Source of the DNA: Brucella pseudintermedia
Lineage (GTDB): Bacteria > Pseudomonadota > Alphaproteobacteria > Rhizobiales > Rhizobiaceae
Length of the DNA: 64,000 nt
Reading direction: 5' to 3'
Assembly: GCF_008932435.1 (NCBI RefSeq)
Contig: NZ_WBWE01000006.1
Location: 124,001-188,000 of the forward strand
Shown here piece by piece: positions 1 to 64,000 of the stretch. Position numbers and translations under genes: made by a program. Under the pieces are notes generated by a model. It worked only from the letters and a program-made list of their open reading frames with translations. It made no database searches and was not told where the DNA came from. Each line of letters begins with the position of its first letter. The first letter of the stretch is position 1.

Positions 1-1
1 G

Positions 2-1102
2 CGGTTTTTGTTGTGTATCGGAATCGCCGTCTTTCATTTTTCCTTCCGCATTCCGGTGAAGAATGAAGCGTTGAATGAATTTATATTAGCCTTCTCTTAT
101 TTTACCGACATCTTCTTTATTGTTTCCGGTCTTTTTCTGGCGCGCCGGCGAAACTATCTCTGGAACTGGCCCCGTTATGTTGCCTTTGTCGGAAAACGGC
201 TGGCGCGGATTTATCCGCTGCACGTGCTTGCTTTTTCCTGTTTCGCGCTGCTGTCCATCCTCACGGCAGCGGGAATCCTGCATCCCCTGGGCAATCCCAG
301 TACAAGCTGGCTTGATGGGCTGACCCAGCTCCTGCTGATTCACAATTGGGGATTGGGCAGCACGTCCTCCTACAATTATGTGAGCTGGTCGCTGAGCGCA
401 CTTTTCGCCATGTATCTGGCGTTTCCGCTGTTCGACATGTTGTGCCGCCGTTTCGGAAGTTGGGTTCTGGTCGGCGTCATCGTTGCGGCCATCGGCGGTG
501 AATATCTGGCGCAGAAACTTGGCGTATTATCACTCACCCGCATACAGATATCCAATGTGGGCGTGTTCCGCACCTTGCCTTCCTTCCTCTTCGGGATGTG
601 GCTTGCGAGGCGGGAGCATCCGGTCATGCCGCGCGCGGCCGTCAAAAGCCTGCTTGCCGTGTGCCTTGCCGTATTCCTGTTCTGCCACCCGTATAACGGA
701 CCGGGTGAACCCCATACGCTGGAAGGTCCTTTGCGGCTGGCATTCGTTTATACGAGCGTTTATGTGCTCTATCTCGCATCCGTTCAGGGCATCTATACGC
801 CGCTGCAATGGCGCGTGCTGGCAAAACTCTCGCGTTACAGTTTCGGCATCTTCATCCTGCATCCCCTCGTCGGGATGATGTTTTTCCGAATGGCCCCGGA
901 GCGGTGGAGCGAGACGACGGCGGGCGCGGTGCTGACCATCTGCGGCGCTGCTGTCGCCAGCGTGTTGATTGCCGCCGCCGCCTATCACCTGTTCGAGAAT
1001 CCGCTTCACCGCCGGTTGGTGAAAAGGATAGACGCCTGGCTCGCCAGATACGAGCGCGGCTCTGCCGAAATCACGCAAGGCGGCCTGCCTGTCGTCCGAT
1101 AG
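2..1102 (+). CDS. Acyltransferase family 3 membrane protein (5' end missing)
   Basis: The frame is already open at base 2 and the N-terminus lies outside the window, so the gene is partial. The visible 367 codons read as a polytopic membrane protein with about ten hydrophobic segments. The first visible stretch, RFLLCIGIAVFHFSF, resembles the first helix of acyltransferase-3 (OafA/ExoZ-like) proteins, including a histidine at the place of the family's conserved H. A late FGIFILHPLVG segment and a terminal LFENPLHRR are also typical. Members transfer acyl groups to surface or secreted sugars; the substrate cannot be told. The gene converges on ribN with a 21-bp gap. Family assignment is good, specific function unknown. 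Confidence 0.75.
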   Translation, partial: RFLLCIGIAVFHFSFRIPVKNEALNEFILAFSYFTDIFFIVSGLFLARRRNYLWNWPRYVAFVGKRLARIYPLHVLAFSCFALLSILTAAGILHPLGNPSTSWLDGLTQLLLIHNWGLGSTSSYNYVSWSLSALFAMYLAFPLFDMLCRRFGSWVLVGVIVAAIGGEYLAQKLGVLSLTRIQISNVGVFRTLPSFLFGMWLARREHPVMPRAAVKSLLAVCLAVFLFCHPYNGPGEPHTLEGPLRLAFVYTSVYVLYLASVQGIYTPLQWRVLAKLSRYSFGIFILHPLVGMMFFRMAPERWSETTAGAVLTICGAAVASVLIAAAAYHLFENPLHRRLVKRIDAWLARYERGSAEITQGGLPVVR

Positions 1103-1123
1103 ACAGGCGTGCCACCCGACCGA

Positions 1124-2035
1124 TCAGGCCGTGCGCGTCGTGCCGCTGTCCTGTCGCATCAGATAGAGCGATGCGCCGACGATCAGCGCGGCCCCCGGCC
1201 AGAAGTTGATGCCGGGTGCGGCGGCAAAAACGATCCAGCCGAAAATCACATTGATCGGCAGTCTCAGATCGTCGAACGGCTGCAGATAAACCGCATCCGC
1301 GATCGAATAGGCTGCAATCTGGAAATATTGCGCCAAGGCAGTGAAAGCCCCGATGACGATCAATATCGACCAGATCTCTACGCTCGGCGCTGCGATTGCC
1401 GTCATGCTGAGGCCGGATGCCAGCCAGAGCGCTGCATTGATGGGGGTGAGCAGCACCAGCATATAGGCCGAAATTCTGGCGGGCCTTTCAAAACGGGTCA
1501 GATATTTGGTCATCACCGAATAGCCCGCCCATAGTGCGGCGGCGAGGACCGGCAGCAGCGAATAGACCGTATAGGAATCCGACCAGGGCGCGATGATGAC
1601 CAGCGCGCCGACAAAGCCGGCGAATGTGGTGAGCAGCCGCGCCGGCGTGACCTTTTCCCGCAGAAACAGCCGCGCGCAAAGGATGACGAAGAACGGCGAG
1701 GTCATGGACAGGGCGACCACCTGCCAGATCGGCACATGGGTCAGCGCGTAAATCCAGACCTGTACGCCGGCGGCGGCCAGCGCGACGCGCATGACATGAA
1801 GGCCGAGGCGGCTGGTGAGCAGGGCTCCCGCGCCATCGCGAATGATCATGGGCAGTGTCAGCACCAGCGCAATCACATATTGCCAGAAGGCGATGATGAC
1901 GGATGGAATGCCGGTACGCGTTCCCGCCCATTGGGTGGCGACATTGACCGCGGCATAGGCCGAACAGGCCGCGACCATTAGCGCTGCGCCGCGCACGGTG
2001 GGTTTCAAAGTTGGGGCAGAGGCAAGTTGGCTCAA
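1124..2035 (-). CDS. ribN: Riboflavin importer RibN (EamA/DMT family)
   Basis: The 303-residue protein has about ten membrane segments arranged as two EamA halves, as in drug/metabolite transporters. A TTG start at 2035 is preceded by GGGAAG about 7 bases upstream. The substrate is inferred from context: an FMN riboswitch lies about 100 nt upstream in the same orientation, and riboswitch-controlled EamA proteins of Rhizobiales are the RibN riboflavin transporters. Without the riboswitch this could only be called an EamA permease. On the leader, a small hairpin (GACGGC/GCCGTC, 2098-2111) precedes a run of T residues on the minus strand and may be the expression platform. Confidence 0.85.
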   Translation of the reverse strand: MSQLASAPTLKPTVRGAALMVAACSAYAAVNVATQWAGTRTGIPSVIIAFWQYVIALVLTLPMIIRDGAGALLTSRLGLHVMRVALAAAGVQVWIYALTHVPIWQVVALSMTSPFFVILCARLFLREKVTPARLLTTFAGFVGALVIIAPWSDSYTVYSLLPVLAAALWAGYSVMTKYLTRFERPARISAYMLVLLTPINAALWLASGLSMTAIAAPSVEIWSILIVIGAFTALAQYFQIAAYSIADAVYLQPFDDLRLPINVIFGWIVFAAAPGINFWPGAALIVGASLYLMRQDSGTTRTA

Positions 2036-2136
2036 CGGTTTCTTCCCTTTTTTAAGCCTGCTACCTCAGGGTACGGGAAGAAAAACTGCAGGACGAAGAC
2101 GGCAAGCCGTCCAGCCAAGCATGATTCCAACCTCGT

Positions 2137-2278
2137 TCTCTCTCATCCGGACTATGACCGTCGGCTTCGGAGTTGCACCGAATCTGCTGACCCTGACACG
2201 TTTTTCATGTCAGGCGCTCGCGGGCTTCGGGTGTTTCACCCGTTACCGCCGGTGGGGAATTTCACCCCGCCCTGAGAA
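2137..2278 (-). promoter_or_regulatory. FMN riboswitch (RFN element)
   Basis: Read on the minus strand, the segment carries the conserved RFN blocks in order: CAGGGCGGGGTGAAATTCCC, ACCGGCGGTAA, AGCCCGCGAGC, GGTCAGCAGATTCGGTG, TCCGAAGCCGACGGT and AGTCCGGATGAGAGA. A closing P1 helix forms from TCTCAGGG and its partner TGAGAGA. It lies between the promoter region and ribN on the same strand, so FMN binding should reduce riboflavin-transporter expression by termination or by blocking initiation. The aptamer itself is read directly from the sequence; the repression mode is inferred. Confidence 0.96.
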
Positions 2279-2523
2279 CTGGATATTTCTTTTGCACCGG
2301 ATGGCATGAAGTTGCATCCGAGGCTGGCAATAAATAGGCCCCGTTTTTTCGCAAGGCAAGATACTCACTGCTCGTGCGGCAATGATGCGCCCTGATGCCT
2401 CTTGCTGCGCCCTCGAGTGCCATGCCATCGGAAAAGCATGGACGTATCGGCAACTCTCTTCTAGAAATCCGTAACGGGGTTGACCGGGAGAGGGGTCGGC
2501 TCCGCATGGTTCTGGGAGGAATG

Positions 2524-4512
<1,989 letters not shown>

Positions 4513-4519
4513 ATGGGTG

Positions 4520-4554
4520 CCGGATAACGGGCGCAACAAAATTTCGTTATCCGG
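4520..4554 (+). terminator. Perfect 10-bp hairpin after aacS
   Basis: CCGGATAACG and CGTTATCCGG form a perfect stem around a 15-nt loop, starting 8 bases after the aacS stop codon. No good T-tract follows (TAATAAAT), so it may be a weak terminator, an mRNA 3'-end stabiliser, or a protein-binding inverted repeat in front of ivd. Confidence 0.5.
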
Positions 4555-4677
4555 TAATAAATAGCCACAGAACGCCGCGCAACCCCATTGCCTATTTGAC
4601 CGCCACGGGACACTCTGCCTTCCACATAAGCCATCCTGCAAAGGATGGTCGCCGGGCAGAACTTGTGGAGGACGAGT

Positions 4678-5853
4678 ATGTTTGCTTTGGGCCAAAATGG
4701 GGGCATGAACTTCGGTCTTGGCGAGGAGATCGAAGCCCTTCGCGATACGGTGCGCCGTTTCGCGGAAAGCCGCATTGCGCCGCTGGCCGCCGAAACCGAC
4801 CGCAACAACGCGTTTCCTATGCATCTGTGGCGTGAACTGGGCGAGCTTGGCGTGCTTGGCATTACCGCGCCCGAAGAGCATGGCGGCGCTGGCATGGGTT
4901 ATCTCGCCCATTGCGTCGCGATGGAAGAAATCAGCCGCGCTTCCGCCTCCATCGGCCTCAGCTATGGCGCGCATTCCAATCTCTGCGTCAATCAGATCAC
5001 CCGCAACGGCTCGCCCGAACAGCGCGCGAAATATCTGCCGAAGCTTATTTCCGGCGAGCAAGTGGGCGCGCTGGCCATGTCCGAGCCGGGGGCCGGTTCC
5101 GACGTTGTTTCGATGAAGCTTCACGCTGAAAAACGGGGCGACCGTTACGTTCTCAACGGCAACAAGATGTGGATCACCAACGGCCCCGATGCCGACGTGC
5201 TGGTGGTCTATGCCAAGACCGATCCGGCGGCAGGCCCACGCGGCATCAGCGCCTTCATCGTCGAAAAAGGGTTTAAAGGCTTTTCGACCGCGCAAAAGCT
5301 CGACAAGCTCGGCATGCGCGGCTCAAATACGTGCGAACTGGTGTTTCAGGATTGCGAAGTGCCAGCCGAAAACCTGCTTGGAGCCGAGGGCAAGGGCGTC
5401 AATGTGCTGATGTCCGGGCTTGATTACGAGCGCGTGGTGCTGGCGGGCGGGCCGCTCGGCATCATGGCGGCGTGTCTTGATGTCGTCGTGCCCTATGTGC
5501 ATGAGCGCAAGCAGTTCGACCAGCCGATTGGCGAGTTCCAGCTCATGCAGGGCAAGCTTGCCGACATGTATGTGATCTTCAACGCTTCGCGCGCCTATAC
5601 CTATGCCGTGGCAGCAGCCTGCGACCGGGGCGAGACGACGCGCAAGGATGCGGCGGGCTGCATTCTCTATACGGCGGAAAACGCCACCCAGATGGCCTTG
5701 CAGGCAATACAGGCTCTCGGCGGCAATGGCTATATCAACGACTACCCGACCGGACGCCTGTTGCGTGACGCCAAGCTTTATGAAATCGGCGCGGGCACGT
5801 CGGAAATCCGGCGCATGCTGATCGGACGGGAACTCTTTCAGGAGACCCGTTGA
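4678..5853 (+). CDS. ivd: Isovaleryl-CoA dehydrogenase
   Basis: The 391-residue FAD acyl-CoA dehydrogenase oxidises isovaleryl-CoA to 3-methylcrotonyl-CoA in leucine breakdown. The catalytic glutamate sits in [15 protein letters not shown] (Glu251), the position specific to isovaleryl-CoA dehydrogenases. At the usual acyl-CoA dehydrogenase site near the C-terminus the motif is [11 protein letters not shown], with alanine instead of glutamate, again as in [13 protein letters not shown] and MWITNG are standard FAD/substrate motifs. The start at 4678 has GGAGGA four to five bases upstream. The stop codon overlaps the mccB start (TGATG), indicating translational coupling. Confidence 0.95.
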
Positions 5854-7460
5854 TGGCGGTCCTGAAATCGGAAATCTCCACCCGAAGCGCCAGCTTCGAG
5901 GCCAACCGCAAGGCAATGCTGGCGGCTATCGACGTGGTGGCGGAAGCCGCGCGCATCGCCATTGATGGCGGCGGCGAGAAGGCGCGCGAGCGTCATGTTG
6001 CACGCGGAAAACTGCTGCCGCGGGAGCGTGTGGCGCAACTGCTCGATCCGGGTTCGCCCTTTCTGGAAGTGGGGCTAACGGCAGGCCATGGCATGTATGG
6101 CGGGGCAGCACCTTCCGGCGGCATCATTACCGGCATCGGGCGCGTGTCGGGCCGCGACTGCATGATCGTCTGCAATGATGCGACGGTGAAGGGCGGCACC
6201 TATTATCCCGTCACGGTGAAAAAACACCTGCGCGCGCAGGAGATCGCGGGCGAAAATCGCCTGCCTTGCATCTATCTGGTCGATTCCGGTGGCGCGAACC
6301 TGCCCAATCAGGATGAGGTTTTCCCGGATCGCGACCATTTCGGGCGCATTTTCTACAATCAGGCGCAAATGTCGGCGGCGGGCATTCCGCAGGTCGCCGT
6401 GGTGATGGGATCGTGCACGGCAGGCGGCGCTTATGTGCCCGCCATGAGCGACGAAACGGTGATCGTGCGTAATCAAGGCACCATCTTTCTGGCGGGTCCT
6501 CCTTTGGTGAAAGCCGCGACCGGCGAAGTGGTGAGCGCGGAGGATCTTGGCGGCGGCGATGTCCACACGCGGCTTTCGGGCGTCGCCGATCATCTGGCCA
6601 ACGACGATGCCCATGCCTTGCAGATCGCGCGCGCCATTGCCGCCAATCTCAACAGCGAGAAGCGTAGCTTTATCCCAAGAGGTGTTGGCGCCGCGCCGCT
6701 TTACGACCCGGAAGAAATTCTGGGCATCGTTTCCGCCGATACGCGCATCCCGTATGATGTGCGCGAGGTGATTGCGCGCCTTGTCGATGGTTCGGATTTC
6801 GATGAGTTCAAGGCGCGTTTCGGCACCACCTTGGTCTGCGGTTTTGCCAGCGTCTATGGCATGCCGGTCGGCATCATCGCCAATAATGGCGTCTTGTTTT
6901 CGGAAGCGGCGCTAAAGGGCGCGCATTTCATCGAGCTTTGCTGCCAGCGCAACATTCCGCTGGTGTTCTTGCAGAACATCACCGGCTTTATGGTCGGGCG
7001 CAAATATGAGGCCGAAGGCATTGCCAAGCATGGCGCCAAGCTGGTGACGGCGGTGGCAACCGCCAATGTGCCGAAGCTCACCATGCTGATTGGCGCATCC
7101 TATGGCGCGGGCAATTACGGCATGGCCGGGCGGGCCTATTCGCCGCGCTTCCTGTGGACATGGCCGAACAGCCGCATCGCGGTGATGGGCGGCGAGCAGG
7201 CGGCAGGGGTGCTGGCAACCGTCAAGCGTGACGGGATCGAGCGCACCGGCGGCACTTGGTCGGCGGAAGAAGAGGCGGAGTTCAAGCGCCCGACGCTCGA
7301 AATGTTCGAGCGCCAGAGCCACCCGCTCTATGCATCTGCAAGGCTGTGGGATGATGGCATCGTTGATCCGCGCAAGAGCCGAGAAGTGCTTGGCCTGTCG
7401 CTTTCCGCCACGCTGAACGCGCCGGTCGAGCCGACGCGTTTCGGCATCTTCAGGATGTAG
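5853..7460 (+). CDS. mccB: Methylcrotonyl-CoA carboxylase, carboxyltransferase (beta) subunit
   Basis: The 535-residue carboxyltransferase moves the carboxyl group from biotin to 3-methylcrotonyl-CoA. It has the two crotonase-like halves of acyl-CoA carboxylase beta subunits. The N-terminal half carries [17 protein letters not shown] and [16 protein letters not shown]. The C-terminal half carries [19 protein letters not shown] and [16 protein letters not shown], typical of the methylcrotonyl rather than the propionyl enzyme. The ATG at 5853 overlaps the ivd stop and has AGGAGA upstream. The biotin-bearing partner mccA begins 12 bases downstream. Confidence 0.95.
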
Positions 7461-7472
7461 GAAGACAATCAG

Positions 7473-9440
7473 ATGTTTAGCAAAATACTGATTGCCAATC
7501 GCGGAGAAATCGCCTGCCGGGTCATTCGCACGGCGCGCGAGTTGGGTGTCGCAACGGTCGCGATTTATTCCGATGCGGATGCAAATGCGCTGCATGTGGA
7601 GATGGCTGACGAGGCGGTGCGTGTCGGCCCTGCCATTTCGGCGCAAAGCTATCTGAATGTCGATGCGATCATCAAGGCCGCAAGGCAAACCGGCGCGGAG
7701 GCCATCCATCCGGGCTATGGGTTTCTTTCCGAAAATGCCGGTTTCGTGGATGCGGTCGAAGAAGCGGGACTTGTCTTCATCGGCCCATCGGCCAAGGCCA
7801 TCCGCGCCATGGGGCTGAAGGATGCCGCCAAGGCGCTGATGGAAAAAGCGGGCGTGCCGGTCGTGCCGGGCTATCACGGTGACAATCAGGATGGCGCTTT
7901 TCTCAAAAGCGAGGCCGACCGGATCACCTATCCGGTGCTGATCAAGGCGCGCGCGGGCGGCGGCGGCAAGGGCATGCGCCGCGTCGATCAGGCTTCTGAT
8001 TTTGCCGCAGCACTCGACAGCGCGCGGCGCGAGGCGGAAGCCTCGTTCGGCGATGGCGCGGTGCTGATCGAAAAATACATGGCGAAGCCGCGCCATATCG
8101 AGGTGCAGGTTTTTGGCGACAATCACGGCAATGCCGTGCACCTGTTCGAGCGCGATTGCTCGCTGCAACGCCGCCACCAGAAGGTGATCGAGGAAGCGCC
8201 AGCGCCCGGCATGACACCGGAAATGCGCGCCGCCATGGGTGAGGCGGCGGTAAAGGCGGCGCTGGCGATTGGTTATTCCGGCGCTGGCACGGTGGAGTTC
8301 ATCGCCGATGTGTCGGAAGGGCTGCGGCCCGACCGCTTCTTCTTCATGGAAATGAACACGCGCTTGCAGGTGGAGCATCCGGTCACGGAAGCAATCATCG
8401 GCCTTGATCTGGTCGAATGGCAATTGCGCGTGGCTTCCGGCGAAAAATTGCCGAAGCGTCAGGACGAACTGTCCATAAACGGCTGGGCTTTCGAGGCGCG
8501 GCTTTATGCGGAAGACCCGGCGCGTGATTTTCTGCCTGCCACGGGGAAGCTCGCCTTGTTCGCGCCGCCTGAACAGGCGCGTGTCGATTCCGGCGTGCGC
8601 ACCGGCGACACGATCACGCCGTTCTATGACCCGATGATCGCCAAGATCATCAGCCATGGCGCAACCCGCGATGAGGCGCTGAACCGGCTCGATGCGGCAC
8701 TTGGCAAAACCCGTATTGCGGGGCTGGTCACGAACCGCCAGTTCCTGTCGGCGCTCTGCAATCTTGAAGCTTTCCGCACCGGCGATGTCGATACCGGGCT
8801 GATCGGACGCGAGACGGCAGGGCTTTTCACCGAAAAGCAGCCTTCGGATATTGCCTTTGCCCTGGCCGCGCTTGGCGCGCTCGACCTTCTGGATGCGCCG
8901 CGAGAAGGCGACCCATGGGTAAGCCTGCGCGGTTTCCGTCTATGGGACGAGGCATCGCGCTCGGTTCTGCTCGATCATCGGGGCGAGCGCCGCATGGTCA
9001 GCTTTGCGGCCAGAGGCGGCAACCGTTTCAGCTTTGCTTTCGGCGAACTGGAAATCCGTGCCCATGAAAACGGTCTCGTCCGTTTCGCCCTCGATGGTCG
9101 CGTGACGGAGGCATCGGTCTTGCGCATCGGCCATGATGTGACCGTGCAACTGGAAGGCTGGGACACCATATTTCATCATGTGCAGTCGCTGGGCGCGGAG
9201 GAGGATGTCTCGAGCGAAAGCCGCATCCTGTCGCCGATGCCGGGGCGGGTAGCGCTGGTTTCCGTGGTCGAAGGTGCGCATGTCGCCAGGGGCGATCCGC
9301 TGGTGACGATGGAAGCCATGAAGATGGAACTGTCACTGACCGCGCCGCGCGACGGCAAGGTCGCATCCGTAACCGTTACGGCGGGCGATCAGGTCAGTGA
9401 AGGCGCATTGCTGGTGGAGCTGGAGGAACAACATGGCTGA
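7473..9440 (+). CDS. mccA: Methylcrotonyl-CoA carboxylase, biotin-containing (alpha) subunit
   Basis: The 655-residue protein has a biotin carboxylase module at about 1-450: KILIANRGEIACRVIRTA, the ATP-grasp glycine loop KARAGGGGKGMR, and EMNTRLQVEHPVTE. A middle linker region follows, then a C-terminal biotinyl domain with MEAMKMELS, placing the biotinylated lysine at residue 617. It carboxylates biotin with bicarbonate and ATP and works with MccB. The last 8 bases overlap the start of the HMG-CoA lyase gene, so the two are probably coupled. Nothing appears truncated relative to the family length of about 650-670. Confidence 0.95.
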   Translation: MFSKILIANRGEIACRVIRTARELGVATVAIYSDADANALHVEMADEAVRVGPAISAQSYLNVDAIIKAARQTGAEAIHPGYGFLSENAGFVDAVEEAGLVFIGPSAKAIRAMGLKDAAKALMEKAGVPVVPGYHGDNQDGAFLKSEADRITYPVLIKARAGGGGKGMRRVDQASDFAAALDSARREAEASFGDGAVLIEKYMAKPRHIEVQVFGDNHGNAVHLFERDCSLQRRHQKVIEEAPAPGMTPEMRAAMGEAAVKAALAIGYSGAGTVEFIADVSEGLRPDRFFFMEMNTRLQVEHPVTEAIIGLDLVEWQLRVASGEKLPKRQDELSINGWAFEARLYAEDPARDFLPATGKLALFAPPEQARVDSGVRTGDTITPFYDPMIAKIISHGATRDEALNRLDAALGKTRIAGLVTNRQFLSALCNLEAFRTGDVDTGLIGRETAGLFTEKQPSDIAFALAALGALDLLDAPREGDPWVSLRGFRLWDEASRSVLLDHRGERRMVSFAARGGNRFSFAFGELEIRAHENGLVRFALDGRVTEASVLRIGHDVTVQLEGWDTIFHHVQSLGAEEDVSSESRILSPMPGRVALVSVVEGAHVARGDPLVTMEAMKMELSLTAPRDGKVASVTVTAGDQVSEGALLVELEEQHG

Positions 9441-10296
9441 ACACGTTGAAATCGTCGAAATGGCAGCGCGTGACGGCCTGCAAAACGAAAAGCGTTTTGT
9501 GCCGACCGCCGACAAGATTGCGCTGATCGACCGCCTGTCGGATAGCGGCTATTCGCGCATCGAGGCGACGAGTTTCGTCAGCCCCAAATGGGTGCCGCAA
9601 CTGGCGGATAGCCGGGAAGTCATGGCGGGTATTAGGCGCGCCGATGGCGTGCGTTATTCGGCTCTCGTGCCCAATATGAAGGGCTATGAGGCGGCGGCAG
9701 CAGCCAATGTCGATGAAATAGCGGTTTTCATTTCCGCTTCCGAAGGCTTTTCCAAAGCCAACATCAATTGCACGATTGCGGAAAGCATCGAGCGCCTGTC
9801 GCCCGTCATCGGTGCTGCGATCAATGACGGCCTGGCCATTCGCGGCTATGTGAGCTGCGTGGTCGAATGCCCCTATGACGGGCCGGTGGCCCCGCAGGCA
9901 GTTGCCGATGTGACCGAGCAACTCTTCTCGCTTGGCTGTCACGAGGTGAGCCTCGGCGACACGATCGGGCGCGGCACGCCGGACAAGGTTGCCGCCATGC
10001 TGGACGCGGTGCTGGCCATCGCCCCGGCGCACAGCCTTGCCGGTCATTATCATGACACTGGCGGGCGGGCGCTCGACAATATCCGCGTCAGTCTGGAGAA
10101 GGGCCTGCGCGTGTTCGATGCTTCCGTCGGCGGGCTTGGCGGCTGTCCGTTCGCGCCCGGTGCGAAGGGCAATGTCGACACGGTGCTGGTCGCTGAAATG
10201 CTGCATGATCTTGGTTTCGAAACCGGTCTCGATATTCAAAAACTGAGATCGGCTGCACTTTTTGCGCAAGCGCTGCGTCAGGATAAAGCGGCCTAG
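9433..10296 (+). CDS. mvaB: Hydroxymethylglutaryl-CoA lyase
   Basis: The 287-residue TIM-barrel lyase splits HMG-CoA into acetyl-CoA and acetoacetate, the last carbon-splitting step of leucine degradation. The N-terminal metal/substrate motif is EMAARDGLQNEK, and the family signature with the active-site cysteine is GGLGGCPFAPGAKGNV near residue 235. HYHDTGG supplies the metal-binding histidines. The start at 9433 overlaps the end of mccA and is preceded by GGAGGAAC. liuC follows after 8 bases. Confidence 0.94.
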   Translation: MAEHVEIVEMAARDGLQNEKRFVPTADKIALIDRLSDSGYSRIEATSFVSPKWVPQLADSREVMAGIRRADGVRYSALVPNMKGYEAAAAANVDEIAVFISASEGFSKANINCTIAESIERLSPVIGAAINDGLAIRGYVSCVVECPYDGPVAPQAVADVTEQLFSLGCHEVSLGDTIGRGTPDKVAAMLDAVLAIAPAHSLAGHYHDTGGRALDNIRVSLEKGLRVFDASVGGLGGCPFAPGAKGNVDTVLVAEMLHDLGFETGLDIQKLRSAALFAQALRQDKAA

Positions 10297-10304
10297 GAGC
10301 AATT

Positions 10305-11099
10305 ATGAGCGACTTCGAAACCATCCAGATTGCGGTCGACCCACGTGGCGTGGCGACGCTCACGCTGAACCGGCCCGAACAGCACAATGCGCTGTCGGGC
10401 CTGATGATCGATGAGCTAACCACCGCAGCGCTGCATCTGGGCGATAACGAAGCCATACGCATCGTGATCCTGACCGGCGCAGGCATGAGCTTTTGCGCGG
10501 GCGGCGATCTGGGCTGGATGCGGGAACAGGTCAAGGCCACGCGTGAACAGCGCATTGAAGAAGCGCGCAAGCTTGCCCTCATGCTGAAAGCGCTGCGCGA
10601 TCTGCCAAAGCCGTTGATCGGGCGCATCAACGGGCAGGCCTATGGCGGCGGCGTCGGTCTCATCAGCGTGTGCGATGCGGCGATCGGCGTTTCCGGCGCG
10701 CGCTTCGGGCTGACCGAAACAAAACTCGGCCTGATACCGGCCACTATCAGCCCCTATGTGCTGGCGCGTATCGGGCAGGCCAATGCGCTGCGCACATTCA
10801 CATCCGCCCGCCTGTTCGATGCCGAGGAAGGACGGCGCATCGGGCTGCTGCATGATGTGGTCGAAGCCGAAAGGCTCGATGCGGCGGTTGAGGCGGAAAT
10901 AAAACCTTACTTTTCCACCGCGCCCGCAGCCGTCGCCGCATCCAAGCGGCTGGTCCATGCGCTGGGCGCGCCGATAGACGAGGCGGTGATCGACATGACG
11001 CTCACTCGCCTTGCCGATACATGGGAGACACCGGAGGCCGCAGAGGGAATCGCGGCCTTTTTTGCGAAGAAATCACCATCATGGAAGGGAGGAGACTAA
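10305..11099 (+). CDS. liuC: Methylglutaconyl-CoA hydratase (enoyl-CoA hydratase family)
   Basis: The 264-residue crotonase-fold protein has the two oxyanion-hole regions SFCAGGDLGWM and INGQAYGGGVGLISVCDAA. By sequence alone it is an enoyl-CoA hydratase/isomerase. Its place in an otherwise complete leucine cluster points to hydration of 3-methylglutaconyl-CoA to HMG-CoA, between the MccAB and MvaB steps. It is the last gene of the tightly packed run that starts at ivd. Confidence 0.88.
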   Translation: MSDFETIQIAVDPRGVATLTLNRPEQHNALSGLMIDELTTAALHLGDNEAIRIVILTGAGMSFCAGGDLGWMREQVKATREQRIEEARKLALMLKALRDLPKPLIGRINGQAYGGGVGLISVCDAAIGVSGARFGLTETKLGLIPATISPYVLARIGQANALRTFTSARLFDAEEGRRIGLLHDVVEAERLDAAVEAEIKPYFSTAPAAVAASKRLVHALGAPIDEAVIDMTLTRLADTWETPEAAEGIAAFFAKKSPSWKGGD

Positions 11100-11419
11100 G
11101 ACTTTGGGAGGAGCCGATTTTCGTTGTAGTTGCGGGTACTTGGCGCTTGCAATCGAAAGCCGGAAATGCATTCTTATTACATCATGAAAGCGCGCTCCCT
11201 GTCTGGAGCATGATTCCGAAAGGGCGGATGCAGTTTCGGATAATATTATGGCTCTGGCCTGTTCGAGGCGGCGGTGCGCTTTTGGATTGACCCTTTGAGA
11301 TCATGCGATGAACAAAAGGGAGGGCCCGGCAATTCGGCAGCGCGGATGCGCTGAGATTTGACCGGCAAGGGTTGTCTCGGGGCCGTCGGAGGACGCCGCC
11401 CCACCAAAGGAGAAAAAGA
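11100..11419 (+). other. Intergenic leader before the amino-acid binding protein gene
   Basis: No gene is supported in these 320 bases. GGGAGGAG occurs twice, near 11088 and 11110, spaced by 11 bases, like a duplicated ribosome binding site with no start codon after the second. Around 11197-11245 the bases GGAGCATGATTCCGAAA look like part of a dispersed intergenic repeat. Just before the next gene, GGGGC/GCCCC with an inner CGTC-GGAG-GACG forms a small hairpin (about 11379-11402) upstream of the AAAGGAGA ribosome binding site. Confidence 0.4.
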
Positions 11420-12526
11420 ATGAACCTGAAACTTCTGTCCAGCGTGGCTTTTGCCGCCAGCATCGGCTTTGCCAGCGCCGCTTATGCAGACATCACCATC
11501 GGCGTGGTTGCACCGCTGACGGGCCCGGTTGCCGCTTTCGGCGATCAGGTGAAGAAGGGCGCGGAAACCGCCGTTGAGGTCATCAACAAGGCGGGCGGCA
11601 TCAAGGGCGAGAAAGTCGTCCTGAAGTTTGCCGATGATGCGGGCGAACCGAAGCAGGGCGTTTCCGCTGCCAACCAGATCGTCGGCGACGGCATCAAGTT
11701 CGTTGTCGGCCCGGTCACGACCGGCGTTGCCATTCCGGTTTCCGACGTCTTCTCGGAAAACGGCGTCCTGATGGTCACGCCGACCGCCACCGGCCCGGAC
11801 CTGACCGCGCGCAATCTGGAAAACGTGTTCCGCACCTGCGGTCGTGACGACCAGCAGGCCGAAGTCATGGCCGATTACGTCCTGAAGAACATGAAGGACA
11901 AGAAGGTCGCCGTGATCCACGACAAGGGCGCTTACGGCAAGGGGCTGGCCGATGCTTTCAAGGCAGCGCTCAACAAGGGCGGCGTCACGGAAGTCCATTA
12001 TGATTCGGTCACGCCGGGCGACAAGGATTTTTCCGCGCTCGTCACCAAGCTGAAGTCAGCCGGTGCTGAAGTGGTTTATTTCGGCGGCTACCATGCCGAA
12101 GGCGGTCTCCTGTCGCGCCAGCTGCACGATGCCGGTCTTCAGGCTCTGGTTCTCGGCGGTGAAGGTCTGTCCAACACCGAATATTGGGCAATCGGCGGCA
12201 CCAATGCACAGGGCACGCTGTTCACCAACGCCAAGGACGCCACCAAGAACCCGGCTTCCAAGGATGCCATCGAGGCCCTGAAGGCCAAGAACATCCCGGC
12301 TGAAGCCTTCACCATGAACGCCTACGCCGCTGTTGAAGTCATCAAGGCTGGCATCGAACGCGCCGGTTCGACCGATGATTCGGCTGCCGTTGCCAAGGCG
12401 CTGCATGACGGCCAGCCGATCGAAACGGCTATCGGCACGCTGACCTATGGCGCAAACGGCGACCTCAGCTCGCCGAGCTTCGACATCTTCAAGTGGGATG
12501 GCGGCAAGATCGTCGGCCTCGAATAA
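11420..12526 (+). CDS. Branched-chain amino acid ABC transporter, periplasmic binding protein (LivK type)
   Basis: The 368-residue protein starts with a signal peptide ([20 protein letters not shown], cleaved near AYA-DITIG). It continues as a type I periplasmic binding fold: [17 protein letters not shown], then GVVAANQ-like and [15 protein letters not shown] segments. Such proteins deliver Leu/Ile/Val or related amino acids to a Liv permease. No permease or ATPase genes sit beside it, so it must use components encoded elsewhere. Its position after the leucine-degradation genes suggests shared use of leucine but not a shared operon, since a 320-bp gap intervenes. The ribosome binding site is AAAGGAGAAAAAGA. 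Confidence 0.9.
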
Positions 12527-12548
12527 GGCAGTAATCGTGAAATAGACA

Positions 12549-12574
12549 CGCCGGGGTTTAACCCCGGCGTTTTG
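12549..12574 (+). terminator. Rho-independent terminator of the LivK-type gene
   Basis: CGCCGGGGTT and AACCCCGGCG form a perfect 10-bp inverted repeat with one central base, followed by TTTTGCG. It begins 22 bases after the stop codon. Confidence 0.85.
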
Positions 12575-12588
12575 CGTTTGTGGAGTGA

Positions 12589-12711
12589 TCAGGAGCCGGT
12601 ATAGCCGAGTTCGGCTTCGATAGCCTCGAATGTCTTTTCCATGGCGTAGGTGGGGCTCAGCGGACGCGGGTAAAGGACCAATATCTGCGAAAGAATGACA
12701 TAGGGCCTCAT
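12589..12711 (-). pseudogene. 40-codon open remnant, possibly the C-terminus of a lost gene
   Basis: A minus-strand frame runs from an ATG at 12711 to TGA at 12589. Its C-terminal part, TYAMEKTFEAIEAELGYTGS, looks like natural protein sequence. No ribosome binding site precedes the ATG. Low-GC, codon-poor sequence lies upstream (12712-12993, no gene seen). I read it as the surviving tail of a decayed gene, but an unrecognised small protein is possible. I do not recognise a family. Confidence 0.3.
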
Positions 12712-12993
12712 TCGAATGAATGGATATAAAAAATGGAATGGCTGGAAACTTTCTTCTTGGTTTTCGTGGGAAATATACTAAAAATTTGACTTAATCTTGT
12801 CCGTTCGGGCAAGAGTTTGACGTTTCTTTTTAAGTTATTTTGTTCGGGGTCCCGCAGACACGTGTGGGAAATTTGTTGGGGCAAGCCTCTGTTCAGCGTC
12901 GGTGGAGCAGGTGGTTTTTCGCGGGCTTAAGCTTCGGTTAACCATGTCTGTTTAATCTGCGATCATGGATGGGGCGGTTAGCGGAGCAGGTTT

Positions 12994-13194
12994 ATGCAGC
13001 GCTACAGATTTGACGATAAAAGAATTCTGATCGAGGCAATTGTTGAATTGCTCAACCGGGGCGTGGAGCCCGATGAGCTCGATCTCGTACTGAGCCGGAT
13101 CGGTCCGGTCGATCTCGATTTGATGCGGCAATGCCTGATCGAGGTGTGGAACTACAATCATCCGGAACTGGCCGAAGCGCCGATGGCGGCCTGA
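12994..13194 (+). CDS. Small acidic protein of unknown function (66 aa)
   Basis: The protein is compact and leucine/aspartate-rich, with two helix-like blocks (KRILIEAIVELLNRG and DLDLMRQCLIEVWNY) separated by a proline/aspartate turn. GGAGCAGG lies about 4 bases before the ATG, which supports translation. The codon use matches neighbours, unlike the AT-rich 200 bases upstream. It is a hypothetical protein of the kind conserved in Rhizobiales; I assign no function. Confidence 0.65.
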   Translation: MQRYRFDDKRILIEAIVELLNRGVEPDELDLVLSRIGPVDLDLMRQCLIEVWNYNHPELAEAPMAA

Positions 13195-13730
13195 CGGCGG
13201 GTTCTGTGGGCAGGCATCGGACCGCGGAGCGGAACGGATGCCGGCATAATTGGGCGCGAATGCGGCGCTTGCGCGAGAATACGGCGGTTTCTGGCAACGG
13301 TTTGTGGGCCGAAACTGTCGGGGCAGGGCCGGGTTGAACCGGTTTTGGAGCAATCTGGCCACTGTCCGCAATGTCATATTCCTGAAATGCAGACGGGTTA
13401 TACCCATATGCGTATCGGGAATTCACTTGGGATCGTGACCACGGATGTACTGGCGCAACTCAGGTGAAAGCGGAAGGTCGGGTTCAGCCCGGCCTTTTTC
13501 GCGTCAGGCGCATGTCTCCCGAAAGTGGGAACTGCCTTTGCACTTTTGCTGGAAATGCTCTCGGAGCTGCGCAGATCGAAGAGCGGTTGCAGTCTGTCGT
13601 GGTGCCTCGTCGCCACGCCGGTCTGCAAACGGTGCTTTCTGCATTCCGGTGCTCGCATACCTCTCATGAGCGATTTTTCGCAGCCCGCCGCTTTTTGATT
13701 CAGGCTCCGGGATTGCTGCAGCGATGCAGC
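13195..13730. other. Intergenic region with no recognised gene
   Basis: Several open frames occur here but none has a ribosome binding site with convincing protein-like sequence. The region holds a Rho-independent terminator near 13474. Near 13640-13670 is a copy-like segment (read on the minus strand, GCGAGCACCGGAATGCAGAAAG) resembling one downstream of dnaE2, probably a dispersed intergenic repeat. AGACGGGTTATACCCATATG at 13391-13410 and nearby bases can form small hairpins. Confidence 0.4.
13474..13499 (+). terminator. Orphan Rho-independent terminator
   Basis: AAGGTCGGG pairs with CCCGGCCTT (one G-U wobble) around TTCAG and runs into five T residues. The nearest plus-strand gene ends 280 bases upstream, so the transcript it ends is either a long 3' UTR or an unannotated small RNA. 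Confidence 0.65.
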
Positions 13731-14690
13731 CTACAATACCAGCCCGCCCACGCCCATGCGCGAAAGGTCGTCGGCGGAGAGCGCCATGCCCGCCATCAGC
13801 CGATCCAGCACGCGGTCGAGGCTGTTTTCGCGGGCGCTGCGGGCCGATCCGGGCGCGGCGACGATATATTTTCCGTGGTGCCGCCCCAGAACCAGCAGAT
13901 TGCCGGGATCGACCGGCATGCCGATGCGCAAGATTTCGCCGCCCGAAATACGGATCGATTGCGGCACGATATCCGCCTCGTCGGCAACGGCCGATGCGCT
14001 GAAAATCACGACGATGTCGCAGGCCGGGCCCACTTCCGCGATTGCCGCAGCCAGTGCGGCCTGATCGTGGGCGACGCGCTTTTCGCAAACAAGCTTGCCG
14101 CCATTGCGGGCGACCCGCATTTCCAAGAGCTCGCGGGTCTTCTCAAGAACGGTCTCGCGGATCGAAGGGAGGCGCGACTGGATCAGCCCGATCCGCGCGC
14201 CGTTGAACGGATGGACATGCAATGCCGGTCGCGCATCGACGCCGATTTCGTGCAGCAGGGTCTTCGGCACCGCGAAAGGAATGATCTTGACGGTAGCGAT
14301 CATCTGCCCGGCTTCCACCCGCACATGGTTGCGTAGTGTCGCGATGGAAATGCGCGCATCATGCGCGTTGATGGCATCGATGCGGCCTGTCTCGGCTGAA
14401 AACACGCCGTTCTTCCGGGCATGCAGGTTGACGCGACCGGTCGAGGCATTGCCGATTTCCACATCGGCGGATGCGACTATGCGCGCAACGGCAAGCGCCG
14501 CCTCGTCCTCGCCGACATCGCCCTCTTCCAGGCGCGCGGCCAGAACCGCGCTGACGCCCGCCTCCCGCAGCATGGCAAGGTTGAGCGCATCGAGAACCGT
14601 GCCCTTGCGCAAGGTGAGCGCACCGGCAGCCGTCGGATAACCGAGGATTGCACCTTCGGCCTCATCGAGCGGTATTTCGGCAAATATCAT
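13731..14690 (-). CDS. MoeA-like molybdopterin-binding protein
   Basis: The 319-residue protein resembles the MoCF/MoeA-like molybdopterin-binding domain. It has an N-terminal segment (GYPTAAGALTLRKGTVL), a middle glycine-rich region and a C-terminal domain with VIFSASAVADEADIVP and MPVDPGNLLVLG, the place of the molybdopterin-binding loop. In many Rhizobiales such a domain is fused to a MobA-like nucleotidyltransferase; here the protein ends after the molybdopterin domain with GVGGLVL. The ATG at 14690 is preceded by GGGGGTG, which I prefer over an upstream in-frame start at 14729. A role in molybdenum cofactor assembly is inferred. Confidence 0.72.
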   Translation of the reverse strand: MIFAEIPLDEAEGAILGYPTAAGALTLRKGTVLDALNLAMLREAGVSAVLAARLEEGDVGEDEAALAVARIVASADVEIGNASTGRVNLHARKNGVFSAETGRIDAINAHDARISIATLRNHVRVEAGQMIATVKIIPFAVPKTLLHEIGVDARPALHVHPFNGARIGLIQSRLPSIRETVLEKTRELLEMRVARNGGKLVCEKRVAHDQAALAAAIAEVGPACDIVVIFSASAVADEADIVPQSIRISGGEILRIGMPVDPGNLLVLGRHHGKYIVAAPGSARSARENSLDRVLDRLMAGMALSADDLSRMGVGGLVL

Positions 14691-15226
14691 GTTCACCCCC
14701 AATTCCCTCGTGAAAATCCAATAGAACATAATCGGGCCGGAGTGAAACAGTGACCATCAGCATTATGCGAATGCACCTGTCAAACGCCCGTGTCGATTGC
14801 GTATTTCCGTGAATTCAGGTGAGAAACAGCCTGCGGATCCGGTAAAATCCCATCACAATCCCGTTCCTTTGAGGGAAAACAGTGGTTTCAACTTGCAAAC
14901 CCTGTGCGTTGGGCCTATTGCACCGCGTCTGACGGCTTGCGCCCTATCTGGCCCGATCTGTCGGCCCATCGATCCCCGACAGTGAGATCGATGATTGCAT
15001 AAGACATTGCCTGACAAATGGCCCGCACATCAGCGCTGAGCCCCGATTATTTAGACAGAATGCCCGTTTTGGGCGCGACATTACGATCCAGCACAATTTT
15101 CGTCAGAGACGTGACAAATGCGGCTATTCGATATAACGGTACTTTTGGAAATTTCAGAATTTACCGAAAACTAGGAAATGACGCATGCGCCGGAGATGAC
15201 ACTCTGCGCGCAGGATGGAAAGACAA
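14691..15226 (+). promoter_or_regulatory. Upstream region of the cyo operon
   Basis: No gene is supported in these 536 bases. An inverted repeat, CTGTCGG and CCGACAG, lies at 14958-14982 around an 11-nt spacer. A possible promoter has GTGACA at 15111-15116 and TATAAC at 15132-15137, though the 15-base spacing is short. The sequence between about 15085 and 15180 is AT-richer than the genes, as expected of a control region. Confidence 0.4.
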
Positions 15227-16234
15227 ATGAAACACGGCACCCCCCGGACGATCGTTTCGTTCGCCGTCATGGCCCTCACGGCGTTTCTCGCTGGCTGCGA
15301 GAACCAGGTCCTTCTGTCCCCGAAAGGGGAAGTCGGCATGGCAGAACGCGATCTCATCTTCTTTGCGACCGGCCTCATGCTGCTAGTCGTGCTTCCCGTC
15401 ATCTTCATGACGCTTTACTTCGCCTGGAAGTACCGCGCCTCGAACGAAAAGGCGGATTACCAGCCCGACTGGCACCATTCGACCAAGATCGAGCTTGCCG
15501 TCTGGCTCATCCCGATGGCGATCATCGTCGTTCTGGGCACGGTCACCTGGATCAGCACCCACAAGCTCGATCCGTATCGTCCGCTGGTATCGGACGCGAA
15601 GCCGATCAATGTCGAAGTCGTCGCGCTCGACTGGAAATGGCTTTTCATCTATCCGGATCAGGGCATCGCCACCGTCAATGAAATGGCAATGCCCGTTGAT
15701 GTGCCGGTCAATTTCAAGCTGACCTCCAGCAACATCATGAACTCTTTCTTCATTCCGCAGCTCGGCAGCCAGGTCTACACCATGCCGAGCATGCAGACGA
15801 AGCTGCATCTGGTTGCCAATCATGCAGGCGAGTTCGACGGCATCTCCGCCAACTATAGCGGTCAGGGCTTTGCCCAGATGCGCTTCAAGGCGCATGCCTA
15901 CAACCAGGCCGACTTCGACAAATGGGTGGCCGATGTCAAGGCAAAGGCAAATGGCGAAGAGCTGAGCCGGGATCGTTACGCCTCGCTGGTCCAGCCGAGC
16001 GAGAAGGTTCCGCCGCAGTTCTTCACCTATAGTGACCAGACGCTGTTCCACAACATCGTGAACCGCTGCTGGGACGGCAAGTCCGTCTGCCTCGACGATG
16101 AAATGCATCGTCAACAGATGATCCGGGAAGCGCGCGCCAACCTGCGCAAGTCTTCGCCTGTCGATTTCAGCCAGTGGGCGAGCGACATCATCTGCGCAGT
16201 TCAGCCGCAGCGCCTTTCGCAGCTCGAAAACTGA
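15227..16234 (+). CDS. cyoA: Cytochrome o ubiquinol oxidase subunit II
   Basis: The 335-residue subunit has a lipoprotein signal ending in LTAFLAGC (Cys24). Two membrane helices follow at about 45-65 and 88-108, then a periplasmic cupredoxin domain containing WKWLFIYPDQGIATVNE. It lacks a CuA site, as quinol oxidases do. The start at 15227 has GGAAAG upstream; an ATG 12 bases earlier has no spacing for a ribosome binding site. cyoB begins 128 bases downstream. Confidence 0.95.
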   Translation: MKHGTPRTIVSFAVMALTAFLAGCENQVLLSPKGEVGMAERDLIFFATGLMLLVVLPVIFMTLYFAWKYRASNEKADYQPDWHHSTKIELAVWLIPMAIIVVLGTVTWISTHKLDPYRPLVSDAKPINVEVVALDWKWLFIYPDQGIATVNEMAMPVDVPVNFKLTSSNIMNSFFIPQLGSQVYTMPSMQTKLHLVANHAGEFDGISANYSGQGFAQMRFKAHAYNQADFDKWVADVKAKANGEELSRDRYASLVQPSEKVPPQFFTYSDQTLFHNIVNRCWDGKSVCLDDEMHRQQMIREARANLRKSSPVDFSQWASDIICAVQPQRLSQLEN

Positions 16235-16362
16235 TGTGCCGATAGGCCCGTGATCTCGAATGAGGTCACGGCCATTCGCATTCAATCCCTTGTTTCACGC
16301 GGTTCCGGAAAGATCGCGCTCTTGCGCCGCCCCGGAATTGCTCCAATCGAAGCGTGATAAAA

Positions 16363-18342
16363 ATGTTCGGAAAACTTACGCTCGAAGCGATACCCTATCA
16401 CGAGCCAATCATCATGGTCACTTTGGCCGCGGTGGCTGGCGGGGCGTTCGCTATTCTGGCAGCCATAACCTACTACCGCAAATGGGTACCGCTCTGGAAC
16501 GACTGGCTCACCTCCGTCGACCACAAGCGCATCGGTGTGATGTATATCATCCTGGCTCTCGTGATGCTGTTCCGCGGTTTCTCGGATGCCATCATGATGC
16601 GCGCCCAGCAGGCCATTGCCTCGGGCGCGAATGAAGGCTTCCTCCCGCCGCACCACTACGACCAGATCTTCACCGCCCATGGCGTGATCATGATCTTCTT
16701 CGTGGCGATGCCCTTCATCGTCGGCCTGATGAACTTCGCCGTGCCGCTTCAGATCGGCGCGCGCGACGTGGCGTTCCCCTACCTCAACTCGCTCAGCTTT
16801 TGGCTGACGGTTGCCGGCGCCATCCTCATCAACATCTCGCTCGGTATCGGCGAATTCGCCAAGACCGGCTGGCTGGCCTATCCGCCGCTTTCCGGCAAGG
16901 AGTTCAGCCCGGATGTCGGGGTGGATTACTATATCTGGGCCTTGCAGATTTCCGGCATGGGCACGCTGCTTTCCGGCGTCAACCTCATCACCACCATCAT
17001 CAAGATGCGTGCGCCCGGCATGGGCATGATGCAGGTTCCGGTCTTCACCTGGACGGCGCTCTGCTCCAACGTGCTGATCGTCGCGGCCTTCCCGATCCTC
17101 ACCGTCACGCTGGCGCTTTTGTCCCTTGACCGCTATCTGGATTTCCACTTCTTCACCAATGATGCCGGTGGCAATCCGATGATGTATGTGAATCTCATCT
17201 GGATCTGGGGCCACCCGGAAGTCTACATTCTGGTTCTGCCGTGCTTCGGCATCTTCTCGGAAATCGTGGCAACCTTCTCCGGCAAGCGCCTGTTCGGCTA
17301 CAAGTCGATGGTTTACGCCACCGTTGCCATCACCATCCTGTCGTTCCTGGTCTGGGTCCACCACTTCTTCACCATGGGCGGCGGCGCCAATGTCAACGCC
17401 TTCTTCGGCGTGGCAACCATGATCATCTCCATCCCGACAGGGGCGAAGGTCTTCAACTGGCTCTTCACCATGTATAAGGGCCGCGTTCGCATGGAAACGC
17501 CGGTCATGTGGACCATTGGCTTCATGTGCACCTTCGTCGTTGGCGGCATGACAGGCGTTCTGCTCGCGGTTCCGCCAGCGGACTTCGTGCTGCACAACTC
17601 GGTGTTCCTGATCGCCCACTTCCACAATGTGATCATTTCGGGCGTCCTGTTCGGCTGCTTTGCCGGCGTCGTCTACTGGTGGCCGAAGGCTTTCGGCTTC
17701 AAGCTGAACGAACGTCTGGGCAAGAACGCCTTCTGGTGCTGGCTCGTCGGCTTCATCCTCGCCTTCATGCCGCTCTACGTGCTCGGCCTGATGGGCATGA
17801 CCCGTCGCCTGAACCACACCGAAAACCCGGCATGGCACATCTACCTCATCGTTGCCGCCATCGGCGTTGCGATCATCCTTTGCGGCATCGTGTTCCAGGT
17901 TCTGCAGATCGCCATCTCGATCCGCGACCGCGAAAAGCTGCGCGACACCAACGGCGACAGCTGGGGCACGGGCCGCACGCTGGAATGGTCGCTGGCTTCG
18001 CCGCCCGCCTTCTACAACTTCGCCGAAGTGCCGCATGTGCGCGACCACGATGCCTGGTGGGATATGAAGCAGAACGGCTATGTGCGCCGCACCGAAAAGT
18101 TCGCGCGCATTCATATGCCGAAGAATACCGGCACCGGCTTCATCATCGGCATGCTGAACATTCCGCTCGGCTTTGCCCTCGTCTGGCACATCTGGTGGCT
18201 GGCAATCGCCTCTGCCCTCGCTGTGCTGGCCGTTGCCATCGCTCACTCCTTCAATAATGACAGGGACTTTTACGTCTCGGCCGAAGAGGTGCAGGAAGTT
18301 GAAGACCTCCGCACCCGGCAACTGACTGCTCAGGAGGCCTGA
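16363..18342 (+). CDS. cyoB: Cytochrome o ubiquinol oxidase subunit I
   Basis: The 659-residue catalytic subunit has the signature of heme-copper oxidases. [12 protein letters not shown] carries the CuB histidine and the cross-linked tyrosine, [11 protein letters not shown] carries the two other CuB histidines, and [10 protein letters not shown] carries the heme-ligand histidines. The whole chain tracks closely with CyoB, starting [15 protein letters not shown]. It reduces oxygen to water with electrons from ubiquinol and pumps protons. A GTG nine bases earlier is an alternative start, but the ATG matches the family N-terminus. Confidence 0.97.
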
Positions 18343-18347
18343 TTCCG

Positions 18348-18977
18348 ATGAGCGCAAGCATTTCGACCGCCGCTCCGTTCACGGGCGGAAACGAGCACCC
18401 CGCGCATGAGGACCATCACGATGCAGGGTCGACCACGCTGGTCGGCTTCTGGATCTACCTGATGAGCGACTGCGTCCTCTTCTCGGGGCTGTTTGCAACC
18501 TACGCCGTTCTGGCACACCAGTTCGCGGGCGGCCCGACCGGCCGTGAACTGTTCGACCTGAACTTCGTTCTGATCGAAACCATGCTGCTGCTGGTGTCGT
18601 CGCTGACCTATGGTCTGGCCACGCTTTCGATGTTCAAGAAGAACCGCGCTGGCCTTCTGTTCTGGCTGGGCGTGACCTTCCTGCTCGGCGCCGCCTTCCT
18701 CGCGATGGAAGTCTATGAGTTCAATCACCTGATCCATGAAGGTGCCGGACCGGGACGCAGCGCGTTCCTCTCCGCCTTCTTCGCGCTGGTGGGAACCCAC
18801 GGTCTGCACATCACGTCCGGCCTCATCTGGATCCTGGTGCTTTCCGCCCAGCTTCTGCGTGACGGCCTGACCGAAAAGAACCAGACGCGCGTGATGTGCC
18901 TCAGCCTCTTCTGGCACTTCCTGGACATCATCTGGATCGGCGTCTTTACTCTTGTCTATCTGCTGGGTGTACTGTGA
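18348..18977 (+). CDS. cyoC: Cytochrome o ubiquinol oxidase subunit III
   Basis: The 209-residue protein has five membrane segments and family sequence such as [20 protein letters not shown] and [15 protein letters not shown]. It begins 5 bases after cyoB with AGGAGG upstream, and its stop codon overlaps the cyoD start. It is a structural subunit of the quinol oxidase. Confidence 0.95.
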
Positions 18978-19345
18978 TGAGCTCTGCACACGAAACACAT
19001 GACCACGGCGCAAGCCACGGCAGCCTGAAGTCTTATCTGATCGGCTTCGTGCTGGCGGTTGTCCTCACCGTCGTTCCCTTCATGCTCGCCATGAACGGCT
19101 ACTTCACGCCGGCCACCACCGCCGCCATCGTGCTCGGTATCGCCGTCGTCCAGATCCTGGTGCATCTGGTTTACTTCCTGCACCTCGATCCGAAGTCGGA
19201 AGGCGGCTGGAACATTCTGGCGCTCATCTTCACGGTCATCATCCTGGCTATCGTGCTTGCCGGCTCCATCTGGGTCATGCATCACCTCGATACCAATATG
19301 ATGCCGATGTACATGTCACCGGAAGACGTGCGCAACCTGCCATAA
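18977..19345 (+). CDS. cyoD: Cytochrome o ubiquinol oxidase subunit IV
   Basis: The 122-residue protein has three membrane helices and the family motif QILVHLVYFLHLDPKSEGGWN. The ATG overlaps the cyoC stop (TGATGA context), so translation is coupled. It is the last cyo gene here: no cyoE (heme O synthase) follows. The gene is followed by two or three RNA hairpins and a terminator. Confidence 0.95.
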   Translation: MSSAHETHDHGASHGSLKSYLIGFVLAVVLTVVPFMLAMNGYFTPATTAAIVLGIAVVQILVHLVYFLHLDPKSEGGWNILALIFTVIILAIVLAGSIWVMHHLDTNMMPMYMSPEDVRNLP

Positions 19346-19357
19346 GCTCCGCCAAGG

Positions 19358-19502
19358 GCATTCCCTGCATCGCAACGCCTGCGGGGAATGCTTCCATGCG
19401 CTGCGCGAAACAAGTGGCCTGACGGCCCGTGATCGCGGCTTTATCCTCCCTCTCTCCCCCCAAAGCCGCGTGGCGCCCCGGTTCATTCCGGGGCGCCTTT
19501 CG
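19358..19502 (+). ncRNA. 3' UTR hairpin RNA with anti-Shine-Dalgarno loop after cyoD
   Basis: Three stems lie in a row. GCATTCCC/GGGAATGC (19358-19391) is first. CGCGGCTTT/AAAGCCGCG (19434-19442 and 19462-19470) is a perfect 9-bp stem with the pyrimidine-only loop ATCCTCCCTCTCTCCCCCC after the first A. GGCGCCCCGG/CCGGGGCGCC (19472-19497) is a perfect 10-bp stem followed by TTTCGTTT, a Rho-independent terminator. The CCUCC in the exposed loop is complementary to Shine-Dalgarno sequences, the feature that defines alphaproteobacterial cuckoo/alpha-r14/CcsR small RNAs. It could be a stable 3' UTR fragment of the cyo mRNA. Structures are seen directly; a small RNA role is inferred. Confidence 0.55.
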
Positions 19503-19503
19503 T

Positions 19504-19745
19504 TTGCGGGTTGAGTAGCAGAATTCACACCTCTTAGACTCAAGTAAAATTTGCGTAAAATTGATATTACTTTCCGTAAGGAAAAGTTGATGGGGAAATT
19601 ATATAAGTGTAGTAAAGTATAATATGCGTCATTAATTTACCATTATTGAGGTATAGGTTTGCATATTGACCTATATTGGGTTAGTATCAATTTTGATTGA
19701 TACTCTATTGCGTCTCTGTGTACTCGCAAATATGGAGTAGATGTG
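19504..19745 (+). promoter_or_regulatory. AT-rich control region with two inverted repeats
   Basis: This stretch is strikingly AT-rich compared with its neighbours. It contains TATAGGT/ACCTATA (19652-19675, 10-nt spacer) and AGTATCAA/TTGATACT (19683-19704, 6-nt spacer), about 70 and 42 bases upstream of the SH3b gene. Two phased palindromes before a secreted-protein gene suggest binding sites for a dimeric regulator, but no such regulator is identified. A separate promoter cannot be assigned with confidence. Confidence 0.5.
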
Positions 19746-20486
19746 ATGCCATTATTTAAGAGATTGCTTAATAATAATCGTTTTATCGGTGTCGCTGTTG
19801 CGGCTGTAGTTCTGATCGCGCCGGAGGTTGCTTCCGCGGCCACGGCCTATGTCTCGGCTGCGGTCAATATTCGATCGGGGCCGGGGGCCAACTATGCCCG
19901 GCTTGCCGCACTTCCCGCCGGTGCCTCCGTCAATGCCGGTTCCTGCCGCAACGGCTGGTGCCAGATTTATAACGGCAACAGCGTCGGCTTTGTGTCCGCG
20001 CGCTATCTCCGCTTCGGTTCCTACCAAGGTCAGGCCTATCCCGCGCCGTCCTCGACGACCGTCATCGTCGATAATGGCTACTCTGACGGCTGGGCGCCGG
20101 GCTTTGGCCTCGGTCTCGGTCTCGGCTGGGCAACCGGCGGCTATTGGGATCCCGGTTGGGGCTATGGCTGGGGCGTCGGCCCTGCGTGGCGGACCGGGCC
20201 GGCTTACCATTATGGGTGGGCGGCTCCGGTAAGCCCGCCCCACTTCAATGGGGGCGGCTTCAGCCAGCCCGCATTCAATACGCCGGCATTCAGCAGGCCT
20301 GCATTCAATACGCCCGCATTCCGCAGACCTGCATTCAATACGCCCGCATTCAGCAGGCCTGCATTCAACACGCCTGCGTTCAGCAGACCTGCGTTCAACA
20401 CGCCCGCGTTCAGCAGACCTGCATTTAATCCCGGTTTCGGCGGCGGTCATTTCGGCAATATGCGCCCGATCCATTCCGGTCGCTGA
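19746..20486 (+). CDS. Secreted SH3b-domain protein with decapeptide repeats
   Basis: The 246-residue protein starts with a signal peptide (hydrophobic FIGVAVAAVVLIAP, cleavage near VASA-A). A bacterial SH3 domain follows at about 34-95 (VNIRSGPGANYARLAALPAG, WCQIYNGNSVGFVSARYL), a fold that often binds peptidoglycan. Then comes a Gly/Trp/Tyr-rich linker, and at about 175-227 five copies of a ten-residue repeat of the form PAFNTPAFSR. The first codons are AT-rich like the upstream region, whereas the repeat region is GC-rich. The ATG at 19746 was chosen over a GTG at 19743. Likely an exported envelope protein; the role of the repeats is unknown. Confidence 0.8.
   Translation: MPLFKRLLNNNRFIGVAVAAVVLIAPEVASAATAYVSAAVNIRSGPGANYARLAALPAGASVNAGSCRNGWCQIYNGNSVGFVSARYLRFGSYQGQAYPAPSSTTVIVDNGYSDGWAPGFGLGLGLGWATGGYWDPGWGYGWGVGPAWRTGPAYHYGWAAPVSPPHFNGGGFSQPAFNTPAFSRPAFNTPAFRRPAFNTPAFSRPAFNTPAFSRPAFNTPAFSRPAFNPGFGGGHFGNMRPIHSGR
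20268..20426 (+). repeat. Coding tandem repeat, five 30-bp units
   Basis: Five consecutive 30-base units, each reading roughly CCTGCATTCAATACGCCCGC then ATTCAGCAGG, plus a partial sixth, encode the decapeptide repeats. Units differ at a few third-codon positions and one Ser-to-Arg change, so the array has aged but remains in frame. Unit number can change without frameshift. Confidence 0.9.
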
Positions 20487-20499
20487 TAGCCGGAACATT

Positions 20500-20580
20500 T
20501 CGTCAGGTCATCCTCCTCCCTCCTCCCGTGACCTGATGGACGGCCCGCCGAGACCCTTCCGGCGGGCCGTGCCTTTTTGG
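20500..20580 (+). ncRNA. Cuckoo-like small RNA candidate with tandem CCUCCUCCC loop
   Basis: TCAGGTCA and TGACCTGA form a perfect 8-bp stem (20503-20510, 20529-20536) closing the loop TCCTCCTCCCTCCTCCCG. This loop holds two overlapping CCUCCUCCC motifs, the exact anti-Shine-Dalgarno signature of alphaproteobacterial cuckoo RNAs (alpha-r14, CcsR). Immediately after comes CGGCCCGCCG/CGGCGGGCCG (20541-20569), a perfect 10-bp stem, then TGCCTTTTT, a Rho-independent terminator. It lies 14 bases after the SH3b gene on the same strand and may be processed from that mRNA. Family members usually have two such loops; here one loop has a doubled motif. Confidence 0.7.
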
Positions 20581-20808
20581 AATTTTCGATAATCATCAGA
20601 AAATGCATGGGCGCGGCGGGCTCAACCTGCGCGAGCGTCCACGAGACTGTGGTAACGTTAATACTCCGTTGACTGAAATGGTCCATATCTAGCGTTGTCG
20701 CTTGGAGTTCCGTTCTCCCCATGGTAATCCCTGAATCGTCCTGGGCTGGGGATGACGATCGGGACGCTGCCAGGCGACCGCATAGACAGGAACCGGACAG
20801 TAAAGCGT

Positions 20809-22770
20809 ATGACTTGGAGTAGCAGGACGATACAGGGAAAGAGCATTGCCATGCTTTTGCTGGCGGCGCATTTTTCCTCGCTCGCGGTGTCGCCTGCGCT
20901 GGCATTCGAGCTGTTCGGAATCCGCCTGTGGGGCGAGGACAAGAAGGAAGACCCGGATATCATCGATCCGAAGACCTATACGGTCGAGGTCACGACCACG
21001 GGCGACCGCAAGAATGCGGACGGCACCGAAGCCGATCTGAAATCCACCATTGAAGGCGCTTCGGGCCTCGTTACCGATCAGGAAAAACCCGCTTCGGGTT
21101 CCGCCGGACTGCTGGCCAAGGCGCGTGGGGATTATCGCCGCATTCTCGCCGCCCTCTACGGCGAGGGCCGTTATGGGGGCACCATATCGATCAAGGTCGA
21201 CGGGCGCGAGGCCAACGACATTCCGCCGGACGCGGACATACCCGACAATGCCAAGATCGCGATCACCGTCGATCCCGGCCCGCAATTCCTGTTTTCCCGC
21301 ACCGCGATTTCCAATATCGCGCCGCCGCCGGTCGACAAGCGCGATCACGTGCAGTCGCCCGAAGACGCCGGTTTCGCCCAGGGGCAGGTGGCGCGTTCGG
21401 GCACGGTCATCAAGGCCGAGCGCCTGGCCGTCGAGGCGTGGCGCCAGCAGGGTTACGCCAAGGCCCGCGTGACCGGCGAGGACATCGTGGCCGATCATGC
21501 CGACAACCGGGTTTCCGCCGATATATCGCTTGATCCGGGGCAGAAGGCGCATTACGGCCCGGTCAGCGTCGTCGGGACGGCGCGCATGGACCCGCAATTC
21601 GTGGCCTGGATGACGGGCCTGAAAGAGGGCCAGGAATATGACCCGGACGACATTGAGAAAGCCAAGAAGCGCCTTGGCCGCATGGAAGTGTTCCGGGCGA
21701 TGAGCTTTGAGGAAGCCGAGAAGATCGAGCCGGACGGCAGCCTGCCGATGACGCTTAACGTGCAGGAGCGAAAACCCCGTCGATTCGGCTTCGGCGCCGA
21801 ATATTCGACCATCGACGGGTTTGGCGTCACGGGCTACTGGATGCACCGCAACCTCTTCGGGCGCGGCGAACGCCTGCGCTTCGATGCCAAGGTCAGCGGC
21901 ATTGGCGGCACGCAGGACAATTCCTTCGATCCGAAGAATTACACCTATCTCCTTGGCACCACGTTCACCAAGCCGGGTGTCTATACGCCGGATACGGATT
22001 TTGTAGCCTCGCTCGACGCCAAGCGCGAGGTGCTGGACGCCTATACCGAAACCTCGGTCAATGCGAAAACCGGCTTCACGCAGATATTCAGCGACGAACT
22101 GTCGGGCGCGCTCTATGCCAAGGCGAGCCATGGCCGCTTCAACGACGACGTGTTCGGTGACCGCACTTTCACCACCGCGGGTCTTGAGGGCAATCTCCTC
22201 TATGACAGCCGCAACAACAAGCCGGACCCGAGTTCGGGCATCTATCTGGAAGGCAATATCCAGCCCTTCTATGAATTCCAGTACGGCAATTTCGCCACCC
22301 GTTTCACCGCCGAAGGCCGCACCTATTATGGTTTCGGCGAGAAGGACCGGGTAATTCTCGCGGGCCGCCTCAAGGTCGGTTCCATTGTCGGCGCGTCCAT
22401 CGAGGACCTGCCGCCGAGCCAGCTTTTCCTCGCAGGCGGCGGCGGCTCGGTTCGCGGTTACGGCTATCGCAATATCGGCGTCAGCGCGGGCAATGGCGAG
22501 ATCGTCGGCGGGCGCTCGCTTGTCGAGGCCAATGGCGAAGTGCGCACCCGCATTACCGATTCCATCGGCGCGGTGGCATTCGTCGATGCCGGTTATGTCG
22601 GCGAAAAATCATTCCCCGATTTCTCGGAACAGATGCGCGTCGGCGTCGGTGGCGGTCTGCGCTACCTGACCGGCCTCGGGCCGATCCGCCTTGATGTCGC
22701 CGTTCCGCTCAACCGCCGCTCGGGCGATCCGAGCTATGGCTTGTACGTAGGTATAGGACAGGCGTTTTGA
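20809..22770 (+). CDS. tamA: TamA-like outer membrane assembly protein (BamA/Omp85 family)
   Basis: The protein, about 653 residues, has a signal region ending near SPALA-FELFG and POTRA-like repeats over about 50-330. A C-terminal beta-barrel ends in YGLYVGIGQAF with the terminal phenylalanine typical of outer membrane proteins. FLAGGGGSVRGYGYRNIG is the Omp85 signature (VRGY) in the barrel. TamA with TamB helps assemble outer membrane proteins or move lipids to the outer membrane. The true start is uncertain: 20809 and 20851 are both plausible. The stop overlaps the tamB start. Confidence 0.9.
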   Translation: MTWSSRTIQGKSIAMLLLAAHFSSLAVSPALAFELFGIRLWGEDKKEDPDIIDPKTYTVEVTTTGDRKNADGTEADLKSTIEGASGLVTDQEKPASGSAGLLAKARGDYRRILAALYGEGRYGGTISIKVDGREANDIPPDADIPDNAKIAITVDPGPQFLFSRTAISNIAPPPVDKRDHVQSPEDAGFAQGQVARSGTVIKAERLAVEAWRQQGYAKARVTGEDIVADHADNRVSADISLDPGQKAHYGPVSVVGTARMDPQFVAWMTGLKEGQEYDPDDIEKAKKRLGRMEVFRAMSFEEAEKIEPDGSLPMTLNVQERKPRRFGFGAEYSTIDGFGVTGYWMHRNLFGRGERLRFDAKVSGIGGTQDNSFDPKNYTYLLGTTFTKPGVYTPDTDFVASLDAKREVLDAYTETSVNAKTGFTQIFSDELSGALYAKASHGRFNDDVFGDRTFTTAGLEGNLLYDSRNNKPDPSSGIYLEGNIQPFYEFQYGNFATRFTAEGRTYYGFGEKDRVILAGRLKVGSIVGASIEDLPPSQLFLAGGGGSVRGYGYRNIGVSAGNGEIVGGRSLVEANGEVRTRITDSIGAVAFVDAGYVGEKSFPDFSEQMRVGVGGGLRYLTGLGPIRLDVAVPLNRRSGDPSYGLYVGIGQAF

Positions 22771-25700
22771 CCAGATTTCTCGCAATCATCGCCTTCATCG
22801 CCTTCGCCGTTACGGCAGTCATCTTCGGCTGGCCGGAGCGGGAGGCGCCGGTGCTGGCCCCAGCTCAGGCTAATGCGCAGGCGCAACAGCCGGACAGCGC
22901 GCAGCAGGCAGCGCCTGAGGAAGAGAAATCCTATTTCCTGTCCTTCGTGGAAAGCCAGCTTTCCGCGCCCAACCGCCGCATCTCCATTTCCGGCATCAGC
23001 GGCGTTCTGTCTTCGGAAGCAACGGTCGGTTCGATCACCATCGCCGACCGCGAAGGGGTGTGGCTGCGCATCGAGAATGCCAAGCTGAACTGGAGCCGCA
23101 CCGCGCTTCTGGTCGGGCGTCTCAGCATCCAGTCGCTGGCCGCCGAGCGCATCGACTTCATTCGCAAGCCATTGCCGGACAACAGCCTGCCGTCACCGGA
23201 ATCGTCCAGTTTCAGCCTGCCGGAACTGCCGATATCGATCAATCTCGACCGGCTTGCCATAGCGCGCCTGCATTTCGGGCCTGATATTTTCGGTCTCGAA
23301 TCGGAAGTGTCGGCCAATGGCCGCCTGTCGCTTGCCGATGGCTCGCTGGATTCCAGTTTCGACATCAAGCGCCTCGACGGTCCGGGCGGCACTTTCGCGC
23401 TTCGCGCGGCCTATGCCAATGCCGACCAGAAGGTCGATCTCGACCTGAAAGTCTCCGAACCGGCCAATGGCATCGTCGCCAACCTGTTGAACATCGATGG
23501 CCGTCCCCCTGTCGATCTCACCCTGACGGGTGCCGGTCCGCTCGACGGGTTGAAAGTCGATCTGGCGCTCGACACCAATGGCAGCCGCACGCTGACGGGT
23601 GAATTTACGCTCAACCGGCAAGGTCAGGCCCCCGATGGCGGCCGCGTTTTCTCCGCCCGCTTCAATGGCCCGATCGCGGTGCTGGTGCCGCCGGTCTTCC
23701 GTGATTTCTTCGGTGCCGAAACGGTTCTCTCCGCCGATGGCTTCCTCAAGGATGCGGGCGGTTTCCGCCTCGACGATCTGGCGCTGAACAGCGCCGCCTT
23801 GAAGCTCAAGGCTTCCGCCGAAACCGGCAATGACCGCTTCCTGAACAGGCTGCGCGTTGACGCTTCCATTGCCGATGAGAGCAAGGGCCGCGTTCTCCTG
23901 CCGGTCAAGGGCGCCGAAACCTATATCGACAACGCAAAATTTCAGATCGCCTACGGTGATCGCCCGACCAATGACTGGACGGGCACGCTTGCCGTTGCCG
24001 GTCTCAAGAATGCAACGATTTCTGCGCGGAGCATCGCGCTCGACATGGGCGGCGTTGCCGAAAATCTGGATGACGCCGCCAATCGCCATATCTCCTTCAA
24101 GGTCAATGGCGGGGTGGACGGCATTTCGGCGGAACGCGCCGAAATCGCCGAGGCGCTCGGAAACAGGATAGCGCTCGCCGTCGACGGCGCTTGGCGCGCC
24201 GGCTCGCCGGTCGAGCTTGCGCAGGCCAATATTTCCGGCAATGGCCTCAGCCTCGATCTCAAGGGCAATATTGACGACTTCGCCTTCAATGGCGACATCG
24301 CCGCCAAGGTGGCAAGCCTCGCGCCTTTCGGCGCTCTGGCTGGCCGTGACCTCGCGGGCAGCATCGATGTCAACGCGAAGGGCATCGTGCGCCCGATCAG
24401 CGGCGCTTTCCAGCTTGACCTCAATGGCACGGCGCAGAACATGCGCACCGGCACTGAAGCCGTGGATCGCATTCTCGACGGCGCGGTTACGCTGGGCGGC
24501 GCGCTTGGCCGCAGCAGCGAAGGATTTTCAGCGCGTGATTTCCGCATCGGCAACGAGTTGAGCGAAATCACCGCAAACGGTTCCTTTGCGTCCGACAAGG
24601 CCAATTTCGATTTCGGCGTCATGCTGTCCGATCTCAAGCTTCTTTCCGATCAGGCATCGGGCCGCATGACGGTCAAGGGCAGCGCGCGCGGCGACGACAA
24701 GCTGATCGCGCTGGCACTCCGCGCCGATGCGCCGCAAGGCACGCTGGCAGGACGCAAGCTTTCCGAAGGCGGTCTCGACTTCAACGCCATGCTTGACGGC
24801 AATGCAACGACAGGCGCTGCCCTTTCCGGCAAGCTTGCCGGCAGCGCCTTCCTCAATGGCCAGCGCATCGATCTGGGAACCGTGATCGATATCGTCAATG
24901 ACGAGAAGCGCCTGACCGATCTCGTCTTCAATGCGGGCGGTGCGCATCTTTCCGGCAATGTGACCCAGAGCGCGAAGGGCCTTTTCACCGGCGCGCTGAA
25001 ACTGGATGCGCCCGATATTTCTACCGCCGCAGCCCTGGCGCTTGCCGAAGCGACCGGTGCCGCCAATGCCGATATCACGCTGGACGCCAGCGACGGTCGC
25101 CAGAATGCATCGGTCACCGCAAACGCCAAGGGCATCAAGGTCAATGGCAACCGCATCACCTCGGCGGATATTGCCCTGACGGCAAGGGATCTGTTCGGTG
25201 TGCCGGTGGTCGACGGCAATGCCGCGGCGCGCGACATTCTGGTCGGCACGTTCGGCATCGACAGTTTTGACGCCAAGGCCAATGCGACCGGGTCGAAGAC
25301 CGATTTCACGGCCAATACCAAATTGAAGATCGGCACGGTTGCGAGCGCCGCCGGTTCGCTTGAGCCGAAGGATGGCGGTTTTGAACTGGGTCTCGCCTCG
25401 GCCAATGTGAAGCAGGGGACGCTTAGCGCCAATCTGGCCGCGCCAGCCACCATTTCCATGAAGGGCGAGGAAATCTCCTTCGGGGATATCGTCATCAATA
25501 CGGGCGCGGATGCCAGCGCGGGTCAGGTCAAGGTCAATGGCGTCGTCGATGGCCGTCTCGATCTTTCGGTCGCGCTCTCCAACCTGCCGCTGGCGCTTGC
25601 CAATACGTTCAAGCCGGAACTGGGGCTTGGCGGCACGGTCAACGGCACGGCCCGCATCACCGGCACCAAGGATGCGCCCAATGTCGCCTTCGACATGGCG

Positions 25701-27494
25701 GCGCGCGGCGTGACGGCAGCCGAGCTCAAGAAGCAGGGCATCGCCGCTCTCAATGCCGATGCCAAGGGCACTTCCGCCAATAACCGGCTGAATGTCGATG
25801 CGCATGTCACCGGAGGGGGCGGCATTGATGTCCGCGCCAATGGCGGCGTGCCGCTTGGAAAAGGTGATCTGGCGGTCGATGTCAATCTCGCCAATCTCCC
25901 GCTGACGGCGCTGAACGGTGCGGTCAAGGGGCAGGATCTCGCTGGCAATGTCACCGGCACGGCGCGGGTCACCGGGCCGCTCAACAATCCGGCTGCGACA
26001 TTCAACCTGCGCAGCACCGGCCTTGCGGCCAAGCCGCTGCGCGATAACGGGCTTGCGCCGCTCACCTTACAGGCTGCGGGCAGCTATGCGGCCATGGCCA
26101 TCGACTTTTCGTCGGTGACCGTCGATGGTCCGCGTGGGCTCAATGTCACCGCCAATGGCAAGGTGCCGTTTTCGGGGCAGGGGCTTGGCGTCAATGTCAA
26201 CGGCAGCGTTCCGCTGGCGCTTGCCAACCGCTTCCTGGCTGATCGCGGCGCACAGGCAAACGGCACGCTGACGCTGACGGCCAGCGTTTCGGGCGGCTTC
26301 AACCGTCCGCAATTGCGCGGCATGTTCTCCACCAATGGCGCAACCTTTGTCGATCCGGACACCAATGTCCGCCTGAACAATATCAATGTCATGGGCAGCA
26401 TGGATGGCGAAACCATCACGCTGCGCCAGGTCAATGCCGCGCTTGGCAGCGGTGGAGCGGTTTCTGCCAGCGGCACGATTTCGACCAATGCCGAGGCGAA
26501 TTTCCCGGCCAATATCGAAATCAAGCTGGATCGCGCCCGCTATGCCGACGGCAAGCTGGTGGTGGCGACGGTCAATGGCGGGATCACGATCAATGGGCCG
26601 CTGATGCGCGACCCGCTGATTTCAGGCCGGATCGACGTTGACCGTGCCGAAATCTCGGTGCCGGAAAATCTCGGCGGGGGCGCGGCCTATGTGCCGGTGC
26701 AGCACAAGAATACGCCGAAGAACGTGCAGGTGACGCTGGACCGCGCCAAGGTCGAAACGCGCAAGAGCAAGGTGCCGACGCCAACGTCGCGCCCGACCGT
26801 GCCGCGCCTTGATGTTCTGATCAATGCACCCAACCAGATTTTCGTGCGCGGTCGCGGCCTTGACACGGAACTGGGCGGACGCCTTCGCCTGACCGGGCCG
26901 GTGACCGACATCAAGCCGGTCGGGGCCTTCGACATGATCCGCGGCCGCATCGGCATTCTCGGCCAGCGCATTACCTTCGACGAAGGCCATGTCACGCTGG
27001 TAGGCGATCTCAATCCGCAACTCAACTTCGTTGCCCGTTCCGAAGGCAATGAAATCACCGCAATCGTGACGGTGACGGGCACGGTCGATAATCTCGACAT
27101 CAAGTTCTCCTCGACGCCGGAACTGCCGCAGGATGAAGTGCTGGCGCAGCTGATCTTCAAGCGCTCCATCGGCGAATTGTCGGCCTTCCAGATCGCGCAG
27201 CTTGCCGCCGCGGCGGCAGAACTTGCGGGCGGTTCCAACAACTCGCTGATGAACAAGCTGCGCGCCGGGACAGGTCTCGATGACCTCGATGTGGTGACGG
27301 ACGACAAGGGCCAGACGGCGGTTCGTGCCGGACGCTATATCCGCGATAATATCTATCTTGGCGTGGAAGCAGGGTCGGGCGGCACGACGAAAGGCACTGT
27401 CAATCTCGACATTACCCGCAATCTGAAAGCCAAGGGCGCATTGGGTGCGGAAGGCGACTCCAGCGGCGGCATTTTCTACGAAAAAGATTATTGA
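22767..27494 (+). CDS. tamB: TamB-like translocation/assembly module protein (DUF490)
   Basis: The 1575-residue protein has one N-terminal membrane anchor (FLAIIAFIAFAVTAVIFGW). A very long beta-rich chain of repeated amphipathic strands follows, of the kind forming a hydrophobic groove across the periplasm. The C-terminal DUF490 region contains LPQDEVLAQLIFKRSIGELS and ends FYEKDY. A TTG start overlaps the tamA stop, and AGGACAGG provides a weak ribosome binding site. Together with TamA it should span inner and outer membranes. Confidence 0.92.
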   Translation: MTRFLAIIAFIAFAVTAVIFGWPEREAPVLAPAQANAQAQQPDSAQQAAPEEEKSYFLSFVESQLSAPNRRISISGISGVLSSEATVGSITIADREGVWLRIENAKLNWSRTALLVGRLSIQSLAAERIDFIRKPLPDNSLPSPESSSFSLPELPISINLDRLAIARLHFGPDIFGLESEVSANGRLSLADGSLDSSFDIKRLDGPGGTFALRAAYANADQKVDLDLKVSEPANGIVANLLNIDGRPPVDLTLTGAGPLDGLKVDLALDTNGSRTLTGEFTLNRQGQAPDGGRVFSARFNGPIAVLVPPVFRDFFGAETVLSADGFLKDAGGFRLDDLALNSAALKLKASAETGNDRFLNRLRVDASIADESKGRVLLPVKGAETYIDNAKFQIAYGDRPTNDWTGTLAVAGLKNATISARSIALDMGGVAENLDDAANRHISFKVNGGVDGISAERAEIAEALGNRIALAVDGAWRAGSPVELAQANISGNGLSLDLKGNIDDFAFNGDIAAKVASLAPFGALAGRDLAGSIDVNAKGIVRPISGAFQLDLNGTAQNMRTGTEAVDRILDGAVTLGGALGRSSEGFSARDFRIGNELSEITANGSFASDKANFDFGVMLSDLKLLSDQASGRMTVKGSARGDDKLIALALRADAPQGTLAGRKLSEGGLDFNAMLDGNATTGAALSGKLAGSAFLNGQRIDLGTVIDIVNDEKRLTDLVFNAGGAHLSGNVTQSAKGLFTGALKLDAPDISTAAALALAEATGAANADITLDASDGRQNASVTANAKGIKVNGNRITSADIALTARDLFGVPVVDGNAAARDILVGTFGIDSFDAKANATGSKTDFTANTKLKIGTVASAAGSLEPKDGGFELGLASANVKQGTLSANLAAPATISMKGEEISFGDIVINTGADASAGQVKVNGVVDGRLDLSVALSNLPLALANTFKPELGLGGTVNGTARITGTKDAPNVAFDMAARGVTAAELKKQGIAALNADAKGTSANNRLNVDAHVTGGGGIDVRANGGVPLGKGDLAVDVNLANLPLTALNGAVKGQDLAGNVTGTARVTGPLNNPAATFNLRSTGLAAKPLRDNGLAPLTLQAAGSYAAMAIDFSSVTVDGPRGLNVTANGKVPFSGQGLGVNVNGSVPLALANRFLADRGAQANGTLTLTASVSGGFNRPQLRGMFSTNGATFVDPDTNVRLNNINVMGSMDGETITLRQVNAALGSGGAVSASGTISTNAEANFPANIEIKLDRARYADGKLVVATVNGGITINGPLMRDPLISGRIDVDRAEISVPENLGGGAAYVPVQHKNTPKNVQVTLDRAKVETRKSKVPTPTSRPTVPRLDVLINAPNQIFVRGRGLDTELGGRLRLTGPVTDIKPVGAFDMIRGRIGILGQRITFDEGHVTLVGDLNPQLNFVARSEGNEITAIVTVTGTVDNLDIKFSSTPELPQDEVLAQLIFKRSIGELSAFQIAQLAAAAAELAGGSNNSLMNKLRAGTGLDDLDVVTDDKGQTAVRAGRYIRDNIYLGVEAGSGGTTKGTVNLDITRNLKAKGALGAEGDSSGGIFYEKDY

Positions 27495-27518
27495 GCGCCG
27501 CAAATAATGAGCGGGACA

Positions 27519-27544
27519 GGCCGGGTTCCTTGAACCCGGTCTTG
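27519..27544 (+). terminator. Probable terminator of tamAB
   Basis: CCGGGTT and AACCCGG form a hairpin around CCTTG, 24 bases after the tamB stop, followed by TCTTGCAG, a poor T-tract. The rest of the 323-base gap (27545-27817) is AT-rich and holds no gene; it presumably carries the promoter for the following gene. Confidence 0.5.
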
Positions 27545-27817
27545 CAGTCTAAATACAACCAAGAATAGCAAAAACCACAATTTTGCCATCAAAAAACCAT
27601 GAATGACACATGTTTGCCGCATTTGCCTTTGTTTTTTAATCGATTGAATACGGTTCCTCGCTGCAATTTAAGCTTTAAACTGCAATTTTCAGACACGTTT
27701 GCGCGAGTTGTTTAACCGTTCTTCAACCATAAGACCGCAAATTGCTGGCTAGTAATGGCGGTCGCGCTGCGGCTGTTTTTGAACTTTCGTTCCATCCCTT
27801 GTTTCAGGGCCAGTTGC

Positions 27818-28543
27818 ATGTCGAAGTCGCGTGATGATCTAAGCCGCCGCCATTTCCTTTTGGGCACCGGAGCCATCCTCCTCACCGGTGCCGCCGGGTG
27901 CAGTCAGACGATGGACATGTCGGCATTCCAGATGAATGTCGATCCCATGTCGACAGGCGGCATTACGCCGATGCGCCCGCAAATCAGCGTCGACAAGGCC
28001 ATCACCACGCCGGATGTCATGTATGCTTCCGTGAAGGAAGGCCCTTACGATCTGCCGGCAATTCCTTATGAAAAGGTGCCGAAGCAATTCCGCCGCCAGA
28101 TCGTGCCGGACCCGACCGGTCAGGCGCCGGGTACCATCGTGGTCAGCCTCAAGGACCACTATCTCTATTATGTCCTGCCGGGCGGCGAGGCGCTGCGCTA
28201 TGGCGTGGGCATCGGCAAGGCCGGTTTCGAGTGGCAGGGCCGCGCCAATGTCCAGTACAAGAAGCAATGGCCGCGCTGGACACCGCCGCCGGAAATGATC
28301 CAGCGCAAGCCGGAACTGGAAAAATACCGCAACGGTCAGGAACCCGGCCCGCAAAATCCGCTCGGCGCGCGCGCTCTATATATTTTCCAGAACGGGCGCG
28401 ACACCGGCTATCGCATTCACGGCTCGCCGGAATGGTGGTCAATCGGCCAGTCCATGTCATCGGGCTGTATCCGCCTGATGAACCAGGACATTATCGATCT
28501 TTACAATCGCGTGGAGGGGAAGGCGCCGATTATCGTAGGGTAA
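27818..28543 (+). CDS. L,D-transpeptidase (YkuD/ErfK family), Tat-exported
   Basis: The 241-residue protein begins with a twin-arginine signal, SRRHFLLGTGAILLTGAAGC, whose cysteine could also be a lipobox. The YkuD domain runs from about 105 to 240 and carries the catalytic motif HGSPEWWSIGQSMSSGCIRL, with the nucleophile Cys217. Such enzymes form 3-3 cross-links in peptidoglycan or attach outer membrane proteins to it. I placed the start at 27818 rather than 27755 because it puts the Tat motif at the N-terminus; only a weak AGGG precedes it. Confidence 0.88.
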   Translation: MSKSRDDLSRRHFLLGTGAILLTGAAGCSQTMDMSAFQMNVDPMSTGGITPMRPQISVDKAITTPDVMYASVKEGPYDLPAIPYEKVPKQFRRQIVPDPTGQAPGTIVVSLKDHYLYYVLPGGEALRYGVGIGKAGFEWQGRANVQYKKQWPRWTPPPEMIQRKPELEKYRNGQEPGPQNPLGARALYIFQNGRDTGYRIHGSPEWWSIGQSMSSGCIRLMNQDIIDLYNRVEGKAPIIVG

Positions 28544-28587
28544 CCGTAGGCATTCCGGTCCTGACGGCCTGTTCAGCCTCGGCACGA

Positions 28588-28803
28588 TTATTCGTAGCGC
28601 ACCGACTTCGGCATGGCCTCGCCGAGCTTGACGAAGTGGCTTATTTCGGCGCGCAGATTTTCCGCCGAAGCCATATGAATATGGCTCTGCGGCGCGACCT
28701 CGTTCTGCACGACCTCGGTGGATAGGCCGGGCATGACAAAGGCTCCTGCGGTCAGGACGAGGGCGGCGGCAATGCCGAGGCGTCGTTCGGTTCTGGCCTG
28801 CAT
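28588..28803 (-). CDS. Small exported protein of unknown function (71 aa)
   Basis: An N-terminal hydrophobic stretch (LGIAAALVLTAGAFVMPG) after arginines looks like a signal peptide or a single anchor. The remaining 40 residues are mixed polar with an IHMASAENLRAEISHF segment. AAGGAG lies 6 bases before the ATG, supporting expression. It converges on the L,D-transpeptidase gene. No family recognised. Confidence 0.65.
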   Translation of the reverse strand: MQARTERRLGIAAALVLTAGAFVMPGLSTEVVQNEVAPQSHIHMASAENLRAEISHFVKLGEAMPKSVRYE

Positions 28804-28888
28804 TTCAATCTCCTTGCGCCGACGGACGGCGACTAAAATCTGGAATCCCGTTCATTCGCAAACGCTGGACTTTTCCGGTCGGGGCCGG

Positions 28889-29398
28889 TCAGTGAAAAGT
28901 CGCGCGCGGCGTAAAATTCAGTGCGCTGTCGATGGCGTGAATCGGTATTGGCAACAAAGTCTGGCCGAAATCAGCCAGCGTATCTGCAAAATTGCGGGCT
29001 GCCCCTGCCACATCGTCGCAGCGGCGATGACAGGCAATGGCCTCAAGGCAGGTTTCGAGCAGCAGCGCATCCTGATTCTGGATGCCGGAAATCAGCCCCA
29101 GCGTCAGGCATTCCTCGCGGCAGACATGGTGCGAATCGAAGGGGAAAGCGCGCAACGGGCAACTGGCGCAATGGCGCAGAACGCGGATGAAATGCGACAG
29201 CTCACCCACGGCGCGCTTTGCTTCCGAAGGCCCAAGCACTTCCGAATAGAGGCCCCAGGTCATTTCCCACGGGATGATCGAACCCGTCTCGAAACCCGCC
29301 GTCCAGCGGCGATAGCCTTCCAGCACCAGCTTTTCCGGCAGGCGGTCGAAATAGCCCGCGCTGTTGGCGCCGTTCAGTTGGGATATGCGCATGTTCAT
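28889..29398 (-). CDS. Cysteine-clustered protein of unknown function
   Basis: The 169-residue soluble protein starts MNMRISQLNG behind a strong GGGAGG site, so I reject a start 147 bases further upstream. Seven cysteines fall in the C-terminal 75 residues with spacing CxxC-x12-CxxxC-x19-C-x5-C-x3-C, plus a histidine pair (SHHVC). That pattern suggests bound zinc or an iron-sulfur cluster. Tryptophan-rich text in the middle (YRRWTAGFETG, IIPWEMTWGLYSEVLG) is also distinctive. I do not recognise the family. Confidence 0.7.
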   Translation of the reverse strand: MNMRISQLNGANSAGYFDRLPEKLVLEGYRRWTAGFETGSIIPWEMTWGLYSEVLGPSEAKRAVGELSHFIRVLRHCASCPLRAFPFDSHHVCREECLTLGLISGIQNQDALLLETCLEAIACHRRCDDVAGAARNFADTLADFGQTLLPIPIHAIDSALNFTPRATFH

Positions 29399-30014
29399 GT
29401 CCGCCTCCCGAAGAAGCGGGAGCATGACGTGATGCGCGGGCCGGACCTGTCCGAGAAACGTTGCGTTTCTGTCCGCACATTGCAATATCCGGTCGGCAAG
29501 AGACGAAGCTGCCAGGGCAGGCCGTCGACATTTGCGGACCGGCATTCGCCGAGACCAATCATAGGGTCCTCCAATCGAAAGGGTTCAAGGCCCAGACATC
29601 AAAGGGTGTAAATCTGCACATCCATAAAAGCCCGAAAATCCATCTGGAGTCAATTACTCATCTTTAAAATCTTATTAGATTTCAATAGTTTGGAATTATT
29701 CTAGACTTTAATAGTCATGTTTACAGCATTTGCAAGGGAACGCAACCGCTGCGGGGGTTCAGCGGTTGCGGCAAACGGGCGCATAATGCGCGACGGAGAG
29801 ACACCGCGATCATCCGCCCGCTTGCTGGCCCGGCAATCGCATTTTCAGGGAGCTGAACGGCCATGCCGGGAACGGGACGTATTCCGGTACTCCGGAGAAA
29901 CTTCCGCCACGGCCTGACCGATCTGCGATTGCTGCGCCAAGGGCGCCGGAAAGGAGCGCCGGTCCGGTTCAGCCGGATCGAAACGCCCCGTTTCACGCTT
30001 GTGCTGGAAGTGCT
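29399..30014. other. Intergenic region, part AT-rich, part dispersed repeat
   Basis: No gene is supported in these 616 bases; short frames here lack ribosome binding sites and read as low-quality protein. About 29640-29720 is AT-rich (TTTAAAATCTTATTAGATTT) and may be a promoter for the minus-strand gene upstream of which it sits. About 29950-30014 contains TCCGG-TTCAG-CCGGA and CCCGTTTCACGCTTGTGCTG, resembling the dispersed palindromic repeats seen at 45921-46011 and 59606-59640. Confidence 0.4.
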
Positions 30015-31004
30015 CTAATGCCCCGAATGCCCTACGCTCTTCTGGCCGCTTTGCGCGGTAACGGGGAAATCGATTGTCACCTTGCCGGCCTTTTCAAATT
30101 CCAGCGTGACCGGCACGGTCTCGCCTTCCTTGTAGGGCTTTTCCGGCTCGATGAACATGAGATGATAACCGCCGGATTTCAGCACGACCTTCTCCCCGGA
30201 CGGAATATCGAGACCGCCTTCGAGCTTGCGCATCTTCATCACGTCGTTCTGCATGGTCATTTCGTGGATTTCGACGCGCTTGACGCCTTCGGTGGCGGCG
30301 GAAACCAGCTTGTCGGCCTCCTTGCCGTCATTGGCGATGGTCAGGAACCCGCCGGCAACCTTGGCGCCGGGAACCATGGCGCGCACTGACGGGCCGGTGA
30401 TTTCGAGGTCGCCAAGCTTTGTCGGCGCTGCCGCCTGCATGGAACCATGGTCCATCTGGCCGTGATCGCCGCCAGCGCCAGCGGCCTTCACCAGAAGCTG
30501 CGGTGCGGGGTGTTCGAGATCGTGCGGGTTCTGGCCGTCCTGCGGCACTTCCGTCCAGGCAACCGAGGCGGCGCTGCCGCAAAGCTGCGTCACGGGAAAG
30601 GAGAGGGTGGTGTCCTTGTCGAACGGGGCGAGCTGGCCGACGACGGTGAACTCGTCATAGAAGTCGCCCGGCAGGCTGCCATCGGTGAAGCGGACTTCCT
30701 TCACGCCCGATGTCACGTCCTTGCCGTGCACCTTGTAGCTTTGGGCATAGTCGCCCTTGACGGTTTCGATCTTCCAGCCGGGCTTCACCTGCGGCTGGGC
30801 GGAAATGAAACCTTCCGGAAGCTCGATCTTCACTTCGGTCGTGGCCATGCCGTCGCAGCCATGCGGCACGCGGAAGGTGGCCTTGTAGAAACTGCCTGCC
30901 CCGGCTTCGCGCTGGTCGAGCGAGGAATGGGCCTGGGCCAGGCCCGCGGAAGCGCACAGTGCGGCAAGTGAGATTGCGGAGGCGAAAAGACGATGGTTCT
31001 TCAT
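30015..31004 (-). CDS. Periplasmic copper protein: DUF1775 (YcnI) and PCuAC domains fused
   Basis: The 329-residue exported protein has a signal peptide cleaved before His26 (AQA-HSSLDQ). This gives an N-terminal histidine, the copper ligand in YcnI proteins, and Trp also occurs in the domain (PGWKIE). Residues 26-175 are the DUF1775 domain. A histidine/methionine-rich linker follows (GGDHGQMDHGSMQ). Residues about 195-320 are a PCuAC copper chaperone domain with HEMTM, MKM and YHLMF supplying the His/Met ligands. Both domains usually occur as separate proteins. It likely delivers copper to respiratory oxidases or detoxifies it. A DUF2946 gene lies just upstream on the same strand. Confidence 0.88.
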   Translation of the reverse strand: MKNHRLFASAISLAALCASAGLAQAHSSLDQREAGAGSFYKATFRVPHGCDGMATTEVKIELPEGFISAQPQVKPGWKIETVKGDYAQSYKVHGKDVTSGVKEVRFTDGSLPGDFYDEFTVVGQLAPFDKDTTLSFPVTQLCGSAASVAWTEVPQDGQNPHDLEHPAPQLLVKAAGAGGDHGQMDHGSMQAAAPTKLGDLEITGPSVRAMVPGAKVAGGFLTIANDGKEADKLVSAATEGVKRVEIHEMTMQNDVMKMRKLEGGLDIPSGEKVVLKSGGYHLMFIEPEKPYKEGETVPVTLEFEKAGKVTIDFPVTAQSGQKSVGHSGH

Positions 31005-31101
31005 TGTTTCAAACCTGAATAATCATGGACAGGCACGCCGAACAGGGTCCGGGCGCGTTCAGTTCCGAATGCGGGGGAGGCATTCGTTCAAGCGATCCTG
31101 T

Positions 31102-31500
31102 TCAGGCGAGGGGCGGCGCTTGCGGCGGCGCGGAAGGCGGATAGGTGCTGTGCCGCAGGACGGGCTGCGGCGGCACGATGCCGTCGGCCATGGCGATGTG
31201 CGGGGCGGCGCCGGTGGAACCGGCTGGCGCGGGGCACAGGAAGGCGGACGCAATCCGGCAGGCTTCGCATCCATTGTTGCTGAAGTGCCTGTCATGGCCC
31301 TTCTGGTCCGGATCGGAGCCATGGTCGCCAATGCAGAGCACGGGATAGCTGCCATCCGGCAACTGGTACTGGGCCAGCAGGTAGCTGTCGGGCGCATTGA
31401 GGTCGACGGGCTTATGCGCAAAGGCGACGAATATCAGGGCGAATACGCTCAAGATGCGTATCGCCAGAGACATCCGATATTGGCCGATGCTCGTCGTCAA
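31102..31500 (-). CDS. DUF2946-like small exported protein, probably copper-linked
   Basis: The protein has an N-terminal hydrophobic signal (LAIRILSVFALIFVAFAH) and a mature part with CIGDHGSDPDQKGHDRHF and NGCEACRIASAFLC. This arrangement of Cys and His residues fits DUF2946, whose genes often sit beside copper chaperones. It ends in a proline-rich tail. A TTG start at 31500 has GGAG upstream; an ATG at 31473 is the alternative, without a clear ribosome binding site. It precedes the DUF1775-PCuAC gene by 97 bases, likely the same transcript. Confidence 0.7.
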   Translation of the reverse strand: MTTSIGQYRMSLAIRILSVFALIFVAFAHKPVDLNAPDSYLLAQYQLPDGSYPVLCIGDHGSDPDQKGHDRHFSNNGCEACRIASAFLCPAPAGSTGAAPHIAMADGIVPPQPVLRHSTYPPSAPPQAPPLA

Positions 31501-31630
31501 CTCAAAGCTTCTCCATGCAGGCGGACTTTACCTAGCCCATGCGAGCCGTCTTTGCCAAGCATCAAACAGAAACGGCGCGCATTGGTCGCGCCGTTTCTCT
31601 CTCAAGCGGTCAGGGGAGGATGGACGGGGA

Positions 31631-33202
31631 TCAGATCGCCCGCTTCTTCATCTGTTCGGCGATATAATCTGCCTGACGGATGGCGAGCGCCACGATGGTC
31701 AGGGTCGGGTTTTCCGCCCCGCCGGTGGTGAACTGGCTGCCGTCGGAAACGAACAGGTTCTTGATGTCGTGCGTCTGCCCGTGTTTGTTCACCACGCCAT
31801 CCTGCGGCTTTTCGCTCATCCGGTTGGTGCCCAGATTATGCGTTGAAGGATAGGGCGGCGTCGGGAAGGTGCGGATCGCGCCGACGGCCTCGTAGAGCGC
31901 CTTGCCCTGCGCATAGGCATGGTTGCGCATGGCAATATCGTTCGGATGGTCGTCATAATAGACATCGGGAACCGGCAGGCCGTGTTCGTCCTTCACATCC
32001 TTGCTGAGCGTGATGCGGTTTTTCTCCTGCGGCATGTCTTCGCCGACGATCCACAGGCCCGCCATGTTGACATAATCGTCAAGCGCCGAAGTGAAGCCGC
32101 GCCCCCAGCCGCCCGGATTGAGGAAGGCCGCCATGAAGGGCAGGCCGAGCGAAATGGTTTCCATCTCATAGCCGCCAACGAAACCGCGTTTCGGATTATG
32201 CGCGGCCTCGTCGCGGATGATGCCTGCCATGGTGGTGCCGCGATACATGTGCACCGGCTTTTCAAACGAGGCATAGACCGAGCCGGTGGTGTGGCGCATA
32301 TAGTTGCGCCCGACCTGTCCCGAGGAATTGGCAAGGCCGTCCGGGAATTTCGACGAGGCCGAGTTGAGCAGCAGGCGCGGGCTTTCGATCGAATTGCCCG
32401 CCACGCAGACGACGCGCGCCTTCTGGAAATGCTGCTTGCCGTCCTTGTCGGCATAGAGCACGCCCGTCACCTTGCCCGCCGCATTGTGCTCGATCTTCAG
32501 CGCCGTGCATTCGGGGCGGACTTCCAGCTTGCCGGTTTCCTCGCCCTTCGGGATTTCCGTATAGAGCGTCGACCATTTCGCGCCCCATTTGCAGCCCTGG
32601 AAGCAGAAGCCGGTCTGCTGGCAGCCCATGCGGTCGTCGCGCGGCGCGGAGTTGATCGCCATGCGGCCCGTATGGCATTCCTTGTAGCCGAGCTTGTCGG
32701 CGCCCGCCTTCAAAACCTTGAAATTATTGTTGCCGGGCAGGCCCTCGATCCCGTTGGTGCGGGTGACGCCCATCTTGTCCTCGGCCTTGGCGTAATAGGG
32801 CTCCAGTTCGGCGAGCGTGATCGGCCAGTCGAGCAGGTTCGCCCCTTCGATCTTGCCGTAATGGGTGAGCGTCTGGAACTCGTAATCCTGAAAGCGCAGC
32901 GATGCGCCAGCCCAGTGCGTGGTGGTGCCGCCAACCGCCTTCACGATCCATGCGGGCAGGTTGGGGAAATCATGCGACACGCGCCAGCTGCCCGATGTGG
33001 TGCGCTTGTCGAGCCAGGCGAGCTGCGCGAAACTGTCCCATTCGTCATTGATGAAATCTTCAAATTCGTGGCGTTTTCCCGCTTCCAGAATAACGACATC
33101 AATGCCTTTCTGGGCCAGTTCGTTGCCGAGCGTGCCGCCGCCAGCGCCCGAGCCGATAATGACGACGACCTTGTCGTCCTTGAGATCATATGGAGCAGCC
33201 AT
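31631..33202 (-). CDS. GMC-family FAD oxidoreductase (gluconate dehydrogenase large-subunit type)
   Basis: The 523-residue protein has the Rossmann FAD motif VVIIGSGAGGGTLGNELA at residues 12-29. A cysteine-containing middle region (CQQTGFCFQGCKWGAKW) is typical of the membrane-bound gluconate/sorbitol dehydrogenase large subunits. The C-terminal GMC part has STHNLGTNRMS and LFVSDGSQFTTGGAENPTLT. No own signal peptide is seen; these subunits are co-exported with the Tat-bearing small subunit, whose gene is just upstream. The substrate, a sugar or sugar alcohol, cannot be told. The ribosome binding site is GGGAGGAAACA. The usual cytochrome c subunit gene is absent here. Confidence 0.87.
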   Translation of the reverse strand: MAAPYDLKDDKVVVIIGSGAGGGTLGNELAQKGIDVVILEAGKRHEFEDFINDEWDSFAQLAWLDKRTTSGSWRVSHDFPNLPAWIVKAVGGTTTHWAGASLRFQDYEFQTLTHYGKIEGANLLDWPITLAELEPYYAKAEDKMGVTRTNGIEGLPGNNNFKVLKAGADKLGYKECHTGRMAINSAPRDDRMGCQQTGFCFQGCKWGAKWSTLYTEIPKGEETGKLEVRPECTALKIEHNAAGKVTGVLYADKDGKQHFQKARVVCVAGNSIESPRLLLNSASSKFPDGLANSSGQVGRNYMRHTTGSVYASFEKPVHMYRGTTMAGIIRDEAAHNPKRGFVGGYEMETISLGLPFMAAFLNPGGWGRGFTSALDDYVNMAGLWIVGEDMPQEKNRITLSKDVKDEHGLPVPDVYYDDHPNDIAMRNHAYAQGKALYEAVGAIRTFPTPPYPSTHNLGTNRMSEKPQDGVVNKHGQTHDIKNLFVSDGSQFTTGGAENPTLTIVALAIRQADYIAEQMKKRAI

Positions 33203-33298
33203 TGTTTCCTCCCAATGCTTTCCCGTTTCCGCAAGACGTGATGCGTCTGCCGGACGGTGGTGCCGCTTTGTAACCGGTGTGTTTTCGCGCCGGGGCGC

Positions 33299-33853
33299 TT
33301 ACAGCCATTCGATATCGTCGAAGCCGCGCTGGATGTAGCCGCCCTTGGAATAGGCCTCGCCCTCGTAGCCGAAGAGCGGCCAGATTTCCTTCTGGTTGTA
33401 AAGGCCGGTCACAAGCCCGCTTCGCACCTTCTGGAAGAAGGGGCTTTTCTCTATATCGCGCAGGATGGCGACGCGCTCTTCCTCCCAGCCAAGTCCCAGA
33501 TAGCCTCCGGCTCCGGCCCGCTTGTCCAGATCGGCAACGCCGTCCTCGATCAGCTTCTTCAGCGTCTCGTCCTTGGCGGAATCCGCGTCATAGGGTTTGA
33601 CGGCGATGGCGTAGAAACGGTCCGGCAGCTTGTCGTGCGGGTAGATGTCGCGTGCGAGCTGGATCAGGGTCGCCATGGTCTCGGGCTTGAGCGTGGCGGT
33701 CTCAAGCGCCCATGCGAATTGCGGGCAGATAACGGCATTGCCGCTGATGACCAGCATGGCGCCGAGGCTGAGCCCCGCGCCGCGCTTGAGAACGTCGCGG
33801 CGCGACAGCGTCTTTTTCTGCCTGCTGGAAAGACCGTCGAAAACGGTTGTCAT
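33299..33853 (-). CDS. Gluconate 2-dehydrogenase subunit 3-like protein, Tat-exported
   Basis: The 184-residue small subunit begins MTTVFDGLSSRQKKTLSRRD with a twin-arginine signal (SRRDVLKRGAGLSLGAMLV). The mature part has family text (TMATLIQLARDIYPHDKLPD, FFQKVRSGLVTGLYNQKEIW). It escorts and stabilises the GMC flavoprotein encoded 96 bases downstream. GGAGGAG six bases upstream supports this start. An in-frame ATG at 33949 would add 32 residues and follows a hairpin with its own GGAGGAG in the loop. Confidence 0.85.
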   Translation of the reverse strand: MTTVFDGLSSRQKKTLSRRDVLKRGAGLSLGAMLVISGNAVICPQFAWALETATLKPETMATLIQLARDIYPHDKLPDRFYAIAVKPYDADSAKDETLKKLIEDGVADLDKRAGAGGYLGLGWEEERVAILRDIEKSPFFQKVRSGLVTGLYNQKEIWPLFGYEGEAYSKGGYIQRGFDDIEWL

Positions 33854-33949
33854 TCGGTTCTCCTCCATTGCTTGCCCGTCCGGAATGGGCGGGCTGGCTG
33901 TGCGTTCCCGGAGATTTTCACCACCGGGAATGCTGGCATTTGCGTCCAT

Positions 33950-33972
33950 CACGGCCTCTCCTCCAGGCCGTG
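33950..33972 (-). promoter_or_regulatory. Hairpin presenting a Shine-Dalgarno sequence in its loop
   Basis: On the minus strand CACGGCCT and AGGCCGTG form a perfect 8-bp stem with loop GGAGGAG, directly followed by ATG at 33949. This ATG is in frame with the subunit-3 gene. The structure could control an alternative longer translation start; alternatively it is a mere inverted repeat between genes. Confidence 0.45.
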
Positions 33973-33990
33973 GAAGACGATGGGGCGGGC

Positions 33991-34386
33991 CTACTGGTAG
34001 CGCCCGCCGCGTTGCAGAACTTCGATCTTGTAGCCGTCCGGGTCTTCCGCGAAGAAGAAGCGGGCGAGCTGCACGCCGTTGTTCTTGAAATCGACAAGCT
34101 TGCCGACCTTGAAGCCAAGTTTCGTGAAGCGGGCATGTTCGGCATCGACATCATCGACCACGACGGCAAGATGGCCGTAGCCGTCGCCCAGATTGTAAGG
34201 CTCGGTGCGGCCCTTGTTGACCGTCAGCTCGACTTCGAAATCGGCTTCGGCATTGCGCAGATAGATCAGCGTGAAGGTTTCGAAATCGATGCGCTCGGCA
34301 ATATCGAGGCCAAAGGCCTGTTTGTAGAAGGAAACGGATTTTTCCTCGTCGAGAACGCGGATCATCGAATGAATGGCTTTGGCCAC
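33991..34386 (-). CDS. gloA: Lactoylglutathione lyase (glyoxalase I-like, VOC family)
   Basis: The 131-residue protein has the two VOC half-modules: IHSMIRVLDEEKSVSFYKQA and, later, GHLAVVVDDVDAEHARF. Metal ligands are expected at His6, Glu of DFEVELT, His of YGHLAV and Glu of GYKIEVLQ. It converts methylglyoxal-glutathione hemithioacetal to lactoylglutathione. A GTG start at 34386 with AGGAG six bases upstream gives the normal family length; longer frames upstream have no support. A GC-rich inverted repeat spans its stop codon. Confidence 0.85.
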   Translation of the reverse strand: MAKAIHSMIRVLDEEKSVSFYKQAFGLDIAERIDFETFTLIYLRNAEADFEVELTVNKGRTEPYNLGDGYGHLAVVVDDVDAEHARFTKLGFKVGKLVDFKNNGVQLARFFFAEDPDGYKIEVLQRGGRYQ

Positions 34387-34528
34387 AAGCTGCTCCTGTT
34401 TCTTTGCCGCTTCGTCAAATGCGGCTTGCGATTGTCTTGCTGGTTGTCGATTATGGTAGAAAAAACGGCGGCGTGGTGGCAATCGGCTACCACAGCCAAG
34501 TTCGTGCTCTGAACCAACGGAGGAACCC

Positions 34529-34822
34529 ATGTGCAAGGTTTTCGCCGAGCAGGACCCGGAAGGCTACCGGCAGATCAATCGCTCCGTGCGCATAGGCGGC
34601 CATTCCACCAGCATTCAGCTGGAGGCCACCTTCTGGCGCCTGCTGGACGAGATCGCGGCCAGCCAGAACCTGACGACGCCCCGCTTCATATCCACGCTTT
34701 ACGATGAAGCGCTGGAGGCCAATGGCGCGATCCCCAACTTCGCCTCCATGCTGCGCACGACCTGCGCGCTTTACCTCATGGGCCATCGCCCCGAGGCTGC
34801 CGTTTGTGAGGAGGCCGCGTGA
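34529..34822 (+). CDS. Ribbon-helix-helix domain protein (RHH_4 type)
   Basis: The 97-residue protein contains NRSVRIGGHSTSIQLEATFW followed by RLLDEIAASQNLTTPRFIST, a ribbon then helix-helix layout as in the RHH_4 family. Such proteins bind DNA as dimers or interact with aryl-sulfate-linked genes; target unknown. GGAGGAACCC precedes the ATG. It is divergent from gloA with a 142-bp gap, and an octamer-repeat element follows it. Confidence 0.78.
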   Translation: MCKVFAEQDPEGYRQINRSVRIGGHSTSIQLEATFWRLLDEIAASQNLTTPRFISTLYDEALEANGAIPNFASMLRTTCALYLMGHRPEAAVCEEAA

Positions 34823-34864
34823 AACGAGCCCGGGTGGGCATTGGCCTTTTGGTGAAAAAGGCAT

Positions 34865-34941
34865 AAGGAATAAGGGAATAGGGCAATAAGGCAGTAGGGC
34901 AATATGTTCCATACATACTCCCTTACTCCCTTCCTGCCTTC
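34865..34941. repeat. Octamer-repeat element 1 (degenerate, inverted halves)
   Basis: Left half units at 34872-34903 are AAGGGAAT, AGGGCAAT, AAGGCAGT, AGGGCAAT, then ATGTTCC. The right half, in the opposite sense, is CTCCCTTA, CTCCCTTC, CTGCCTTC at 34918-34941. The 8-base periodicity is kept though units differ. It ends 15 bases before the mrp start codon. Related to the elements at 36139-36343 and 58899-59079. Confidence 0.75.
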
Positions 34942-34956
34942 ATTAAAGGAATCGGA

Positions 34957-36132
34957 ATGACAAGCGTAACACGCGAACAGGTTCAGGAACGGCTGAGGGC
35001 CGTGACGGGACCGGATTTCGAAAGCGATGTCGTGTCGCTCGGTCTGGTGTCGGATATCTTCATTGCCGACGGCAAGGTCTTCTTCTCCATCACGGTCCCT
35101 GCCGAGCGCGCCGACGCGCTGGAACCGATGCGGCTTGCCGCTGAAAAGGCCGTGAAGGAAATCCCGGGCGTCACCGGCGCGCTGGTCACGCTTACGGCAG
35201 AAAAGAAGGGCGGGCGCACCAGCGACGACGCACCGCCGCCGCCAAAGCCGCAACCGGCACCGCGCCCCGTCGCGGTTTCCGGACAGGGCAAGCATGGACA
35301 TGCACCCCAGCCGCGCCCGGCGGCAAAACCCGGCATTCCGGGCGTCGGCGCGATCATCGCCGTCGCATCGGGCAAGGGCGGCGTCGGCAAATCCACCACG
35401 GCGGTCAATCTGGCGCTCGGCCTTGCCGCCAACGGGTTGAAGGTCGGCATTCTGGACGCCGATATTTACGGGCCGTCCATGCCGCGCCTGCTCGGCCTTT
35501 CCGGCCGTCCGGAAACGATCGAGGGCCGCACGCTGAAGCCGATGGAAAACTACGGCGTCAAGGTCATGTCCATGGGCTTCATGGTCGATGAGGAAACGCC
35601 GATGATCTGGCGCGGGCCGATGGTCATGTCGGCGCTGACGCAGATGCTGCGCGAAGTGGCCTGGGGCGAGCTTGACGTTCTGGTGGTCGACATGCCGCCC
35701 GGCACCGGCGACGCGCAGCTTACCATGGCGCAGCAGGTGCCGCTGGCGGGCGCGGTTATCGTTTCGACGCCGCAGGATCTCGCGCTGATCGACGCGCGCA
35801 AGGGCTTGAACATGTTCCACAAGGTGAATGTGCCGCTTCTCGGTATCGTCGAGAATATGAGCTATTTCATCGCGCCCGATACCGGCACGCGCTACGATAT
35901 TTTCGGCAATGGCGGCGCGCGCAAGGAAGCCGAGCGGCTGAACGTGCCGTTCCTCGGCGAAGTGCCGCTGCATATGGATGTGCGCGCCTATTCGGATGCC
36001 GGAACCCCGATCACCGTCAAGGACCCGGACAGCGAACACGCGAAAATCTATCGCGAGATTGCCCGGAAGGTCTGGGAAAACATGAAGGGCGGCAAGGGCG
36101 CTCGTGCAGCGCCGGCGATTGTTTTTGAGTAG
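34957..36132 (+). CDS. mrp: Mrp/NBP35-family P-loop ATPase without cysteines
   Basis: The 391-residue protein has an N-terminal MIP18/DUF59 domain (about 1-85) and a proline-rich linker. The Mrp ATPase domain has a deviant Walker A GKGGVGKSTT at residues 139-148 and VVDMPPGTGDAQLT. The family normally loads and carries iron-sulfur clusters through a C-terminal CxxC pair. Here the equivalent place reads NMSYFIAPDTGTRYDIFG, and no cysteine occurs anywhere in the chain. Cluster binding by cysteine is therefore impossible and the mechanism must differ. Octamer-repeat elements flank the gene on both sides, and its stop codon is the edge of the downstream one. Confidence 0.93.
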   Translation: MTSVTREQVQERLRAVTGPDFESDVVSLGLVSDIFIADGKVFFSITVPAERADALEPMRLAAEKAVKEIPGVTGALVTLTAEKKGGRTSDDAPPPPKPQPAPRPVAVSGQGKHGHAPQPRPAAKPGIPGVGAIIAVASGKGGVGKSTTAVNLALGLAANGLKVGILDADIYGPSMPRLLGLSGRPETIEGRTLKPMENYGVKVMSMGFMVDEETPMIWRGPMVMSALTQMLREVAWGELDVLVVDMPPGTGDAQLTMAQQVPLAGAVIVSTPQDLALIDARKGLNMFHKVNVPLLGIVENMSYFIAPDTGTRYDIFGNGGARKEAERLNVPFLGEVPLHMDVRAYSDAGTPITVKDPDSEHAKIYREIARKVWENMKGGKGARAAPAIVFE

Positions 36133-36138
36133 GGGGTT

Positions 36139-36204
36139 AAGGCAATAAGGCAGTAGGGCAGTATGTTAAGGGAATAGGGGAGTAAGGGAGTAGGGGAGTA
36201 TGTT
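36139..36204. repeat. Octamer-repeat element 2, left half
   Basis: Two sub-arrays each end in ATGTT. The first is AAGGCAAT, AAGGCAGT, AGGGCAGT (36139-36162) then ATGTT. The second is AAGGGAAT, AGGGGAGT, AAGGGAGT, AGGGGAGT (36168-36199) then ATGTT. The first sub-array contains the canonical AGGGCAGT unit. Confidence 0.8.
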
Positions 36205-36239
36205 TTGGTTGCGGATGACCGCGCCAACCATATCCTTCT

Positions 36240-36340
36240 CTGCCCTACTGCCCTACTGCCCTACTGCCCTACTGCCCTACTGCCCTACTGCCCTACTGCC
36301 CTACTGCCCTACTGCCCTACTGCCCTACTGCCCTACTGCC

Positions 36341-36343
<3 letters not shown>
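36240..36343. repeat. HOOF-type VNTR, 13 exact copies of CTGCCCTA
   Basis: Thirteen perfect tandem copies of CTGCCCTA occupy 104 bases. The complementary unit is the AGGGCAGT octamer used for Brucella HOOF-Print strain typing. The last unit supplies the stop codon (TAG on the minus strand) of pgm. Perfect identity among copies implies recent slippage, so copy number should vary between strains. Confidence 0.97.
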
Positions 36344-38005
<1,662 letters not shown>

Positions 38006-38089
38006 TTAACTTGTCGGCATTTGCGGTCATTGCAAGACAACATAGATCAAACTTATTGATTGAAAATAACAAAGCGTGTGTTTGTTGTG

Positions 38090-39421
38090 TCAGCCTGCAT
38101 CCTTGAACAGCACGCTCTGGTCGAACAGGTAGCGGTTGGAAAGCGGCAGGCTCGCCGCGCCCACCGCCTTGGCATGGACGCCAACCTTGCCCTCGATGAT
38201 CTCCGGCGCGCGCAGGCCCTGCAAGTCGAGACATGAAAGCTCAATGCGGGTCGCTTCCACGATGCGGTGGCGCACATTGCCCGGCAGCCAGCCGTCGATG
38301 ACGGCGGCGGGAAAGTCGATGACGGAAGCAGCCGCCACCGCCGCATGGGCCAGCCCGCGCGCGGCAAGCGCCACCCATTCGTCGAGCGGGGTGCCGAAAT
38401 TGCGCCAGTTTTCCGGCGAAAGCCACAGGTCGTCGGACGGCAGGTTGCGCTCCTGCAACATGCGTTCGAGGACGAACAGCGAGGCCGTGTCGATAAGCTG
38501 CAAGGTTTCGCCGCGCTCCCACGTGCCGCGCATGCGCATCGGCATGGAGCCGAGCGCGCCCGCATTGCCGGTGCGTCCGGGATAGAGCGTGTTGTTCAGC
38601 ACCACGCCGCCGCCGATGAACGAGCCGATGAAGAAATAGACGAAATCGGTAAATTCAGGCCCGCGGCCAAAGGTCAGTTCCGCGCCGCAAGCCGCCGTTC
38701 CGTCATTCTGGATGAAGACCGGAAACGAGAATGCATGGGCGAAATCGCCGACCAGATCCGCACCGAGCCACGCGTCCAGGTCCGCGGCTGGCGCGCCCAC
38801 TTCCTCGACCCAGTTCCACAGTTCAAAGGGAAGCGCGATGCCGAGCCCTGCAATGCGCCCGCGTTTGCCGGGATCGAGAGCCATGGTGAAATCGGCCACG
38901 CTGTCGATGGTAAAGCTGCGGATTTCATCCGGCACCGGCCAGCGATAGGTGATGTGCCGCCGCTCGCGGATCGCGCCCAGAAAATCCATCAGGATGATTT
39001 CCGCGCTGCGCCGCCCGATCTTGAGGCCGAAGGAGAAAACCCCGTCGGCGGCAAGACGCATCGGCATGGAAGGCTGGCCGACGCGACCGCGCACGCGCTC
39101 GCCCTGCGTGATGAGGCCGTCTTTCTCCAGCGCCCGGATGATGACGGAAACCGTCTGCGCCGAAAGCCCGGTCAGGCGCGCAATGTCGGCGCGGGCAAGC
39201 GCGCCGTGCCTGCGCACCAGCGCCAGAACCAGCCGCTCATTATAGGCGCGCACGCCGATCTGGTTGGAGCCGCGATTGACGTTCGCGCCCGGCCCGGCGA
39301 ATTGCTGCATGGCGGGACCCGGCGTGCCGGAAAGTGTACCGTAAACTGTATTGGAAACTGTACCGGGGACGGTATCGGCCGATCCGCTGTACGGCTCGCG
39401 TTCAACTTTATGACTGACCAT
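38090..39421 (-). CDS. ROK-family transcriptional regulator
   Basis: The 443-residue protein has a winged helix-turn-helix at about 66-108 (RHGALARADIARLTGLSAQT, ALEKDGLITQ) and a C-terminal ROK sugar-binding domain (GLGIALPFELW, FIQNDGTAACGAELTFG). It sits divergent to frcBCAK and upstream of pgm on the same strand, so it probably represses sugar uptake genes until a sugar binds. The start at 39421 has GGGAGAGG four bases upstream. Residues 16-35 are encoded by imperfect 12-base repeats (pattern GTVS, NTVY, GTLS) and look like an expanded linker. A shorter start at 39310 is possible. Confidence 0.87.
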   Translation of the reverse strand: MVSHKVEREPYSGSADTVPGTVSNTVYGTLSGTPGPAMQQFAGPGANVNRGSNQIGVRAYNERLVLALVRRHGALARADIARLTGLSAQTVSVIIRALEKDGLITQGERVRGRVGQPSMPMRLAADGVFSFGLKIGRRSAEIILMDFLGAIRERRHITYRWPVPDEIRSFTIDSVADFTMALDPGKRGRIAGLGIALPFELWNWVEEVGAPAADLDAWLGADLVGDFAHAFSFPVFIQNDGTAACGAELTFGRGPEFTDFVYFFIGSFIGGGVVLNNTLYPGRTGNAGALGSMPMRMRGTWERGETLQLIDTASLFVLERMLQERNLPSDDLWLSPENWRNFGTPLDEWVALAARGLAHAAVAAASVIDFPAAVIDGWLPGNVRHRIVEATRIELSCLDLQGLRAPEIIEGKVGVHAKAVGAASLPLSNRYLFDQSVLFKDAG

Positions 39422-39630
39422 AGCCTCTCCCAGATTCCGGCCCATGGGGTGCAATCGGAATGCGGCCATGGCGTGCGGGACTTCCTAAACCAAACATCGA
39501 AGGAGAAAAACCCCAAAATGTGCGGGACATCAAATAAAAACAATCGCTTAAGATAGGTCCGGGATGAAGTGGCAGCTTGTCGTCTGCCTTCTCGATCCTC
39601 TCTCCTCCGCCTTCCAGAGTGACACAGCAC

Positions 39631-39657
39631 ATTAATAAATCAAGTGGATTTATTAAT
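39631..39657. promoter_or_regulatory. Perfect 11-bp palindromic operator, frc/ROK region
   Basis: ATTAATAAATC and GATTTATTAAT are perfect inverted repeats around AAGTG. The right arm abuts TTGACT (39657-39662), a possible -35 box for frcB, so a bound repressor would block it. The divergent ROK regulator is the obvious candidate. A related half site, TTATTGATTGA, occurs near 38050 upstream of pgm. Confidence 0.8.
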
Positions 39658-39733
39658 TGACTCTGTTTTAAAGCCGTGTTTTGCTTCTCCCCTGCCGGGG
39701 GAAGAGGAACCGGTTTCAATCTGGGAGGAGTCC

Positions 39734-40765
39734 ATGAAGAAGACAGTTCTGTCGGCAGCCTTTGCTGCCTTCGCGCTTGGCGCTGCCGCCATTCCATTGA
39801 GTGCGGCCAATGCCGCCGATGCGGGCGCGTGCCTCATCACCAAGACCGACACCAACCCGTTCTTCGTCAAGATGAAGGAAGGTGCTGTCGCCAAGGCCAA
39901 GGAGCTGGGCGTCAATCTCAAGACCTATGCGGGCAAGATCGACGGCGATTCCGAAAGTCAGGTCGCGGCCATTGAAACCTGCATCGCCGATGGCGCCAAG
40001 GGCATTCTCATCACCGCTTCCGACACCAAGGGCATCGTGCCGTCGCTGCAAAAGGCGCGTGAGGCGGGCATGCTCATCATCGCGCTCGACACGCCGCTGG
40101 AGCCAGCCGACGCGGCGGACGCAACCTTTGCCACCGACAATTTCCTCGCCGGTGAGCTGGTCGGCAAATGGGCGGCGGCAACGCTTGGCGACAAGGCCAA
40201 GGACGCGCATGTGGCCTTCCTCAACCTCACCGCATCGCAGCCGAGCGTCGACGTGCTGCGCGATCAGGGTTTTGCCACCGGCTTCGGCATCGATCCGAAG
40301 GACAAGACCAAGCTCGGCGACGAGGACGATCCGCGCATTGCCGGTCGCGACCTGACCGACGGCAACGAGGAGGGCGGACGCCGCGCGATGGAAAACCTTC
40401 TCCAGAAGGACCCGAACATCAATGTCGTCCACACCATCAACGAACCTGCCGCCGCCGGTGCCTATGAGGCGCTGAAGGCCGTGGGCCGCGAAAAGGACGT
40501 GCTGATCGTCTCCATCGATGGCGGCTGCCCCGGCGTGAAGAATGTCGAGGCGGGCGTGATCGGCGCGACCTCGCAGCAATATCCGTTGCAGATGGCGGCA
40601 CTTGGCATCGAGGCGATCAAGAAATTCGCCGACACGGGCGAAAAGCCGAAGCCGACTGAAGGCAAGGATTTTGTCGATACGGGCGTGTCGCTCGTCACCG
40701 ACAAGCCGGTTGAAGGCGTTCCGTCCATCGACACCAAGACCGCGCTCGACAAGTGCTGGGGCTGA
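39734..40765 (+). CDS. frcB: Sugar ABC transporter periplasmic binding protein (fructose type)
   Basis: The 343-residue protein has a signal peptide ([20 protein letters not shown], cleaved near ANA-AD) and the type I sugar-binding fold: [17 protein letters not shown], then [16 protein letters not shown], and [17 protein letters not shown]. It closely resembles FrcB, which binds fructose, ribose and mannose. GGGAGGAG precedes the ATG. Permease, ATPase and kinase genes follow in order. Confidence 0.93.
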
Positions 40766-40834
40766 CGGGCTCTTTGGGTTCAGGTCCGGCAGATCGCAAG
40801 ATTTGCCGGCCCTTTCTGCGGGCAGGAGACAGAG

Positions 40835-41929
40835 ATGAGTGAGCCACAGGCGGCTTCCGCTGCACAAAAACCGTCTATGCAGGACTATGAAAAGACCCTG
40901 TCGCAGAGCGCGGCGGAAGTCGCCTCCTTCGATGCGGGCGACCGGTCGCTGCTTTACCGGATGCGCAATTTCCTGCATCACAATCCCGCTGCCGTGCCGC
41001 TGATCGTGCTCGTCCTGTCGCTGCTGATCTTCGGCGTAACGCTCGGCGGCAAGTTCTTCTCCGCCTTCTCGCTGACGCTCATCCTGCAGCAGGTCGCCAT
41101 CACCGGCATCGTCGCGGCGGCGCAGACGCTGGTGATCCTCACCGCCGGCATCGACCTTTCGGTCGGCGCCATCATGGTGCTGTCCTCGGTGGTGATGGGC
41201 CAGTTCACCTTCCGCTACGGGCTTCCCGCAGAGCTTGCCGTTCTCTGCGGCTTTGCCACCGGCGCGCTCTGCGGCTTCATCAACGGCTTTCTGGTGGCCT
41301 ATGTGCGCCTGCCGCCCTTCATCGTGACGCTCGGCATGTGGCAGGTGATCCTCGCCACCAACTTCCTTTATTCGGCCAATGAGACCATCCGCGCGCAGGA
41401 AATCACGGCGGAAGCGCCGATCCTGCAATTTTTTGGCGAGAGCATCCGCATCGGCGGCGCGGTCTTCACCTATGGCGTCATCGCCATGGTCCTGTTGGTG
41501 CTGCTGCTCTGGTATGTGCTGAACCATACCGCCTGGGGACGGCACGTCTATGCCATCGGCGACGATCCGGAAGCGGCGCAGCTTTCCGGCGTGTCGGTCA
41601 AGCCGATCCTCATGTCGGTCTATGTGCTGGCCGGTATCATCTGCGCGCTTGCAGGCTGGGCGATGATCGGTCGTCTCGGTTCCGTTTCACCCACAGCGGG
41701 TCAGTTCGCCAATATCGAATCGATCACCGCCGTGGTGATCGGCGGCATATCGCTCTTCGGCGGGCGCGGCTCCATCCTCGGCACCATGTTCGGCGCGCTG
41801 ATCGTCGGCGTGTTTTCGCTGGGCCTGCGCCTGTGGGGCACCGATCCGCAGTGGACCTATCTCCTCATCGGCGTTCTCATCATCGCCGCCGTCGCCATCG
41901 ACCAGTGGATCAGAAAGGCTGCCGCATGA
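40835..41929 (+). CDS. frcC: Sugar ABC transporter permease
   Basis: The 364-residue inner membrane protein has a soluble N-terminal 50 residues and about ten membrane segments. Ribose/fructose-type permease motifs are ILTAGIDLSVGAIMVLSSVV and NIESITAVVIGGISLFGGRG. Its stop codon overlaps the frcA start. It forms the channel for sugars delivered by FrcB. Confidence 0.93.
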   Translation: MSEPQAASAAQKPSMQDYEKTLSQSAAEVASFDAGDRSLLYRMRNFLHHNPAAVPLIVLVLSLLIFGVTLGGKFFSAFSLTLILQQVAITGIVAAAQTLVILTAGIDLSVGAIMVLSSVVMGQFTFRYGLPAELAVLCGFATGALCGFINGFLVAYVRLPPFIVTLGMWQVILATNFLYSANETIRAQEITAEAPILQFFGESIRIGGAVFTYGVIAMVLLVLLLWYVLNHTAWGRHVYAIGDDPEAAQLSGVSVKPILMSVYVLAGIICALAGWAMIGRLGSVSPTAGQFANIESITAVVIGGISLFGGRGSILGTMFGALIVGVFSLGLRLWGTDPQWTYLLIGVLIIAAVAIDQWIRKAAA

Positions 41930-42705
41930 AAACGAACATAACGCCTGTTCTGTCGGCCAAGGGGCTGGTCAAGCGCTATGGTCGCGTTACCGCACTCGAT
42001 CATGCCGATTTCGATCTCTATCCCGGTGAAATCCTCGCGGTCATCGGCGACAATGGCGCCGGCAAGTCCTCGCTCATCAAGGCGCTGTCCGGCGCGATCA
42101 AGCCGGACGAGGGGGAAATCCTGCTTGACGGCAAGCCGGTCAGCTTTCATTCGCCGATGGAAGCGCGGCAGGCGGGCATTGAAACGGTCTACCAGAACCT
42201 TGCGCTGTCGCCTGCGCTTTCCATCGCCGACAATCTGTTTCTGGGCCGCGAAATCCGCCGCAAGGGGCCGCTCGGCTCGCTGTTCCGAATGCTGGATCGC
42301 GGCGCGATGGAAAAGATCGCGCGCGAAAAACTGTCCGAGCTGGGCCTCATGACCATCCAGAACATCGGTCAGGCGGTGGAAACCCTGTCCGGTGGTCAGC
42401 GTCAGGGCGTCGCGGTGGCGCGCGCTGCCGCCTTCGGCTCCAAGGTGGTCATCATGGACGAGCCGACGGCGGCGCTCGGCGTCAAGGAATCGCGCCGTGT
42501 GCTGGAGCTCATTCTGGACGTGAAGCGGCGCGGCATGCCCATCGTGCTCATCTCCCATAACATGCCGCATGTGTTCGAGGTCGCCGACCGCATCCATATT
42601 CACCGGCTCGGACGCCGCCTGACGGTCATCGACCCCAAGGAATATTCCATGTCGGATGCCGTGGCCCTGATGACCGGCGCGATGAGACCGAAGGAAGCGG
42701 CTTGA
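41926..42705 (+). CDS. frcA: Sugar ABC transporter ATP-binding protein
   Basis: The 259-residue protein is a single ATPase domain, unlike the double-domain RbsA type, which matches FrcA. Walker A is GDNGAGKSS, signature LSGGQRQ, Walker B VVIMDEPTAALG, and ISHNMPHVFE supplies the switch histidine. The ATG lies in the last codons of frcC (ATGA overlap). Confidence 0.93.
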   Translation: MKTNITPVLSAKGLVKRYGRVTALDHADFDLYPGEILAVIGDNGAGKSSLIKALSGAIKPDEGEILLDGKPVSFHSPMEARQAGIETVYQNLALSPALSIADNLFLGREIRRKGPLGSLFRMLDRGAMEKIAREKLSELGLMTIQNIGQAVETLSGGQRQGVAVARAAAFGSKVVIMDEPTAALGVKESRRVLELILDVKRRGMPIVLISHNMPHVFEVADRIHIHRLGRRLTVIDPKEYSMSDAVALMTGAMRPKEAA

Positions 42706-42745
42706 GTTTCTGATAGGCTGACAGGACGAATCACGGAAACCGAAC

Positions 42746-43387
42746 ATGACGCCTATCGAGCGCGAAGCCCTGCCTTCGGAAATTCTTGCGCGGCTGGCGC
42801 AAACCGGCGACCGCCTGATCGTGGCCATTGCAGGCCCGCCGGGAGCCGGAAAATCCACTCTTTCCGACTATCTGCTCCATGCCATCAACAAGGGCGGCGA
42901 AACGCCGTCCATCGTCGTGCCCATGGACGGGTTTCACCTTGATGACGCCATTCTCGACAAGCGCGGATTGCTGAGCCGCAAGGGGTCGCCGCCGACCTTC
43001 GACTGCGCCGGGTTCGCGGTGCTGCTGCAACGGCTGAAACAGGCGGAGGGCGAAATCTTCATCCCGGTCTTCGACCGCTCGCTGGAGCTTTCCCGCGCCG
43101 CCGCATCCGTGGTCGGGCCGGAACATCGCGTGCTTCTGGTGGAAGGCAATTACCTGCTACTCGACCGGGAACCATGGGCGCAGCTTGCGCCGTTTTTCGA
43201 CATGACGGTCTATCTGGACGTGCCTTTTGACGAGCTGGAGCGCCGCCTTGTCGACCGCTGGCTCGGTTTCGGCTTCGATGCCGAAACGGCCCGGAACCGC
43301 GCCCTTTCCAACGATATTCCCAATGCCGAACTGGTGGCGGCACAGTCGCGCGAGGCGGATTTTATCGTCAGGATGAGCGCAGGATAA
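42746..43387 (+). CDS. frcK: P-loop kinase-like protein of the frc operon
   Basis: The 213-residue protein has Walker A GPPGAGKSTLSDYL at about 31-44 and MDGFHLDDAILDKRG, as in uridine/pantothenate kinase-like enzymes. Its position directly after frcA matches FrcK, proposed to phosphorylate the imported sugar. Sequence alone places it in the nucleoside/sugar kinase P-loop group; the substrate is inferred from the operon. Confidence 0.82.
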   Translation: MTPIEREALPSEILARLAQTGDRLIVAIAGPPGAGKSTLSDYLLHAINKGGETPSIVVPMDGFHLDDAILDKRGLLSRKGSPPTFDCAGFAVLLQRLKQAEGEIFIPVFDRSLELSRAAASVVGPEHRVLLVEGNYLLLDREPWAQLAPFFDMTVYLDVPFDELERRLVDRWLGFGFDAETARNRALSNDIPNAELVAAQSREADFIVRMSAG

Positions 43388-43480
43388 CAGGGAATTGCGC
43401 CTTTCAAGGGTTGCGGCGACGCGCCTGCGTCTGCATGATGGCAAAATCGCTTCATCAGTTTCCGACCGGAATAGTTCCCC

Positions 43481-44170
43481 ATGACGACATATGTTTTCGC
43501 GCCGCCCCCGCAGCCGTTTCTGCCGGTGAAGGGAACGGATGCGCGCTTTCCCGTGCACCGCATCTATTGCGTGGGCCAGAACTACGCCGATCACGCCATC
43601 GAAATGGGCGGCGACCCGACCCGCAATCCGCCTTTCTTCTTCCAGAAGAACCCGGATTGCCTCGTGATCGAAGGCGGCGATTTCCCCTATCCGCCGAAGA
43701 CCGAGGACGTGCATCACGAGATCGAACTGGTGGTGGCGCTGAAGACCGGCGGCACCGACATTGCGCTCGAAAAGGCGCTGGACCATGTTTATGGCTACGC
43801 GGTCGGCATCGACATGACGCGCCGCGACTTGCAGGCCGTGGCCAAGAAGGCCGGTCGCCCATGGGAAGTGGCGAAGGCGTTCGAGCATTCCGCGCCCTGT
43901 TCGGCCATCGTGCCGGTATCGGAAATCGGCCACCCGCAAAACGCCGCGATTTCGCTTTCCATCAATGGCGAGACGCGCCAGTCGGGCGACCTCAACCAGA
44001 TGATCTGGAAAGTGGCGGAAACCATTTCCTACCTGTCGTCGCTCTTTGAGCTGCGCCCCGGCGATCTTATCTTTACGGGTACGCCTGCGGGCGTTGGCCC
44101 GGTGAAGCGCGGCGACCGTCTGGAAGGCAAGGTGGATGGCGTGGGGGAACTGTCCGTCACAGTCGTTTGA
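43481..44170 (+). CDS. Fumarylacetoacetate hydrolase family protein
   Basis: The 229-residue protein has the FAH fold: [19 protein letters not shown], metal-binding glutamates in [10 protein letters not shown], the aspartate in [14 protein letters not shown], and [15 protein letters not shown]. Members such as fumarylpyruvate hydrolase or acylpyruvase cleave C-C bonds of acylpyruvates. The exact substrate is unknown. It may be co-transcribed with the small genes that follow. Confidence 0.88.
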
Positions 44171-44188
44171 ACAGCCGGAGGAGCATGA

Positions 44189-44380
44189 ATGAGCATCTAT
44201 CTTCCCGAGGACGTGCACGACGCCTTGGAGCGTTTCGTCGCTGAAAAGCACCCCGGCCTCAACCAGACCGAGGCGGTGACGCTTATCCTGCGCAAATGGC
44301 TGGTGCGCGAGGGCTACCTCGCGGCGGAGCCGGAACACGGCACCCCGCCGGATGAACTGAACGCGACCAATGACGACTGA
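44189..44380 (+). CDS. Small RHH/antitoxin-like protein (63 aa)
   Basis: The protein starts MSIYLPEDVHDALERFVAEK then NQTEAVTLILRKWLVREG, a strand followed by two helices like CopG/VapB-type domains. CCGGAGGAGC precedes the ATG. No toxin-like gene is adjacent, so a DNA-binding or orphan antitoxin role is only a suggestion. The preceding hydrolase ends 18 bases upstream. Confidence 0.6.
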   Translation: MSIYLPEDVHDALERFVAEKHPGLNQTEAVTLILRKWLVREGYLAAEPEHGTPPDELNATNDD

Positions 44381-44398
44381 ACAGGGCAGCAAGTGACT

Positions 44399-44611
44399 AT
44401 GGCCAAACAGCCGCCGGAAGGAGCGGGCCGCAAGGCCACGCTCGGGCGACGTCTTTTGATTCTGACAATTCTGGCAATCTTGCTGGTGATCGCGCTCGTC
44501 TGGTCGAGCATTTATCTCTTCGATCCGAATGGCGGGCTGGACTTTGACGATCTTGCTATTTTTGCCTTGAATTTCAACGCGGTAGATATGCCGGTGCGCC
44601 GCATCCTCTGA
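44399..44611 (+). CDS. Small single-pass membrane protein of unknown function
   Basis: About 70 residues with a basic N-terminus, one membrane helix (LLILTILAILLVIALVWSSI) and a polar acidic tail (NGGLDFDDLAIFAL). A GTG at 44393 is an alternative start. It follows the RHH-like gene by 18 bases. No family recognised. Confidence 0.6.
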   Translation: MAKQPPEGAGRKATLGRRLLILTILAILLVIALVWSSIYLFDPNGGLDFDDLAIFALNFNAVDMPVRRIL

Positions 44612-44775
44612 GTGCGTTAATCTTTTTGTTACCATTTGAAATATTCATTTTGGCCGTGTCCTGACGTTTAGCGCTTCCGTTTGCCGTCTTTTGCATGGTA
44701 CATGATCCTCATCGACCGAAAGAATATTGACTGAAACGGGTGTCCTGCGACGCCTGTAAAGCCAAGAGGATCTGG

Positions 44776-44964
44776 ATGGCATTCGAGGACATCAAGGCGG
44801 AAATTGCGCTGCTTTTCGAGCAAATGGTGAATCAGCCGCAAGACGCTCATGAAATCCGCGAAACGGTTCGCGAGAAGCTCAATGCGCTGCGCGCAAGCGG
44901 CCTGCCTCTGCCGGACGATCTGGTCGAGCTTGAAAAACGCATCGAACAAGATTTCGATTCCTGA
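44776..44964 (+). CDS. Small helical protein of unknown function (62 aa)
   Basis: The sequence is charged and almost wholly helix-forming (MAFEDIKAEIALLFEQMVNQ, DLVELEKRIEQDF). GAGG lies about six bases before this ATG; a start 36 bases earlier reads CxxC text without a ribosome binding site. It is separated by 14 bases from the lytic transglycosylase gene and probably shares its mRNA. Confidence 0.65.
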   Translation: MAFEDIKAEIALLFEQMVNQPQDAHEIRETVREKLNALRASGLPLPDDLVELEKRIEQDFDS

Positions 44965-44978
44965 GAACGGGTCCGGTC

Positions 44979-45872
44979 ATGCGTCTCCAGCTTTCTTCTT
45001 CCGCTGATATGGTCCGCAAGGGCATTCTGCTTCTGGGTTGTGCCGTGGCGCTCAGCGCCTGCAACACCACCGATGGCGGCAAGCCGGTGAAAACGGCGCT
45101 GATCACGCAGACCGATACATCCGGCAAGACCGTTGCCGCCGCAGGCAGCCCTGCCGCTGGCGCGGCGACAGATGCCGCAGGCACGGCGACCGCCGATGCG
45201 GGCGCTGCAGCCGGAACGCAGACCGTCGCAGCCGTCACCGATCCTTCCGATCCGGTGCTGCCGGCAATCGTTCCCATTCCCGGCATTCGCGGCCAGTCTG
45301 AACCGATGATGGCCTATGCGGGCGCACAGGCCGCAGCTTCGCCCGCTTCCGTTGCCGCCAATATGGCTTTCGAGACGCCGGACCATGCGCCGGGAGATCT
45401 CGATGCGCTCATTACCAAATATTCCGTCGCCTATGATGTGCCCGAGCGCCTTGTGCGCCGGGTTGTGCACCGCGAAAGCCGGTTCAATCCGGCTGCTCGC
45501 AACGGGCCCTATTGGGGTCTGATGCAGATCAGCCATCCGACTGCGCGCGGCATGGGCTATACGGGTTCGGCCAAGGGCCTGCTCGATGCGGAAACCAACC
45601 TGAAATATGCGGTTCGCTATCTGTCCGGCGCCTACAAGGTGGCCGGCGGCGACGAGAGCCAGGCGGTCCGCTATTATGCGCGCGGCTATTATTATGATGC
45701 CAAGCGCAAGGGATTGCTGCAGGAAACCGGCCTTGACGGCAGCTGGAAGCGCAGCGGCCCGACCCGTGAGGCAGCCGCTTCCATCGAACCTGCTTCCTTG
45801 CCGGAAGGTGCCGCCGCACCGCTTCCGGGCGTAGCACCTATACAGGCTTCCTACACACCGGCGGCTCAATAA
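44979..45872 (+). CDS. Lytic transglycosylase lipoprotein (SLT domain)
   Basis: The 297-residue protein has a lipoprotein signal (ILLLGCAVALSAC, lipidated Cys28) and an Ala/Thr-rich linker. The SLT domain at about 145-245 has the catalytic glutamate in HRESRFNP (Glu166), then GLMQISHPTARGMGY and AVRYLSGAY. It cleaves peptidoglycan glycan strands from the inner face of the outer membrane. A later ATG at 45009 is possible as start. The C-terminal tail is low complexity. Confidence 0.88.
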   Translation: MRLQLSSSADMVRKGILLLGCAVALSACNTTDGGKPVKTALITQTDTSGKTVAAAGSPAAGAATDAAGTATADAGAAAGTQTVAAVTDPSDPVLPAIVPIPGIRGQSEPMMAYAGAQAAASPASVAANMAFETPDHAPGDLDALITKYSVAYDVPERLVRRVVHRESRFNPAARNGPYWGLMQISHPTARGMGYTGSAKGLLDAETNLKYAVRYLSGAYKVAGGDESQAVRYYARGYYYDAKRKGLLQETGLDGSWKRSGPTREAAASIEPASLPEGAAAPLPGVAPIQASYTPAAQ

Positions 45873-45920
45873 CGAACTGTCATCTTGACGCTGCAATGTA
45901 ATGGCAGTTTCCTGTTGAGG

Positions 45921-46011
45921 GCGCATCCCGAAAAGCGTGAAACGGTTTTCGGGATGCGCGTTAAAACAAGGACCGGAGCGCCGATCTGATCCAGTCAGAT
46001 CGAAACGCGCT
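45921..46011. repeat. Dispersed palindromic intergenic repeat (Bru-RS/REP-like)
   Basis: GCGCATCCCGAAAA and TTTTCGGGATGCGC are perfect 14-bp inverted repeats around GCGTGAAACGG (45921-45959). A second small palindrome, GATCTGA/TCAGATC (45983-46001), follows, then GAAACGCGCTC. It has the form of the short palindromic repeats spread through Brucella intergenic DNA; family assignment is from memory of the type. Confidence 0.75.
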
Positions 46012-46035
46012 CGGGAACCGACGACAGGAAACCGC

Positions 46036-46692
46036 ATGAATGTAAGACTGCCGCATCCCATCAAATGGAAATATGACCGGGCCGAACTGTGGGCCGATGG
46101 CGTCATCCATGTTCTGGGTGTGGGGCTTGCGCTTGCTGGCGCGATTGCCATGCTGGTCTATTTCCTGCCGAACATGCCCGCAGCGATCTCGATCTCGTCG
46201 GGCGTCTACCTCGCGAGCCTTCTGGCGGCGCTTGGAATTTCTGCCGTCTACAATATCTGGCCGGTTTCGCCGACCAAATGGTTTTTGCGCCGGTTCGACC
46301 ATTCGGCGATTTATCTCCTGATTGCCGGAACCTACACGCCTTTTGCCATGCATATGGGCGACCGCGCGCTGCCGCTGCTGCTGTTCGTGTGGAGCGTGGC
46401 TTTTGTCGGCATCATGCTGAAACTCTTCCTTCCGGGGCGTTTCGACAGGCTGTCGATCCTGCTTTATCTGGCGCTCGGCTGGAGCGGGGTGATGGTCTAC
46501 GACACCATGGTGCAATCGCTGCCGCCTGCCGTCTTCTGGCTGATTGCAGCCGGAGGCATGGTCTATTCGCTGGGCGTGATCTTCCATGTCTGGGAGCGGC
46601 TGCGTTTTCAGAACGCCATCTGGCACGGCTTTGTCGTGGTGGGCGCGGCGCTGCATTATTGTGCCGTGTTCTTTGTCGGCGCATGGAACTGA
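46036..46692 (+). CDS. Hemolysin III / PAQR-family membrane protein
   Basis: The 218-residue protein has seven membrane segments. Family residues include ELWADGVIHVLGV, a FDHSAIYLLIAGTYTPFA segment, and a late HGFVVVGAALHY with conserved histidines thought to bind metal. The start at 46036 has AGGAAACC upstream; a longer frame back to 45937 runs through the repeat and is rejected. Cellular role in bacteria is not firmly known. Confidence 0.85.
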   Translation: MNVRLPHPIKWKYDRAELWADGVIHVLGVGLALAGAIAMLVYFLPNMPAAISISSGVYLASLLAALGISAVYNIWPVSPTKWFLRRFDHSAIYLLIAGTYTPFAMHMGDRALPLLLFVWSVAFVGIMLKLFLPGRFDRLSILLYLALGWSGVMVYDTMVQSLPPAVFWLIAAGGMVYSLGVIFHVWERLRFQNAIWHGFVVVGAALHYCAVFFVGAWN

Positions 46693-46849
46693 AGCCCGGT
46701 CTATTTCGGCTCTGACCGCCTGCAAATGGCACACTTCTGCGCTTCCGGTGCTCATGTACCCTAAAGTACACTCCGCTCCGGTTCTCGAATTGCACCATTT
46801 TCGTCGCGTCATAGCCAAAATAGCCAACGGGTTTCGAGCGCGTGATTGC
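46693..46849. repeat. Probable dispersed repeat downstream of dnaE2
   Basis: The segment has no gene. On the minus strand, GTACATGAGCACCGGAAGCG resembles GTATGCGAGCACCGGAATGC near 13640-13670, suggesting a dispersed family. TGTAC-CCTAAA-GTACA forms a small hairpin near 46755. Confidence 0.45.
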
Positions 46850-49800
46850 TCAATGAAAGTCGCGTGAGTTCGGCATAATCCTCATATTTCGCGGATGATG
46901 CGCCATCTGCGACGGCGCGACGAGGCGCTGGGCTTCGCGCCCGCTCATCTCGATCAAGGCCGCCGAACGGTCCTGCAATTTTGCCGCCACCAGATGCACC
47001 ACCCCTTCCGGGCTGCGCTGGATGCGCCCTTCGATATGGATCAGCCGCGCGCCCATCACTTCGCGGCGAAACGCCTTCATGATCTTCGGCCAGACAACAA
47101 TATTGGCGATGCCGGTTTCATCCTCGATGGTGAGGAACACCACGCCCTTGGCGCTGCCGGGGCGCTGGCGCACGGTGACGACGCCAGCCACCTTCATGCG
47201 GCGTCCGTCCGCACCTTCCTGCACGGCGCGGCAGGTGGAAACGCCTTCCGCCGCAAGTCCCTCGCGCAAATATTGTAGCGGATGCCCTTTCAGCGAAAGC
47301 CGCGTCGTTTCGTAATCGGCAATCACATGCTCGGACGCCGCCATTTCAGGCAGTTTCGTGCGCGGCTCCTCCGCCAGTTCGCTGGTCGCGGCGGCGCGGA
47401 ACAGCGGCAGCGTCTCGTCATTGGGCAGGCGGCGCACGGCCCACAATGCTGCGCGCCGGTCGATATCGAGCGAGCCGAAAGCATCGGCATCGGCCAGAAG
47501 CGTGAAGGCGCGCCGGTCGAGCCGCAGCCGCCGATGCATGTCCTCGATGGTGCGGTAAGGCTCTTGCCGGTCGGCAATCAGAAGTTCGGCGTCCCGCTTG
47601 GCAAAGCCGTCGATCTGGCGAAAGCCGAGCCGCAGCGCCGGTCGGATATCGAGCGTATCCTCCAGAATATTGTCCCACTGGCTGAAATTCACATCGACGG
47701 GCAGCACCGTCACGTCATGTTCGCGCGCATCGCGCACGATCTGGGCGGGCGCGTAAAAACCCATGGGCTGGGAATTGAGAAGCGCTGCGGCGAAGACTTC
47801 CGGGTGATGGCACTTGATCCAGGCGGAAATATAGACCAGATGCGCAAAGCTTGCCGCATGGCTTTCAGGGAAGCCATATTCGCCGAACCCCTTGATCTGG
47901 TTGAAGCAATTTTCGGCAAAGGTCCGCTCATAGCCGCGCCTGACCATGCCTTCGATCATCTTCTGCTCCATCGTATGGATGGTGCCCATCTTGCGGAAGG
48001 TGGCCATGGCGCGGCGCAGCTGGTTGGCCTCGTCGGGCGTGAATTTTGCGGCTTCCATGGCAATGCGCATGGCCTGTTCCTGAAACAGCGGCACGCCTTT
48101 GGTCTTGCCGAGGATCTGCCGCAACTCGTCCGCCGGTCCATGTTCCGGCGCGGGCGACGGCAAGGTGGAGGGCTCCTGTCCGTTTCGCCGCCTGAGATAA
48201 GGATGCACCATGTCGCCCTGAATGGGGCCGGGCCGCACGATGGCGACCTCGATGACGAGATCGTAAAACTCCTGCGGCCGCAGGCGCGGCAGCATGTTCA
48301 TCTGCGCCCGGCTTTCCACCTGAAACACGCCGAGCGAATCGCCCGTGCACAGCATGTCGTAGACGGCTCTGTCCTCACGCTCGACGGTTGCCAGCGTCAG
48401 CTTCTGCCCGCCATATTTTTCCGGCTTGTGCTGGTGAATGAGGTCGAAAGCCTTGCGGATGCAGGTGAGCATGCCAAGCGACAGCACATCGACCTTCATC
48501 AGCCCCAACTCGTCAATGTCGTCCTTGTCCCATTCGATGAAGGAGCGGTCCTTCATCGCCGCCGGGCCGATGGGCACGGTCTCGTCGAGTCGGTCGCGGG
48601 TGAGCACGAAGCCGCCGACATGCTGCGACAGGTGGCGCGGAAAGCCGATCAGCGTGATGGCGAGTTCCACCGCGCGCCGGATGATCGGGTTGTCGGGATC
48701 GAGACCCGCCTGCCTTATATGCTGCTTGTCGATGCCCCCGCCCGATATGCCCCACACCGTATTGGCGAGCGCCGCCGTCACATCCTCGGTCAGCCCCAGC
48801 GCCTTGCCGACATCGCGGATGGCGCTGCGCGAGCGATAGCTGATGACGGTCGCGACAATGGCGGCGCGGTCTCTTGAGTAGCGATCATAGACATATTGCA
48901 TCACCTCCTCGCGCCGCTCATGCTCAAAATCGACGTCGATATCCGGCGGCTCCTGCCGCTCGGCGGAGATGAAGCGCTCGAACAGGAGATCCACTTGCGT
49001 CGGGTTCACGCCGGTAATGCCGAGGCAGAAGCAGACAACGGAATTGGCCGCCGAACCGCGGCCCTGGCACAGAATGTTCTTGGAAATTGCAAACTGCACA
49101 ATGTCATAGACGGTGAGGAAATAAGGCTCGTATTGAAGCTTGGCGATCAGCGCCAGTTCCTTGTTGATCAGCGCCTGCACTTTTGGCGGGATCGTGTCCG
49201 CGCCGTAATGGCGGGCAGCGCCTTCCCAGGTGAGATCATGGAGGTGCTGGCGTGCTGTCTTGCCGGGCGGGATGGGTTCATCGGGATAGGCATATTTCAG
49301 CTCATCAAGCTGGAAGGTGATGGGCGCGGCGAAATCGGCGGTCGCCGCGATGGCTTCAGGATAATCGCGGAACAGCCGCGCCATTTCATGCGGCGGTTTC
49401 AGGTGGCGCTCGGCATTCTTTTCCAGAAGCCGCCCGGCATCGAAAACGGTCGTGTGGTGGCGCGTGGCTGTCAGCACATCCTGAAGCGGGCGGCGGTCCG
49501 GGTGATGATAGAGTACGTCATTGGTGGCGATGAGCGGCACATTGGCTGCGGCTGCGAAACGGGCGGTGCGTTCCGCGCGGCGTCCGTCCTGCCCCTGATG
49601 CGGCATGGCGAGCGCCAGCCAGACCGAGCCGGGCGCGGCCTTGGCGATATCCGCCAGCCGCGTGGCAAAATCCGGCTGGTCTTCCTCGGGAGGAAAAACC
49701 GCGATCTGGAATTGCCGCGCGCGAAACAGGAGGTCGCCCCATTCGAGGTGGCATTCGCCCTTGATGGCGGCGCGGGTCTTGCCCTCGCTCAGCAGGCGGC

Positions 49801-50083
49801 ACAATTGCCCATAGGCGGCGCGGTCACGCGGATAGACGACCATCTCCGGCGTGCCGTCGATGAAGGACAGGCGGCAGCCGATGAACAACCGGAAATCGCT
49901 TTTCTTGCGAATCTCCTTCCATTCCGCATGGGCGCGCACCACGCCGGCCAGCGTGTTGCGGTCGGCAATGCCGAGGCCGGACAGGCCAAGCTCATGCGCA
50001 TGCTCTACCAGTTCTTGCGGATGCGAAGCACCGCAAAGGAAGGAGAAATTGCTGGCGGCAGCCATTTCAAAGTAAGGAATCAT
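46850..50083 (-). CDS. dnaE2: Error-prone DNA polymerase DnaE2
   Basis: The protein, about 1077 residues, is an alternative catalytic alpha subunit of DNA polymerase III. An N-terminal PHP domain spans about 1-210. The polymerase palm contains PPDIDVDFEHERREEVMQY with the catalytic aspartates, then helix-hairpin-helix and a C-terminal OB-fold (HIEGRIQRSPEGVVHLV). DnaE2 lacks the beta-clamp and tau tail of DnaE1 and makes errors when copying past lesions. The ATG at 50083 overlaps the imuB stop (TGATG); a GTG at 50086 is an alternative. Third gene of the SOS-controlled imuA-imuB-dnaE2 cassette. Confidence 0.94.
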   Translation of the reverse strand: MIPYFEMAAASNFSFLCGASHPQELVEHAHELGLSGLGIADRNTLAGVVRAHAEWKEIRKKSDFRLFIGCRLSFIDGTPEMVVYPRDRAAYGQLCRLLSEGKTRAAIKGECHLEWGDLLFRARQFQIAVFPPEEDQPDFATRLADIAKAAPGSVWLALAMPHQGQDGRRAERTARFAAAANVPLIATNDVLYHHPDRRPLQDVLTATRHHTTVFDAGRLLEKNAERHLKPPHEMARLFRDYPEAIAATADFAAPITFQLDELKYAYPDEPIPPGKTARQHLHDLTWEGAARHYGADTIPPKVQALINKELALIAKLQYEPYFLTVYDIVQFAISKNILCQGRGSAANSVVCFCLGITGVNPTQVDLLFERFISAERQEPPDIDVDFEHERREEVMQYVYDRYSRDRAAIVATVISYRSRSAIRDVGKALGLTEDVTAALANTVWGISGGGIDKQHIRQAGLDPDNPIIRRAVELAITLIGFPRHLSQHVGGFVLTRDRLDETVPIGPAAMKDRSFIEWDKDDIDELGLMKVDVLSLGMLTCIRKAFDLIHQHKPEKYGGQKLTLATVEREDRAVYDMLCTGDSLGVFQVESRAQMNMLPRLRPQEFYDLVIEVAIVRPGPIQGDMVHPYLRRRNGQEPSTLPSPAPEHGPADELRQILGKTKGVPLFQEQAMRIAMEAAKFTPDEANQLRRAMATFRKMGTIHTMEQKMIEGMVRRGYERTFAENCFNQIKGFGEYGFPESHAASFAHLVYISAWIKCHHPEVFAAALLNSQPMGFYAPAQIVRDAREHDVTVLPVDVNFSQWDNILEDTLDIRPALRLGFRQIDGFAKRDAELLIADRQEPYRTIEDMHRRLRLDRRAFTLLADADAFGSLDIDRRAALWAVRRLPNDETLPLFRAAATSELAEEPRTKLPEMAASEHVIADYETTRLSLKGHPLQYLREGLAAEGVSTCRAVQEGADGRRMKVAGVVTVRQRPGSAKGVVFLTIEDETGIANIVVWPKIMKAFRREVMGARLIHIEGRIQRSPEGVVHLVAAKLQDRSAALIEMSGREAQRLVAPSQMAHHPRNMRIMPNSRDFH

Positions 50084-51669
50084 CACGCAAAAAGCCCATG
50101 CAGAAACCAGCGCGGATGATTGACGCCGTCAAAAAGCCCCTCGCGAAAAATCCAGAAGCGCTGGCCGTTTTCGTCCTCCACCCGGTAATAATCGCGCAGT
50201 TCCGGCACGTCCTGCCCGATTGCGCGCCACCATTCCGGCTCGATCCGTTCCGGCCCTTCGGCAAGGCGCACCTGATGGCGCACCCGCCGCCACAGAAAGA
50301 ACGAGGGCGGGCTGTCGGGCACTTCCGCCACGCTGTCGATCGGCTGCGGCGGGCGAAACAGTTTTATGGGACGGGCAGGTGGATCGCCGGGAAGCTTGGG
50401 CGCGCTTTCGTATTCGGCTGCGCGCTTGCCGTTCGTGTGCAGGGCAGGGACAAGGCCGAAAGCGCGCTCCGGCATATGCGTGTTGCGCGCAAAGGAAACG
50501 AGAACGCGGTCCTGTCCAAGCCGCGCCGAGAGCCGGTCGACAAGCTGGCTGAAACCGGCTTCATCCTCTTCATGCTGGTCAAGTCCGGTCTGGCGCTGGG
50601 TTATCGCGCCGCTGCGCAGCGCTGCCAGCCGGATCATGTCGAAGCCGAAACCGGCGTCGAGCGGGTCGGTCAAGGCGTTGAGCCTTTCGCGCGCAAGGCG
50701 CAGGAAAACCCTGTCGTCGCGCAGCGGCTGGCCGGTTTCGACATGGACATGACGCACGTCGCCATCGACACGGAAGAACGACGCTTCAACCAGAAGCGCG
50801 CCTTTGCCCTCCGGTTCAAGCTGCGCAAAAAGCGCCTGCGCCAGTTCCTGCAAGATATGTTCCACCAGCTCCATCCCCGTCACCGGCTCCGACAGGCGGC
50901 GTTCGGCGATGCTGAGCGGCATGATGCGCAAGGGGGAAATCGGCGCGCGTTCCTGCCGCGCCAGCCGGTCAAGCTTTGTTGCAAGATCGGTGCCGAAGCG
51001 GGCGGTGAGGGCAGAGCGCGGAAGCCCCATCACATCGCCGATCCGTTTCAACCCGGCGCGCTTGAGGCCGGTTTCGGCGGCTTGCGTCAGTTCAAGCGCG
51101 GATAGCGGCAGGCGGGGAAGGTGGCGGTCGGCCTCCGCCTTGCTGAACACGCCGCCCTTCGTTCCCCGCGCCAGAAGCCGCGCGGCTAAACTGTTATCGG
51201 CAATCGCCGCCTGCACTTTCAGCCCGGCGCGTTCAATGCGGCGGATGGCGTCGGCGCGCATGGGGGCAAGCCCGCCGAACAGATGCGCGCAGCCCGTTAT
51301 GTCGAGCATCAGGCCATGCGGCTCATCCAGGGCGACGAGCGGCGTATAGCGCTCGCACCAATGGGCAAGGCGCTTGAGCATTGCCGCGTCGTGTTGCGGC
51401 GCGGCTGTCGCCACGTCCAGCCTTTCCACGCGGGCGCGCGCATCGGTCAGCGCCATGCCGGGGAAAAGGCCGAGCCTTGCCGCCGCCGCATCCACCGCCG
51501 TCAGGCGCAATGCATTGGCCGTGCGCTCGGTCACCACCAGGGGCAGGCGCTCCCTGCCGTCATGCGGAACGGCGCGGCGAAGCCGGTCGGTCGGCAGAAA
51601 CGGAAACCACAGGGCGAGAAACAAGCGTTCTGCCGTCCCGTTCTCTTGCACCAAATTCAAGGGTTTCAT
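50083..51669 (-). CDS. imuB: ImuB, Y-family polymerase-like mutasome protein
   Basis: The 528-residue protein starts MKPLNLVQENGTAERLFLAL with GGAATGGAAC upstream. It follows the Y-family polymerase layout (palm fragment FLALWFPFLPTDRL, GLMLDITGCAHLFGG, helix-hairpin-helix around GLKRIGDVMGLPRSAL). ImuB proteins are thought to be non-catalytic hubs linking DnaE2 to the beta clamp. It overlaps imuA by 110 bases in another frame and touches dnaE2 by one codon. Confidence 0.9.
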   Translation of the reverse strand: MKPLNLVQENGTAERLFLALWFPFLPTDRLRRAVPHDGRERLPLVVTERTANALRLTAVDAAAARLGLFPGMALTDARARVERLDVATAAPQHDAAMLKRLAHWCERYTPLVALDEPHGLMLDITGCAHLFGGLAPMRADAIRRIERAGLKVQAAIADNSLAARLLARGTKGGVFSKAEADRHLPRLPLSALELTQAAETGLKRAGLKRIGDVMGLPRSALTARFGTDLATKLDRLARQERAPISPLRIMPLSIAERRLSEPVTGMELVEHILQELAQALFAQLEPEGKGALLVEASFFRVDGDVRHVHVETGQPLRDDRVFLRLARERLNALTDPLDAGFGFDMIRLAALRSGAITQRQTGLDQHEEDEAGFSQLVDRLSARLGQDRVLVSFARNTHMPERAFGLVPALHTNGKRAAEYESAPKLPGDPPARPIKLFRPPQPIDSVAEVPDSPPSFFLWRRVRHQVRLAEGPERIEPEWWRAIGQDVPELRDYYRVEDENGQRFWIFREGLFDGVNHPRWFLHGLFA

Positions 51670-52411
51670 TGTTCCATTCCATGATCCATTGCCCGCATGT
51701 GCCGTGGCGGTTGCGCTCCAGCACGGCGGAAAAGGCCGGTTTTCCCGGCGCGTTCGCTCCGCTGGAGCGCGATGGCGCGGGCGCCACCCGCCAGCGGCTG
51801 ACGGCAGCACTTTGCACCGCCGTCCGGTGGCTCCTGAGCAGGATGACCGGCAATTGCGCGGTCTCGCTCGCCAGAAGCAGGCGGCGCGATGCGGTGAGGT
51901 CGAGACATTTCGGCTGGCCTGTCACCGCGGCGACGACGCCGGAAACCAGATGCGAAGCCTTGCCGCCGCTGCCTGCCTCCAGCGCATCGTTCGCCGCTTT
52001 CAGCACATCCTGCGCACTGGGGCAGCGCACGATCAGAAGCCGCGACGGATCGATCCCGAAGGCATGAAGCCCCGGCGGATAAAGCCCGCCATATTCGCTC
52101 GCCGCACTTTCCTCCTCGATCCAGATGACCGGCCTTGTTTCCTGCGTCGCCCGCAGCACCAGCGCCAATGCAAAGCCGGTTGCGGCCATATGCGCGCCCG
52201 GATTTTCGGCAAAAACCTCATGCAGCGCATCGCCCGCCAGACCATGCGGAAAGGCGGCATCGGCCCCGGCAAGGCCGAGCGTGAAACTGCGTGCGCGACC
52301 GAAGCCTGCTTCCGTCCCGCTTCCTGTTCTGCTGGCAAAACTGCCTTGCGGATCATTGCCTGCAATGGCCGTAACCATGCGCCGCAACGCCGCGATGTCG
52401 ATGCCGCTCAC
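51560..52411 (-). CDS. imuA: ImuA, RecA/SulA-like mutasome protein
   Basis: The 283-residue protein has a RecA-like core (HEVFAENPGAHMAATGFALA, RPVIWIEEE, RLLIVRCPSAQDVL) without a clear Walker A lysine. That is as expected for ImuA, a helper of DnaE2/ImuB in SOS mutagenesis. It starts with GTG preceded by AGGAATCGAAC. The C-terminus is long and basic and its coding region overlaps imuB by 110 bases. A LexA box lies 20 bases upstream. Confidence 0.87.
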   Translation of the reverse strand: MSGIDIAALRRMVTAIAGNDPQGSFASRTGSGTEAGFGRARSFTLGLAGADAAFPHGLAGDALHEVFAENPGAHMAATGFALALVLRATQETRPVIWIEEESAASEYGGLYPPGLHAFGIDPSRLLIVRCPSAQDVLKAANDALEAGSGGKASHLVSGVVAAVTGQPKCLDLTASRRLLLASETAQLPVILLRSHRTAVQSAAVSRWRVAPAPSRSSGANAPGKPAFSAVLERNRHGTCGQWIMEWNNETLEFGARERDGRTLVSRPVVSVSADRPASPRRSA

Positions 52412-52430
52412 GTTCGATTCCTGTCAAATT

Positions 52431-52445
52431 GTTCTCTATTTGTTC
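52431..52445 (-). promoter_or_regulatory. LexA (SOS) box
   Basis: GTTCTCTATTTGTTC is a perfect match to the alphaproteobacterial SOS box GTTC-N7-GTTC. It is 20 bases upstream of imuA on the divergent side, so LexA should repress the cassette until DNA damage. The next plus-strand gene pair starts 127 bases away and might also feel it. Confidence 0.93.
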
Positions 52446-52522
52446 TAGTATTGAATCGAGCAGGCGAAGAGTCAAGGGAAAGAAGTGCAGATGGAAATCC
52501 TTGCCGGACATGCTTTGGAGTT

Positions 52523-52539
52523 ATATATGAATCATATAT
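52523..52539 (+). promoter_or_regulatory. Perfect palindrome before the ParD-like gene
   Basis: ATATATGA and TCATATAT are inverted around a single A, 32 bases before the start codon. Palindromes in this place typically bind autorepressing antitoxins. TGTATAT at 52544 may be a -10 element. Confidence 0.7.
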
Positions 52540-52571
52540 GATCTGTATATGGACCGCATAACGAGGAAACC

Positions 52572-52796
52572 ATGGGTATCGTAAAGATCGGTGACGAGCT
52601 GCACGAGGAATTGCGCAAGGCGAGCGACGTCATGTGCCGTTCGATCAATGCGCAGGCAGAATACTGGATGAAGATCGGCATGCTGGCGCAGGCGCATCCC
52701 GACCTGTCGTTCAACGAGATCGTGCAGATGCAGTTGCGCGCAGCGCAGGTCGAGCTGCCGGTTCTGCCGGTTCTGGCAGTGCAGCAGCCGTCATGA
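52572..52796 (+). CDS. ParD-like antitoxin-family protein
   Basis: The 74-residue protein has IVKIGDELHEELRKASDVM then SINAQAEYWMKIGMLAQAHP and SFNEIVQMQL, a ribbon-helix-helix layout of the ParD-like family. AGGAAACC precedes the ATG. Its stop overlaps the start of a methionine aminopeptidase gene (TCATGA), which occupies the slot a toxin would. A palindrome upstream suggests autoregulation. Confidence 0.8.
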   Translation: MGIVKIGDELHEELRKASDVMCRSINAQAEYWMKIGMLAQAHPDLSFNEIVQMQLRAAQVELPVLPVLAVQQPS

Positions 52797-53581
52797 CCAA
52801 GACCCCGGCCGAAGTGGAAAAGATGGCGGCATCCGGAGCGCTGCTGGCCTCGGTTTTTGCCCTTCTCGACCGCACGCCGCTGGCGGGCATGACCACGATG
52901 CAGGTCAACGATCTGGTTGAGGATTACATCACCCGCGACCTGCAGGCGCGGCCTGCCAGCAAGGGGCAGTATGACTATCCTTATGTGCTGAACAGTTCGA
53001 GGAACGAGGTCGTCTGCCATGGCATGCCCTCGCATGACGAGATCATTCAAAACGGCGAGATCATCAATTTCGACATCACGCTGGAAAAGGACGGCTATAT
53101 CGCCGATTCCAGCAAGACCTACATGGTCGGAGAGGTTGCGCCCTTTGCCTCGCGCCTCGTCCGGGTGACTTATGAGGCGCTGTGGAAGGGGATTGCCGCC
53201 GTGCGTCCCGGCGCGACCTTGGGCGATATCGGCCATGCCATCGAGCGCCACGCCAAGCGGCATGATTACAGCATCGTGCGGGAATATTGCGGCCACGGCA
53301 TCGGTCGCGAGATGCATGAGGAGCCGCAGGTCCTGCATTTCGGCAAGCCCGGCACCGGCGCTCGCCTGCGCGAAGGCATGGTCTTCACCATCGAGCCGAT
53401 GCTCAATCAGGGAACAGCCAAGGTGAAGCAGGAAAAGGACGGCTGGACGGTGGTGACGCGCGACGGAAAGCTGTCGGCGCAGTTCGAGCATACGGTGGCG
53501 GTCACCTCGAACGGCGTGCGGGTGCTGACCTTGCGCCCGGGCGAGGAAAAGATGCTGGCCAGCATCAAACATGCGGCCTGA
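52793..53581 (+). CDS. map: Type I methionine aminopeptidase
   Basis: The 262-residue enzyme removes N-terminal methionine from new proteins. All six usual active-site residues are present: the His in VVCHGMPS, the two Asp in NFDITLEKDGYIADSSK, the His in YCGHGIGREMHEEPQ, and the Glu in FTIEPM and in FEHTVAV. It is translationally coupled to the ParD-like gene, an unusual operon partner. Whether it is the only or a second Map of the cell cannot be told here. Confidence 0.93.
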   Translation: MTKTPAEVEKMAASGALLASVFALLDRTPLAGMTTMQVNDLVEDYITRDLQARPASKGQYDYPYVLNSSRNEVVCHGMPSHDEIIQNGEIINFDITLEKDGYIADSSKTYMVGEVAPFASRLVRVTYEALWKGIAAVRPGATLGDIGHAIERHAKRHDYSIVREYCGHGIGREMHEEPQVLHFGKPGTGARLREGMVFTIEPMLNQGTAKVKQEKDGWTVVTRDGKLSAQFEHTVAVTSNGVRVLTLRPGEEKMLASIKHAA

Positions 53582-53589
53582 ATAAAGAA

Positions 53590-53623
53590 AAACGCCCTCC
53601 GACGGGGAAGGCGTTTCACTTTT
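53590..53623 (+). terminator. Rho-independent terminator after map
   Basis: AAACGCC and GGCGTTT pair around a 13-base loop starting 9 bases after the map stop, followed by CACTTTT. Confidence 0.75.
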
Positions 53624-53653
53624 GGCTGTTTTCCGAACCCTTCACCTTGGCGG

Positions 53654-53771
53654 TTCGAGGCTCATTTCCCCTTCGACAAGCTCAGGGTCCATTCGCACCT
53701 CACCATGAGGTGAAGGGCGGTAGCGCCCGCAGTAACCCTCATCCTGAGGTGCGAGCGAAGCGAGCCTCGAA
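53654..53771. repeat. Dispersed REP-like repeat between convergent map and argG
   Basis: Outer inverted repeats TTCGAGGCTC and GAGCCTCGAA (53654-53663, 53762-53771) enclose CACCTCA-CCA-TGAGGTG (53696-53712), GGGCG-GTA-GCGCCC and CCTCATCCTGAGG. The text around CTTCGACAAGCTCAGGGTCC is common in many proteobacterial genomes. It may serve as a bidirectional transcription barrier between the two genes. Confidence 0.7.
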
Positions 53772-53802
53772 GGACGAGGGTGCTTGGATCAGCCAATCGG
53801 GC

Positions 53803-55023
53803 TTATTTCCTGTCGCGCGCGGCGAGCGTGCGCAGGCGCAACGCATTGAGCTTGATGAAGCCTGCGGCGTCCTTCTGGTCGTAAGCGCCCTGATCGTCCT
53901 CGAAGGTGACGAGCTTGTCGGAATAGAGCGACTTTTCCGATTCACGGCCGATCACCATCACATTGCCCTTGTAGAGCTTGAGCGTGACTTCGCCTTCGAC
54001 ATGGCGCTGGCTGTGGTCGATTGCGGCCTGCAGCATTTCGCGTTCCGGCGAGAACCAGAAGCCGTAATAGATCAGCTCCGCATAGCGCGGCATCAGCTCG
54101 TCCTTCAGGTGCGCCGCACCGCGGTCGAGCGTGATCGATTCGATGGCGCGGTGCGCGGCGAGCAGGATCGTGCCGCCCGGCGTTTCGTAGACGCCGCGCG
54201 ACTTCATGCCGACGAAGCGGTTTTCCACGAGGTCGAGACGGCCAATGCCGTTGTCGCGGCCATAATCGTTGAGCTTGGCAAGAAGCGTTGCAGGCGACAG
54301 ACGCTCGCCATTGATGGAAACGGCGTCACCCTTTTCAAAGCCAATCTTGATGATCGTTGCCTTGTCGGGCGCGGTTTCCGGCGAAATGGTGCGCATATGC
54401 ACATATTCCGGCGCCTCGACAGCCGGATCTTCCAGAACCTTGCCCTCGGACGAGGAGTGCAGCAGGTTGGCGTCGACGGAGAACGGCGCTTCGCCCTTCT
54501 TGTCCTTGGCGACGGGGATCTGGTGCTGTTCGGCAAATTCGAGAAGCTGCGTGCGGCTCTTGAACGACCAGTCGCGCCATGGGGCGATGATCTTGATGTC
54601 CGGGTTCAAGGCATAGGCCGAAAGCTCGAAGCGAACCTGGTCGTTGCCCTTGCCGGTCGCGCCGTGGGCGATGGCGTCGGCGCCGGTCTTTTTCGCGATC
54701 TCGATCAGATGCTTGGAGATCAGCGGGCGGGCAATCGAGGTACCGAGCAGGTAGACGCCTTCATAGACGGCATTGGCGCGGAACATCGGGAAGACGAAAT
54801 CGCGCACGAATTCCTCGCGCACGTCCTCGATGAAGATTTCCTTGATGCCCAGCATTTCCGCCTTCTTGCGGGCCGGTTCAAGTTCCTCGCCCTGACCGAG
54901 ATCGGCGGTAAAGGTCACGACTTCCGCGCCCAGTTCCGTCTGAAGCCACTTCAGGATAATCGAGGTGTCGAGGCCGCCCGAATAGGCGAGAACGACTTTC
55001 TTAACGTCTTTCAGCTTGCTCAT
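53803..55023 (-). CDS. argG: Argininosuccinate synthase
   Basis: The 406-residue enzyme joins citrulline and aspartate with ATP in arginine synthesis. Signatures: [12 protein letters not shown] (PP-loop, residues 10-21), [22 protein letters not shown], and [26 protein letters not shown] precedes the ATG at 55023. It runs convergent to map, with a repeat between. Confidence 0.97.
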
Positions 55024-55155
55024 AGTTACTTCCGTCCAATGCGGTGCGGTTGAGGCTCTGATGGAACCCAACTGATATATCCGCAAGTCTTTTATCAGTT
55101 GCCAAGCGCCGCGCAAGCCGAAGGGCTGCGACTTATCGCGAAAACTGATGCGGTA

Positions 55156-55467
55156 TCATGTGGCCTGCGGTTCGCCGACCTCATAAACAACCAGATTGCG
55201 GTCGCCGATGCCAAGCTCGGGCCAGGCGGCCCGCCATTCGGCAATGTGGGCGGAGGCAAAATGCCGGTCGAGCGCGGCGCGGTCGCGCCAGAACTCCTTG
55301 ACATGGATCAGGCCCGGTTCCAGCACGTCCTCGGCATAGCCATAGTCCACGCAGCCATCCTCCGCACGGCTGGCCGCGATCATGGCCCGCATGGCCTTGC
55401 GCGCCCGGTCGAGGTTTTCCGGCGGCAGGCGGACGGTCCCCACGATCAGCAGCATTCCGGTCTCCAT
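55156..55467 (-). CDS. Antibiotic biosynthesis monooxygenase (ABM) domain protein
   Basis: The 103-residue protein fits the dimeric ferredoxin-like ABM fold: LLIVGTVRLPPENLDRARKA, DGCVDYGYAEDVLEPGLIHV, EFWRDRAALDRHFASAHI. Proteins of this type act as small monooxygenases or isomerases, or have no known catalysis. The substrate is unknown. Confidence 0.8.
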   Translation of the reverse strand: METGMLLIVGTVRLPPENLDRARKAMRAMIAASRAEDGCVDYGYAEDVLEPGLIHVKEFWRDRAALDRHFASAHIAEWRAAWPELGIGDRNLVVYEVGEPQAT

Positions 55468-55528
55468 TCCGCTGTTCCCTTTGCCGGGAAATTATTCTAG
55501 CGTGCGCCATCTCTTGGAGCACATTTCG

Positions 55529-56188
55529 ATGTCTTTTCTGACGAACCTGACTTTCATTCCCGAATGGACGATCTTTGTCCAGTTCGCGATAGCAACCGCG
55601 ATCCTTTCCATCACCCCCGGTCCCGACATGACGCTGTTCGTCGGGCGCGCCCTTTCCGAAGGCAAGGCCGCGGGCTTTGCCTGCATGGCTGGCGCCAGCA
55701 CCGGCATCGTCATTCACACCACTATGGTGGCGCTCGGCCTTTCGGCGCTGATCATCGCCTCGCCTGCGGCTTTCACGGCGCTCAAGATCGTGGGCGCGGG
55801 CTATCTGGTGTGGCTCGCGGTGCAGGCGATCCGCAAGGGATCGGCCTTCTCGCCGGAAAAGAATGGCGGCAAGAAGCATACGCTGTTCCAGAACTGGCTG
55901 ACCGGGCTTGGCATCAATCTTCTGAACCCGAAGATCATCCTGTTCAACATGACCTTCCTGCCGCAGTTTGTCTCCGCGCACGACCCCCATGCCATGGGCA
56001 AATTGTTCTTCCTCGGCCTGTCCTTCATTCCGATGGCGCTGCCCTTCACCATTCCGATGGTGGTGGCGGCAGATCGCTTTGCCGGGCTCCTGAAAAAGAA
56101 CCCGACCGTAACGCGCATCGTGGACTGGATGTTTGCGGGTGTATTTTCGGCCTTCGCGCTGAAGATCATCACGGCGCAGGCGAAGTAA
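55529..56188 (+). CDS. LysE/RhtB family amino-acid exporter
   Basis: The 219-residue protein has six membrane segments and the family start FAIATAILSITPGPDMTLFV, plus GASTGIVIHTTMVALGLSAL and LNPKIILFNMTFLPQFV. It exports an amino acid or related metabolite; which one is unknown. Start chosen at 55529 with GGAG upstream; longer frames are overlap with the monooxygenase-fold gene on the other strand. Confidence 0.85.
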   Translation: MSFLTNLTFIPEWTIFVQFAIATAILSITPGPDMTLFVGRALSEGKAAGFACMAGASTGIVIHTTMVALGLSALIIASPAAFTALKIVGAGYLVWLAVQAIRKGSAFSPEKNGGKKHTLFQNWLTGLGINLLNPKIILFNMTFLPQFVSAHDPHAMGKLFFLGLSFIPMALPFTIPMVVAADRFAGLLKKNPTVTRIVDWMFAGVFSAFALKIITAQAK

Positions 56189-56193
56189 AACGC

Positions 56194-56697
56194 TTACTCA
56201 GCCGGGCGGGATAAAAGCCGTCCGGCGTTGCGGCCTGCGAGCAGCCAATAAACGAAGCTGCCGACCACGCCGGCGCCTGCGATAGCGGCAATCCAGAGCG
56301 AACTTTCCGACACGCTGCGGGTGTCGCTGAAGGGAAGCGATGCGCTTGCGGCGGCAAGCCCGATCAGCGTGCCCGCCACGCAATAATAGAGCGACGACCT
56401 ATAACCGCGCGCTTCGGCCAGAATGATCAGGACGAGGGCGGGAACGAAGCTGAATCCGCCAGCCAGCATGGCAAGCGCGAAGCCGCCGACAAAGACGGCG
56501 CTCCAGAAGCTGGTGGCCGCGAAGAACGAACCGGCATCCGTGTCGCTCGCCATCATGACGAAATCGTTCATGAACGAATCGATGCCCAGGGTACGGAAAA
56601 GGATGGCGGCCAGAAACCAGCCTGCCGCCAGCAAAGCGCAGCAATAGCCGAATACCACGATGACGAAGCGCGTTATGTAGTCAAAAGTATCGTTCAA
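56194..56697 (-). CDS. Membrane protein of unknown function (167 aa)
   Basis: The protein has about five hydrophobic segments: FVIVVFGYCCALLAAGWFLA, FWSAVFVGGFALAMLAGG, a VPALVLIIL helix, YYCVAGTLIGLAAASA and IAAIAGAGVVGSFVYWLLAG. It starts at TTG (56697) behind GAGGGAG, 17 bases after the rlmN stop on the same strand, so it likely shares the rlmN transcript. It has no recognised family. It converges on the LysE gene with a 5-base gap. Confidence 0.68.
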   Translation of the reverse strand: MNDTFDYITRFVIVVFGYCCALLAAGWFLAAILFRTLGIDSFMNDFVMMASDTDAGSFFAATSFWSAVFVGGFALAMLAGGFSFVPALVLIILAEARGYRSSLYYCVAGTLIGLAAASASLPFSDTRSVSESSLWIAAIAGAGVVGSFVYWLLAGRNAGRLLSRPAE

Positions 56698-56714
56698 GCG
56701 CGCTCCCTCTCGGT

Positions 56715-57950
56715 CTATTCGCCGTGGCCTGCGATCATCATGGCTTCCAGCGCAAGGCGCTCGCTCTTGCGCAGGCGTTCGGATTCCGATTTCAGCTGGC
56801 CGCAGGCGGCGAGAATATCGCGGCCCCGCGGCGTACGGATCGGCGATGCATAGCCGGCCGCGTTCACATAATCGGCGAATTTCTCGATCTGCTCCCAGTC
56901 CGAGCACTGGTAATTGGTGCCGGGCCACGGGTTGAACGGGATCAGGTTGATCTTGGCCGGAATTCCCTGCAGCAGCTTCACCAGAAGCTTGGCATCCTCC
57001 AGGCTGTCATTGATGTCCTTCAGCATCACATATTCAAAGGTGATGCGCTTGGCATTGGACAGGCCCGGATATTCACGGCAGGCTTTTATGAGCTGTTCCA
57101 GCGGATACTTCTTGTTGATCGGCACCAGAATGTCGCGCAATTCGTCGCGCACGGCATGCAGCGAAATGGCGAGCATGACGCCGATTTCGTCGCCGGTGCG
57201 ATAGATTTCCGGCACGACGCCGGAGGTCGAAAGCGTGATGCGGCGCTTGGAAAGGGAGAGGCCGTCGCCATCGGAGGCGATCAGCAGGGCCTTCTTCACT
57301 TCCTCGAAATTATAGAGCGGCTCGCCCATGCCCATCATCACGATATTGGTGATCTTGCGGCCCTCGGCAGGCACCATGGCGCCATCCGGCGTGTCCTTGT
57401 CCGGGAAATCGCCAAGCCGGTCGCGCGCCGTCAAAAGCTGCGCCAGAATTTCTTCCGCGGTCAGGTTGCGCACCAGCTTCTGCGTGCCGGTATGGCAAAA
57501 CGAGCAGGTGAGCGTGCAGCCGACCTGTGAGGAAATGCACAGCGTTCCGCGGCCTTCCTCCGGAATATAGACGCTTTCGATTTCGACCGGACGGCCCGCA
57601 CCGCGCGGCGGAAAGCGGAACAGCCACTTGCGAGTTCCGTCCTGCGAAATCTGTTCCTCGACCACTTCGGGGCGCTGAATGGTGAAATGCTGCGCCAGAA
57701 GGGCGCGCAGATCCTTGGAAATATTGCGCATGTCGGCGAAATCGGAAACGCCGCGCACATAGAGCCAGTGCCAGAGCTGGCTGATGCGCATTTTCGTCTG
57801 CCGTTCCGGCACGCCGACCTTGATCAGCGCTTCGGCCATTTCCTCGCGCGACATGCCGATCAGCGACGGCTTTGCCTCCAGGCTGGCGCGCGCATGGCGG
57901 GCAAGCTGGTCGCGCGTATCATCAATGGTAAGGTCGAACGAAATGGACAT
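56715..57950 (-). CDS. rlmN: 23S rRNA (adenine-2503 C2)-methyltransferase, dual tRNA A37
   Basis: The 411-residue radical-SAM enzyme has the cluster motif CTLTCSFC (Cys145, 149, 152) and a later catalytic cysteine region (ILAACGQLK). It methylates A2503 of 23S rRNA and A37 of some tRNAs. Length and motifs are normal. Confidence 0.95.
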
Positions 57951-58139
57951 CTGTCTTCAACTGTTGGAAACGGGCGCCTTGAGCGCGTCTATAAGCTTTG
58001 CCAGACAATCTGGCTCGAATTCATGGGTAAATAGGGTCGGACAGCCGACATTGCGACCCTGTTGCGCGCGCTCTTAGCACACAATATCGCATTCGTCATC
58101 CTACATGAAAACCGGTCTGCCATGCAGGAATGCAGGGCG

Positions 58140-58170
58140 AAAGAAAAGCCGGACACGAGGCCCGGCTTTC
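58140..58170 (-). terminator. Rho-independent terminator after the IalB-family gene
   Basis: On the minus strand AAAGCCGG and CCGGCTTT pair around GCCTCGTGT, followed by TCTTT, starting 21 bases after the stop codon. Confidence 0.8.
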
Positions 58171-58191
58171 AAACGCATCCAGTCGCTTGGA

Positions 58192-58695
58192 TTACTTGCA
58201 CTTCTGGATGGCTTTCAGCGCATCCGAAATACCTTTAAGCGAATAGGTGTAGTTGGTCTTGGTGCCGCGCTTCGACTGTGCCTGCACCTTCATTTCCGAA
58301 CCGCCGCGCATGGCTGCGATGAGCTGCGGCTCTTCGGCGGCATTTTCCATCCATCCGGACTTGCCGTTGACGAACATGTTGAAGCTGCGGTTGCCGATGG
58401 AAACGACGACCTTGGCGTTGGTGTTGAGGTCGTAACCGGCCATGAACTGCGGTTCGAACGAGATGTTCTGGCCGGGCTTCTGGCTCACGAGGAAGAAGTT
58501 GTCACCGTGATCGACATTGGCCGGAGCCTTCTGGGTCGGTACGGAGAGGACATAGCAGACCTTGCCGTTGCCCGACTGATAGCTATAGGCGCCCCAGGCA
58601 TTGAACTGGCTGATCTGGCTCGGGGTCTGGGCGAGTGCCGAACCCGCCATCCCAATCATGAACACAGAAGCCGCGACGATCGATTTTCCAAGCAT
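58192..58695 (-). CDS. Invasion-associated locus B (IalB) family protein
   Basis: The 167-residue exported protein has a signal peptide (IVAASVFMIGMAGSALA, then QTPSQ). The IalB-like domain contains WGAYSYQSGNGKVCYVLS, NFFLVSQKPG and FNMFVNGKSGWM. In Bartonella IalB promotes erythrocyte invasion; in Brucella relatives the role is not established. Two cysteines (KVCYV and the C-terminal KCK) may pair. Confidence 0.85.
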   Translation of the reverse strand: MLGKSIVAASVFMIGMAGSALAQTPSQISQFNAWGAYSYQSGNGKVCYVLSVPTQKAPANVDHGDNFFLVSQKPGQNISFEPQFMAGYDLNTNAKVVVSIGNRSFNMFVNGKSGWMENAAEEPQLIAAMRGGSEMKVQAQSKRGTKTNYTYSLKGISDALKAIQKCK

Positions 58696-58898
58696 TGGTT
58701 TTTACCGGTTCTCTTTCGTTTGCTTCAAACTTGAATATCGGGATGCCGCCGTTCATCACGCCGTCCCGCTCAGTTGCCGATTAAAATGCCTTAATCTGGG
58801 TTACCAAACGGTGAAGTTTCGAAAGAAAACTTGAATGAGCAGCCAAGTCGCCCCGCCATCCCTTGGGGGAAGTTGAATTAAAAGAAAGCGGCGTCAGT

Positions 58899-59079
58899 AA
58901 GGCAGTCGGTTAGGGGAATAGGGGAATAGGGGAATAGGGGAATAGGGTGCGAAGCGGATGGGGATAAGGCAAGCTGAATATTTGCCATGTTCCAAAATAA
59001 TGTTCGCCTCCCTTACTCCCTTACTCCCTTACTCCCTTACTCCCTTACTCCCTTACTCCCTTACTCCCTTACTCCCTTA
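58899..59079. repeat. Octamer-repeat element 3 with two arrays
   Basis: Left half: AAGGCAGT, then four exact AGGGGAAT units at 58912-58943. A core of about 60 bases contains ATGTTCC and ATGTT. The right half is nine exact CTCCCTTA units (59008-59079), opposite in sense. It occupies most of the 365-base gap between the IalB gene and the YkvA-like gene; the rest (58696-58898) shows no gene. The right array runs into the end of the YkvA-like gene. Confidence 0.93.
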
Positions 59080-59441
59080 TCAGCCAACGCCTGCTTCGCA
59101 GCCAGCCGGTGCGCGGGTGTGATGTGGGCGCGAACGGCGGTCAGCGCCGCCATCAGCACGGCAACGTCGTCCGTGAAGCCGATACCCGCCAGAATGTCTG
59201 GAATAGCGTCGAACGGCAGGACGAAATAGGCAAGTGCGGCCATCAGCGTCATGCGCACGCGGGCCGGCGTCCTCTGGTCGAGCGCGCAGTAATAGGCGGC
59301 GACCACCTCGTCCATGAACGGCACCATGCGACCGGCGCGGCGCGCGGCCTTCCAGAATCCGTTCTTCACCCGCTCGCTGCGCTTCTTGAATTCGCTCTCG
59401 CTGCCGGGTTCGAGGATTTCACCGATTCTGACGTCATCCAT
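59061..59441 (-). CDS. YkvA/DUF1232 family small membrane protein
   Basis: The 126-residue protein has the DUF1232 core ALAYFVLPFDAIPDILAGIG followed by FTDDVAVLMAALTAV. Its C-terminus, DKGVRE and stop, is encoded by CTCCCTTA repeat units read on the minus strand, so the original end may have been altered by the element. The ATG lies at 59441. Function of the family is unknown. Confidence 0.82.
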   Translation of the reverse strand: MDDVRIGEILEPGSESEFKKRSERVKNGFWKAARRAGRMVPFMDEVVAAYYCALDQRTPARVRMTLMAALAYFVLPFDAIPDILAGIGFTDDVAVLMAALTAVRAHITPAHRLAAKQALADKGVRE

Positions 59442-59656
59442 TCTCGTTCAACTCCTGTCGTCCTGATTCCGATCATCGAATGCAGGTTATGACCGGCTAA
59501 AAATGGGGAGTTTGCGCTGCCCTTGCAAGTCCGGGCGATTTCTCCGGTCCGATCCTGCAAGAACCATCAGCTACAACGCCCCCGTCAAATCCCCAAAATA
59601 CAGATTCGACCGGATCGCTTTCACGCTGGAGCGATGCCGCATGAATGGAGGTTTTG

Positions 59657-60154
59657 ATGCATTTGACCGGCTATGGGGAAAATTTCATCCGCAGCGACCG
59701 TTCAACACGGCTGTTTCGCGGCAACCAGCTGCTGGCCGCCGGAAGCGAGGACGACAATATCACCATCGATCTGTTCGAACCGGGGTGCTACGATGCCGCC
59801 GTCTATCTGCGCTTCCTCTTCGGCGCCGGAATCTCGCTCAACACGCTGCGCGGCACCTCCAGCCAGAACTGGATACCCATCCTGAATTTCCGGGCGGGCG
59901 AACAATGGAACGGCTATTCGGCGCTTCCTTATGGCAAGGCAATCGGTTTCTATGACGTTCAGGCGGGGCATGTTTTCCATGCCGCCATTTCGCTCGGAGA
60001 CGTCTATATCCGCGGTGTCCACGGCGGCAAGCTCGGCCAGAACTGGCAGGATCGCATCAATCTGACCCGTGTTCTTCCCTATTCGAGCCGCAACCCCGAG
60101 GGCAGCTTCAATTATGATCGCCGGAAGATTTATGTATACATCTCAAAACTTTAA
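59657..60154 (+). CDS. Hypothetical protein of unknown function (165 aa)
   Basis: A beta-rich soluble protein without signal or membrane segments, start MHLTGYGENFIRSDRSTRLF, with text such as CYDAAVYLRFLFGAGISLNT, QNWIPILNFRAGEQWNGYSA and RRKIYVYISKL. GGAGG five bases upstream supports the ATG at 59657 over one at 59645. A dispersed-repeat-like segment (GACCGGATCGCTTTCACGCT) lies at 59609-59628. I do not recognise the family. Confidence 0.7.
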   Translation: MHLTGYGENFIRSDRSTRLFRGNQLLAAGSEDDNITIDLFEPGCYDAAVYLRFLFGAGISLNTLRGTSSQNWIPILNFRAGEQWNGYSALPYGKAIGFYDVQAGHVFHAAISLGDVYIRGVHGGKLGQNWQDRINLTRVLPYSSRNPEGSFNYDRRKIYVYISKL

Positions 60155-60156
60155 AC

Positions 60157-60447
60157 TCAGACCAAGGCGTTCATCTTGCGTGCAAGCTTGATGTCGAGTT
60201 CGGTAATGCCGTTCTCGCTATGGGTCGAAAGCGTGACATCGACACGGTTATAGACATTGAACCATTCGGGGTGATGGTCGAGCTTTTCGGCGTGAAGCGC
60301 TGCGCGCACCATGAAGCCGAAGGCGGCGTTGAAATCCTTGAACCTGAAGCTTTTGGAAATCGCCTCGCGTCCGTCAACCTTCTGCCAGCCCTCAAGCTCC
60401 TTGAGCGCTTCGTTCAGTTCGTTTTCCGTCAGCCGGTTGCGTGCCAT
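60157..60447 (-). CDS. phhB: Pterin-4a-carbinolamine dehydratase
   Basis: The 96-residue protein has the family motif [20 protein letters not shown] and a [19 protein letters not shown] helix. It recycles the pterin cofactor of aromatic hydroxylases. The start at 60447 gives the usual length. It converges on the preceding hypothetical gene with a two-base gap. Confidence 0.92.
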
Positions 60448-60503
60448 CGTCTTTCGCCTATGTTGCGGTTCCTCAGATAACATAACATGAGCGCGAGAGT
60501 TCC

Positions 60504-61037
60504 GTGACCCTATCCATAGCCGCACAAATGCCCGCCCCGGCCAGCATTCTTTTCATCTGCGCCGGCAATATCTGCCGGTCTCCGCTGGCCGAAGGCGTGA
60601 TGGGGCAGGTGCTCGAAAAACGCGGCATCCGTCATGTGCTGGTCGATTCCGCCGGAACCAATGGCTACCATACCGGCGAGGAACCGGACGAACGCTCCAT
60701 CAGCGTTGCGGCGCGTCATGGTCTCGATATTTCGGGGCAGCGCTGCCGCCAGCTCATCGCGGGTGATTTCAGCCGTTTCGACCTGATCCTCGGGATGGAC
60801 CGCTACAATATGCGGATGATCGCCGGGCGGCAGCCCGCCAATGCAAGCGCGCATATCGGGCTTTTCACCGAGATTGCCGAAGGCCGCGCTGTTGAAATCC
60901 CCGACCCCTATTATGGCGGGACCGGGGATTTCGAAAAGGTCTACCGGATGGTTCTGGCGGCTTCCATCGCGCTTGCCGACCAGTTCTGGCCCGTGCGGGA
61001 AACGGCGACCAGAGGCCAGGCCTCTTCCACGATGTAG
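60504..61037 (+). CDS. Low-molecular-weight protein tyrosine phosphatase
   Basis: The protein has the P-loop [13 protein letters not shown] (nucleophile Cys19 from the GTG start) and the general-acid loop IPDPYYGG. It removes phosphate from tyrosine or from other small substrates. The start is uncertain between GTG 60504 and ATG 60528. The last 97 bases overlap the convergent thpR gene. Confidence 0.88.
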
Positions 61038-61537
61038 GGTCCGCCGCCAACCGAATCGCGCGACGACATCAGCACGAACCGTCCCACCTTGAAGGGCAGC
61101 GTCGCGAAGTTGCCGCGTGAGGACAGATAACGCGCCACATCGTCGATGCGGGCGTTTCTGAGCCGCGCCAGCGTCACATGCGGCGTGAACTTGCGCGGAT
61201 CGGCTGGAATGTGAAGCCGCTGGCAGATACGTTCGATTTCCGCCTGCAATGCGTTGAGTTCAGGCGAGGGGGATACACCCGCATAGATGCTGTGCGGCTT
61301 TTTGGAGCCGAACGCATTGACACCCGAGAGGTTGAGCATGAATTCGGGCCGCCGCACGCGATCGAGCGCATTGGCAACCTCGTCGGCCACGTGGCCTTCC
61401 ACATCTCCGATAAAACGCAGCGTTATGTGGTAGTTTTCGACATCAATCCAGCGTGCGCCGGGAAGACCGCCTCGCAACAACGAGAGCGAAAGCGCGGCAT
61501 CACGCGGGATTTCGAGGGCAGTGAAAAGACGCGGCAT
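60941..61537 (-). CDS. thpR: RNA 2',3'-cyclic phosphodiesterase
   Basis: The 198-residue 2H phosphoesterase has its two HxTx motifs, HITLRF (residue about 37) and HVTLARL (about 120). It opens 2',3'-cyclic phosphates on RNA ends. GAGGAGG precedes the ATG at 61537. Its C-terminal 32 codons overlap the phosphatase gene on the other strand. Confidence 0.9.
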   Translation of the reverse strand: MPRLFTALEIPRDAALSLSLLRGGLPGARWIDVENYHITLRFIGDVEGHVADEVANALDRVRRPEFMLNLSGVNAFGSKKPHSIYAGVSPSPELNALQAEIERICQRLHIPADPRKFTPHVTLARLRNARIDDVARYLSSRGNFATLPFKVGRFVLMSSRDSVGGGPYIVEEAWPLVAVSRTGQNWSASAMEAARTIR

Positions 61538-61566
61538 AAGGCATCCTCCTCGAAGCGTTCCCTGTC

Positions 61567-61605
61567 AGAGCGCCTGCATCCGGCTGGATGCGTGAAAGAC
61601 GCTCT
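61567..61605. repeat. Short palindromic intergenic repeat
   Basis: AGAGCG and CGCTCT enclose GCATCC-GGCT-GGATGC. The text resembles the dispersed repeat near 45921, including GCGTGAAA. Confidence 0.6.
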
Positions 61606-61715
61606 AACCCAGAGTGTCAGTGCATCGTTCCATCGATGATTCGATATTTGCTGATGCAACTTGAGCGAATCAAAGTTTTATACCGGGGGCAAGCTGTTTA
61701 TGCTCCCGGCGGGCG

Positions 61716-62435
61716 TCAGCCTCCCGATGTCCCCTTGTTTCGCATGTTCGTCAGGCTCTTTTCGACCGTGGGCATAAAGTTTGATACCATCGTTTCGACG
61801 CCTTTCTCATTGGGGTGTATTCCGTCCTCGAGCAAAAACTCCTTCTTCGTTGCTACCCCGTCGAGGAAAAACGGGTAGAGCGGCACGCCGTATTTCTGTG
61901 CCAGTCTCGGATAGATCGGGTTGAATTTTTGGGCATAGTCCTTGCCCATGTTGGGCGGGGCCATCATGCCGGCGAGAATGACCGAAATGCCGCGCTGCTT
62001 GAGGCGCGCCAGCATTTCGTCGAGGTTCTTTTCGGTAATGTCGGGCTCGATGCCGCGCAGCGCGTCATTGGCGCCCAGTTCAAGGATCACGAGATCGGTG
62101 CCGTCGGGAACAGACCAGTCGATGCGCGAAAGACCGCCCGTGGTGGTGTCGCCCGACACGCCCGCATTCTCGATCGAAACCTCGATGCCCTTGTCGTTGA
62201 GCGCCTTTTCGAGCTGCTGCGGAAACGCCGCATTGGACGGCAGCAGATAGCCCGCCATCAGGCTGTCGCCGAAGCCGACAATCCTGATCTGTGACAGTTG
62301 CTCGGTCGGCAATGCGTCTTCAAGGCCGGTCGGTTCTTCCTGCGCCTGCGCCGCAATGATGGGGCTTGCCGCCACAAAAGACGCAATCGCTGCAAAAATA
62401 GGGAGCCACGCGGGAATAGAGAGTTTGAAACGCAT
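61716..62435 (-). CDS. tesA: SGNH/GDSL arylesterase (TesA-like)
   Basis: The 239-residue exported esterase has a signal peptide (LPIFAAIASFVAASPIIAA, cleaved near AQA) and the four SGNH blocks: GFGDSLMAGY, NAGVSGDTTTGG, LELGANDALRG and DGIHPNEKG. It hydrolyses acyl esters or thioesters in the periplasm. It is divergent from an ABC transporter pair, an arrangement also seen for tesA and ybbAP in enterobacteria. Confidence 0.92.
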   Translation of the reverse strand: MRFKLSIPAWLPIFAAIASFVAASPIIAAQAQEEPTGLEDALPTEQLSQIRIVGFGDSLMAGYLLPSNAAFPQQLEKALNDKGIEVSIENAGVSGDTTTGGLSRIDWSVPDGTDLVILELGANDALRGIEPDITEKNLDEMLARLKQRGISVILAGMMAPPNMGKDYAQKFNPIYPRLAQKYGVPLYPFFLDGVATKKEFLLEDGIHPNEKGVETMVSNFMPTVEKSLTNMRNKGTSGG

Positions 62436-62555
62436 TGTCGAAAACCCATATTTGAGGGGCTGTGGGCAAATGGCCCGCCGGACTTCTCTTCAATAATTGG
62501 CGCAACATAGGTTCAAATTTGTGGCGCGCTGTTACTCATATAGGATAAAAACCGC

Positions 62556-63284
62556 GTGACGGAACAGGTTGTTGGCCCGATTATCGAACTTGAGAACGTT
62601 CATCTGACCCTTGGGCACGCCGCCTCGCAGGTGCATGTGCTGAAGGGCGTTTCGCTTCATATATCGCAAGGCCAGTCGGTCGGCATCGTCGGCCCGTCCG
62701 GTTCCGGCAAGTCCACGCTCTTGATGGTTCTGGCCGGTCTGGAACATGTCGATAACGGAACTGTGAAGATTGCGGGCGAGACGATCAGCCGTATGAGCGA
62801 AGATCAGGCGGCGGCTTTTCGTGGCGCCAATATCGGCATCGTGTTCCAGTCCTTCCATCTCATTCCCAATATGACGGCGCTTGAAAATGTCGCTGTGCCG
62901 CTGGAGCTTGCCGGTCGCCGCGATGCGTTCGAGGTGGCTGAGCGCGAATTGCGCGCCGTCGGTCTCGGCGAACGCCTCACCCATTACCCGTCCGAGCTTT
63001 CCGGCGGCGAGCAGCAGCGCGTGGCGATTGCCCGCGCGCTGGCGCCTTCGCCCAAAATCCTGATCGCTGACGAGCCGACCGGCAATCTCGACACCGCGAC
63101 GGGTCGCCAGATTGCCGATCTCCTGTTTGCCAAGCAGCGCGAGAACGGGCTGACCATGGTGCTTGTCACGCATGATCCGGCGCTTGCGGCGCGCTGCGAC
63201 ATCGAAATTCCGGTGCGCTCGGGCCGGATCGAGGAGCCTGCGCAGGGCGGCTCCGTCCTCGAAACGCTGGCGGCTGGCGCATGA
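62556..63284 (+). CDS. ybbA: ABC transporter ATP-binding protein (YbbA/LolD type)
   Basis: The 242-residue ATPase has Walker [10 protein letters not shown], signature LSGGEQQR and Walker [12 protein letters not shown], in the MacB/LolD group. A GTG start is used. The stop overlaps the permease start. The operon mate and the divergent tesA suggest YbbA. Confidence 0.85.
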
Positions 63285-64000
63285 GTGCGGCCAGGTCTTT
63301 CTCGCTCGCTCTCCGCTTTGCGCTGCGTGAAATGCGCGGCGGGCTTGCCGGTTTCTATATTTTCCTTGCCTGTATCGCGCTGGGCGTTGCGGCCATCGGC
63401 GGCGTCAATTCGGTGGCGCGCTCGGTCAGCACCGGCATTGCCTCGGAGGGCCAGACCATTCTCGGCGGCGATGTCAGCTTCGCGCTCAATCAGCGCGAGA
63501 CAACGCCGGAAGAGCGCGCCTTCATCGACAAGCAGGGCAACGTCGCGGAAAGCGCCACCATGCGCTCCATGGCGCGCCTGCCCGATGGCTCCGACCAGTC
63601 GCTGGTCGAGGTGAAGGCGGTCGATGCCGCCTATCCGCTCTATGGTGAACTGAAGGTCCAGCCGCAGCAATCGCTGGTCGCTATGACCGGCGAGAAGGAT
63701 GGCGTTTATGGCGCTGCCGTGACGCAGGATTTTCTGAACCGCATGGGCCTGCCGCTCGGCGCAAAAGTGCTGCTCGGTTCGCAAGCCTTTGAACTGCGCG
63801 GCCTGATTGAGAGCGAGCCGGACCTGCTGTCGTCCGGCTTCAATTTCGCGCCGCGCTTTCTGGTTTCGCTGGATGGCCTCAGGGCTTCCGGCCTCATTCA
63901 GCCCGGAAGCCTTGTCGACCATATCTACAAGGTTGCCTTGCCGGACGGCGCGACGGATGCGGCAATTGCCGAAGTGAGGCGGCAGGCCGCTGCCGATTTT
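63281..64000 (+). CDS. ybbP: FtsX-like ABC transporter permease (YbbP type), 3' end missing
   Basis: 240 codons are visible to the end of the window, open throughout, starting [20 protein letters not shown]. The first membrane helix ([20 protein letters not shown]) is followed by a large periplasmic domain with [20 protein letters not shown], as in YbbP/FtsX permeases. The ATG overlaps the ATPase stop. The gene is partial because the window ends. Confidence 0.87.

What the first reader, a model, noticed from the sequence alone, without database searches (positions are those of the whole stretch)
20500..20580. Cuckoo-like small RNA with a doubled CCUCCUCCC loop
A perfect 8-bp stem closes a loop carrying two overlapping anti-Shine-Dalgarno CCUCCUCCC motifs, directly followed by a perfect terminator. 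Cuckoo/alpha-r14/CcsR RNAs usually carry the motif once per loop in two hairpins. A doubled motif in one loop, attached to an SH3b-repeat gene, looks like a variant layout.
Basis: partly seen in the sequence, partly recalled or inferred. Interest (0 to 1): 0.75.

Follow-up and report, generated by a model that had tools for sequence, protein, structure and literature searches.

The report
Ribosome-site-mimicking hairpin in gene tail
The messenger-RNA tail of a small envelope gene, probably from a bacterium of the Brucella/Ochrobactrum group, carries a conserved hairpin whose loop copies the ribosome's mRNA-binding sequence; it may be a small regulatory RNA made from the gene's tail, resembling known families without matching them closely enough to be filed as a member.

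Summary
In detail: stem 20503-20510/20529-20536, a 16-nt loop of two overlapping CCTCCTCCC, then a terminator hairpin, about 12 nt after the stop codon of an SH3-domain gene, ahead of tamA-tamB. The element is in 27 of 35 genus genomes searched, each time behind the same gene; the other 8 lack a close ortholog. The stem is 97% paired with a few two-sided changes. The loop keeps the anti-Shine-Dalgarno core CCUCC in 27 of 27, the full 9-mer in 14, doubled in 3. The doubling is a few nt more than sister loops, not a new layout; 14 of 27 also have CCUCC in the terminator loop. Rfam: ar14 20.8 bits (cut-off 58.8), CcsR1 15.8 (65.3), so not a member by that test; five true ar14 copies lie elsewhere in the genome. 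Best reading: a 3'UTR-derived anti-SD small RNA, working like CcsR/cuckoo RNAs. A similar pyrimidine-loop hairpin plus terminator, unnoticed before, ends the oxidase operon 1 kb upstream (34 of 35 genomes). No transcript data were available.

The parts
20499..20540 (+). Anti-SD hairpin: 8 Watson-Crick pairs (20503-20510 with 20529-20536) within a 12-pair helix including G-U pairs
   Evidence: present in 27 of 35 genus genomes
20512..20527 (+). 16-nt loop made of two CCTCCTCCC motifs (20512-20520, 20519-20527) overlapping by 2 nt
   Evidence: doubled in 3 of 27 relatives (window included), core CCTCC in 27 of 27
20540..20578 (+). Terminator hairpin (20540-20570, loop without motif) and T-run 20574-20578
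   Evidence: two-sided stem changes at 7 of 11 pairs across relatives; not listed by the consensus scan
19743..20486 (+). Host gene: SH3_3-domain protein, 247 aa, with PAFN-rich C-terminal repeats
   Evidence: ortholog upstream of the element in 27 of 27, recognised by eye from translations
19434..19497 (+). Second, analogous element after the cyoD-type gene: 9-bp hairpin (19434-19470) with pyrimidine loop ATCCTCCCTCTCTCCCCCC, then terminator 19472-19497
   Evidence: model R2 matches 34 of 35 genus genomes, 33 strongly
18956..19345 (+). cyoD-type oxidase subunit IV gene (end of the oxidase operon)
   Evidence: COX4_pro; ORF list; the name cyo is inferred
20752..22770 (+). tamA-type gene (POTRA, Omp85) downstream; tamB follows at 22767-27494

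Best explanation
The element is the 3' end of the SH3-gene mRNA, which acts as or is cut into a small 3'UTR-derived RNA of roughly 70-95 nt: one anti-SD hairpin plus the terminator. The loop, a mimic of the 16S rRNA tail, pairs with strong Shine-Dalgarno sites (GGGAGGA, GGGAGGAGG) of other mRNAs, many for transport proteins, and blocks their translation. It would couple expression of the SH3 envelope gene to lowering of a set of uptake systems, alongside the five ar14 copies of the same genome. Shown here: the sequence, the conserved stem and anti-SD core, linkage to the gene, and the existence of complementary SD sites. Inferred: transcription through the element, release by an RNase, pairing and repression.
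For: Gene and element occur together: 27 of 27 elements lie behind the gene (23 within 56 nt, 4 at 82-181 nt), and the 8 of 35 genomes without the element have no close ortholog. Motif stem 97.2% paired, two-sided changes at 5 of 10 pairs; slid controls 18-46% for both helices together. Arms 89% and 94% pairwise identical while 30-nt flanks are 28-29% (ungapped). CCUCC in 27 of 27 loops. SD sites GGGAGGA-N4-10-ATG: 99 matches against 6 for the reversed pattern; transport families in 7 of 21 scanned genes (from the first 30 of 99) against 0 of 20 for AAAGGAG sites (from the first 30 of 94), p = 0.009. Predicted pairing -15 to -22 kcal/mol with four such SDs, picked by me, against -7.5 with two AAAGGAG SDs. 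Precedents: CcsR1-4 come from the 3'UTR of ccaF1, a DUF1127 gene, with RNase E and CcaF1 in their maturation (PMC8625941, PMC10253847, passages); in this genome two of five ar14 copies lie behind DUF1127 genes.
Against: No RNA evidence of any kind. The full 9-mer is in only 14 of 27, so the loop tolerates much change. Each two-sided change of the motif stem rests on one sequence, and two of the five end as U-G; the 11-row alignment had none. The SD sites suit any anti-SD RNA, so the target set is not specific to this element. The two gene samples had different length cut-offs; limiting the control to 134 aa or more leaves 0 of 14. The near-constant stem is unlike the variable stems reported for ar14 and is not explained by a mechanism that needs the loop alone. 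The promoter scan found nothing before the hairpin, but nothing before the SH3 gene either (its one site starts at 19746, inside the gene), so it says little.
Confidence: 0.52

Rival explanations
1. Cis-acting 3'-end structure: the hairpin stabilises the SH3 mRNA or is a binding site for an RNA-binding protein or RNase that reads the conserved AUCAGGUC stem and the pyrimidine loop; no trans targets.
For: Stem sequence conserved beyond the need to pair (arms 89-94% identical); loop length and motif vary while staying pyrimidine-rich (71-100%); the oxidase operon ends in an analogous hairpin with a different pyrimidine loop.
Against: Every loop keeps CCUCC (27 of 27), more specific than a generic pyrimidine loop needs; SD sites complementary to it are abundant.
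Confidence: 0.28
2. Ordinary terminator region with an incidental pyrimidine loop; no regulatory role.
For: A terminator is expected here; pyrimidine loops can grow by slippage (the window loop differs from those of relatives by a few nt); shuffled sequence gives such hairpins about as often as real sequence outside the window (0 real, 2 shuffled in 400 kb).
Against: A separate upstream hairpin conserved in 27 genomes with paired changes and flanks at 28-29% identity; outside the genus L317 has an SH3 gene at this place with no R1 match.
Confidence: 0.12
3. True member of the ar14/cuckoo/CcsR family, diverged by loss of hairpins (a statement about descent; it can hold together with the best explanation).
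For: ar14 and CcsR1 are among the three weak Rfam matches on this strand, with Pyrobac-1 between them; ar14 is listed at E up to 10 in 12 of 15 SH3-locus relatives tested, best 37.8 bits; CCUCC in both loops of 14 of 27.
Against: 0 of 15 reach the ar14 cut-off of 58.8 while the five ar14 copies in the same genome score 69-98; own host gene and own constant stem; convergence on an anti-SD loop is easy.
Confidence: 0.25
4. DNA-level palindromic operator rather than an RNA structure.
For: Conserved inverted repeat TCAGGTC/GACCTGA.
Against: Spacing varies (loop 11-18 nt), changes on both sides keep pairing, and it lies between a stop codon and a terminator.
Confidence: 0.03

Closest known systems
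ar14 / cuckoo RNA family (Rfam RF02344; NfeR1, SmelA075, SmelA099)
   Same: Hairpin loops with CCUCCUCCC, terminator at the end, predicted pairing with SD sites of transport mRNAs
   Different: Those have three or four hairpins each with the motif and variable stems (PMC3927594 section 2.7 read; PMC10746234 passages); here one motif hairpin, motif-less terminator loop, near-constant stem, 3'UTR of an SH3 gene, 20.8 bits against a cut-off of 58.8
CcsR1-4 of Rhodobacter sphaeroides (Rfam RF02791) and the CIN1 locus
   Same: Small RNAs with an anti-SD motif in the 3'UTR of a small-protein gene; two hairpins with the core motif as in 14 of 27 relatives here
   Different: Host gene is DUF1127 (ccaF1) there, SH3 here; 15.8 bits against 65.3
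AbcR1/AbcR2
   Same: CU-rich anti-SD seeds acting on ABC-transporter mRNAs (PMC7143759 and PMC9751625, passages)
   Different: Separate genes of 110-121 nt with three stem loops; no match named AbcR or suhB at this locus
BjrC68 (Rfam RF02353), for the oxidase-end element only
   Same: Best weak Rfam match there, 23.9 bits, E = 2.2e-4 in a 201-base search
   Different: Below its cut-off of 39; not followed further

Membership tests
ar14 / cuckoo | Score at or above Rfam RF02344 gathering cut-off (58.8) | tested here: not met
   20.8 bits in the window; 0 of 15 SH3-locus relatives tested (of 27), best 37.8
ar14 / cuckoo | Several adjacent hairpins, each loop with CCUCCUCCC | tested here: not met
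   One motif hairpin; terminator loop AGACCCTTC in the window. Core CCUCC in both loops in 14 of 27 relatives
ar14 / cuckoo | Loop with the anti-SD 9-mer CCUCCUCCC | tested here: met
   Twice in the window; but only 14 of 27 relatives
ar14 / cuckoo | Stem sequences highly variable | tested here: not met
   Arms 89-94% pairwise identical over 27 relatives
CcsR / CIN1 | Score at or above Rfam RF02791 gathering cut-off (65.3) | tested here: not met
   15.8 bits
CcsR / CIN1 | 3'UTR of a DUF1127 (ccaF-type) gene | tested here: not met
   Host gene is SH3_3
CcsR / CIN1 | Processed from the mRNA by RNase E; stress-induced | not testable with these tools
   No RNA data
3'UTR-derived anti-SD small RNA (functional class) | Structured element between stop codon and terminator, conserved with its host gene | tested here: met
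3'UTR-derived anti-SD small RNA (functional class) | Discrete short transcript | not testable with these tools
   No RNA data

The most novel reading that the evidence does not exclude
A genus-specific regulatory design: two neighbouring transcription units (a cytochrome oxidase operon and an SH3 envelope gene) each end in a pyrimidine-loop hairpin plus terminator that becomes an anti-SD small RNA, so that mRNA of respiration and envelope genes represses uptake genes. In the SH3 element the anti-SD content shifts between the two loops in different lineages (full 9-mer in loop 1 for 13 of 13 without a terminator-loop CCUCC, 1 of 14 with it), as if total anti-SD valency were kept. The constant stem would be read by a protein partner, perhaps as CcaF1 acts on CcsR.
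Probability: 0.15. Interest if true: 0.7.

Novelty: new variant of a known kind. Interest (0 to 1): 0.45.

Why it matters
The anti-SD small RNAs met in the papers seen here are ar14 genes such as NfeR1 or CcsR RNAs behind a DUF1127 gene. A conserved one behind an SH3 envelope gene, with a constant stem, would show that 3'UTR anti-SD RNAs arise behind unrelated genes, and gives a natural set of 27 loop variants for asking how much anti-SD sequence is needed and in how many loops. The oxidase-end hairpin suggests a second, more widely kept case that would link respiration with post-transcriptional control.

Tried and rejected
Doubling as a new layout: rejected; 3 of 27, a few nt longer than loops of relatives. 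Filing as ar14 or CcsR: rejected on score and architecture. A genome-wide class of such 3' hairpins: not supported; 0 hairpins with loops of at least 92% pyrimidine in 20 stretches of 20 kb, about 9% of the genome (2 in the shuffled sample). A looser scan (tract of 7 or more pyrimidines with CTCC) found 12 in the window and 36 in the sample, not checked one by one for coding or terminators; it found the ar14 copies as positive control. Model R1 in the family: 4 of 199 genomes at E 0.01, 2 of them outside the genus, which are ar14 (L086) or ar14-like just below cut-off (L087, 54.9); in the order: 1 of 297, the window's own. Both searches scored only 23 and 16 of up to thousands of first-look candidates per genome, so absence there is weak. 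Pairing of the loop with the SH3 gene's own SD: -6.9 kcal/mol, weak. Paralogous SH3 genes of the same genome (L332, L334): no such hairpin seen by eye in the 200 nt after their stops. Reciprocity of the motif between loops: striking in counts, but 1 independent pair on supported branches (2 on all) of a poorly resolved TamA tree (5 of 24 inner branches starred, one bad row, L070), so not significant. Plasmids: 4 Streptomyces records matching 26% of the query. Literature: among the papers listed by the searches (top 3 to 25 of each) I saw none on this 3'UTR by title or abstract start; the cuckoo-family paper (PMC4615179) is not held, so its definition is known to me only through PMC3927594 and recall.

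Full report
WHAT IS THERE. The window holds an oxidase operon ending in a cyoD-type gene (COX3, COX4_pro; the name cyo is inferred), then an SH3-domain gene with a signal-like N-terminus (19743-20486), then tamA- and tamB-type genes. About 12 nt after the SH3 stop codon a helix opens whose core is TCAGGTCA/TGACCTGA (20503-20510, 20529-20536); its 16-nt loop, CCTCCTCCCTCCTCCC, is two overlapping CCTCCTCCC motifs. A GC-rich hairpin (20540-20570) and five T (20574-20578) follow. The 100-nt stretch folds at -44.8 kcal/mol, z -5.5.

WHERE IT COMES FROM. A pattern scan of named genomes, filtered with the covariance model, gave 9 strong hits among 80 loci, titled Brucella (pituitosa, tritici twice, pecoris, daejeonensis, cytisi, oryzae, sp. 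21LCYQ03) or Falsochrobactrum shanghaiense; NCBI places B. pituitosa in the Brucella/Ochrobactrum group. The window most likely belongs there; this is inference.

CONSERVATION. BLAST found the stretch in 12 of 35 genus genomes. A model built from 11 of these (R1) matched 29 of 35 at E 0.1. Inspection shows 27 to be the element behind the SH3 gene (11 were in the model, 16 were not). Of the 27, 26 have E below 2e-5; G020 (L082) has 0.018 and was kept for its fold and its gene. The other two are an ar14 RNA (G007, L084) and a remnant in G004 (L083: 3' arm and terminator beside a different gene). The SH3 stop lies 4-56 nt before the element in 23 and 82-181 nt in 4. The SH3 gene in relatives was recognised by eye from translations; in L065, L070 and L072 it reads in two frames. 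The 8 genomes without the element (G004, G005, G007, G022, G023, G026, G027, G030) have no close SH3 ortholog, only 29-40% identical paralogs (7) or no match (G022, 72% complete); in 6 of them the oxidase-end hairpin is followed by a tamA-type frame with no SH3 gene between. In a genome of another genus, L317, an SH3 gene stands at the same place with no R1 match at E up to 10.

STRUCTURE TEST. On the 27-row alignment (25 distinct rows), made by MAFFT without structure, 97.2% of cells of the motif helix and 98.9% of the terminator helix pair; 5 of 10 and 7 of 11 pairs show two-sided changes; 0 of 500 shuffles reach the observed cells paired, covariation score or either count of two-sided changes (2 of 500 reach the number of pair types); slid versions pair 18-46%. 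Caveats: in the motif helix each two-sided change rests on one sequence and two of the five are U-G; the first 11-row alignment had none in that helix; related rows can beat such shuffles. The arms are 89% and 94% identical, the 30-nt flanks 28-29% ungapped: the stem sequence itself seems constrained.

THE LOOP. Core CCUCC is in 27 of 27, the 9-mer in 14, doubled in 3 (G000, G008, G029). Relatives read CCTCCCCTCCTCCC (L062) or CCTCCCTCCTCCC (L056), so the doubling is two or three nt more. CCUCC is also in the terminator loop of 14 of 27. The 9-mer in loop 1 is present in 13 of 13 without and 1 of 14 with the terminator-loop motif, but a TamA tree gives only 1 to 2 independent contrasts, so this is a lead only.

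A SECOND ELEMENT. Searching the named loci with R1 gave weak second hits (24-36 bits) about 1 kb upstream in 6 of the 9. They are a hairpin with a loop like ATCCTCCCTCTCTCCCCCC and a terminator; in the window it follows the cyoD-type gene (19434-19497). A model of it (R2, from 7 sequences) matches 34 of 35 genus genomes, 33 at E below 1e-12 and one (G028) at 0.006; G010 has none. In the family it matches 8 of 199, 4 outside the genus; of those four loci one (L317) is after cyoD and three, by eye, are elsewhere. Rfam gives only sub-threshold hits (BjrC68 23.9 of 39; suhB/mmgR 16.9 of 41). A scan for loops of at least 92% pyrimidine finds just these two in the window and none in 400 kb sampled from the same genome, with 2 in the shuffled sample.

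RELATION TO KNOWN FAMILIES. Rfam at gathering scores finds nothing here; permissively, ar14 20.8 (58.8), Pyrobac-1 17.2 (40) and CcsR1 15.8 (65.3) on this strand, and RcsR1 23.5 (60) on the other. Of 15 SH3-locus relatives tested (of 27), ar14 is listed in 12, best 37.8, none over the cut-off. The same genome holds five ar14 copies at 69-98 bits, two of them behind 48-aa DUF1127 genes (the other three showed no such frame to a simple pattern), the arrangement reported for CcsR-like RNAs (PMC10253847, passages). So the element looks like an anti-SD RNA of this kind but is not shown to be a member.

LIKELY TARGETS. GGGAGGA-N4-10-ATG has 99 matches against 6 for the reversed pattern (at least two of the 99 are antisense to an ar14 copy or to this element, and a few overlap). 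Of the first 30, 21 distinct genes of 134 aa or more were scanned; the rest gave short frames, a repeat or no printed frame. 7 of 21 hit transport families (periplasmic binding, TctC, permease, MFS). Of the first 30 of 94 AAAGGAG sites, 20 genes of 60 aa or more were scanned (2 more were left out) and 0 did (p 0.009). Of five GGGAGGAGG sites near an ATG looked at separately, three open genes, all of transport families; two open only short frames. These sites serve ar14 equally.

MECHANISM. Most likely the SH3 mRNA is cut, or ends, so as to leave a short RNA whose loop blocks strong SDs. Transcription, cutting and blocking are inferred. Precedent for repression of transport mRNAs by NfeR1 through its anti-SD motifs: PMC7143759, passages.

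Noticed in passing
window 19434-19497: Pyrimidine-loop hairpin plus terminator closing the oxidase operon, more widely conserved (34 of 35 genus genomes) than the element given; weak BjrC68 resemblance.
   Followed up: partly
window 20648-20699: Block TGGTAACGTTAATACTCC(G/A)TTGACTGAAATGGTCCATATCTAGCGTTG upstream of tamA, seen by eye in several loci; may be the tamA promoter region.
   Followed up: no
window 19684-19703: Perfect inverted repeat GTATCAAT-TTTG-ATTGATAC in the AT-rich region before the SH3 gene; possible operator.
   Followed up: no
L046, L047: Two of the genome's five ar14 RNAs lie behind 48-aa DUF1127 genes (CIN1-like arrangement).
   Followed up: partly
L083 (G004) around 1500-1579: Element remnant: 3' arm and terminator kept, 5' arm not pairing, next to a different gene (translation resembles dihydrodipicolinate synthase, by eye) instead of the SH3 gene.
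   Followed up: partly
L086 1305-1739: Three tandem ar14 RNAs at 157-nt spacing in another genus of the family.
   Followed up: no
L008/L009 near 1500: Hairpin pairing an SD-like GGGAGGAGG with an anti-SD CCTCCTCCC in the same molecule.
   Followed up: no
window 20265-20430: PAFN-type repeats near the end of the SH3 gene in the window's species, shorter or different in relatives by eye.
   Followed up: no
window 2131-2283: FMN riboswitch on the minus strand (115.1 bits).
   Followed up: no
L035 after the terminator (about 1660-1760): A palindromic repeat of a kind common in this genus (label from memory) sits directly behind the terminator in G033.
   Followed up: no
L065, L070, L072: The SH3 gene behind which the element lies reads in two frames in these three relatives; decay or sequencing error not distinguished.
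   Followed up: no
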